From positions 1 to 31,841 of IMG/VR virus record IMGVR_UViG_3300035190_000454: 31,841 bases of DNA. The stretch is one strand, 5' to 3'. Positions 1 to 31,841 of this stretch are shown here, piece by piece. The position numbers and the translations under genes are program-made. Numbering within the stretch: the stretch's first letter is position 1; every line of letters begins with the position of its first letter. Under the pieces are notes generated by a model. It was given only the letters and a program-made list of their open reading frames with translations. It did no database searches and was not told the origin of the DNA. Origin of the DNA: a virus.

Positions 1-2
1 AC

Positions 3-695
3 GCCAAGGGCCGCGTGACCGTCGGCGCGAACCTCGAAGCCTCGGACATCCCGACTTTGACCGCATCGAAAGTCTCCGACTTCGACAGCCAAGTCCGCAC
101 CAGCCGCCTCGACCAAATGGCCGCGCCATCCGCGTCCGTTTCGCTCAACAGCCAGAAGATCACCGGCCTCGCCGATCCTTCCGCCAGCACCGACGCAGCG
201 AACAAAGGCTATGTAGACAGCGCCGTTTCCGGCCTCGTGGACGGAGCGCCTGATCTCCTCAACACGCTGAACGAAATCGCCGCCGCCATCGCTGACGATG
301 CGAACTACGCGACGACGATGACAACCGCTCTGGGAACCAAGCTGGCGAAATCCAGCAACCTCAGCGACCTCACCGACGCCAGCGCAGCCCGCACAAACCT
401 CGGCCTCGCCATCGGCACCAATGTCCAAGCTTACGACGCCGAACTCGCCGCCTTGGCTGGTCTGACCAGCGCCGCAGATGCCCTGCCTTATTTCACAGGC
501 TCCGGCACCGCAGCCGTCACCACGCTCTCCAGCTTCGGTCGCTCCCTCGTGGACGATGCCGACGCCTCGGCAGCGCGCTCGACGCTCGGCCTCGGCACCA
601 TCGCCACTCAAGCATCGAGCAATGTGAGCATCACCGGCGGCGCCATCTCCGGCGTCAGCTTGAGCGATGTGACCATCGACTGCGGCACTTACTAA
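3..695 (+). CDS. Tail fibre protein, 5' end cut by the window
   Basis: The frame is open from the first bases of the window, so the true start lies upstream; the first GTG at 15 is internal. The visible 230 residues look like the distal part of a phage tail fibre: an ITGLADP / DAANKGYVD segment near residues 50-70, then two copies of an ASAARTNLGL / ASAARSTLGL motif about 65 residues apart, a signature of trimeric fibre shafts. The end is a Ser/Gly/Ile-rich tail closing at TAA. Such proteins sit at the tail tip or baseplate and bind the host surface. The fibre genes that follow and the lysis cassette behind them support late expression. I cannot say which surface molecule is bound. Confidence 0.8.
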   Translation, partial: AKGRVTVGANLEASDIPTLTASKVSDFDSQVRTSRLDQMAAPSASVSLNSQKITGLADPSASTDAANKGYVDSAVSGLVDGAPDLLNTLNEIAAAIADDANYATTMTTALGTKLAKSSNLSDLTDASAARTNLGLAIGTNVQAYDAELAALAGLTSAADALPYFTGSGTAAVTTLSSFGRSLVDDADASAARSTLGLGTIATQASSNVSITGGAISGVSLSDVTIDCGTY

Positions 696-710
696 CCGCT
701 AACCCCAATC

Positions 711-751
711 CCCAAGCGGCGGAGCGGTCTATTCCGCCCGCCGCTCTTGGG
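711..751 (+). other. Strong RNA hairpin between two fibre genes
   Basis: An imperfect inverted repeat of about 16 pairs: CCCAAG 711-716 with CTTGGG 746-751, CGGCGG 717-722 with CCGCCG 738-743, and GCGG 724-727 with CCGC 734-737, around a six-base loop. There is no run of T after it, so it is not a standard intrinsic terminator. It could slow transcription or protect mRNA between fibre genes. Confidence 0.55.
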
Positions 752-765
752 AACATTCTAAAACC

Positions 766-1605
766 ATGGCCAATGTCCTAATCCCCAAAAAATCGACCGT
801 CGCCGGGAAAGTCCCGACGACCTCCGACCTCTCTCACGGAGAGATCGCCGTCAATTTCGCCGACCAAAAAATCTTCGGACGCGACCCTTCAAGCGGAACC
901 GTAAAAACCCTCGGCGGCTCCGACCTGACCGTCTCCTCCACCGCCGCCGATGTCCTTTCCATCGCAGCAGGCGAGATCACCGCCGACGACCCCGGAGCCG
1001 ACCGCCTCCTCTTCTGGGACGACTCCGAGTCCAAACTCACCCACCTCACCCTCGGCACCGCCCTCTCCATCTCCGGCAGCACCCTCAACGCCGAAACAGG
1101 CACACAGAACTACACCATCGTCGCCAGCAGCACCCTCGCCCGCTTCACCGCCGCGAAAGACAACCAGCCCCCCGCCACCGCCTTCGCCACCCTCGACACG
1201 CGCAACTCCATCGCCGTCCTCGATTTCGACGCCGCCACCGTCGAATCCGCCATTTTCTCCTCCGTCATCCCCGAAGCCGCCGACCTCACCTCCGGCCTCC
1301 TCGTCCGCCTCCTCTGGATGGCCACCACCGCCACCTCCGGCAACTGCCGCTGGGGCGTCCAGGTCGAGCGCGCCAATACCGACCTCGACTCCGACAGCTA
1401 CGCCACCGCCGCCGAGGCCCACAGCGCCGCCAACGCCACCTCCGGCATCCCCACCCTCACCGAGATCACCCTCACCGCCATCGACGGCCTCACCGCAGGC
1501 GACACCTACCGCCTCAAAGTCTTCCGTAAAGCCGACGATGCCACAAACGACACCATGACCGGCGATGCCGAGTTGATCGCCGTCGAAATAAGGAGCGCGG
1601 CTTGA
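766..1605 (+). CDS. Tail fibre / tropism-type structural protein
   Basis: This 279-residue protein starts with a motif common to phage fibre N-termini: a Lys-rich strand, then VAGKVPTTSDLSHGEIAVN and a short AD-x-KIFGRD segment (residues 8-42). That module normally anchors a receptor-binding protein to the tail. The middle (60-115) is Ser/Thr/Ala-rich. The C-terminal part (about 120-275) alternates short strands with polar loops and looks like a beta-sandwich that I do not recognise. No signal peptide or membrane segment is present. A strong hairpin lies just upstream and the next adhesin gene follows two bases after the stop. A fibre or appendage role is inferred from the N-terminus and position. 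Confidence 0.65.
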   Translation: MANVLIPKKSTVAGKVPTTSDLSHGEIAVNFADQKIFGRDPSSGTVKTLGGSDLTVSSTAADVLSIAAGEITADDPGADRLLFWDDSESKLTHLTLGTALSISGSTLNAETGTQNYTIVASSTLARFTAAKDNQPPATAFATLDTRNSIAVLDFDAATVESAIFSSVIPEAADLTSGLLVRLLWMATTATSGNCRWGVQVERANTDLDSDSYATAAEAHSAANATSGIPTLTEITLTAIDGLTAGDTYRLKVFRKADDATNDTMTGDAELIAVEIRSAA

Positions 1606-1606
1606 T

Positions 1607-2230
1607 ATGGCTTACGAATTTAATGCGACGAATCAGTATCTGGAAGTCGCAACTGCTGTTGCAAACCGACCCTGCACGATGGCGGCATGGGGTTATTTGG
1701 ATACCACAACTGGTATTCGGGATATTGTAAGCGTTTCGTCAAAAACCACCACATCAGTTTTGCGTTTAAATGTAAACTTCGGTCAATACCGCATCGCAGA
1801 TCAAGGCAATGTAAATGCTGTTGCAAATGGGGCAATCGTTTCCGCAGGATCGTGGAACCACTACGCTGGCGTGTTTGCGAGCGGATCAAGCAGGACTCCA
1901 TACACAAATGGCGTTGCTGGAGCAGAAAACACAACCTCTGTTGCGGCAATTACTCCCACTGTCACAAGCATTGGCGCATGGTTTGAAAGAACGAGTAACC
2001 CAATTCAATTTTTCGATGGCCAAATCGCCGAAGTCGGAATCTGGAATGTAGCCCTCACCGCCGCCGAAGTCGCCTCCCTCGCCAAAGGCATGACCTGCGA
2101 CAAGGTCCGCCCGCAGTCGCTCGTATTCTACGCCCCCCTCGTCCGCGACCTCATTGACGCCAAAGGCGGGCGGGTTATCACCAACAACAACGGCGCAACC
2201 GTTGCCAACCATCCCCGAGTATATGCCTAA
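1607..2230 (+). CDS. LamG / concanavalin-like lectin domain protein
   Basis: Residues 1-150 read as a LamG-type jelly-roll: an opening EFNATNQYLEV strand, TMAAWGYLD, SWNHYAGVF in the middle, and the closing FDGQIAEVGIWNVALTAAEVASLA segment that ends many LamG_3 domains. These domains bind sugars. In a phage tail operon the likely role is recognition of host surface glycans. An AAGGAG Shine-Dalgarno site lies about 15 bases before the ATG. Codon use changes inside the gene: up to about 2040 the sequence is AT-richer with many A/T third positions, and after that it returns to the C-rich style of its neighbours. This suggests that the lectin domain was exchanged while the C-terminal 60 residues are native. 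Confidence 0.7.
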   Translation: MAYEFNATNQYLEVATAVANRPCTMAAWGYLDTTTGIRDIVSVSSKTTTSVLRLNVNFGQYRIADQGNVNAVANGAIVSAGSWNHYAGVFASGSSRTPYTNGVAGAENTTSVAAITPTVTSIGAWFERTSNPIQFFDGQIAEVGIWNVALTAAEVASLAKGMTCDKVRPQSLVFYAPLVRDLIDAKGGRVITNNNGATVANHPRVYA

Positions 2231-2651
2231 TTACAACATCCACGACCCAGCCGACCTCCGCGACCTCCCGCAAAGCCTCCTCGCCGAGTGGGCCGCGAAC
2301 AACAACCCCAAGCTCGCCGAGTGGCTCCCCGCCCCGGCCAAGCCATCCGAGAACGCCGTCTGGAACGCAGGCGAATGGCTCATCCCCACGCCCCCCTCCA
2401 TCACCGCCGAAGACCACCTCGCCGCCGAAGGCTACAGCCCCCTCCGCCTCCTCACCTGCCTCGACCTGGAGGGAAAACTCCGCGCCACCGGCAAATCCTC
2501 CCCCAAGCTCGCCGCCGTGCGCGTGTGGCTCGACACCCTCACCCTCGCAGCAGCCGCAAACCCCGACGACGCCCGCCCCGACTGGCCCGCCGCCCCGCAT
2601 CCCTTCGACCAAGTCCTCGCCGAAGCCCTCACCGCCCTCACCGCTCCATGA
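2223..2651 (+). CDS. Small protein of unknown function after the adhesin gene
   Basis: The 142-residue product begins at ATG 2223, overlapping the end of the lectin gene by eight bases. An upstream TTG at 2154 would lie deep inside that gene and is less likely. The protein is Pro/Ala/Leu-rich and soluble. It has an LRDLPQSLLAEWAANNN helix at 10-28, a WNAGEWLIP segment near 49-57, and a helical C-terminal half. It overlaps the following membrane-protein gene by ATGA. Its place directly after fibre genes would suit a fibre-assembly chaperone, but I see no motif that proves this. Confidence 0.55.
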   Translation: MPNYNIHDPADLRDLPQSLLAEWAANNNPKLAEWLPAPAKPSENAVWNAGEWLIPTPPSITAEDHLAAEGYSPLRLLTCLDLEGKLRATGKSSPKLAAVRVWLDTLTLAAAANPDDARPDWPAAPHPFDQVLAEALTALTAP

Positions 2652-2947
2652 CGCCCGACTCCGCCCTCGGCATCATAAACCACGCAGCGCGTCAGGATGC
2701 CACTTGGCACCTGATCGCGCTCGTGGCGATCGGCCTCATTTTTGCATCGATTCTCTTCCGGTGGTTCACCCGCCGCCTCGAGCGCGTGGAAACAAAAATG
2801 GACCAGCAGAACGAGGAATTCGTCACCCACCTCAAAACCGCCAACCGCGAAATGCTCGAAGTCATTTCCAGCAACCAGCAGACCACCAACCGCGCCATCA
2901 CGATCATGGACCGCCTCGAGTCCAAACTCGACCGGCACACGCCGTGA
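2648..2947 (+). CDS. Small membrane protein with coiled coil, possible holin
   Basis: The start ATG overlaps the preceding stop (ATGA). The 99-residue product has one clear membrane span (LIALVAIGLIFASILF, about residues 22-37) followed by a basic FTRRLER stretch. A long Gln/Asn/Glu-rich amphipathic helix with heptad character then runs to the C-terminus. One span plus a soluble helix fits a holin, antiholin or inner-membrane spanin partner. It is the first gene of a four-gene block that ends with an amidase, which supports a lysis role. Which lysis function it has cannot be read from the sequence. Confidence 0.6.
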   Translation: MTPDSALGIINHAARQDATWHLIALVAIGLIFASILFRWFTRRLERVETKMDQQNEEFVTHLKTANREMLEVISSNQQTTNRAITIMDRLESKLDRHTP

Positions 2948-2971
2948 TCCTTTGACATCAGGCCGCGAAGC

Positions 2972-3145
2972 ATGAAAGCAATCTTCTACATTCTCGACAG
3001 AGCGGCCGAGTCGTCTTCCTGGAGGGGTGCAATTTTGGTGGCCACGGCTCTGGGCCTGCGTTTGGAACCCGAGCTTCAGAACCAAATCGTGGCGGCCGGT
3101 CTCGGCCTCGTGGGATTGATCAATCTCCTGCGAAAAGAAAAATGA
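2972..3145 (+). CDS. Short holin-like protein
   Basis: A 57-residue product starting at ATG 2972, with a CGCGAAG stretch just before the start. It has an RAAESSSWRGA opening and two short hydrophobic stretches (about 19-29 and 38-53), and ends in a charged LRKEK tail. Small proteins of this shape, with a 'RAAEPSTWAG'-like start, are common in phage lysis regions and are usually annotated as holins. The stop overlaps the start of the lipoprotein gene (ATGA). A TTTGACA motif lies 21 bases upstream of the start. Confidence 0.6.
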   Translation: MKAIFYILDRAAESSSWRGAILVATALGLRLEPELQNQIVAAGLGLVGLINLLRKEK

Positions 3146-3393
3146 ACCCCAAACAAGTCGCCGCGACCGCAGTCATGCTCGCGTGGGTTTTTCTGGCGAT
3201 TAGTTTTCTGAGCGGATGCGTGGCCGTCCCGATGCCTCCTTTCGGTGAAAGAGTGGGCGAAGCCGGAACGCTCCACATCCGCGCCACGGTCCGCTTCGAG
3301 CCACGCCTGACCGACAGCGAAGCCGCCAACCGAGACCTCTGGAACGCCCTCGGCGAATTCCAGAAATCCATCCCCGCGCTGAAAGACAAGTGA
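3142..3393 (+). CDS. Small lipoprotein in the lysis cassette (o-spanin-like)
   Basis: The 83-residue protein has a lipoprotein signal: a hydrophobic stretch at about 9-22 ending in the lipobox L23-S24-G25-C26. Lipidation of C26 would leave a mature part of about 58 residues, beginning with a Val/Pro-rich segment and ending in a helical region rich in charged residues. Small outer-membrane lipoproteins next to the endolysin are often Rz1-type spanins, which help fuse the inner and outer membranes in Gram-negative hosts. The membrane protein at 2648 could be the partner. The lipobox is clear; the spanin role is inferred from position. Confidence 0.65.
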   Translation: MNPKQVAATAVMLAWVFLAISFLSGCVAVPMPPFGERVGEAGTLHIRATVRFEPRLTDSEAANRDLWNALGEFQKSIPALKDK

Positions 3394-3992
3394 TGCTCTC
3401 GCTCCTCGCCCGCTTCTTCATGCTGCCCAAGCCGGCACAATCCCCCGCGCCCGCGCCGAAGCCCGCGAAGCCAACATCAAAGCCCGCCAAAACCTCCGGC
3501 ACCCTCAAGCCCGAGCCGAAATACTACCAGCAAACCAACAAGCGAACCCCCAACATCAGCGCCGGCCGCGTCATCAAGCCCACCCATGTGATCTTGCACC
3601 ACACGAGCGGAGCCTACGCGGGCAGCGTCTCCTGGTGCTGCGATCCCGTCAGCAAAGTCTCCTACCACTGCATTGTGGCCCGCAACGGCAAACGCACCGC
3701 CCTCGCTCTGCCGAGCCAGAGAACATGGCACGCCGGTGTCAGCTCGTGGCAAGGCCGCAAAGACGCCAACTCGTGGAGCGTGGGCATGGCATGGGAAGGC
3801 GACACCTACTCGACGCCCCTCAGCGAAGACGCCCTCCTCTCCGCCGTCGAATATCTGTTGCCCATCATGCGCGAAAACCACATCCCCCTCGCCAACATCC
3901 TGCGCCACGCAGACATCGCCCCCGGCCGCAAAACCGATTGCTCCCCCGCCGCCCACGCCGCGCTGCTCGCCGCTCTTAATAAGGTCCTCTAG
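3393..3992 (+). CDS. Endolysin: N-acetylmuramoyl-L-alanine amidase (Amidase_2)
   Basis: A 199-residue zinc amidase of the AmpD/PGRP type, which cuts the bond between muramic acid and the peptide stem of peptidoglycan. The first histidine is in VILHHTSGA (H69/H70). The other two expected zinc ligands are H172 and D182 in RHADIAPGRKTD, which matches the H-x9-D spacing of AmpD. VSYH and TWHAG further support the fold. A Pro/Ala/Lys-rich linker (about 14-40) follows a very short hydrophobic start, too short for a normal signal peptide, so release by a holin is likely. The ATG overlaps the previous stop as TGATG; a GTG at 3390 is an alternative start. This is the last gene before the attachment site. 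Confidence 0.9.
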   Translation: MLSLLARFFMLPKPAQSPAPAPKPAKPTSKPAKTSGTLKPEPKYYQQTNKRTPNISAGRVIKPTHVILHHTSGAYAGSVSWCCDPVSKVSYHCIVARNGKRTALALPSQRTWHAGVSSWQGRKDANSWSVGMAWEGDTYSTPLSEDALLSAVEYLLPIMRENHIPLANILRHADIAPGRKTDCSPAAHAALLAALNKVL

Positions 3993-4009
3993 GGCAACAA
4001 CGGGCAACA
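3992..4009 (+). repeat. Left arm-type integrase sites (2 x GGGCAACA)
   Basis: GGGCAACA occurs at 3992-3999 and 4002-4009, ten bases apart, directly after the amidase stop. The same octamer recurs three times on the other side of the tRNA-like core. Direct repeats flanking a core are the usual layout of arm sites bound by the integrase N-terminal domain. Confidence 0.6.
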
Positions 4010-4047
4010 CTCCAGTAAGTCATTGAAAAACAAACCCAAGAAAGCGA

Positions 4048-4101
4048 CTTAAAATCCGTTGATCCGAAAGGGTCGTGCGGGTTCGAGTCCCGCCGCCGGC
4101 A
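4048..4101 (+). other. attP core: 3' half of a tRNA-Leu (UAA)
   Basis: The segment folds as the 3' half of a class II tRNA: anticodon loop CTTAAAA (4048-4054, anticodon TAA), 3' side of the anticodon stem TCCGT, a long variable arm GATCC/GGGTC (4061-4065, 4070-4074), a T-arm GCGGG/CCCGC with loop TTCGAGT, then the 3' acceptor strand CGCCGGC and discriminator A4101. The upstream bases AGCGA do not pair with TCCGT, and no matching 5' half (GCCGGCG start) is present, so this is not a complete tRNA. Phages that integrate at tRNA genes carry such a 3' half to restore the gene. Phage genes on both sides make this attP, or the junction of tandem prophages, rather than a chromosomal end. Confidence 0.82.
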
Positions 4102-4120
4102 GAGCTACTTGTGACGATTT

Positions 4121-4138
4121 GAGCTAGGTTTTAAGCGG
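4121..4138 (+). repeat. 18-bp repeat, copy 1
   Basis: GAGCTAGGTTTTAAGCGG is identical to 19238-19255. It lies between the attP core and the right arm sites, about 105 bases before the integrase start. The second copy lies about 130 bases before a gene after the terminase. Its function is unknown; a shared promoter element or protein-binding site is possible. Confidence 0.6.
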
Positions 4139-4211
4139 GTTGGCGGGTGGTTAGCTTTCAGAAACTACAGGCGGGAAGTGGCGGCTACTGGAAGAAAATA
4201 GTTGAGAATTT

Positions 4212-4240
4212 GGGCAACACGGGCAACAGTTCGGGCAACA
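4212..4240 (+). repeat. Right arm-type integrase sites (3 x GGGCAACA)
   Basis: GGGCAACA occurs at 4212-4219, 4221-4228 and 4233-4240, in the same orientation as the two copies left of the core. They end two bases before the integrase ATG at 4243. Integrase bound here could also repress its own gene. This favours ATG 4243 over GTG 4147 as the gene start. Confidence 0.6.
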
Positions 4241-4242
4241 GC

Positions 4243-5262
4243 ATGAGCGCCTTTCTTGTGACACCTTACCCGCAGCGACCCGGCACCCCTTGGAAGCTGA
4301 CGATTCCGCAGAAAATTTTTGGCCGTCGCATCCGCCGGTTTTACCGCACGGAGGCGGAGGCTTGGGCGGCGGGGCCGGGGTTGCTGGAGAAGTTGCAGAA
4401 GGGTGGGACGGATTCGCTGTCGGAGCAGTCGGCCTCGGGGATGTCGATGAAGTCGGCGATGCGGGATTACATCGCCTCCAAGGCGGGCAGCTCGGATCGG
4501 CATCGTGAGAAGCTGGAAAAAATATGTGGGGAGCTTTTGGATGCTTTCCCTGGCGCGGTGGCGTCGGTCACTCCGATGCAGGCGGCGAGGGTCTTTGCGA
4601 AGATCAAGGGCGCGCCGACGACGCGGGCGGGGTGGCATCGTTACGCCTCGGGATTTTTTCGGTGGTGCGTGGACATGGAGCTTCTGGACCGAAATCCATT
4701 TCGCCGCGTCGTGGCGCCGGAGGCTGAGTCGAAGCGGTCCCTGATCTCGGCGAAGGAACTCCGGGCGATTCTGGATGCCACAATGAGCGATGCGCTTCGG
4801 GCTTGGTTTTTGCTCGGTGCGTTTGCGGGGTTGAGGTCCATCGAGGTTCACAGGATGCGGTGGGAAGATGTGGATCCGAAGTCCGGCCAGATCGAGGTTC
4901 GGCGGGAGGTTTCGAAACAATCAAGCGGCCTGCCGGAGCGCATCGTGGATTTCACGGAGCCGATGAAAAAGCGGAAGGAATTTTTCAAAGGAAAATCGGG
5001 GCTGATCGTGCCGGCGAAATCGCTCCGGCTTTATCGGGAGAGGGAGGCTTTGGTTGAGCGGCTCAACAACGAGGGCGTGGTGCCGTGGGCTATGCTGCCC
5101 GAGAACGCCCTCCGCCACTCCTTCGCTACCTACCACCTCGGGCGCTGCCAGGATGCTGGCAAGACCGCGCACCAGATGGGGCATTCTTCGACGGCGCTCG
5201 TTCTCAAAACCTACGCGGTGCCGTCTCGCAAAGCGGACTGGCGGGCGTGGTGGCGGGTTTAG
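4243..5262 (+). CDS. int: Tyrosine-type phage integrase
   Basis: A 339-residue site-specific recombinase. It opens with an arm-binding-like segment (PGTPWKLTIPQKIFGRRIRRFYRTEAEA split by polar turns), then a SAM-like core-binding domain (about 65-150), then the catalytic domain. Visible active-site residues are R198 in AGLRSIE, R291 in ALRHSF, H314 in MGHSS and Y324 in LKTYA; K225 is a plausible catalytic lysine. The first His of the HxxR box is replaced by Asn (N288). It integrates and excises the phage at the tRNA-like core just upstream. GTG 4147 would extend the frame by 32 residues through the GGGCAACA repeats, so ATG 4243 is preferred. The gene is convergent with the ribbon-helix-helix gene on the minus strand. 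Confidence 0.9.
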   Translation: MSAFLVTPYPQRPGTPWKLTIPQKIFGRRIRRFYRTEAEAWAAGPGLLEKLQKGGTDSLSEQSASGMSMKSAMRDYIASKAGSSDRHREKLEKICGELLDAFPGAVASVTPMQAARVFAKIKGAPTTRAGWHRYASGFFRWCVDMELLDRNPFRRVVAPEAESKRSLISAKELRAILDATMSDALRAWFLLGAFAGLRSIEVHRMRWEDVDPKSGQIEVRREVSKQSSGLPERIVDFTEPMKKRKEFFKGKSGLIVPAKSLRLYREREALVERLNNEGVVPWAMLPENALRHSFATYHLGRCQDAGKTAHQMGHSSTALVLKTYAVPSRKADWRAWWRV

Positions 5263-5277
5263 CGCTGTTATGTGCGC

Positions 5278-5327
5278 ATACAAAAAAGATATTCTGCTTT
5301 TTTATTTTCCCCTAGTTTTTTTTGTAT
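5278..5327. terminator. Bidirectional terminator between convergent genes
   Basis: ATACAAAAAA (5278-5287) pairs perfectly with TTTTTTGTAT (5318-5327). A second inner pairing AAAAAAG/CTTTTTT (5282-5288, 5297-5303) is also possible. Both strands have a T-run after the stem. It sits between the integrase stop and the end of the minus-strand gene, and overlaps the last codons of the latter. Confidence 0.6.
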
Positions 5328-5574
5328 AGATGGTAGGAGAGGAGTGTCGGGCAGTTATTGCAGTCTCTTCTTTGCTAGCGGGCTGATCCTGCATCAAGAT
5401 TTTTTCGTTTTCTTCTCTGATTTTCGCCTGCTCGACTGCGTCAGCAATGATGGTTGAAATGGCGGTCTTGGAGAGCCTCGATTTTTTGTTTTCTTCGGCC
5501 TGCCTTTTGATCACCCAAGCGTGCAGATCATTTGGTAAAGATATGTTCAATTTTTGGTGCGTTTTCTCTTTCAT
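5302..5574 (-). CDS. Ribbon-helix-helix regulator, candidate lysogeny repressor
   Basis: The only convincing minus-strand gene in the window. The 90-residue product has a short N-terminal strand (HQKLNISLPNDLHAWV, about 6-21) followed by two helices, the pattern of Arc/CopG-type ribbon-helix-helix DNA-binding proteins. A Gln/Glu/Lys-rich tail follows. A TAGGAG Shine-Dalgarno site lies close before the ATG. The gene is AT-richer than its neighbours. It faces a second ribbon-helix-helix gene across a 172-base gap holding repeated GTAGCACC sites, one of which overlaps this gene's ribosome-binding site. This layout is typical of a repressor/Cro switch. The repressor role is inferred. Confidence 0.72.
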   Translation of the reverse strand: MKEKTHQKLNISLPNDLHAWVIKRQAEENKKSRLSKTAISTIIADAVEQAKIREENEKILMQDQPASKEETAITARHSSPTIYTKKTRGK

Positions 5575-5580
5575 ATACTC

Positions 5581-5746
5581 CTACCAGTAGCACCGCGCAC
5601 ACTACCGCGCAAATTTTTCTGAAAATTTATTTTCGCCCGCAAACCTAGTGTTCATGCGGATGTCAATAGAAATCTTCGTATGGGGTAAACACCCCATTGA
5701 CTTTTTTTATTGCTCTACCGGTAGCACCAAAGATATCGGTAGCACC
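5581..5746. promoter_or_regulatory. Divergent control region with candidate operators
   Basis: Three related sites: CTACCAGTAGCACC at 5581-5594, CTACCGGTAGCACC at 5715-5728 and TATCGGTAGCACC at 5734-5746. CTACCGGTAG is a perfect 10-bp palindrome, and the latter two sites are spaced 19 bases apart or fewer. The first overlaps the ribosome-binding site of the minus gene and the last touches the ATG of the plus gene. Another inverted repeat, ATGGGGT-AAAC-ACCCCAT, lies at 5680-5697 and is followed by TTGACT, a possible -35 element; no clear -10 box was found. The sites suit binding by one or both flanking ribbon-helix-helix proteins. Confidence 0.6.
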
Positions 5747-5908
5747 ATGCAAAGCGCATACACCAAAACGAGCGTGAGCCTCCCGAGCGAACTCGCGGAA
5801 TGGCTCCGCCAGAAGTCAGAGCAAAACGGGGGAACACCGATCAGTCGCTTAATCGCGGCGGCGATTCGCCAACAAGTGAGCAACGAAAAACGGAGGGCGA
5901 AGAAATGA
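5747..5908 (+). CDS. Small ribbon-helix-helix regulator (Cro-like position)
   Basis: A 53-residue protein with a YTKTSVSLPSELAEWLRQKS core: a beta strand then a helix, followed by a second helix with PISRLIAAAIRQQV and a basic tail. This is a compact ribbon-helix-helix domain. ATG 5747 is chosen because it directly follows the third GTAGCACC site and begins exactly at the domain; an upstream ATG at 5648 would translate the operator region. No good Shine-Dalgarno site is visible. Its stop overlaps the next gene as ATGA. By position it is the first gene of the early rightward operon, like Cro in lambda. Confidence 0.65.
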   Translation: MQSAYTKTSVSLPSELAEWLRQKSEQNGGTPISRLIAAAIRQQVSNEKRRAKK

Positions 5909-6138
5909 ACCTCTCCGATGTCTACATCAACATGGACGAGGCTCGGCGCCTTTCGGGTTTTTCCAGCCGCTCGATCCGCGACTACATCAAGCGCGGTGAA
6001 TTTGCGGCAAGCCTCCCACGGGGCCGGTGCGGTGGTTGGCACATCGTCAGGGAATCCTTCCTCGACTGGTGGGGCTATCGGAACGCATCGACGGCAAACC
6101 GCACGACGATCCCAGCACGGAAACGGAGGGCCGCTTAA
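5905..6138 (+). CDS. Helix-turn-helix protein, excisionase-like
   Basis: A 77-residue protein with a winged helix-turn-helix of the MerR/excisionase (HTH_17) kind: YINMDEARRLSGFSSRSIRD forms the two helices, then YIKRGEF and GGWHIVRESFLDWW form the wing and last helix. The C-terminal 20 residues are basic. A GGAGG site lies ten bases before the ATG, and the start overlaps the previous stop. Its position just after the control region and near int would suit an excision or regulatory factor. The exact role is inferred. Confidence 0.65.
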   Translation: MNLSDVYINMDEARRLSGFSSRSIRDYIKRGEFAASLPRGRCGGWHIVRESFLDWWGYRNASTANRTTIPARKRRAA

Positions 6139-6245
6139 TGGACTACGAGACCACGCTCCGCTGTATCGGTTTTGCAATCGACTTTCTCCAAATCCTCGCC
6201 CTGCCGGTCTTCTTGCTGGCGATCACTTGGAGGCTGGCACGATGA
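6138..6245 (+). CDS. Very small membrane peptide
   Basis: A 35-residue product whose ATG shares a base with the previous stop (TAATG) and whose stop overlaps the next start. Residues 8-31 form one hydrophobic helix (FAIDFLQILALPVFLLAITW), followed by RLAR. GGAGG lies about ten bases upstream. Tight coupling on both sides and the clean membrane span support a real gene. Function unknown. Confidence 0.5.
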   Translation: MDYETTLRCIGFAIDFLQILALPVFLLAITWRLAR

Positions 6246-6436
6246 GCCGGTGGATTCCCTCAGCGGTTGAGATGCCGGATGAAGACATCGAGGTCATCAT
6301 CCACACGGCTGATGACGATGTGGCGACCGGCTTTTTGGATGCCGGCGTCTGGCGGTTTACAAATGCGGCCCGCGTTTTGGTGCCGGTCCTTCACTGGCAA
6401 AACCTCCCCGAGCCTCCCGAGGAGGGCGCGAAATGA
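6242..6436 (+). CDS. DUF551-like small protein
   Basis: A 64-residue protein beginning WIPSAVEMPDEDIEVI and ending VLHWQNLPEPPEE. That matches the DUF551 pattern seen in many phages: a 'W.p...lP..g..Vl' start and a 'tHWmplPepP' end, with a variable strand region between. The family's function is unknown. It overlaps both neighbours by ATGA. Confidence 0.65.
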   Translation: MSRWIPSAVEMPDEDIEVIIHTADDDVATGFLDAGVWRFTNAARVLVPVLHWQNLPEPPEEGAK

Positions 6437-6603
6437 GCGCGTGGGAAGCCGTTCTTCTCTCAAGCATCGCCTTCGGCTCGATGTGGGCCTGCTACTGCCT
6501 CGGCTTCCGTGACGGGCGCATGACAGAGCGTCGCCGACAGGAGCGTTACTACCGCCGCGAGGAGTTCGGGCGCGACTGGGACAACATGGAGGATTTCGAC
6601 TGA
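6433..6603 (+). CDS. Small membrane-associated protein
   Basis: A 56-residue product starting at ATG 6433 inside the previous stop. A hydrophobic helix (about 5-23, with Cys-Tyr-Cys near its end) is followed by a strongly charged tail rich in Arg, Tyr and Asp/Glu. GGAGG precedes the start. It is typical of the small unknown proteins of early phage operons, and no family was recognised. Confidence 0.5.
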   Translation: MSAWEAVLLSSIAFGSMWACYCLGFRDGRMTERRRQERYYRREEFGRDWDNMEDFD

Positions 6604-6606
6604 GCC

Positions 6607-6738
6607 ATGAGCGACAAACCACAGATGCCCAAAGACTCGGAACAGATTCGCAAGCTCGAAGCTCGGGCGCTGTCACTTCTCAAGCGCGCCGAGCAGCTAC
6701 GCAAACGGGCGCATGAATTGATCCGCCAGACTTTGTGA
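6607..6738 (+). CDS. Small helical protein of unknown function
   Basis: A 43-residue product that is almost one amphipathic helix with heptad-like spacing of Leu and Ala (LEARALSLLKRAEQLRKRA). It starts three bases after the previous stop and closes the early small-gene cluster. It may oligomerise or bind a partner. The codon pattern is consistent with its neighbours. No family recognised. Confidence 0.45.
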   Translation: MSDKPQMPKDSEQIRKLEARALSLLKRAEQLRKRAHELIRQTL

Positions 6739-6754
6739 AAATTTTTCCTCGCTA

Positions 6755-6809
6755 GGTCTCAAGGAGACCGCAGGGGACCAGGGGGGCCGCGCAATCCCAA
6801 AAAACGCGG
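6755..6809 (+). promoter_or_regulatory. Two inverted repeats before the replication operon
   Basis: GGTCTC-AAG-GAGACC (6755-6769) is a perfect six-base inverted repeat. CCGCG (6787-6791) and CGCGG (6805-6809) form a second, with an A-run in the loop. They lie in the 97-base gap between the early small genes and the SSB-like gene. They may be an operator, an attenuator or an mRNA leader. No T-run follows, so a plain terminator is less likely. Confidence 0.45.
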
Positions 6810-6835
6810 ATTAACAAACAACAAACCAGAGTGAT

Positions 6836-7573
6836 ATGAAACTAACAAAAAAAGGCGGCGGGGCCTTCAACCCGCATGAAGAGGGAACCTTTCGCGCTGT
6901 GTGCGTCGATGTGACCCCATTAGTCAAGCAGACCAGCAAATTCGGCGAGAGCGAAGTTTTTCGCCTTGTCTATGAGACCGACGCTCCGGCGCGGGAAGAT
7001 GGAAGCCGCCAGTGCGTGTGGAGCCGGGGGTTCACCCCATCCCTCAACGAGAAAGCGAACTTTCGCAAATTCATCCGCCAATGGTTTGGGCGTGACCTGA
7101 CCGCAGCGGAGGAAGCCGAGTTCGACACCGAGGCGCTCCTCGGGAAGCCCGCGCAGGTGGTCATCACTCACGACCACGCCGACAACGGAAACACCTACGC
7201 GAACATTATTGCCTGCACTCCCTACAAAGGAACCGAACCGCTCAAGCCCTCGGGCAAGTTTACCCGCAAGAAGGACCGCGAGGCCAATGGCGAGGAAGCC
7301 AGCTACCGTGGGGCGGCCAAGCCGACCGAGCCGGTGCGTGAAGCCGAAGCAGTCGATACCACCCAAGCAGGCGATGATTGGGCGACCGTCAAGGTCCATG
7401 TCGGCAAACACTCCGGGCTGGAGGTCCGCGACCTCGATCCCGAGGCGATCGAGAAGTTGAACAAGAACTGGGTGCCGAATGCTGGCAACACAGCGGCAGA
7501 TCAACGCCTTGCCAAGGCCCTCAAGCGCGCTCAAGAGGAACTCGTCGCCGCTGGGTCAGGGGAGGAATTCTAA
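6836..7573 (+). CDS. Phage single-strand DNA-binding-like protein
   Basis: A 245-residue protein. The N-terminal 135 residues look like an OB-fold: a GTFRAVCVDVTPLV strand, KFGESEVFRLVYET, then NFRKFIRQWFGRDLT and LLGKPAQVVITHDH, and YANIIAC. This resembles phage SSB/DUF669-like replication proteins, which carry a similar 'G+.F.aV..D' start and a 'l..wfGr.lt..E' centre. The C-terminal half is charged and probably flexible, ending in an acidic GSGEEF tail such as many SSBs use to recruit partners. It heads the replication-recombination operon. Family assignment is by eye. Confidence 0.55.
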   Translation: MKLTKKGGGAFNPHEEGTFRAVCVDVTPLVKQTSKFGESEVFRLVYETDAPAREDGSRQCVWSRGFTPSLNEKANFRKFIRQWFGRDLTAAEEAEFDTEALLGKPAQVVITHDHADNGNTYANIIACTPYKGTEPLKPSGKFTRKKDREANGEEASYRGAAKPTEPVREAEAVDTTQAGDDWATVKVHVGKHSGLEVRDLDPEAIEKLNKNWVPNAGNTAADQRLAKALKRAQEELVAAGSGEEF

Positions 7574-7575
7574 TC

Positions 7576-8319
7576 ATGAGCGACACGCTCGAAATCATTG
7601 TCTCGGGAAGTCTTCCCAGCCCGCAGATCGAGCTGTCGCCTGCGGCCTTCAACGCCAGAACGATGGCGTTGGAGGCGAGCGGGCGCATCAAGGCGATTGC
7701 CTCGGTGGCGGATCTCGACGCGGCGGCCGGCGCGCTGACGAAACTCAAATCCCTCACCCGCTCGGTGGAGGACAGCCGCAAGGAGGTGAAAGCCCCGGTC
7801 CTCGAGGTCGGCAAGCGCATCGATGCCACGGCGAAGGATTACCTCGCCCCGCTCGAGGTGGAGGCCAAGCGCCTCTCGGTGATTGTGGGGGCCTACCAAG
7901 AAGCCGCCAGGCGAAAATCCGAGAATGACCGCGAAGAAGCGGCTCGGGTGCAGGCCGAGGCTTTGGCGGAGTTAAACGCCAAGCAGGCGGAAGCTCTTGC
8001 GAATGGTGACGAGGCGGCAGCCGATGCCGCCCGTGCCGAGGCAGCGGACAAGATCGCGGCGAGCCAGTTGGCCGTGATCGATGCCGAGGGGCCGAAGCCC
8101 CAGGGAATCGTGACCAGAACCTCGTGGAAATTTGAGGTGGTGGACATCACCGCCCTCCATGCCGCCCGCCCGGAACTCTGCCTCATCGAGCCGAACAACG
8201 CCGCAATCCGTGCCGTAGTGAAAACAGGCGCACAAATCCCCGGCCTGCGCGTCTGGCAGGAGGCCGGAGCGATTGTGCGGGGGACAACCCAAATCAAGCC
8301 GGAGGAATACGATTACTGA
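7576..8319 (+). CDS. Coiled-coil phage protein of the recombination module
   Basis: A 247-residue protein. Residues 45-165 are a long Ala/Glu/Lys/Arg-rich coiled coil. The C-terminal 70 residues (TRTSWKFEVVDITALHAARPEL, then IEPNNAAIRAVV and IPGLRVWQEAG) form a globular end that I have seen in phage proteins next to SSB or recombinase genes. It follows the SSB-like gene after two bases and overlaps the next start as TGATG, so the genes are co-translated. A structural or accessory role in DNA recombination is likely but not shown. No catalytic motif is visible. Confidence 0.55.
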   Translation: MSDTLEIIVSGSLPSPQIELSPAAFNARTMALEASGRIKAIASVADLDAAAGALTKLKSLTRSVEDSRKEVKAPVLEVGKRIDATAKDYLAPLEVEAKRLSVIVGAYQEAARRKSENDREEAARVQAEALAELNAKQAEALANGDEAAADAARAEAADKIAASQLAVIDAEGPKPQGIVTRTSWKFEVVDITALHAARPELCLIEPNNAAIRAVVKTGAQIPGLRVWQEAGAIVRGTTQIKPEEYDY

Positions 8320-8504
8320 TGAAAGCGAAAACTACTTATCTAACACTTGATGAGGCGTGCGAAATATTGCGCGTCTGTAAACGCACTCTCAGGCGATACA
8401 TAAAAGACGGAAAGATTACTTCTGTCCGAATTGGCCGAAGACATCTTTTTCGGGAAACTGACCTTCTGACTTTACCAGCGAGCAAAGCTCATGACCCTCG
8501 CTGA
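8319..8504 (+). CDS. Small helix-turn-helix (excisionase/MerR-like) protein
   Basis: A 61-residue winged helix-turn-helix: LTLDEACEILRVCKRTLRRY gives the two helices, and IKDGKITSVRIGRRHLFRETDL gives the wing (18+ residues, HTH_17-type). The gene is clearly AT-richer than its neighbours and uses AT-ending codons, so it may be a recent arrival. It overlaps both neighbours. A second protein of the same fold is encoded at 5905. Either could be the excisionase. Confidence 0.7.
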   Translation: MKAKTTYLTLDEACEILRVCKRTLRRYIKDGKITSVRIGRRHLFRETDLLTLPASKAHDPR

Positions 8505-8904
8505 AATCATGGCGGCCAAGGAGGCCAAGAAAGCCGCTGCCAAGCCGCCCGAGGCGAGCGGCCTCAAAATCACCCCGGAAAGCGAGCGGGCCGCATTGGC
8601 GGCGAGCATCAAGCAATCCATGGATGCCTGCGCCCCAAAAGCCCAACCCCCGGCTCCGAGAGAGTTGGGGGCGATCACCCCAGGCGAACGGATTCCCATG
8701 TCACATCCATACCTGGGGGCGCCGGATGCGGAGTGGGAGTGGTTCGACTCGATGCACTCCTTCGAGAGCGACCTCGGGATCGTGATCGATCCGAACGGGG
8801 AGCAGGCGTGGATCGCAGTGAAAGCCTTCAAGACCAAGCCGCCGATCCTTCTCCACCGCCTCCCACTCCTCAACCGCAAACGCCTCGAGTTGGATCCGTT
8901 TTGA
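8491..8904 (+). CDS. Unknown phage protein of the replication operon
   Basis: A 137-residue protein. The first 60 residues are Ala/Lys/Glu-rich and helical, followed by a Pro-rich linker. A more ordered C-terminal half has a WEWFDSMHSFESDLGIVIDP segment, WIAVKAFKTKPP and an Arg/Leu-rich end. It overlaps the HTH gene by 14 bases and the next small gene by TTGA. I do not recognise a family. Position suggests a replication or recombination accessory. Confidence 0.5.
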   Translation: MTLAEIMAAKEAKKAAAKPPEASGLKITPESERAALAASIKQSMDACAPKAQPPAPRELGAITPGERIPMSHPYLGAPDAEWEWFDSMHSFESDLGIVIDPNGEQAWIAVKAFKTKPPILLHRLPLLNRKRLELDPF

Positions 8905-9053
8905 CCAATGACGACGACGCTGAATCCTCCCGCATCGCAGGCGAACTCCTCGCAGCTTACCGAATGGGCTATCTCACCGGCGGCGACGACCCCGAGGCCC
9001 GTTTCCTCGCCAAGGCCATCCAGCTTTTCCGTGGGCGGGTCGCCGAATACTGA
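8901..9053 (+). CDS. Small helical protein with TTG start
   Basis: A 50-residue product starting at TTG 8901, overlapping the preceding stop by TTGA. It is acidic at the N-terminus and then strongly helical (IAGELLAAYRMGYLTGG, then ARFLAKAIQLFRGRVAEY). Codon use in this frame has the C/G third positions of the surrounding genes. The competing helicase frame over the same bases gives a low-complexity Thr/Pro/Ser stretch with rare AGG codons. I therefore favour this small gene and a later helicase start. Function unknown. Confidence 0.5.
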   Translation: MTNDDDAESSRIAGELLAAYRMGYLTGGDDPEARFLAKAIQLFRGRVAEY

Positions 9054-10362
9054 GCAGGCGATCCGGCTTTCGCCAGGGCAATCCGCTGCCGTGGACCTCA
9101 TCCAATCGGGGGCGAATGTTTTCCTCTCCGGTATGGCAGGCACGGGGAAATCCACCGCGCTCCTGCAATACATCGGTCAGGCATTTTGCCGGGTGGATGT
9201 CTGTGCCACCACGGGGATCGCGGCCCTCAACCTCCAAGATCAATTCCGCAAGAATGCCGGCGTCGGGATCGCGGCCCATACGATCTACCGCTGGGCAGGC
9301 ATGGCGCTGGGGCCTGCGCCAGGCCAACGGTTTGAGGACTATCTGGCCTTCCTCCAAAAGAAGCCGGTGCCATTTTCCCGCCATTCGGCTTTCGCCCGAG
9401 TGAAGGCAGCCGAGTGCCTCGTCATCGATGAGATTTCCATGTTGCCGGGGCGGATTCTCGACTACCTCGATTTTCATTGCCGCACGATCCGCAAGACCGA
9501 CCGACCCTTCGGCGGCATCCAACTCGTGGCCGTGGGGGATTTCCTCCAACTCCCGCCCGTGGCGAAAGATGGGCGCTACGATTGGGCATTTGCCTCCGAG
9601 GCGTGGCGAGGGGCGGGATTCCGCAATGCCTACCTCACAACGATCCACCGACAGAAGGAACCTCTCTTCACCGAGGCGCTGAACAACTTCCGCGAGGGGC
9701 GCATCTCGAAGGCCGTGGCCGACACGCTCACCCAGCGGGTCAAGATGTTCGTGGATCGCCGCGTCGTCCGGCTCATGACGCACAACGCCCAAGTGGACAA
9801 GTGGAACACCTACCAAATCGGCGAGATCGAATCTCCCGAGGTGAGCTACGAGGCAGAATTTACCGGAGCCGAGCACGAGGCGGATTTTCTTGCCAAGAAC
9901 TCGATCACCCCGAGCCGCCTCACGATCAAGCGCGGGGCGCAAGTGATGGCGACCTGCAACATGGAGGTGCCGGACGAGGAAGACAAAGACAAGAAACACA
10001 CGGTGGTCAACGGCCTTTGCGGGACCGTGCAGGACATGGAACCGGACTCGGTGTGGGTGGCCTTTGACAATGGCGAGACCGTCAACATCCCCAAGCGGTC
10101 ATCTCAATTCGACCCGCAACGCGAGGACTCGGCGACCATGACACAAATCCCGCTCCGCCCGGCCTACGCTCTCACGATCCACAAATCCCAAGGTCTCACG
10201 CTCGACCGCGCCCACATCGACATCCGGGCCGCCCGAGAGCCGGGGCAGGCGTATGTGGCCCTCTCCCGCCTGCGGTCTCTCTCTGGCCTTTACCTCAAGG
10301 ACTGGATCAAGGGCGTCCATGTCTCCGAGGCGGCGATCAATTTTTACAAGAATCTCAAATGA
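9031..10362 (+). CDS. Pif1/RecD-like superfamily 1 DNA helicase
   Basis: A helicase of about 443 residues. A Q-motif-like LSPGQSAAVDLI (about 13-24) precedes Walker A GMAGTGKST (about 35-43). Walker B is VIDEIS near 131-136. Further motifs are GDFLQLPP (motif III), ALTIHKSQGLTLD (motif V, UvrD_C_2 type) and YVALSRLRSL (motif VI) near 405. It unwinds DNA in replication or recombination, probably 5' to 3' as in its family. GTG 9031 is chosen because ATG 8908 would add 41 low-complexity residues that overlap another likely gene; ATG 8908 remains possible. Its last codons are duplicated at 10660-10685. Confidence 0.85.
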   Translation: MGGSPNTEQAIRLSPGQSAAVDLIQSGANVFLSGMAGTGKSTALLQYIGQAFCRVDVCATTGIAALNLQDQFRKNAGVGIAAHTIYRWAGMALGPAPGQRFEDYLAFLQKKPVPFSRHSAFARVKAAECLVIDEISMLPGRILDYLDFHCRTIRKTDRPFGGIQLVAVGDFLQLPPVAKDGRYDWAFASEAWRGAGFRNAYLTTIHRQKEPLFTEALNNFREGRISKAVADTLTQRVKMFVDRRVVRLMTHNAQVDKWNTYQIGEIESPEVSYEAEFTGAEHEADFLAKNSITPSRLTIKRGAQVMATCNMEVPDEEDKDKKHTVVNGLCGTVQDMEPDSVWVAFDNGETVNIPKRSSQFDPQREDSATMTQIPLRPAYALTIHKSQGLTLDRAHIDIRAAREPGQAYVALSRLRSLSGLYLKDWIKGVHVSEAAINFYKNLK

Positions 10363-10622
10363 CAACACAACTCGACCTTTTTGGAACCCTCCCGAACGAA
10401 CGCCTGCATCGATATTGGCGCAAGCGCCTCCGTGATTGGCCGAGGGAGGTTTTGGAATCCCGCCATCACATCCACACAACCGGATGGAGCATGGCTTCCC
10501 AAGGCGGATGGTTTGCTGACCTCCTGCACCGCGATGGGGCGATGGGAGAAATGGAATATCTGCGGTGGCAGGATTTTGAGCGTCGGATCAAACGCTGGGA
10601 ACTCAAGAAACTTAATCAATGA
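10359..10622 (+). CDS. Small Trp/Arg-rich protein of unknown function
   Basis: An 87-residue product overlapping the helicase stop by ATGA. It is rich in Trp, Arg and His, with a WRKRLRDWPREVLESRHH helix, a GWSMASQGGWFADLLHRDG segment and a basic C-terminus. No known motif is recognised. Its stop overlaps an ATG that starts a copied fragment of the primase gene, which suggests that it once lay directly upstream of the primase. Confidence 0.5.
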   Translation: MTTQLDLFGTLPNERLHRYWRKRLRDWPREVLESRHHIHTTGWSMASQGGWFADLLHRDGAMGEMEYLRWQDFERRIKRWELKKLNQ

Positions 10623-10685
10623 AATCATTCAAAACCAACATCTCCCTTTTCTCCAACGCCTCCGAGGCGGCGATCAATTTTTACA
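10618..10685 (+). repeat. Chimeric scar: primase 5' copy joined to helicase 3' copy
   Basis: Bases 10618-10661 (44 bp) are identical to 12035-12078, the start of the primase gene. Bases 10660-10685 (26 bp) are identical to 10323-10348, the end of the helicase gene. The copies share only CT at 10660-10661. Beyond 10685 the sequence differs from the helicase end but still encodes a similar C-terminus (FYRGMK against FYKNLK), so this copy came from a related but different phage. Confidence 0.85.
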
Positions 10686-10699
10686 GGGGGATGAAGTGA
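10619..10699 (+). CDS. 26-residue hybrid mini-ORF before the methyltransferase
   Basis: The scar forms an in-frame open frame: 14 residues of the primase start joined to 12 residues of a helicase end. Its ATG overlaps the stop of the 87-residue gene and its TGA overlaps the GTG start of the methyltransferase, so ribosomes could pass through it to the next gene. As a protein it is probably meaningless. As a leader it may keep translation coupled. Confidence 0.4.
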   Translation: MKSFKTNISLFSNASEAAINFYRGMK

Positions 10700-12039
10700 A
10701 TGTGGATACTCCCAAAACAATTACACACATCGGCCTTTGTGCCGGATACGGCGGCATTGAGATTGGACTGCACCGAGTTATCCGAAATCTGCGCACGGTC
10801 GCTCTTTGCGAGATCGAAGCCTTCGCCTGCGCGAACTTGGTCAGCAAAATGGAGGCGGGACTCATGGACGCAGCACCTATCTGGACGGATCTTAAATCCT
10901 TCCCATGGGCAGAGTTTCGTGACCGCGTGGACATCCTCACTGGGGGCTATCCCTGCCAGCCATTCAGCGCAGCCGGAAAGCGGCTCGGCACAGAAGACCC
11001 TCGGCACCTCTGGCCTTTCATCGCAGACGGAATTCGACTTCTTCGCCCCCGACTCTGCTATTTCGAGAATGTCGAAGGACACATCTCCCTCGGACTCCGA
11101 GAAGTCATTGGAGAGTTGGAACAAATTGGTTACCAGACGGCGTGGGGAATATTCAGCGCGGCTGAAGTCGGCGCACCGCACCAACGCAAGCGGGTCTTCA
11201 TCCTGGCCTACGATAAGAGCCAGCGAATACAAGGACACTGGGCCGATTGGCTCCAAGAGTCACGACCACATGCTGGGCAAGGGCTACCTCTGCGCGGTGG
11301 TGACGCAGGATGCTTGGCAAACTCCAACCACCAACATGGACATGGTGAGGAGCGAGGATGGAGTCCAGAAGAGGATCGCATTTCGAGCGAGCATCGGGAG
11401 GAAGAGCATTCCAGATGGGAACTTGGGCGAGCAGATGCAGCGCCTGCATGGCCAAGCCGCCCCGGCGAACCCCAGCACGGATGGGAGCCGCCAAGGGTTG
11501 TGGGCAACACCGAGGGCGGGATGCCCAGGCAGTCGAGCCCCAGGGACTGGCGGGAAGGTGCTGGAGGAGCAGGTGAAGGGGGGCAACTGGGCAACGCCTC
11601 AAGCCCACGATGCCCAAGGCCCGAAGACACCGGAGCAGATCGAAGCGATGAGGGCCAAGGGCCATGGCGTGAAGAATTTGAACGAGATGGTGACATGGCC
11701 AACGCCGAGTGCGAGTTGCGACCAAGGCGGACCGAGCGGCCTAGCCGGCGGATCGGGCAACCGGAAGAAACTGAACTCCATGCTGTCGAGGGAGGAGGCC
11801 AAGGCAATGGGTTGCGGCAAATTGAACCCTCGCTGGGTCGAAACGCTCCAAGGCGTCTGCATGGGGTGGACCTCGCCGAGTTGTCCGGCCTCAGTCATCA
11901 AGAACTGGCCGAAATTTGTGAGTGGATGGTGCGCTGTGACAATCGAACCGACGAACTTCGCCTCCTCGGCAACGGAGTCGTGCCTGCCACAGCCGAAAGA
12001 GCTTTTCGAATTCTAATGGAAGAACTGACAAACAAATGA
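10696..12039 (+). CDS. DNA (cytosine-5) methyltransferase, Dcm-type
   Basis: A 447-residue enzyme that methylates cytosine C5 in DNA using S-adenosylmethionine, probably shielding phage DNA from host restriction. Motif I is GLCAGYGGIEIGL (about 14-26), motif IV with the catalytic Cys is GGYPCQPFSAAGKR, motif VI is FENVEG, motif VIII is HQRKRVF, and motif X is LRLLGNGVVPATA near the end. Between VIII and X lies a long Gly/Arg/Glu-rich target-recognition region with repeated [LVM]-[AG]-N-[AST] motifs. GTG 10696 is preceded by AGGGGG at a good distance. An open frame in +1 covers almost the whole gene (10700-12016). The stop overlaps the primase start. The gene appears to have entered by recombination. 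Confidence 0.85.
   Translation: MNVDTPKTITHIGLCAGYGGIEIGLHRVIRNLRTVALCEIEAFACANLVSKMEAGLMDAAPIWTDLKSFPWAEFRDRVDILTGGYPCQPFSAAGKRLGTEDPRHLWPFIADGIRLLRPRLCYFENVEGHISLGLREVIGELEQIGYQTAWGIFSAAEVGAPHQRKRVFILAYDKSQRIQGHWADWLQESRPHAGQGLPLRGGDAGCLANSNHQHGHGEERGWSPEEDRISSEHREEEHSRWELGRADAAPAWPSRPGEPQHGWEPPRVVGNTEGGMPRQSSPRDWREGAGGAGEGGQLGNASSPRCPRPEDTGADRSDEGQGPWREEFERDGDMANAECELRPRRTERPSRRIGQPEETELHAVEGGGQGNGLRQIEPSLGRNAPRRLHGVDLAELSGLSHQELAEICEWMVRCDNRTDELRLLGNGVVPATAERAFRILMEELTNK
10700..12016 (+). CDS. Overlapping +1 frame with repeated W-x-T-P motifs
   Basis: A 438-codon stop-free frame inside the methyltransferase gene, starting at ATG 10700. Its first half reads like noise. From about 11150 it shows repeated Trp motifs: WPTIRAS, WQTPTT, WATPRAG, WATPQAH and WPTPSAS, starting at 11204, 11315, 11501, 11588 and 11696, and then GKLNPRWVETL near the end. 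I recall similar W-P-T-P and KLNPxWVE motifs in phage methylase-associated proteins. They are the same bases that give the L-A-N-S type motifs in the other frame. It may be a true overlapping gene or a frame kept open by constraint on the methyltransferase. Confidence 0.35.
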   Translation: MWILPKQLHTSAFVPDTAALRLDCTELSEICARSLFARSKPSPARTWSAKWRRDSWTQHLSGRILNPSHGQSFVTAWTSSLGAIPASHSAQPESGSAQKTLGTSGLSSQTEFDFFAPDSAISRMSKDTSPSDSEKSLESWNKLVTRRRGEYSARLKSAHRTNASGSSSWPTIRASEYKDTGPIGSKSHDHMLGKGYLCAVVTQDAWQTPTTNMDMVRSEDGVQKRIAFRASIGRKSIPDGNLGEQMQRLHGQAAPANPSTDGSRQGLWATPRAGCPGSRAPGTGGKVLEEQVKGGNWATPQAHDAQGPKTPEQIEAMRAKGHGVKNLNEMVTWPTPSASCDQGGPSGLAGGSGNRKKLNSMLSREEAKAMGCGKLNPRWVETLQGVCMGWTSPSCPASVIKNWPKFVSGWCAVTIEPTNFASSATESCLPQPKELFEF

Positions 12040-14471
12040 AATCATTCAAAACCAACATCTCCCTTTTCTCCAACGCCTTCGCCGATGAACCGGACGAGGC
12101 GATTACGCTGGAAGCATTCTTCCAAGGCGTGAAGGCCGGCCGCTGGGGGCGTCAGGTGGACATCCTGCGCGAACACCTCAAGCGGGGGGACGAGCCGCGC
12201 TACACGGCGAAGAAGCGCGACCTGCCAGCGGTGACGATTTCCTGCCATTGCCTCTCCCGTGAGCGCGACCTCTCGCCCGAAGCGAAGGCGATCACGCACA
12301 GCGGGTGGCTCCAGGCGGATTTCGATCTGAAGGACAACCCGATCCTCGCCGATGATTCCGTGGTGCGGGCCAAGCGGGCGGAACTCCTCGCCGATCCCTA
12401 TGTCGGAGCGGTCTTTGTCGGTCCCTCGGGCCAAGGGCTGAAGGCGGTCGTTTCGATCGAACCCGAGAGTCACAAGGATTCATGGTTCGCGGCGGAACTC
12501 CACTTCTCCGAGAAGCATAAGCTCAAGCTGGACAAATCTACCAAGGACCCGATGCGCCTGTGCTTTGTGTCGAGCGATCCGGACATGGAGACCTCGGACA
12601 CTTTCCAACCGATCCCCGTGCCGGACAAAATGCCGGAGCGTCAAGAGACATGGCGCCCACCTGTCGAGACGACAGCGGCAGACATCGCCGAGATGCTCCG
12701 ATTCATCCCGCCGCGCCCGGATTACGATACCTGGCTGAAGATCGCCTCGGCAGTGTGGAGCGTCCTGCCCATGGTGGATGGCGCCCGGCTCCTGCATCAA
12801 TGGTCACCGGAGGAGAAGGAGGGCGAATACGCCGGCAAGCACAAGGCGCGCCTCAAGCAGGTAGGAGTCGGCACCTTGGCGCACCTCGCCAGCCAGCATG
12901 GATTCGATGCCCGAGCGGCATGGAAACGCAAACGCTGGGCAGGCCAGATCCGGTTTGCGGATTCCACCAGCGGACCAGGGCAAGGGGAAGACCCGCTCGC
13001 CGGGGGGGATGTAGCAGCTATTGCAACAGAGATTTCCCGTGAGCGCGTGATGGTGGCCTTTGGTCAGGCACACAAGGGCGATGCCCGCCTCTGGGCAGAA
13101 CTCCGCCGTGGCCTGCGCGTCTGGAACATCCACGCCAAGACTTGGATGGTTTACGAAGATGGCCTCTGGCGCCGTGACACAGGGAACTCCACGATCCTCG
13201 ATATTTCCGACACGCTCACCGATGTCTACCAACGCGTGGCCGATTCGATCCGCGCCGAGATGGCGGCCAATCCCGCCGACGAGGACAAAAAGGATCCGCG
13301 CATCAAGGAGATCAAGGGCCTCGAGGAGCGCTGCCACAAGCTCTGCCACTCGGAATACCTCGGATCGGTGGAGCGCATCGCCAAGTCGGAAATGAACCTT
13401 CCCGCCACGGCCTTCGATGCGAACCCCGAAATCCTCGTGGTGCTCAATGGCACACTGGATTTTAGCGAGGGGATTTTCCGTGGTCATAGGGCCTCGGATT
13501 ACGCCACGACCCGCTCGCCGATCAACTTCGACCTCTCCGAGCAATGCCCGAAGTGGGATGCCTTCCTCAAGCGGTTCATCCCGGATGTCGAGACGCGGGT
13601 CTATCTGGCGCGGGCCTTTGGTTATTCGCTGACCGGCCGCGTCCACCACGACGCTCTCTTCTTTGCCTACGGCAAGGGAGCGAATGGAAAATCAACCCTC
13701 TTCGGTGTGCTCAAAATCCTCCTCGGCGACCTCATGACCACGGTCCCGATCGCCGCCCTTCTCGCTGCCAAGTCGGACAATAACTTCGATTATTACAAGG
13801 CGTCGATGGAAGGGAAGCGTGTCGTCCTCACGGACGAAATCCCCGAGGGCCGCAAGCTGGCCGACAGCCAGGTCAAGGCGATCACCGGCGGCGATGCCAT
13901 CAATGCCCGCCGGCCGTTTGAGCAACCCTACGCCTTTTTCCCCACCCACAAGCTCTGGCTCATGGGCAACCACAAACCGGATGTCCAAGGCACCGACGAG
14001 GGAATCTGGCGCCGTGTTCACATGATCCCCTTCACCGTCACGATCCCAGAGAACGAACGGCGCGAACGCCACGAAATCCTCGGGGAATTTGAAGCGGAGG
14101 CGGCCGGCATTCTGAACTGGGCGATCCGTGGTCTCCTCGAGAGCCGCGACATCGGCCTGCGCCCGCCGCCCCAAGTGGTGGAGGCGACACGGAACTACCG
14201 GGAGGAGAGCGATCAATTTGGATCCTTCCTCATCGAATGCACCGAGAAGGACATCACGGGCCGCTGCGGGATCGGAACGCTGGCCAAGACCTATGCCATC
14301 TGGTGCGACAATAATAACGAACAGCCACGCTATCGGGGGACCCGCCAACTCCGAAAGGTCATGTCCGAGCGGGGCTATCACATCGAGCCGGATCGGAGTA
14401 ATCACCCGACGATTTACGGAATCAAACTCAAACTGGAGGAGAAGAATGATGCCTTTGGAATGTCCGCTTAA
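12036..14471 (+). CDS. Phage primase-helicase (BT4734-like N-terminus, D5/P4-type SF3 helicase)
   Basis: An 811-residue replication protein. Residues about 60-200 resemble the BT4734/VirE-N primase-like domain (ITHSGWLQADFDLKDN near 90, VGPSGQGLKAVV near 130). A PriCT-like helical segment follows (DYDTWLKIASAVWS near 230). The D5_N-type region and the superfamily 3 helicase come next: Walker A GKGANGKST near 546-554, Walker B VVLTDEIPEG near 597-606, and sensor-type WLMGNHKPDV near 645. The C-terminal 100 residues are a winged-helix-like end. It probably primes and unwinds at the phage origin; iteron repeats follow directly. The first 44 bases of the gene are copied upstream of the methyltransferase. 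Confidence 0.85.
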   Translation: MKSFKTNISLFSNAFADEPDEAITLEAFFQGVKAGRWGRQVDILREHLKRGDEPRYTAKKRDLPAVTISCHCLSRERDLSPEAKAITHSGWLQADFDLKDNPILADDSVVRAKRAELLADPYVGAVFVGPSGQGLKAVVSIEPESHKDSWFAAELHFSEKHKLKLDKSTKDPMRLCFVSSDPDMETSDTFQPIPVPDKMPERQETWRPPVETTAADIAEMLRFIPPRPDYDTWLKIASAVWSVLPMVDGARLLHQWSPEEKEGEYAGKHKARLKQVGVGTLAHLASQHGFDARAAWKRKRWAGQIRFADSTSGPGQGEDPLAGGDVAAIATEISRERVMVAFGQAHKGDARLWAELRRGLRVWNIHAKTWMVYEDGLWRRDTGNSTILDISDTLTDVYQRVADSIRAEMAANPADEDKKDPRIKEIKGLEERCHKLCHSEYLGSVERIAKSEMNLPATAFDANPEILVVLNGTLDFSEGIFRGHRASDYATTRSPINFDLSEQCPKWDAFLKRFIPDVETRVYLARAFGYSLTGRVHHDALFFAYGKGANGKSTLFGVLKILLGDLMTTVPIAALLAAKSDNNFDYYKASMEGKRVVLTDEIPEGRKLADSQVKAITGGDAINARRPFEQPYAFFPTHKLWLMGNHKPDVQGTDEGIWRRVHMIPFTVTIPENERRERHEILGEFEAEAAGILNWAIRGLLESRDIGLRPPPQVVEATRNYREESDQFGSFLIECTEKDITGRCGIGTLAKTYAIWCDNNNEQPRYRGTRQLRKVMSERGYHIEPDRSNHPTIYGIKLKLEEKNDAFGMSA

Positions 14472-14492
14472 ATCTAAAGGAAGCCGCCAATA

Positions 14493-14696
14493 TGCCGCGA
14501 ATGCCGCGCGGCAAATGCGGCAAACTTGGGGCGTCTTTTTTATTGAGACGCTCAAAAAGTGCCTTTTGAGGCTCAAAACTGCGGCAAATGCGGCATTGGC
14601 AGCATTGTTCCTATTAAATGTTAGGAAACCATTTTTCCTATCTGTCCTCTCAGCGCAGTTAGGTTTCACCCCCCCTCTTTTGCCGCATTTGCCGCA
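14493..14696. repeat. Iteron-like repeats after the primase, candidate origin
   Basis: TGCGGCAAATGCGGCA occurs at 14580-14595 and its exact reverse complement at 14681-14696. Fifteen of its 16 bases recur at 14508-14522, and TGCCGCG occurs at 14493 and 14502. Each unit is two TGCCGCA heptamers. Hairpins GCGTCT/AGACGC (14531-14551) and CTCAAAA/TTTTGAG (14551-14570) lie between. In phage P4 the primase-helicase alpha protein binds iterons at ori and crr; this 248-base gap next to an alpha-like gene has that layout. A frame open through the region (14446-14748) gives low-complexity sequence and is not called. Confidence 0.6.
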
Positions 14697-14719
14697 CCCC
14701 CGTTTTTTCCCGTTTTCCT

Positions 14720-15103
14720 ATGCCACCCTTCACCCAACAAGACCTTGAACGCCTCGGATACAACCTGCAACCCGACGGCTCCTTTTCCCGAGCCGGTCAT
14801 CACCCTTCACCTGCCCGGATACCTGACCCCAAGCCTCAACCGGCTCTTCGGCAAACACTGGAGTGCCAGCCACCGCGAAAAACAACTCGCCCGGGCCGCG
14901 TTACTCTCCGCATTACGCGCCACGCCTGCCGACTCCTCGACGCCGACAATTTCGCAGGCGGCTGCAAACCTCTCATCGACCAGCTCCGATACGCCGCCCT
15001 CATCCCGGACGACGACCCGGCCAGCGTCGAACTCCAATTCCGCCAGGAGAAAGTCACCAAGAAAACCCTCGAAATGACCACCATCGAAATCACCCAGCCA
15101 TGA
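14720..15103 (+). CDS. RusA-like Holliday junction resolvase, apparently frame-disturbed
   Basis: The C-terminal half (LLDADNFAGGCKPLIDQL, then IPDDDPASVEL and RQEKV) carries the RusA hallmark: D-x-DN followed by DDDP, the acidic residues that cut Holliday junctions. The N-terminus (FTQQDLERLGYNLQPDGSFSR) also looks native. Between about 14790 and 14880 this frame gives Pro/Gln/Arg-rich nonsense. The neighbouring frame gives the conserved RusA start: VITLHLPGYLTPSLNRLFG, then KHWSASHREK. The true reading seems to change frame at CCTTTTCCC (14781-14789) and back at GAAAAAC (14877-14883). As called, the 127-residue product would lack the core strand and helix. Sequence error, mutation or frameshifting cannot be told apart here. 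Confidence 0.65.
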   Translation: MPPFTQQDLERLGYNLQPDGSFSRAGHHPSPARIPDPKPQPALRQTLECQPPRKTTRPGRVTLRITRHACRLLDADNFAGGCKPLIDQLRYAALIPDDDPASVELQFRQEKVTKKTLEMTTIEITQP

Positions 15104-15312
15104 GCAAACGCAAAAAACCCAAATTCGGAGGGCGCGGGAAGATCATCCAGATGACGATGGGCTATCGGGAGTTCCGCGAAGCCTGGCTCGCCAACATGCT
15201 CGATGAAATGTCCGCCGCCTGCGACCGCTTTTGGAGCAAGACGCCCGAGCGCCGGAAGATCGAGGCCGCACGCCAACGCTCGGGATTTAACTTTGGACAC
15301 TCTCATGAATAA
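15100..15312 (+). CDS. Small basic protein of unknown function
   Basis: A 70-residue product overlapping the resolvase stop by ATGA. It starts with a very basic KRKKPKFGGRGK tail that could bind nucleic acid. A helix follows (MGYREFREAWLANMLDEMSA), then WSKTPERRKIEAARQR. No known family is recognised. Its last eight bases overlap the next gene. Confidence 0.5.
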   Translation: MSKRKKPKFGGRGKIIQMTMGYREFREAWLANMLDEMSAACDRFWSKTPERRKIEAARQRSGFNFGHSHE

Positions 15313-15814
15313 CTCATTCACCGCAAGGAACGGCGAACCTGCCTATATGCCAGACTACGACCTCGACACACCCGAGGACACCCTCGCCGATGAACTCGGC
15401 ACGACGCCCGCCGTGGCTCGCAAGGTCATTGCGATGCTCCAAGCCGCCGAGGTTCGTCAGCAGGCGTTGACCCTCGGCAAAGTCGTCGGGCTTCTCCTCG
15501 AAACAAACAACCTGCCGGTCATGGCCAACGCGATCGCTTTCGCGGCCGGCCTCGACCAGCTCAACGGCAAGATGTCGCAGGCTCAGGTGGCTCGGGAGCT
15601 AAAGGTCACACGCGCCCTTGTCTCCCATTATGTCGTCGGCGTGAGGGATTTCCTATCAGGCAAAAGCCAGACCTTCGACTGCACCAAGTTCCGTAAGTCC
15701 AACAAATCGCGCCAGACCTTTCGAGAGAAGGCGACGGATCCATTCACGGCGGCCAAGGCGGCTGCCATCGCAAGATACAAAGCCAGTAACCACATCACCA
15801 CAAAATGCAAATAA
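15305..15814 (+). CDS. Helix-turn-helix protein, possible late regulator
   Basis: A 169-residue protein starting at ATG 15305. The N-terminal third is acidic (DYDLDTPEDTLADELG). A helical core follows, and then a clear helix-turn-helix at about 98-118 (MSQAQVARELKVTRALVSHY), with the usual Ala, Val and Ser positions. The C-terminal 45 residues are Lys/Arg-rich. It precedes the packaging genes, so it could switch on late genes or help DNA packaging. The DNA-binding fold is well supported; the role is not. Confidence 0.6.
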   Translation: MNNSFTARNGEPAYMPDYDLDTPEDTLADELGTTPAVARKVIAMLQAAEVRQQALTLGKVVGLLLETNNLPVMANAIAFAAGLDQLNGKMSQAQVARELKVTRALVSHYVVGVRDFLSGKSQTFDCTKFRKSNKSRQTFREKATDPFTAAKAAAIARYKASNHITTKCK

Positions 15815-16230
15815 TCGACACCACCATGTTCACGCTCAATGCGCTGAACTTACCCGAAACCCTCACCCCTGCCGAGTGGACCGACATCCACAAGGACATC
15901 CTCGTTTGCAAGCGCGCCGCCTCCAAGTGGCTCAGTCAGTCGAGAGACTACAGCACGACAAGGTGGGGCATGGAGTTCACCGCCGACACCGAGGCACAGC
16001 TCGAGCTTGACCTCGGCCTCACATTGGCAGACGAGAAGCCAACGCTGAACCCTGACGACAAGACCAAGGCCATCGTGACCATCGAAGGGCTCTCGCAGAA
16101 GTTCACCGTTTGGGAGAGGAAGATGAGTGATGACATCGGCAAGTGGGACAAGGCACGGCTCGAGCGCGCCCTCGAACTCCTCACCCCTATGGAGACGACA
16201 GCGGCACGGATCCGGGGGCTACTGGCATGA
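15805..16230 (+). CDS. Unknown 141-residue protein
   Basis: It overlaps the HTH gene by ten bases and the following gene by ATGA. The sequence is mixed helix: LPETLTPAEWTDIHKDILVCKR near the start, an acidic centre, then a long helix with WERKMSDDIGKWDKARLERALELL and a short hydrophobic end. There is no signal peptide and no catalytic motif that I can name. Its place between a regulator and the packaging module does not fix a role. Confidence 0.5.
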   Translation: MQIIDTTMFTLNALNLPETLTPAEWTDIHKDILVCKRAASKWLSQSRDYSTTRWGMEFTADTEAQLELDLGLTLADEKPTLNPDDKTKAIVTIEGLSQKFTVWERKMSDDIGKWDKARLERALELLTPMETTAARIRGLLA

Positions 16231-16541
16231 GCGACACGCCAGAGACGGACGCCGCCATTAAAGAGCAATCAGAGTGGAAGCTGCCATTCGTATCCACCAC
16301 AATGGACGGCGTGACCTACGACGGCCCGGTGGCTTCGTTGTGCCGACGCATGGAGCGCGAGCGCGACGAGGCGAGGGCAGAACTCTACGACATCAGGTTA
16401 AACCTAGGCGACAATGCGGAGGGCTACACCTTACTCCATGCCGTATGCGCTTTGCAAAACGAGCGCGACGAGTTGCTCGAGCGCAACGCCAAGCTCCGCG
16501 ACATAGCCGACAGAGCACTAATGCTCAACCAATCCCAGTGA
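16227..16541 (+). CDS. Coiled-coil phage protein, 'SDTPETDAA' family type
   Basis: A 104-residue protein with the opening MSDTPETDAAI, seen in many small phage proteins of unknown function. A SLCRRMERERDEARAELYDIR coiled coil follows, in which most of these proteins also carry a '+ER+EAR' motif, then a second coil, ERDELLERNAKLRDIA. It is soluble and probably oligomeric. Start and stop both overlap neighbours by four bases. Confidence 0.55.
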   Translation: MSDTPETDAAIKEQSEWKLPFVSTTMDGVTYDGPVASLCRRMERERDEARAELYDIRLNLGDNAEGYTLLHAVCALQNERDELLERNAKLRDIADRALMLNQSQ

Positions 16542-16768
16542 CCTGCCCGACCTGTGGCACCAACACCCGAGTCATCGCAACCCGCGACGGATACAGGCGC
16601 AGGCTATGCAAAGCCGGACATCGATTCGTCACCATCGAACAGGCGCACGAAACTAAATTCCCATGGCCATCCAAACCCAAGCGCAAACCATTAAAGAAGA
16701 AAAAGAAACCAAAGCAGGACGACAAATGGATCGAACGCATCAACGCGAAGCTGGCCGAGCCAACATGA
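16538..16768 (+). CDS. Zinc-ribbon protein resembling the NrdR N-terminus
   Basis: A 76-residue product with a GTG start overlapping the previous stop (GTGA). CPTC near residues 3-6, then VIATRDGYRRRLC and a GHRF-type end, match the zinc ribbon of NrdR, where C-P-x-C is followed by a basic RRR-x-C and 'RF-T-x-E'. Here the last zinc ligand pair is C-x2-GH rather than C-x2-C, so His may replace a Cys. The C-terminal part is a Lys-rich stretch (KRKPLKKKKKPKQ). No ATP-cone domain is present. DNA or RNA binding is likely. Confidence 0.55.
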   Translation: MTCPTCGTNTRVIATRDGYRRRLCKAGHRFVTIEQAHETKFPWPSKPKRKPLKKKKKPKQDDKWIERINAKLAEPT

Positions 16769-16867
16769 GGGGGGCGGCATGGGAACCCTACCGAAATGGT
16801 TCGACCATCGCAGTTTGCCAGTCGCTCGTTAGTTTTATGTGAGCAATAAAATTCCCATTTCCCTATA

Positions 16868-17272
16868 ATGAAACCAAAGAAGACCCCAAAGAGAGGCAAG
16901 GGCCGACCGCGAAATCCTGTAACGGATCGCATTGCCGATGAGCTTGCTGTCACGAAACGGCAGGCGCGCAACCTTGCCGCCGAGTCCGAGACCACCGGCC
17001 TGCCCGTGGAGGACATGAAGGCCGCGAGGCTCAGGAAGCTGAAGCTCGAGGGCGACCGGATCGAGTATCTGCTCGAGGTCACCAAGGGGAAGCACATTGC
17101 AAAGGAGAAGGTCGAAGAAGAAATGATCGGCCTTGGCATGGCCGTGAAGGCTCAACTCTTCTCATGGGTGGGCGCATTGCCTGGGCGACTCGAAGGGCTA
17201 TCGGCGGCTCAGATGGTGCCTATCCTTGAAGATGAAATAAACCGGATTCTCAAAACGCTTTCCGACGAATGA
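16868..17272 (+). CDS. Terminase small subunit, Nu1-like
   Basis: A 134-residue protein ending with an ATGA overlap onto the large terminase gene. It has a basic start (KPKKTPKRGKGRPRNP), a helix-turn-helix-like segment (ITDELAVTKRQARNLAAES type, about 20-45), and a LRKLKLEGDRIEYLLEVTKGK helix. That last element is similar to the region of Nu1-like proteins that follows the DNA-binding domain. The C-terminal helices probably bind the large subunit. Small subunits recognise the packaging site, which may lie in the 99-base gap upstream (16769-16867); I see no obvious cos-like element there. The call rests on position and general shape. Confidence 0.65.
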   Translation: MKPKKTPKRGKGRPRNPVTDRIADELAVTKRQARNLAAESETTGLPVEDMKAARLRKLKLEGDRIEYLLEVTKGKHIAKEKVEEEMIGLGMAVKAQLFSWVGALPGRLEGLSAAQMVPILEDEINRILKTLSDE

Positions 17273-18948
17273 TAGCAGAATTCTTCAAGCTCGGGGTGAA
17301 CCCCGGCGAGCGGCTCAGTCCGGTGCAATGGATGTCTCGGCATGTCGTCGTTCCGCACTCGGCACGAAATACGCAATTCGATTCCACGACGGCGCAGTGG
17401 ATGAACGAACCGATCGAAGAGATCGCCAAAGACACGAACGACGAAATTCTTATCTGTGCGCCTGTTGGCAGCGGGAAGACAACGCTTTTCGAGTCTCTGC
17501 TGGCATGGATCATCTCGGAGAACCCCGGCCCGACATTGGTGACCGGGCAGACTGACAAGACGGCGAAGCAGTGGGCAGAGTCGCGCCTCGGGCCGATGCT
17601 CGAAGCGATACCCTCGGTCGCCAAGCTCTTCCCAAAAGACCGGCACCAGAAGCGCAAAACCGAAATCCTCTTCCCCCACATGCCGCTCTTCATCGGCGGC
17701 GCAAACCTCACGAGCCTTCAGGAGAAATCCATCCGCTGGGCGATAGCCGATGAGGTGTGGCGTTGGAAGCGCGGGATGCTCGAGGAATTCCGCCGGCGAA
17801 CTCACGACCGATGGAATGCCCGCCGCATCCTAGTCTCGCAAGGAGGCGAGGAGGGCGACGATTTCCATGACGCAGAAGACTTATGCGAAAAGCGCGAATT
17901 CTCCTGGCAGTGCTTATGCGGCGAAGTTCACCCGTGGGATTTCAAAAACATAGCTTTCGACCGCGAGACCGACGCCAATGGTGCCATGCTCTGGGACCGC
18001 GTGGCCAAGAGCGCCCGGCTCGTCTGCCCCACATGCTCGCACGAATTCATGGACGACCCGCGCATTCGCCGCGCCTTGTCATCTGGCTCGCGCTACATCG
18101 TGAAGTCGCACGGCGCGCCAGGTCGGATCGCCTTTCACTACGATGCCGCTGCCGTCTGGTGGATTCCGTGGGGATCGCTGGCCGTCGAGTGGGTGAAGGC
18201 CGATCTCGACCGCAAGGCCGGAGACACCGAGGCCATGAAACAATTCGTGCAAAAGCGCAATGCCCGCCGCTGGACCGTGCAAGGCACCGGAGCCACAAGC
18301 GCCGAGGTGCTCGCATGTCGCAAAGACTACCTTCGCGGAGCCTGCCCCATCGAGCCGGTGGCTATCACGCTCTCGGCGGATGTTGGCCAAGATACATCGC
18401 ACTGGACCACGATGGCCTTTGCAGAAAATGGCGACGCCTATGTCATCGACTACGGCACCGTCACCGGCATCGACGACATGCTCGAGGTCGCGCAGTCGCA
18501 GAAATACAAGACCGCCGAAGGCCGGGAGGTCACGCCCATCGGCGGCCTGCTCGACTCAGGCTTCAACGCAAACGCCGTCTACCGCGCTTGCTATCTCTCG
18601 GGGAATTTCTTTTTCCCCGCCAAAGGATCAGGCGCAAACTTCGGCAGCATCTCCGAGAGCGTGCTGAAGGAATACCCAACGATGCCGCTCTACACGGTCA
18701 ACGAATTCGCGTCGAAGGTCTCGCTCTTCATCGACCGAATCGCCAAGCGGAAATCCCCATTCCTATTTTTCCCGAAAGACGCAGGCGAAGAATTCCTGTC
18801 CGCCTTCATGGGTCAAAAAATCATCGTCAGCAAAAAAGGCCGGAAAGAATGGCGATCGGTGGCAGGTGACCACTTCGCCGACTCGGTTCGCCTCAACTAC
18901 GCCTGCGCTCAACAACTGCGCAAAGCAGGAGCTATCGAATTCAAATGA
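17269..18948 (+). CDS. Terminase large subunit, lambda GpA family
   Basis: A 559-residue DNA packaging ATPase and nuclease. LSPVQWMSRHVVVP near the start is typical of the GpA family. Walker A is APVGSGKTT (about 64-72) and Walker B IRWAIADEV (about 155-163), followed by RILVSQGG (coupling motif region). A Cys-rich patch (CLCGEVHPW, then CPTC near 254) matches the GpA zinc-like site. The nuclease part begins with LSADVGQD near 368 and includes GLLDSGFNANAVY. It cuts concatemers and drives DNA into the prohead through the portal. The order terminase, gpW-like protein, portal, protease and capsid repeats that of lambda, broken here only by a small insert. Confidence 0.92.
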   Translation: MIAEFFKLGVNPGERLSPVQWMSRHVVVPHSARNTQFDSTTAQWMNEPIEEIAKDTNDEILICAPVGSGKTTLFESLLAWIISENPGPTLVTGQTDKTAKQWAESRLGPMLEAIPSVAKLFPKDRHQKRKTEILFPHMPLFIGGANLTSLQEKSIRWAIADEVWRWKRGMLEEFRRRTHDRWNARRILVSQGGEEGDDFHDAEDLCEKREFSWQCLCGEVHPWDFKNIAFDRETDANGAMLWDRVAKSARLVCPTCSHEFMDDPRIRRALSSGSRYIVKSHGAPGRIAFHYDAAAVWWIPWGSLAVEWVKADLDRKAGDTEAMKQFVQKRNARRWTVQGTGATSAEVLACRKDYLRGACPIEPVAITLSADVGQDTSHWTTMAFAENGDAYVIDYGTVTGIDDMLEVAQSQKYKTAEGREVTPIGGLLDSGFNANAVYRACYLSGNFFFPAKGSGANFGSISESVLKEYPTMPLYTVNEFASKVSLFIDRIAKRKSPFLFFPKDAGEEFLSAFMGQKIIVSKKGRKEWRSVAGDHFADSVRLNYACAQQLRKAGAIEFK

Positions 18949-19157
18949 AAAAATCCCAACTCTGGAAAATCTACTGCGCAAAAAATCCCGCTTTCGAGCG
19001 CGATGGAAATGTTACTTTGTCAACGCGCGGCCTGCGCAAGCTCTTCGACCAGACATGGGACCTCGCCTTTCACGAAGGCGAAGAGGAGAACGAATACGCG
19101 CCGGTCACCGACTCAAAAGGCGTGGATGACCTCATGAAAATTTTCGGCATGTCCTGA
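18945..19157 (+). CDS. Small protein after the terminase
   Basis: A 70-residue product overlapping the terminase stop by ATGA. It begins KKSQLWKIYCAKNPAF, then has a GLRKLFDQTWDLAFHEGEEE helix and an acidic middle, and ends in a short helix with DDLMKIFGM. Its 'W-x-x-Y-x-x-x-NP-x-F' start is seen in small proteins next to GpA-type terminases, but no function is known. It is the last gene of the packaging operon. Confidence 0.55.
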   Translation: MKKSQLWKIYCAKNPAFERDGNVTLSTRGLRKLFDQTWDLAFHEGEEENEYAPVTDSKGVDDLMKIFGMS

Positions 19158-19159
19158 TC

Positions 19160-19299
19160 ATTTCGGTGCGTTCACCGAAATGCTCCCCGAACTTTTCCCC
19201 GAACTTTTCTCCGAACCTTTTACCTGAACCGCCCGCCGAGCTAGGTTTTAAGCGGCTCCGCAAGCCACCAAAATTATTTTCATTTTCTTGAAAATAATT
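19160..19299. promoter_or_regulatory. Leader region with palindromes and tandem repeats
   Basis: ATTTCGGTG-CGTT-CACCGAAAT (19160-19181) is a perfect nine-base palindrome. CCCCGAACTTTT is then repeated at 19185-19196 and 19197-19208, with a variant at 19209-19221. The 18-bp repeat follows at 19238, then AATTATTTTC/GAAAATAATT (19272-19281, 19290-19299). The 228-base gap 19158-19385 is markedly AT-rich in its second half. It probably ends the terminase operon and starts the next one. Confidence 0.5.
19238..19255 (+). repeat. 18-bp repeat, copy 2
   Basis: Identical to 4121-4138 (GAGCTAGGTTTTAAGCGG). Both copies are in non-coding DNA, in the same orientation, about 100-130 bases before a start codon. 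Confidence 0.6.
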
Positions 19300-19385
19300 G
19301 TTTACAAAAATCAAGTTTGTGAGAAACTCATCTCAGATCGAAGGCGCAACGCCGGAGACGAAAACCAAAAACCAAAACAAAAATT

Positions 19386-19646
19386 ATGACTAAAAATTAC
19401 ATTCTGCGCGGACAACTAAGCCCCGGTGATGCTCAGGCCGTTTTTCGTGATGAGAACGGAAACTCTGTCCAAAAGCTAAGCCAGGCCAAAAAATACAGCA
19501 CACTTGAAGATGCACTAATCGAAGCTGAAAATTTGGATTTGCAGGCTGAGCAACTATGTCGAGCAGGGAAACCTACTGGCATTCTTTGGACGGTCGCTCC
19601 AGTTAATTCTAAAGCTGGTTATTATGAGGCTGAAGAAGAAAATTAA
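19386..19646 (+). CDS. Small AT-rich gene, moron candidate
   Basis: An 86-residue acidic protein starting at ATG 19386 after an A-rich leader. It begins with a strand (NYILRGQLSPGDAQAVFRDENG) and continues with a helix (STLEDALIEAENLDLQAEQL) and a second strand (ILWTVAPV), a compact alpha-beta layout. The gene uses more AT-ending codons than the structural genes on either side. It is separated by 48 bases from the next gene. I do not recognise a family. Confidence 0.5.
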   Translation: MTKNYILRGQLSPGDAQAVFRDENGNSVQKLSQAKKYSTLEDALIEAENLDLQAEQLCRAGKPTGILWTVAPVNSKAGYYEAEEEN

Positions 19647-19694
19647 ATAAAAATTTACAGCTAACTCCAAACCAAAAAACCCAAAAATCAAATT

Positions 19695-20030
19695 ATGAAA
19701 ATCCAAGACATCTACAACATCACACTCACAGCCGCAGACACCAAAGCCAGCGAGCAAATCCAAGTCGGTTTTTTGCTCGTCCGTAACATGGGCTACGGAA
19801 AGCAGGAAATCGCCAACGAAATCACCGACCTCCGCCAAGCCGTCCGCGTCATGCGCGCCGGAATGACTGACAGCGAGATTGATCGCCTCGATCAAATTCG
19901 CCTCGAGCGCACAGGCGTCGAATACGACGCCGAGCAAGGAACCATCTCCGAAGAATTCTCCGAAACCGTCGGCGACCTCATCGATGCTCTAAACTCCGGC
20001 GACTACACATGCACGATCAGCCTACCATGA
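19695..20030 (+). CDS. Small acidic helical protein, moron candidate
   Basis: A 111-residue acidic product with long helices: ASEQIQVGFLLVRNMGYGKQ, then EIANEITDLRQAVRVMRAGM, and SEIDRLDQIRLER. The ending is an acidic helix and a short strand. No known motif is seen. Its stop overlaps the start of a DNA-binding-type gene by ATGA. Small acidic proteins co-transcribed with a DNA-binding protein are typical of phage anti-defence operons, but nothing in this sequence proves such a role. Confidence 0.5.
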   Translation: MKIQDIYNITLTAADTKASEQIQVGFLLVRNMGYGKQEIANEITDLRQAVRVMRAGMTDSEIDRLDQIRLERTGVEYDAEQGTISEEFSETVGDLIDALNSGDYTCTISLP

Positions 20031-20281
20031 AGAAAAAGCCCACAACCCACGGCGGCGCGCGCAAAGGAGCCGGGCGAAAGACAGGCTCTGGAAAGGGGCG
20101 AACCTATGTTCCAAAAACCGTGGCGATGTCGGAAGAATCCTGGGCGAAGCTCGACCGCCAGCGCGGCGACCAATCACGCGGCAAATACATCGAGTCGATA
20201 CTACCTGCCACCTGCGGCGGCCAAAAATACGAAGTCGCCATGGATTTCAAAGCCAACAAAATTCACCTGATCCCTCTTTGA
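20027..20281 (+). CDS. Basic DNA-binding-type protein with GGARKGAGRK tail
   Basis: An 84-residue product. The N-terminus has the GGARKGAGRK motif, an AT-hook-like basic tail common to small phage and plasmid DNA-binding proteins. A ribbon-helix-helix-like core follows (VAMSEESWAKLDRQRGDQS, then RGKYIESIL). The C-terminal 20 residues form two short strands. It may regulate the three-gene insert in which it is the last gene; the ATGA overlap ties it to the gene before. A hairpin with a T-run follows. Confidence 0.6.
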   Translation: MKKKPTTHGGARKGAGRKTGSGKGRTYVPKTVAMSEESWAKLDRQRGDQSRGKYIESILPATCGGQKYEVAMDFKANKIHLIPL

Positions 20282-20304
20282 CTCCCGTCTAACCCTCAAC
20301 AACA

Positions 20305-20346
20305 CCCGCCACGCCTCTCCACGATGCGCACCAAGGCGGGTTTTTT
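20305..20346 (+). terminator. Terminator after the three-gene insert
   Basis: CCCGCC (20305-20310) pairs with GGCGGG (20335-20340) and is followed directly by six T. The loop is long (24 bases), although ACGCC/GGCGG alternatives shorten it. It closes the cassette between terminase and the gpW-like gene. Confidence 0.55.
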
Positions 20347-20353
20347 GTTTCTC

Positions 20354-20378
20354 CTCCGTGCTCTCCGTGTCCTCCGTG
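20354..20378 (+). repeat. Nine-base tandem repeat, CTCCGTG type
   Basis: CTCCGTG occurs at 20354, 20363 and 20372, a nine-base period. Repeats of this kind (reverse complement CACGGAG, giving His-Gly-Gly-like peptides in spurious frames) are scattered in the intergenic DNA of many bacterial genomes. Here it sits in the gap 20282-20414 and may be host-derived. Confidence 0.5.
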
Positions 20379-20414
20379 GTTAAACCGCTGATTCTTTGAC
20401 ACGCCCGCCGAGGC

Positions 20415-20687
20415 GTGACCGACCTCGACAAAATCAGCGGCGTTAAATCCTACCTCCGCCGAACCAAGAACACCGCCGAACTCCAGGCGCTCGCCGACGC
20501 GGCGTTTCTCTCCGCGTCCGAGGAGGTCGTCATCACATCCATCTCGGGCGACGGCACCGCCTCCAGCGGACAGGTCAGTTTCCCGAAGTGGCTCCTCCTC
20601 CAAGCCCTCGAAGAAATCCTCGCTGAGCCAAATGGCCGGCAACTCTGCACGGTCCTCGACCGCTCGTTTTTCACGACCCCCGTTTGA
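20415..20687 (+). CDS. gpW-like head-tail joining protein
   Basis: A 90-residue product between the terminase block and the portal, where lambda has gpW. The N-terminal helix DLDKISGVKSYLRRTKNTAE, a second ALADAAFLSASEE helix, and the strands VVITSIS and GQVSFPKWLLLQALEEIL are compatible with a small joining protein. Similarity to gpW itself is weak and the call leans on order. The GTG start lies in the second arm of a perfect hairpin, CACGCC (20400-20405) with GGCGTG (20412-20417), which could limit its translation. A TTTGACAC motif lies 20 bases before the start. Confidence 0.55.
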   Translation: MTDLDKISGVKSYLRRTKNTAELQALADAAFLSASEEVVITSISGDGTASSGQVSFPKWLLLQALEEILAEPNGRQLCTVLDRSFFTTPV

Positions 20688-20704
20688 CACGGCCCTCGGA
20701 GTCA

Positions 20705-22429
20705 ATGGCTCCGAAAATCAAGAAATCAAGTTGGGGTGGTCCGCGCCCCGGTGCCGGCCGTCCGCGCAGAGACCCACAAGCAGCGGCCTTCGAAGGTGCC
20801 GAGCACTCCCGCGAGCGCTCCTTGATTGTCATGAATACATTCGAGCCGAAGCGCGAACTCGCTCCACGGACTCGCATGGAGCTGATGCAACGCGCCCGCT
20901 GGCTTTACAACAATTTCGGCACCGCCTCCTATCTCATCGAGCACCTCGCCCAGCGCGCCGTGGGAACCGGCATTGTCCCCAAGGCCCGCACCTCTGACAC
21001 CGCATGGAACCGCCAAGCCGAGCGCGCCTTTGAAGACCGCGCTTGCGGTGATGCGTGGGCCTTCGATGCCAGCGCCCAAGTGAATTTCTACGGCGCGCAA
21101 TCTCTCATCCTTCGCCAAGTCGCCTGCGACGGCGATTTCTTCGCGCAATTTCTTTCCACCCAAGCAGGCGGCACCCGCGTCCGATTCATCGGCGCCGAGG
21201 CCGTCGGATCTACCGCCAACAGCAACGAGCGCGCTTTCGACGGCGTGCTCCTCGACCGATTCGGCGCGCCCGTCAGCTACCGCGTCATCACAGACCGCGC
21301 CAATGGGCAGTTCGTCGATGTGCCGAGCGCCGACATGCTCCACTTCCGGCACATCCGCCGGGCAGGATACCCGCGTGGCGTCTCATGGCTCCACAACGCC
21401 ATCACCAACTGCCACGACCTCGTCGAATATCTTGCCTACGAAAAAGGCTCCGCCAAAGCAGGCGCGCAGATCGGCTTTGTCGTCACCAGCAACGAAGCCC
21501 AAAAGATCGGCCTCGGCGCTGGAAAGATGATCACCGGCCCCAACGGCGAAGAGATCAGCACCGAAGCCCTCTACAACGGCACGCTCATCCCCCGCCTCAA
21601 GCCCGGCGAGTCCATCCAATCTTTTAAAAACGAACACCCCGCCGGAGCCTTCGAGCCATTCATCCGCACCATCATGGGCGAGATCGCCCGAGGCATGGGC
21701 CTCCCGCCCGAGGCACTCATGATCTTCGTCGGCAGCGCAGGCACCGAGTTCCGCGGCCTCCTGGAAGTCGCCCAAAACTTCCTCGAGCGGCTCCAGCAAA
21801 TGCTGATCGATCAATTCTGCCGGCCGCTCTGGAAATTCTGGATCTACCAAGAAATTCAAGCCGGGCGTTTACCATACCCTGGCGATGATTGGTGGCGGTG
21901 CGAGTTCGTCGCCCCGCGAAAAATCACGGTCGATAATGGCAGAGATGGCAGGCTTTACGCCCAGCTTCTCGACTCCGGTTACATGAGCTGGGAGCGCTAT
22001 TGCAACCTCCACGGCCTCGATGCAGAGGCCGAAGAGGACGACATCCTCAGCGCCTACATCCGCCGCAAAGAAAAATGCGAATCCCTCGGCCTCAACCTCG
22101 GCGATGTCTTCCCCGCCCAAGCCGAAACGATCACGCCAACTCAAGCCACTCAACCCGGTTCCGAACCAGCGCAAGGCGAAATGTTTGATATGCAAGCCAA
22201 GGAAAAACTCGACGCCATCGGTGCAGCCGTCCGCGCTGGCGTCATCACGCCATCCCGCGAAGTAGAAACCTCCGTCCGCTCCATGCTGTCACTGCCTGCT
22301 ATGGGCGAGGAAGTCCTCAGCGAGTGGAACGAAAACCCGATCCGATCCCCGATCACTCTTACCAACAGCCTCGCCGCGCCGGACGAGCCGCCACCTCTCC
22401 CCGAAGATTCAACACCCATCGAACCATGA
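20705..22429 (+). CDS. Portal protein, lambda gpB family
   Basis: A 574-residue portal, the dodecameric ring through which DNA enters the head. Family marks are RARWLYNNFGTASYLIEHL near 65-85, VGTGIVPKAR, WAFDASAQVNFYGAQ, DGDFFAQ, MLHFRHIRRAGYPRGVSWL near 222-240, and IMGEIARGMGLPPEAL near 325-340. GTEFRGLLEVAQNFLERLQ follows. Residues 11-22 carry a GGPRPGAGRPRR basic tail unusual for a portal; an internal ATG at 20831 would remove it. The C-terminal 80 residues are acidic and Pro-rich. The gene is followed by the protease-scaffold gene after 13 bases. Confidence 0.9.
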   Translation: MAPKIKKSSWGGPRPGAGRPRRDPQAAAFEGAEHSRERSLIVMNTFEPKRELAPRTRMELMQRARWLYNNFGTASYLIEHLAQRAVGTGIVPKARTSDTAWNRQAERAFEDRACGDAWAFDASAQVNFYGAQSLILRQVACDGDFFAQFLSTQAGGTRVRFIGAEAVGSTANSNERAFDGVLLDRFGAPVSYRVITDRANGQFVDVPSADMLHFRHIRRAGYPRGVSWLHNAITNCHDLVEYLAYEKGSAKAGAQIGFVVTSNEAQKIGLGAGKMITGPNGEEISTEALYNGTLIPRLKPGESIQSFKNEHPAGAFEPFIRTIMGEIARGMGLPPEALMIFVGSAGTEFRGLLEVAQNFLERLQQMLIDQFCRPLWKFWIYQEIQAGRLPYPGDDWWRCEFVAPRKITVDNGRDGRLYAQLLDSGYMSWERYCNLHGLDAEAEEDDILSAYIRRKEKCESLGLNLGDVFPAQAETITPTQATQPGSEPAQGEMFDMQAKEKLDAIGAAVRAGVITPSREVETSVRSMLSLPAMGEEVLSEWNENPIRSPITLTNSLAAPDEPPPLPEDSTPIEP

Positions 22430-22442
22430 ACCAACCCACACC

Positions 22443-23543
22443 ATGATCAAATTCTATGCATTGGAAAAATCCAACGACGGCACGGCAACGATTCACCTCT
22501 ACGATGAAGTCGGTGCTTTTGGCGCAGGGTCAAAAGAGTTCCTCGCCGACCTCGGCAAGCTCGACGGCCAGCACATCCACCTTCGCATCAACTCGCCCGG
22601 TGGGTCCGTGGTTGAGGGAACGGCCATTTATAACGCCCTCCGCCGACACAAAGGCGGTCTGACCGTCCACATCGACGCGCTCGCCGCCTCGATGGCCAGC
22701 GTCATCGCCATGGCCGGCGCGCCCGTCTACATCGCCGACAACGCTCTCCTCATGATCCACAACCCGTGGACCGTCAGTGCAGGCGACTCGGACCAGCTCC
22801 GCCGCGAAGCCGATCTCCTCGACAAACTCAAAGACTCCCTCCGCAACGCTTATGTCCGCAAGACCGGCATGGAGGCCGACCGCATCGCCCAGATGATGGA
22901 CGAAGAAACCTGGCTGGACGCCGTCGAAGCCGTGGCCCTCGGATTCGCCGATGCCATCGAGGAAGGCGTCGCCGCCGCAGCCACCGCAACCCCCGCCCAA
23001 CTCCGCGAGAGATTTGACACCTTCGCCAAGGCAAAATCTATGCAGAGCCAAGCCGAAACCCAACCCGCCGCCGAGCCCGAGGTCGAAATCCTCGACACCG
23101 TCGTCAGCGAAAACGCCCCCGAAGTTGTCGAAGCCCCGGCCGCCGAGCCAGCCGTCGAGACCGTCCTCGAAGCCGAGCCTACCCCCGAGCCCGAGGTCAT
23201 CGAGCCCCTCGAGGCCCCCGTCGCCAAGATCGCCGCAGCCGACCAGATCCTCGCCAAATACAACGCCGCCCTCGCCGAGCGCGACGGCGCCCTCGCCGAA
23301 GCCCGCAGCTACAAGGCCCAGCTTGAGTCCGAGCGCGAAGCCCTGCAACGCCTCGAGCGCAGCCTCGGCCTCTCCGCCGCACGCGTCGTCCCAGTCATCG
23401 ACAACGCCAGCCCCGAAGCCTCCGACCCCGTCGCCGAATACATCGCCGCCGTGGAAGCCGGAGACCGCAAAACCGCCTCGGCCCTCTTCGAGAAACACAA
23501 AGCCGCCATCTGGCAACACCGTTCCAAAATTTCCAAGGCATAA
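22443..23543 (+). CDS. ClpP-type prohead protease fused to a scaffold-like domain
   Basis: A 366-residue protein. Residues 1-185 are an S14 (ClpP-like) serine protease: INSPGGSV near 50, catalytic Ser83 in AASMAS, catalytic His106 in MIHNPW, and an acidic third residue probably in the MDEETW segment before AVEAVALGFADA. Such enzymes trim scaffold and capsid proteins during head maturation. After a Pro/Glu/Ala/Val-rich linker (about 200-265), a coiled coil (AALAERDGALAEARSYKAQL, then ESEREALQRLERSLGL) and a helical end resemble a scaffold, as in lambda gpC/Nu3. The protease probably frees the scaffold by cutting itself. The gene lies between portal and capsid, as expected. Confidence 0.85.
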   Translation: MIKFYALEKSNDGTATIHLYDEVGAFGAGSKEFLADLGKLDGQHIHLRINSPGGSVVEGTAIYNALRRHKGGLTVHIDALAASMASVIAMAGAPVYIADNALLMIHNPWTVSAGDSDQLRREADLLDKLKDSLRNAYVRKTGMEADRIAQMMDEETWLDAVEAVALGFADAIEEGVAAAATATPAQLRERFDTFAKAKSMQSQAETQPAAEPEVEILDTVVSENAPEVVEAPAAEPAVETVLEAEPTPEPEVIEPLEAPVAKIAAADQILAKYNAALAERDGALAEARSYKAQLESEREALQRLERSLGLSAARVVPVIDNASPEASDPVAEYIAAVEAGDRKTASALFEKHKAAIWQHRSKISKA

Positions 23544-23579
23544 GGCCAAGGAGAAACCAACCAAACCACCACCACCAAA

Positions 23580-24428
23580 ATGCCCAATACAATCGATTCA
23601 GCCCTGGTTGCGGACTCCATCGCCGCCCAGACAAAAACCGTCCTCAGCAAGCGCCTCAGCGCTTTGAACCTCTTCGCCTCCGACTTCAGCTCGGAAGTGA
23701 AAAAACCAAAGGACACCATCCATGTGCCAATCGCTTCCGCGACTGCGTCCACATCGGTGAACCCCACCACCTTCAACTCGATCGGCGGCACGACCCTCGG
23801 CAAAGCCAGCGTCGTCCTCGACCACATCTATCAGCCCTTCGGCCTCGCTTACAGCGACCTCCAGAGCGCGCACCGCTTGGAGCGCCTCATCCAGATCAAT
23901 GTCGACGCGATCGCCGACAAAATCTGGACCTTGGCCACAACTCCCGTGACCGTCGCCAACTTCGGCGCGGCTGTCGTGGAATCCGCTGAGAACGCCATCA
24001 CCGCGACCTCCGGCGACCTTCCCAAGCTTTGGGCAGGCGTCCACAAGTCGATGCGCAAAGGCCTCGTGGTCTCGCCCGTCATCTACAGCAACCTCATCCC
24101 GACCAGCACCACCGCCCTCAATCTCGGCGAAGGCGCTTACGGCTTCGAGAACGGCGTCCACTACGCAACCGCATTCGGCGGAGAAGCAGGACTCAAAGGC
24201 TTTGCATGCTCGCCCGAAGCGCTCGTCATGGCCGCAGGCGTTCCCGCTCTTGCGGACAACGACTACCTCGTCAGCGACAGCGTCACGCTCGACCAGATCG
24301 GCCTGACCATCAGCTACAATGTGTATTCGGACAAGAGCACCCGCTCGCTCATCGCATCGCTCGAAGTGATGTTCGGCGCAGCCGCTGGCCTCACCGCTGG
24401 CACGATGGCGCTCATCATTCCAGACTAA
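23580..24428 (+). CDS. Major capsid protein
   Basis: A 282-residue protein following the protease-scaffold gene and followed by a strong terminator, the usual place of the most abundant head protein. It has an N-terminal helix (SALVADSIAAQTKTVLSKRL), a VPIASATASTSVNPTTF strand region, and a SDLQSAHRLERLIQIN helix. The P-domain-like centre is VHKSMRKGLVVSPVIYSNLI, and the strand-rich end is LIASLEVMFGAAAGLTAGTM. No family-level motif is certain, but the length, composition and order fit an HK97-fold capsid. Codon use is strongly biased to C-ending codons, as in highly expressed genes. Confidence 0.8.
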   Translation: MPNTIDSALVADSIAAQTKTVLSKRLSALNLFASDFSSEVKKPKDTIHVPIASATASTSVNPTTFNSIGGTTLGKASVVLDHIYQPFGLAYSDLQSAHRLERLIQINVDAIADKIWTLATTPVTVANFGAAVVESAENAITATSGDLPKLWAGVHKSMRKGLVVSPVIYSNLIPTSTTALNLGEGAYGFENGVHYATAFGGEAGLKGFACSPEALVMAAGVPALADNDYLVSDSVTLDQIGLTISYNVYSDKSTRSLIASLEVMFGAAAGLTAGTMALIIPD

Positions 24429-24463
24429 TCCCGCAAAGCGCCCGCACCGCGCTCCTCGCCCGC

Positions 24464-24504
24464 AAAAGCCCTCGCCGTCTCACTCCGGCGGGGGCTTTTC
24501 TTTT
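24464..24504 (+). terminator. Strong intrinsic terminator after the capsid gene
   Basis: A 14-base stem, AAAAGCCCTCGCCG (24464-24477) with CGGCGGGGGCTTTT (24486-24499), with one G-T pair and an eight-base loop, followed by CTTTT. It separates the capsid gene from the connector genes and should lower their expression relative to capsid. Confidence 0.85.
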
Positions 24505-24521
24505 GACACGGCCCCAGTGTC

Positions 24522-24842
24522 GTGTCGCCCACCGCTCGCAACGCCCTCGCCATCCGCTCCGCGCAACTGCGCCAAAGCGCCCACGGCACTGCGGTCAAGT
24601 TTCGCCAGGCTGAGATCCGCGTCTGCCTCGCCCCTGTCTCCATCGGCCTCGATCTCGAAACCGGCGGCCTCCGCCAAGGCGGCGAGTTCTCCATCCGATT
24701 CCTCGCCGCCGACCTGCAATCGCCACCCCGCCGAGGCGAAGCCGTTTCGTTCAGCGCCAAGACCTATTTCCTCTCGCAGATCAGCGAGACCCACGCCCCC
24801 GGCGAATACCTCGCCACCATGTCGCCAGGAGGTGCGGCATGA
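24522..24842 (+). CDS. Head-tail connector protein (gpFII-like position)
   Basis: A 106-residue protein with a GTG start, directly after a small hairpin GACAC/GTGTC (24505-24509, 24517-24521). The C-terminal half has strand-turn features (FSIRFLAADLQSPPRRGEAV, then SAKTYFLSQI and YLATMSP) reminiscent of lambda gpFII and related head-tail joining proteins, in which an 'RGD/RGE' turn precedes paired strands. Position between capsid and tail genes supports this. It overlaps the next gene by ATGA. Confidence 0.5.
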   Translation: MSPTARNALAIRSAQLRQSAHGTAVKFRQAEIRVCLAPVSIGLDLETGGLRQGGEFSIRFLAADLQSPPRRGEAVSFSAKTYFLSQISETHAPGEYLATMSPGGAA

Positions 24843-25231
24843 ACCTCCCCGTCGAGTCCTCCCTCGCCGCGTGGCTCCGCAGCCAGCCAGCCTTTGACGG
24901 CATCCCGGTCCACACCGGCCAGAGCGCCGAGACGATCCCAGCCGACTGCTCGGTCCTTTTTGCCGGGTGCGAGAATGTCGGGATCATCGGCGGCACGCTC
25001 TCACGCGCCACGGCCTCCATCGTCCTCGCTACTCCGTCGCACCTAGAGATCGAGCAACACCAGCAGCTCACTTCCGCACTCCGCGCTGCCCTCCGCAATC
25101 TCTCATCCCTCGCCACGCACTTCGAGGGCATCGCATTTGCCGGGGCGGTTTTGACCGGACTCACGGAATCGCAGTCCGATTCGCGCTGGGTTTGCAGCGC
25201 CACACTCGTCCTCGGCATCGCCGAAATTTGA
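24839..25231 (+). CDS. Tail-completion / tail terminator-like protein
   Basis: A 130-residue protein after the connector gene. It has an N-terminal helix (LPVESSLAAWLRSQPAF), a GIPVHTGQSAETIP segment, and strands such as SVLFAGCENVGI and ASIVLATP. The LEIEQHQQLTSALRAALRN helix and a closing WVCSATLVLGIAEI strand complete it. This alpha-beta order is the general shape of gpU/gp10-type tail terminators (tail-completion proteins), where a domain of 120-140 residues caps the tail tube. The assignment is by order and shape only. Confidence 0.5.
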   Translation: MNLPVESSLAAWLRSQPAFDGIPVHTGQSAETIPADCSVLFAGCENVGIIGGTLSRATASIVLATPSHLEIEQHQQLTSALRAALRNLSSLATHFEGIAFAGAVLTGLTESQSDSRWVCSATLVLGIAEI

Positions 25232-25260
25232 CACCCCCACCTCAAAGAAATCTACCACCT

Positions 25261-25572
25261 ATGCCAGCATCATACACATTCGGAATCACAGGCGGGAACG
25301 CAGGATCGATGATCGTTAATTCGGTCACGATCTCCGACACCTCCGCAAAACAAGAACTTCGTGGCGCGGACGGCGAATACGCCGCTGTCGGCTACAACAA
25401 ATTTAAGCGCGAGGTCTCCATCTCCGGAGTCGGGGATGCAGGCTCTCTCGCTGTCGGCGGAGCCCTCGGCAGCATGCCCGGCGTCTCTGGATCCTACACG
25501 ATCGATCAAATCTCCACCTCCCGATCCATCGACGGATTCGCGGAATTCCAAATCACCGCAACCCAAGACTAA
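25261..25572 (+). CDS. Tail tube-like protein, copy A
   Basis: A 103-residue, almost entirely beta-type protein rich in Gly, Ser, Thr and Ile. It aligns by eye with the next gene product: FGI near the start, SDTSAKQELRGADGE against SDKAEIFNTDGE, YNKFKREVSISGVG against YGKKATIAINGIG, then SGSYTIDQIS against SGTILVDSVT, and GFAEFQITATQ against GFASVDISMTQ. The pair looks like a tandem duplication of one fold. The position before the tail chaperones fits tail tube or tube-associated proteins. TTTGACAC lies 34 bases before the start. Confidence 0.55.
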   Translation: MPASYTFGITGGNAGSMIVNSVTISDTSAKQELRGADGEYAAVGYNKFKREVSISGVGDAGSLAVGGALGSMPGVSGSYTIDQISTSRSIDGFAEFQITATQD

Positions 25573-25578
25573 TTTTTT

Positions 25579-25941
25579 ATGCCCGCACAATTCTACGCCG
25601 CCAGCGGAATCAATGCCGATTTCGGAATCCAAGACGAGTCCGCTCTCAATATTTTGATCCAGTCCTACAGCTACGATGTCACATCGGATAAAGCCGAGAT
25701 TTTTAACACCGATGGCGAACTCGAGCACTCACACCGCTACGGGAAAAAAGCCACGATCGCCATCAACGGCATCGGCACCGCCGTCCCTGATGTCGGCGAC
25801 AAGATCAGCTCGCTTGTAAATACCGGCGCAGGTGCTCTCTCTGGCACGATCCTCGTAGACAGCGTGACCCAAAACCTCACCTCCGAAGGATTCGCTTCCG
25901 TGGATATTTCCATGACGCAATACGACACCGTTTTGTCCTAG
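25579..25941 (+). CDS. Tail tube-like protein, copy B
   Basis: A 120-residue beta-rich protein related to the preceding product over its whole length, with a longer centre (VGDKISSLVNTGAGAL). It starts seven bases after the first copy's stop and is followed by a strong terminator, as often seen after abundant structural proteins. One copy may be the major tail tube protein and the other a minor variant, or the two may alternate. No other evidence separates them. Confidence 0.55.
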   Translation: MPAQFYAASGINADFGIQDESALNILIQSYSYDVTSDKAEIFNTDGELEHSHRYGKKATIAINGIGTAVPDVGDKISSLVNTGAGALSGTILVDSVTQNLTSEGFASVDISMTQYDTVLS

Positions 25942-25959
25942 CCCACCACGCCCGCCGAC

Positions 25960-25992
25960 CGGCTCCCCGGCACAATAGGGAGCCGATTTTTT
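25960..25992 (+). terminator. Intrinsic terminator after the tail tube-like genes
   Basis: CGGCTCCC (25960-25967) pairs perfectly with GGGAGCCG (25978-25985), with a ten-base loop, followed by A and six T. It separates the tube genes from the chaperone and tape-measure genes. Confidence 0.85.
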
Positions 25993-26005
25993 ACGAGACA
26001 ATAAA

Positions 26006-26395
26006 ATGGAAAAATACACCTACACACAGAACATCAAAGCCGCTGCGGCCCTCACCACGCTCGGCTTCCGCCACAAAGAATCCTCGCCATGCGTGCGAGT
26101 CCACCGCGAAGACGGCAAGGAGACATCCTCCTTCTGGTTTGAAGAGAACGGCCCGAACGGCCTCCGCGCCTCGAAAGTCATTTTTTGGATGACCAAAGGC
26201 CACGCCGAACTCGAAGAGTCCGACGCCGAGCATCCGGTGAATTACATCCGCGCCGGATTCGTGAACCGCGAGACCTGGATCGATGTCCACAAAAGCACCC
26301 CTCGCGTCCTCGAGCTCAAGCGCAACGGAAAAATCCTCTACCTCTCCGAGAACGCCGACGAAGAAACCCGACGCAAATTCTCCAAGCTTTTCTAG
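26006..26395 (+). CDS. Unknown protein between tail tube and chaperone genes
   Basis: A 129-residue protein. It opens with a short helix (AAAALTTLGFRHKE), then strands around VRVHREDGKETSSFWFEE. A KVIFWMTKGHAELEESDAEH helix-turn and a YIRAGFVNRETWID segment follow, and it ends with a helix (DEETRRKFSKLF). I do not recognise the fold. Its position is that of a tail assembly or minor tail protein. It starts 13 bases after the terminator's T-run with little room for a promoter, so read-through probably feeds it. Confidence 0.5.
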   Translation: MEKYTYTQNIKAAAALTTLGFRHKESSPCVRVHREDGKETSSFWFEENGPNGLRASKVIFWMTKGHAELEESDAEHPVNYIRAGFVNRETWIDVHKSTPRVLELKRNGKILYLSENADEETRRKFSKLF

Positions 26396-26407
26396 AAACA
26401 AAAAACC

Positions 26408-26821
26408 ATGAAAAAACAAACCCAACCCACCACCACCGACACCGACCTCCTCAGCGACGACGAAGCCCTGCGCGAGCAAGCCATGACCAGCGGCCCGCAA
26501 AAACTCTCCCGTTGGCAGCTCCGCCCCACCGCCGCGCTCGAGATCAGCTGGATGCAGCGCAACAAAATCCTCACCACCGACATGGACATCATGTGGCGCG
26601 CCTCCGGCTTCGGCTTCATCCACGGCGCACCCAAGGCCAGCGTCCGCTCCGTCGTGAACGACTTCCCCCGCTTCGCCTCCGCCGTCGATGATTGGATGGA
26701 AAAGCAATCTCCCTCCGCCCAAGAAATCGCCGACCTCCAAAGCCTCTGCCTCGAGCGGACGAACGAATACTTCGCCAGCTACTCAAGCCAGCCCGGCGCC
26801 AAGGATTCGGCGGGAAACTAA
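26408..26821 (+). CDS. Tail assembly chaperone, G-type (short product)
   Basis: A 137-residue protein made when translation stops at TAA 26819. It is helical: LSDDEALREQAMTS, then WQLRPTAALEISWMQRNKIL, VVNDFPRFASAVDDWMEKQS and EIADLQSLCLERTNEYFASY. In lambda, gpG binds the tape measure protein during tail assembly and a small fraction is extended into gpG-T by a -1 frameshift. Here a G_GGA_AAC heptamer sits immediately before the stop and the -1 frame stays open. The gene lies two genes before the tape measure, as expected. Confidence 0.82.
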   Translation: MKKQTQPTTTDTDLLSDDEALREQAMTSGPQKLSRWQLRPTAALEISWMQRNKILTTDMDIMWRASGFGFIHGAPKASVRSVVNDFPRFASAVDDWMEKQSPSAQEIADLQSLCLERTNEYFASYSSQPGAKDSAGN

Positions 26822-27042
26822 ACAGCCCCGGCTGGCTCGCGAGCTATGTCTACCGCATCGCCAAGATTACCGGCTGGGGCTACCGCGAAATCCTCGAAGA
26901 CCTCCCGTTCGCGGCCGGCCTTCAAATCCTCCACGCCGACGACTTCGCGCATGGCCGCAAGCGAGTCTGGGGACGAAACAACCGAGCGACCGATTTTGAC
27001 TCCCTCGCTGCGATAGAAGCCGCTTTCGAGAACCTGACCTGA
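26408..27042 (+). CDS. Tail assembly chaperone, G-T fusion by -1 frameshift
   Basis: The longer product joins the G part (26408-26817) to the -1 frame, which continues as KLNSPGWLASYVYRIAKIT, then WGYREILEDLPFAAGLQ and ILHADDFAHGRKRVW, to TGA 27042. The fused protein would have about 211 residues. The T part is helical with Trp/Tyr residues and has no start codon of its own in a sensible place, which supports expression only by frameshifting. In lambda the T part recruits the tail tube protein to the tape measure. The next gene begins one base after the stop. Confidence 0.78.
26812..26818 (+). promoter_or_regulatory. -1 ribosomal frameshift site GGGAAAC
   Basis: GGGAAAC lies in the reading frame as G_GGA_AAC, the X_XXY_YYZ form of a -1 slippery site, with the TAA stop of the short product as the next codon. 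Lambda uses GGGAAAG at the equivalent place. After slipping, the reading is GGG-AAA-CTA in the frame that stays open to 27042. Confidence 0.85.
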
Positions 27043-27043
27043 G

Positions 27044-27892
27044 ATGCCAAAAATCAAATTAGAAAACCTCAAGTTCGAGCAGATCATGAAGGACTACGCG
27101 ACGATCCTTGAGACCACGATCCCCGACGCCGTTCACTTGAATGCTCGGCTTCTGTGTGTCGAATTTGCCCGCCGCACTCAGCCGTTTGGAAATAAAACGG
27201 GCGAAGAAAAGATAGGCGAGAAAGCCATATCAAAAGACATCTATGGCGGTCGTCGAAGCAGCGCTAAAGGCAAAGGCCGCGCCGGTCTGTTTGCTCATGT
27301 CACGCCACGACAAATAGCTTACGCAGACAATTTCAACAGCAGTGACTATATTACCGTTCACGCAACAAAAGGAGGCAGCGTCTACGGCATAGATCGCGCT
27401 CACTTTCTACCTGATGCGTCGACTTCAGATATTGCGTCGATTCACCGAGCAAATTTTGTGAATGGGCGCATGAGTGCAGCCGGTGGCGATACCCGCAACA
27501 TCGGCCGCTGGAAATTTATAAATAAATACTTTGTCCCAAAGTCAGCTTTGGAAGGATTTGTTGCGGCTCAATACGCCAAGGTTGGTATTGCAAAATCGGG
27601 ATGGGCATGGTGCGCCAAGCAGCTAAAAAAAGTCGGCTCTGGATCAATGACCCGAGACATCCCCAAATGGGTCACTCGTCACCTCGGAGACTATGGGCTC
27701 GGGCAGGTTGAAGATAAAACCTCCAACACTTCAGCCCCCACCATCGTTCTCACGAACACCTGCCGATATGCCGACAAGGTTCTCCGCGAAACCGAAAAGC
27801 TCCAAGGGCTCTCAATCGTCGCAGGCAATATGAAAAAGCAAATGGAGCGCATCTTGAAATACCGCCAAACCAAACTCCAGGAGGCCGCGTAA
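27044..27892 (+). CDS. Minor tail protein candidate before the tape measure
   Basis: A 282-residue protein with a Lys/Leu-rich start (KIKLENLKFEQIMKDYATIL). A centre follows with GRRSSAKGKGRAGLFAHVTP and a VYGIDRAHFLPDAS segment, and a helical C-terminus ends in KKQMERILKYRQTK. Length and position (between G-T and the tape measure) fit HK97 gp10-like or minor tail proteins, but I do not see a decisive motif. The gene is AT-richer than its neighbours in the first two thirds, which suggests exchange. The tape measure starts five bases after its stop. Confidence 0.5.
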   Translation: MPKIKLENLKFEQIMKDYATILETTIPDAVHLNARLLCVEFARRTQPFGNKTGEEKIGEKAISKDIYGGRRSSAKGKGRAGLFAHVTPRQIAYADNFNSSDYITVHATKGGSVYGIDRAHFLPDASTSDIASIHRANFVNGRMSAAGGDTRNIGRWKFINKYFVPKSALEGFVAAQYAKVGIAKSGWAWCAKQLKKVGSGSMTRDIPKWVTRHLGDYGLGQVEDKTSNTSAPTIVLTNTCRYADKVLRETEKLQGLSIVAGNMKKQMERILKYRQTKLQEAA

Positions 27893-27896
27893 CGCC

Positions 27897-30800
27897 ATGG
27901 CTGATGTATCCGTAGAATTCGGAGCCAAGGATGTCGGGCTCGAGAAGACCCTCAAGACCATCCAAGACCAGATGGTTTCGCTCCAAGGCGAGGTCGATAG
28001 CGGCACCCTGTCCTTTCAAGAAATCTCGCAAAAGATGCGGGAGATCAAAACGGCCGAAGGCATTTTCGCAAAGCTCGGCGGCGAAGTCAGCGAAGCAGCA
28101 AAGAGCTTCAAAGAACTTGAAGACCAAACCCGCCGCGCCGAGGCCATCACCAAGTCCAACCGGACCGCGATTGAGGTTTACAGCGAAACCGTGGACGAAC
28201 TGCAAAAGCTCCTCGACGCCGGGGCGATCTCTCAAAAAACCTATGCCTCCGCCATAGATAAAGCCGAGGCCGCGCTCAAAGCCGCGACCCCGCAAACCGA
28301 AGAAGCCAAGCGCGCCAACGAAGAACTCGAAGCCTCCCTTAAAAAAGCCGAGCAGGAAACAAGAGCACTAGCGGAGGAACAGAAAAAAGCCGAGGCCGTC
28401 ACGAAAGCCAACCGCTCCGCGACGGAAATCTACAACCAAGAAGTCGAAGAACTCCAAAAGCATCTTTCTGAAGGCCGGATATCCATGGAGACCTTCGAAA
28501 AGGCCGTAGGAAAAGCCGACGCCAAGCTCGCTGCCGCATCCCCGCAAGTCGAAGAGATCGGCAAGGACATCCAAGACGCCGGAAACAAGAGCGAGAAAAT
28601 GGGCGAGCAGAGCGGCATGGGGTTTGGAAAGTTTGTTGCTGGCGTCGGCCTTGGGCAAGTCGCCGCCAAAGCCTTCACCGCAGTCCTTGATTCCGCCTTC
28701 GCCGCCGTGCGCGGAACGATCCAAGGTTTCACCGACGCCCTCGACCTCGGCGGCCGCCTCTCCGACCTCTCTGCCAGCACCGGCGAGACCGCAGGCAAGC
28801 TCCTCGTCCTCGAGCGTGCTTTCGACAATTCCGGCATCGGCGCGGACAAAGTCGGATCCACCATTGCCAAGATGCAGAAGAACATCGAGGACGCCCGAGA
28901 CGGCAGCGGCACCGCCGCGAATGCCTTCGCCGCTATGGGCGTATCCGTGGACGAACTCGAAGGCAAGCTCCCCACCGAGCAGTTCAAAATCCTTTCCTCT
29001 GGCATCCAATCGATTGACGACCCCACCAAGCGCGCAGCCGCCGCCATGGGAGTCTTTGGCAAGAGCGGCGCCGAACTCCTCCCACTCCTCACCAACCTCG
29101 ACGGCGAACTAGGCGAAGCCCGCGACACCGTCGGCTCCATGGCCGAGATCATGGACCGCCGCTCCTCGGTCTTCGACGCCGTCGGCGACCGCTTCAAAAC
29201 CATCGGCGAAAAAGTCCGCGATTTCGCCGCAGGCATCCTCGACAAAGCCCTCCCTGCGATCGACGCCATCACCTCGGCCCTCTCCCGCATCGACGCCGCC
29301 AAGATCGGCCAAAACCTCGCCGACGCCTTCCTCGGCGGCGAGAAAGCCATGTCGGGGTTTCAGGCTTCCATCGATGCCATCAAGACGGGAAATATATCCG
29401 CCGCTTTTTCAATTTTCTGGGACAGTCTCAAACTCCAAGCCGCGCAGACCGCGAATGAAATTTACAAGCGACTGATCGCAGCGTTTCAATCCGCCGGCCA
29501 ATTTCTTGGGGAAATCTTCTCCCCATCCGGCGCATTGATTCGCACAGCAATTTCGGCTTTTGAGCTTCTTGGGGCAAAGATCACGCAGAGCATTGCCAAT
29601 AATCTCGCCAAAGCTTTTGCCGGAAATGTTCTTACCCAAGGACTGTCTGACTCTCTCTTTAATGTTGCCAATGATTCGTATGAGGCGGGAATCAAGATTG
29701 AGCAAAATCTAAAAGATGCCTCTGGCCGAATCGCCGAGCAGTTCACCGAAGCAGGCAAAGCCCTTCCCAAATCCTTCGAAGAAAACTACGCCAAAGTCCC
29801 GCCGCTTTTCGCCGACCTCGAAGGGCTTCAGACGAAAATCGCGGCTCAAGAAAAAGACATCGCCGCCAATGTCGCTGCAGGCAACGCTGAACGCGAAAAG
29901 ACATCGGCACAAACCGAAGCCGAACTCGCCAAGCGCCAAGAACTCCGAGCCGCTACCGAGGCCGCTGCCGCCACCGAACAATCCAACGCCGTCGCCCTGG
30001 TCGAACTCGAGACCGCCATCAACGCCGCCAAAGCCGAAGGCAACGAGCAACTCGTCAAGACCCTTGAAAGCGAAAAGCAACAACTCGAAGGCCAGCAGGA
30101 AATCGCCAAGCTCACCGAGGAATACAAGACCAAGCTCGGCGTGAATGCCGACGAAGCCGCCCGCCTCGCCAACAATTTCGTCAACGCCAAAAACGCCGCC
30201 GCCTCCATCGGCGACCGCACCGCCGTTGTCAGCGTGATCACAAAAGTGGATTCCGCCGCGCTCGACGAGTTGCTGGTGAAATTGCGCGTGGCCGACAACC
30301 CCAAGCTCATCGAAGTTATTTGCAAGGTGACGGGTTCTGAGTCACTAGCCGAAGCTGAACAGAAACTCCTGTCGATTCAAAACGCCGACGCAAAGAAGAC
30401 CGTTGTTTTCGATGCGCTTAAAACGCAGAGCTGGGAAGAAACTTTCGACAAGCTCAATGGTCTACCGCCTGTTTCCTCCCGCCAACTGGCGATGTCGCTT
30501 ACTAAGACCGAGAATTTCGACCAAGCTCTCGATCAAATCTGGAAATTGCCAAGTTCAAAAGATGTCCGCTTACAGCTTCAAGCCGCCGGGTTTGAATCTC
30601 TCGAGCAGTTCAAGCAAAGCCTAACGGATGTCGCGACGCCAAAAGAGGCAAAAGTTATTTGCCAAACGCTCGGCGTTCCAGATTTGCAAGCGGCCCAGCA
30701 GTTGATTTCCACGATCATCGCTTTCAACAATGCGCAGACCGAAATCAAAGTCGCCGCCGATACCAAGCCTGCCGATGCCGCCATTGCTGCAACCACCGCT

Positions 30801-31421
30801 CCAAAAGAAACCACGGTCACAGCTAAAGCCGACACGGCGTCCGCTCAAACAAGCCTCTATGAGCTCAACCAAACGCCCGTCACCATCTCAGCAGATGCCG
30901 ACATAAACGCCGCCAGTTCCAGATTGGCCTCCCTCGCTGCCGACCCTTTTACCATCTCAGCCGACGCCGACACAGCCGATGCAAAAAACAAAGTGGATAC
31001 GCTGGGTTCTGCGCCGCTGGTCTTTTCTCTTGATGGCGATACGAGCGATGTCCAAAGCAAGATTTCTACCCTCTCCGGCGAACCGGTCACTCTCACCCTC
31101 AATGCAGACACGACCACCGCCGAGCAAAAGATCGCCGACCTCTCCACTAAAACCGCCAAAGTCCCCCTCGACGCCGACACCAGCCCGCTGAAAGAAACCC
31201 TCTCCGCGTTCTCCGCCGGGGCCATCAAGCTCACCCTCGATGCCAGCGACGCAATCAAAAACATCCGCGCCGAACTCGAGAAGCCCATCAAACTCGACCT
31301 CTCCGGCGCGACCTCCGGCGGTGGCGGCAACGCCCAAGGCGGCCTCACCGGCCTCGTCACCGACATCAAAACCCTCCTCACCACCCTGAGCAACAAGCTC
31401 CCCAGCCCTGTCCTGACATGA
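27897..31421 (+). CDS. Tail tape measure protein
   Basis: An 1174-residue protein that sets tail length and leaves the tail during DNA injection; at about 1.5 angstrom per residue this predicts a tail near 175 nm. Residues 1-235 are coiled coil with two 85-residue repeats (starting near 83 and 167: ELQKLL-x-G-x-IS pattern, ending AATPQTEE / AASPQVEE). A hydrophobic stretch follows (about 242-277, FGKFVAGVGLGQVAAKAF). The central TMP core includes GIGADKVGSTIAKMQKNIED and MGVFGKSGAELLPLL. More helices follow to about 770, and then a long array of short strand-helix repeats from about 780 to 1145. A GGAGG site lies upstream. AT-richer patches near 29340-29720 and 30230-30720 suggest mosaic exchange. 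Confidence 0.92.
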   Translation: MADVSVEFGAKDVGLEKTLKTIQDQMVSLQGEVDSGTLSFQEISQKMREIKTAEGIFAKLGGEVSEAAKSFKELEDQTRRAEAITKSNRTAIEVYSETVDELQKLLDAGAISQKTYASAIDKAEAALKAATPQTEEAKRANEELEASLKKAEQETRALAEEQKKAEAVTKANRSATEIYNQEVEELQKHLSEGRISMETFEKAVGKADAKLAAASPQVEEIGKDIQDAGNKSEKMGEQSGMGFGKFVAGVGLGQVAAKAFTAVLDSAFAAVRGTIQGFTDALDLGGRLSDLSASTGETAGKLLVLERAFDNSGIGADKVGSTIAKMQKNIEDARDGSGTAANAFAAMGVSVDELEGKLPTEQFKILSSGIQSIDDPTKRAAAAMGVFGKSGAELLPLLTNLDGELGEARDTVGSMAEIMDRRSSVFDAVGDRFKTIGEKVRDFAAGILDKALPAIDAITSALSRIDAAKIGQNLADAFLGGEKAMSGFQASIDAIKTGNISAAFSIFWDSLKLQAAQTANEIYKRLIAAFQSAGQFLGEIFSPSGALIRTAISAFELLGAKITQSIANNLAKAFAGNVLTQGLSDSLFNVANDSYEAGIKIEQNLKDASGRIAEQFTEAGKALPKSFEENYAKVPPLFADLEGLQTKIAAQEKDIAANVAAGNAEREKTSAQTEAELAKRQELRAATEAAAATEQSNAVALVELETAINAAKAEGNEQLVKTLESEKQQLEGQQEIAKLTEEYKTKLGVNADEAARLANNFVNAKNAAASIGDRTAVVSVITKVDSAALDELLVKLRVADNPKLIEVICKVTGSESLAEAEQKLLSIQNADAKKTVVFDALKTQSWEETFDKLNGLPPVSSRQLAMSLTKTENFDQALDQIWKLPSSKDVRLQLQAAGFESLEQFKQSLTDVATPKEAKVICQTLGVPDLQAAQQLISTIIAFNNAQTEIKVAADTKPADAAIAATTAPKETTVTAKADTASAQTSLYELNQTPVTISADADINAASSRLASLAADPFTISADADTADAKNKVDTLGSAPLVFSLDGDTSDVQSKISTLSGEPVTLTLNADTTTAEQKIADLSTKTAKVPLDADTSPLKETLSAFSAGAIKLTLDASDAIKNIRAELEKPIKLDLSGATSGGGGNAQGGLTGLVTDIKTLLTTLSNKLPSPVLT

Positions 31422-31841
31422 TTTACAGCGCCATCAACGATTGGATCCCCCAGCCGGGCCGCATCACGCGTTCGTGGAGCAGCGGCCTCGTTTTGATCCA
31501 GCAGGAATTCATCGGCAGCATTTCCGAAAATGGCTTGGTGGCCACCGAGGGCGACCCGTTCCCTGGCGACGACGCAGACACCGGAGCCAAAGTCTACGGC
31601 GTGCCAGAATACCGCGACCTCGGCAACGGCCTGCAATCCGCCGTCGTTTCGGCTTATGGCATTGTGCCTGGCAAAGCGGGCGTCGAGACCCTGACAGAGA
31701 TCAGTTTTTCTGTAACGACCTTACTTTTTCGAGTCACAAAGAGATACCCCGACGCTAATCCTCCATTTAATTATCTAGACGACGCAAAAACTTTTTCTGT
31801 CTTAATAACCAACAAAAAAATCGTAAAGCCCTTTCTGAAAA
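31418..31841 (+). CDS. Tail protein after the tape measure, 3' end cut by the window
   Basis: ATG 31418 overlaps the tape measure stop (ATGA) and the frame stays open to the last base, giving at least 141 residues. It starts IYSAINDWIPQPGRITRSWS, continues with SSGLVLIQQEF and a GDPFPGDDADTG loop, then YRDLGNGLQSAVVSAYGI. The position fits a distal tail or tail-tip protein, but no motif identifies it. From about 31700 the sequence becomes AT-rich with different codon use, which may mark another exchange point. Confidence 0.6.
   Translation, partial: MIYSAINDWIPQPGRITRSWSSGLVLIQQEFIGSISENGLVATEGDPFPGDDADTGAKVYGVPEYRDLGNGLQSAVVSAYGIVPGKAGVETLTEISFSVTTLLFRVTKRYPDANPPFNYLDDAKTFSVLITNKKIVKPFLK

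Follow-up and report, generated by a model that had tools for sequence, protein, structure and literature searches.

A putative lysis/lysogeny switch of two divergent ribbon-helix-helix repressors in a probable phage of Verrucomicrobiota

Introduction

Can a divergent pair of ribbon-helix-helix (RHH) proteins serve as the main lysogeny switch of a temperate phage? RHH repressors in phages are mainly known as side players, like Arc and Mnt of P22, or single regulators, like F55 of SSV1. The question is raised by a stretch of viral DNA of 31,841 nucleotides (IMG/VR record IMGVR_UViG_3300035190_000454; the whole stretch is called the window below), in which two small genes, A and B, diverge beside an integrase gene. 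A first-pass annotation, made without database searches, had proposed a lysogeny-type switch of two RHH proteins, similar in spirit to Arc and Mnt, at a position where helix-turn-helix repressors are usual. I performed a computational analysis of this locus and its relatives. It is considered probable, from sequence comparison, that this locus, with its two divergent RHH repressors, acts as the lysis/lysogeny switch of a temperate Verrucomicrobiota phage.

Results

The divergent arrangement of one longer and one minimal gene was confirmed with its coordinates. Gene A (5302..5574, minus strand) encodes a 90-residue protein with a variable tail, which is the proposed lysogenic repressor. Gene B (5747..5908, plus strand) encodes a minimal protein of 53 residues, which is the proposed Cro-like autorepressor, and it opens the early operon. 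A tyrosine integrase gene, int (4147..5262, plus strand; Pfam Phage_integrase, 1.6e-6; PHROG integrase, 4.6e-30), lies tail-to-tail with A. The stop codon of B overlaps by four bases with gene C (5905..6138, plus strand), whose product is an HTH_17 protein (Pfam, 3.5e-5) and the proposed excisionase of Int; the PHROG excisionase profile scored 3.4e-4 here and 4e-7 for another type of C. Replication genes follow downstream of C on the same strand; apart from A, no credible leftward gene was noticed in the window. A second HTH_17 gene (8319-8504, plus strand; 1.9e-15), also excisionase-like in PHROG, was found downstream of C, and a C-5 cytosine DNA methylase gene (10621-12039, plus strand; Pfam, 5.2e-32) lies between replication genes. 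Shortly before the terminase genes, a 203-residue protein (15203-15814, plus strand) has weak helix-turn-helix matches (HTH_3, 0.0022; winged HTH). It is possibly a late-gene regulator and is the only other regulator candidate noticed apart from the HTH_17 genes. No end repeats were found in the window, which may be incomplete, and another regulator could lie outside it.

Are A and B really RHH proteins? For B, the annotated identity holds by weak profile matches: the PHROG 'Arc-like repressor' profile scored 4.7e-5 and Pfam RHH_1 scored 0.0014 with 18.9 bits, just below the Pfam cut-off of 20.5. For A, it is supported only through homology to B (hhalign, 96.7%; BLASTP, 6e-7), and direct family-profile searches gave chance-level matches below the thresholds and no RHH family. 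Among the class II relatives described below, B matched RHH_5 (2e-4) and A matched RHH_1 (0.0026). Judged from these comparisons, A and B are distantly homologous, and A is taken as an RHH protein through its homology to B. Neither matched a helix-turn-helix family in Pfam or PHROG, and phmmer and profile searches of PDB sequences with A and B returned no RHH entry, including no Arc or Mnt chain. The AF2 model of A has two helices, a longer linker, and a disordered tail, and its fold matches were to ParD-type RHH proteins. The AF2 monomer of B has the two helices and no strand, and RHH proteins (NikR, CopG, Arc, and others) dominate its fold matches. The fold matches of both proteins were weak (E > 0.6).

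Across 21 relatives down to 29% identity, the invariant residues of A are M1, K8, L9, N10, S12, P14, L17, H18, and S40. The putative DNA-facing ribbon residues K8, N10, and S12 are thus among the few positions that never change in these 21 sequences; a relative found later, L091, has T at position 12. The ribbon residues K7, S9, and S11 of B are invariant in 18 relatives. B is the more conserved protein, which would fit reversed roles, with B as the lysogenic repressor autoregulating its own operon with C, and A as the antagonist; the class of A and B alone cannot assign the roles. However, B would share a transcript with the proposed excisionase gene and the early genes, which is odd for a maintenance repressor, whereas A is the divergent leftward gene, like CI and Mnt. 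A reversal is therefore regarded as quite unlikely. The roles preferred here (A as lysogenic repressor, B as Cro-like autorepressor, and C as excisionase) are inferred.

The gap between A and B (5575-5746, 172 bases) contains the three annotated copies of GTAGCACC at positions 5587, 5721, and 5739 of the plus strand. These are the only exact copies in the window, and the other strand has none. An 8-mer with at least three copies appeared in 28 of 20,000 dinucleotide shuffles of the region, which is rare by chance. The sites can be extended to CTACC(A/G)GTAGCACC or ATATCGGTAGCACC. Operator 1, CTACCAGTAGCACC (5581..5594, plus strand), is a near-palindromic extended site conserved in 23 distinct gaps. 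Operator 2, CTACCGGTAGCACC (5715..5728, plus strand), is a perfect 10-bp palindrome with a tail (CTACCGGTAG followed by CACC) and lies at the expected place of the −10 element of the B promoter. Operator 3, ATATCGGTAGCACC (5733..5746, plus strand), lies 18 bp past operator 2; its core (5739-5746) abuts the ATG of B at 5747, so that the annotated contact with the right start codon is correct. The annotated overlap with the ribosome-binding site of the left gene needs a refinement. The core of operator 1 (5587-5594) is just upstream of the Shine-Dalgarno-like TAGGAG of A (5578..5583, minus strand, read from the sequence), and it is the extended site that overlaps this element. In 23 distinct related gaps, 22 of the 24 core operator positions are invariant versus 64 of the 148 other gap positions (Fisher p = 1e-5).

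Between operators 1 and 2 lies a stretch that is called the constant scaffold (5633..5712). It contains two outward-facing TTGAC elements, one on the minus strand (5666-5661) and one on the plus strand (5697-5702). A search for a sigma-70 promoter consensus found none; thus, only the conserved TTGAC elements indicate where the presumed back-to-back promoters may lie. A hairpin-like sequence, ATGGGGTAAACACCCCAT, is also present in the scaffold (5680-5697) and overlaps the rightward TTGAC. Some relatives retain it, and in others (e.g., L065 and L069) it is disrupted.

Where do relatives of this locus occur? No relatives of A or B were found in 50,697 phage records, and a motif search of genome contigs revealed no relatives of B. 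They were found by a profile search of integrase-bearing metagenome-assembled genomes (MAGs). The Int profile search yielded three loci, all in Verrucomicrobia MAGs, and the best phage match of the terminase was that of Akkermansia phage Moulinsart (25.6%). From these two observations, the host phylum is probably Verrucomicrobiota. One match among 388 genomes of the phylum was rejected as unrelated; it lies beside a PIN-like toxin gene, as read from the sequence. The searches yielded no intact prophage bounded by both host junctions, so that the evidence for lysogeny is limited to Int, the HTH_17 gene, and the MAG contigs. In total, 63 other contigs share the Int-A-B-C layout, in which Int and A converge, A and B diverge, and C follows B; this order is kept in the relatives.

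One of the MAG contigs, L090, has the same Int/C frame as the window and a scaffold 95% identical to that of the window. Its RHH proteins are different, and GTGCACC stands where the window has GTAGCACC. A search with the scaffold pattern found 57 viral loci, which were sorted into classes; L119 was discarded as a chance match within a coding sequence. The classes were assigned from the proteins alone, and 64 contigs were tabulated. Class I (32 contigs) has the word GTAGCACC with the ribbons K-N-S in A and K-S-S in B. Class II (11 contigs) has GTAATACC near A and GTATGACC near B, and both ribbons are K-S-S. Class III (20 contigs) has GTGCACC with K-G-S in A and K-G-C in B, and class IV (one contig) has TTGGCAA with T-N-S in A and A-S-S in B. 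The operator word of the own class is present near both start codons in all 64 contigs. Words of other classes were limited to one stray, a single extra class II pattern match in one class I locus. Across classes, the scaffold of about 80 bp is 75-95% identical, whereas the operator-bearing flanks are about 41-57% identical. Since most relatives are uncultured viral contigs and several are near-identical, the locus counts overstate the number of independent events.

Within class I, the operators hardly vary even where A has diverged to about 30%, so that class I phages of diverged sequence would be homoimmune; this counts among the points against the proposed switch. The near-constancy was first taken as evidence against an immunity function, a view that was reversed when further classes were found in the same slot. 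The tails of A are exchanged between classes (e.g., in L105 and L020), and the tail therefore does not set the specificity. In L105, L110, and L130-L133, a class II A ends in a C-terminal tail that is also found in some A proteins of class I; the tail is thus exchanged separately from the DNA-binding part.

An RHH pair without the scaffold was found in a Verrucomicrobia MAG (L092; G002 C18, about 17,000). Its A has the class II ribbon KFSISM, and its word is GTAATACC, so that it may count as an independent replicate of the class II ribbon-word pairing. Sites of the type GTAATACC/GTCATACC touch both start codons. No phage gene was seen within 2.2 kb of this pair, which may be what is left of a prophage or else a domesticated regulator. 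Such a case raises the possibility that A and B are a mobile pair of RHH antitoxins or plasmid-type copy or partition regulators that play no part in lysogeny. Proteins such as CopG and ParD typically have the RHH fold, and ParD, VapB, and CopG are among the fold matches of A and B taken together. However, the slot that lies between Int and C does not vary, and the families found include no recognised plasmid replication gene. The toxin-antitoxin version was rejected because no toxin gene adjoins A or B. This explanation as a whole is very unlikely, and the lysogeny switch remains the preferred reading.

Are there more classes? When viral contigs were searched for Int, 80 loci were obtained. 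Among those that were screened by motif, 8, 5, 10, and 3 fell into classes I to IV, respectively, five were too short to judge, and 22 were left as 'other'. RHH-like genes were present in 16 of these 22 and in the remaining ones that could be read (L150, L189, L213, and L220-L222). Among them are further divergent pairs, which appear to represent at least four further classes, giving at least eight in all: class V (the L149 group; TTGTCAA/CAATTGTT), class VI (the L188 and L214 group; GTGCACA), class VII (L206, L208, L209, and L217; GTAGTAA-like), and class VIII (L211; ATATGATCGATCATAT). Five loci (L088, L215, and L220-L222) share the Int family and have RHH-like genes in tandem on the plus strand, followed by C-type HTH genes. 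The boundaries of classes V-VIII and of this tandem group, as well as their operator words, were read by eye without statistics. No CI/Cro-type helix-turn-helix pair was seen in the slots read among the Int relatives; the regulators there are all RHH proteins.

The flanking genes vary together. In 26 distinct loci, the distances of Int and C correlate with r = 0.964. Removing the contribution of A and B leaves r = 0.93, a value that none of 5000 permutations reached. This permutation test ignores relatedness and is only indicative. The A and B distances correlate at 0.925 in the same number of distinct loci. Since Int and C co-vary though they flank the A-B pair, C is best explained as the excisionase of Int, and A, B, and the operators are best explained as a separate exchangeable unit, as far as sequence comparison can tell. 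One Int/C type was found with all of classes I to IV, and a second Int/C type was found with the first three of them. The switch classes are, in contrast to C, combined freely with different integrase types. Such a pattern would be expected of an immunity cassette that can be exchanged within a fixed int/xis frame, with the proteins and their operators changing jointly from phage to phage while the frame stays the same. Superinfection immunity itself is inferred. The annotated lysogeny-type switch gains its support from this co-change of the operators and the RHH pair within the constant scaffold and the int/xis frame.

It could still be argued that the pair controls only integration, excision, and itself, and that superinfection immunity comes from another gene. 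The pair does lie between Int and the probable excisionase, its operators are found nowhere else in the window, and an unrelated gene with weak HTH matches (15203-15814) could also act as a regulator. Against such a local function, B and C head a rightward operon that reaches the replication genes, A is the sole credible leftward gene noticed, and the exchange of matched repressor/operator sets is the expected product of selection for different immunity types. I consider this explanation unlikely, though not negligible, and retain that of a main lysogeny switch.

Discussion

How would such a switch work? Two promoters may lie back to back in the constant scaffold. Leftward transcription would produce A, the lysogenic repressor. 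Rightward transcription would yield B and C, the latter as the excisionase, and continue into the early replication genes. The closely similar beta-ribbons of A (K-N-S) and B (K-S-S) are predicted to insert into the GTAGCACC operators. Operators 2 and 3 would span the region from the presumed −35 element to the start of B, and operator 1 would span the leader and the ribosome-binding region of A. By occupying operators 2 and 3, A would turn off the lytic operon including xis. By occupying operator 1 and its own sites, B would shut off A and limit itself. Sequence comparison shows the gene layout, the operators and the way they change with the RHH pair, as well as the link between Int and C. 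It is inferred that A and B bind DNA, in which direction each regulatory step runs, that the switch confers immunity, and what induces the prophage.

In the immI region of P22, mnt is divergent from arc-ant, and the 53-residue gene is the first in its operon. The Arc/Mnt-type proteins of P22 have 82 and 53 residues (PMC7549136), and immI is a secondary immunity region inside the late operon that controls the antirepressor gene ant (PMC8022706). The annotated likeness to Arc/Mnt is borne out in layout and size (90 and 53 versus 82 and 53 residues): both systems are divergent pairs of small RHH repressors with a common control region, one longer and one of exactly 53 residues. It is not borne out in genomic role. 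No antirepressor family was seen among the scanned genes of the window, and the gene after B encodes an HTH_17 protein. The present pair is located at int/xis, where the early operon begins, and forms a series of alleles. P22 has a separate c2/cro switch adjacent to immI, whereas no c2/cro-type helix-turn-helix pair was found here. Moreover, Arc and Mnt have no detectable sequence similarity to A or B. The RHH pair here looks like the main switch, without ant.

The lambda-type CI/Cro switch shares divergent genes for a repressor and a Cro-like protein, common operators, a location next to int/xis, and exchange as immunity cassettes. Its proteins, however, are of the helix-turn-helix type, and CI has a cleavable C-terminal domain that A lacks. 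The simplest reading is an immunity switch based on RHH proteins. Its layout equals that of mnt/arc and its inferred mode of action resembles that of CI/Cro, but the locus belongs neither to immI (no ant, no similarity to Arc or Mnt) nor to CI/Cro (no helix-turn-helix). F55 of SSV1 is a single-domain RHH protein that keeps the carrier state and binds repeated sites at the early promoters and its own promoter (PMC9608457). It shares with the proposed switch the RHH fold and the repeated sites, but it is one protein rather than a divergent pair, it belongs to an archaeal virus, and its sequence is unrelated. Pseudomonas Pf prophages have a gene for an Arc/Mnt-domain protein near the repressor and excisionase genes (PMC7549136); these proteins differ in that they have about 145-225 residues, do not form a divergent pair, and are unproven in function.

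What is new here is a divergent RHH pair that is apparently the primary switch, with relatives that supply many matched protein/operator sets in a fixed frame. With moderate confidence, I propose a whole lineage of Verrucomicrobiota phages whose main switch consists of RHH proteins only. Its heteroimmune classes, eight or more in number, would be swapped through recombination within the conserved scaffold and would together form a natural table of ribbons and operators. Putative entries of this table are, for A, K-N-S with GTAGCACC, K-S-S with GTAATACC, and K-G-S with GTGCACC. These natural sets make the reading of DNA by the RHH ribbon directly testable, and likewise the evolution of immunity specificity outside the helix-turn-helix repressors. 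They may also give access to the study of lysogeny in Verrucomicrobiota, a phylum with phages that have received little attention.
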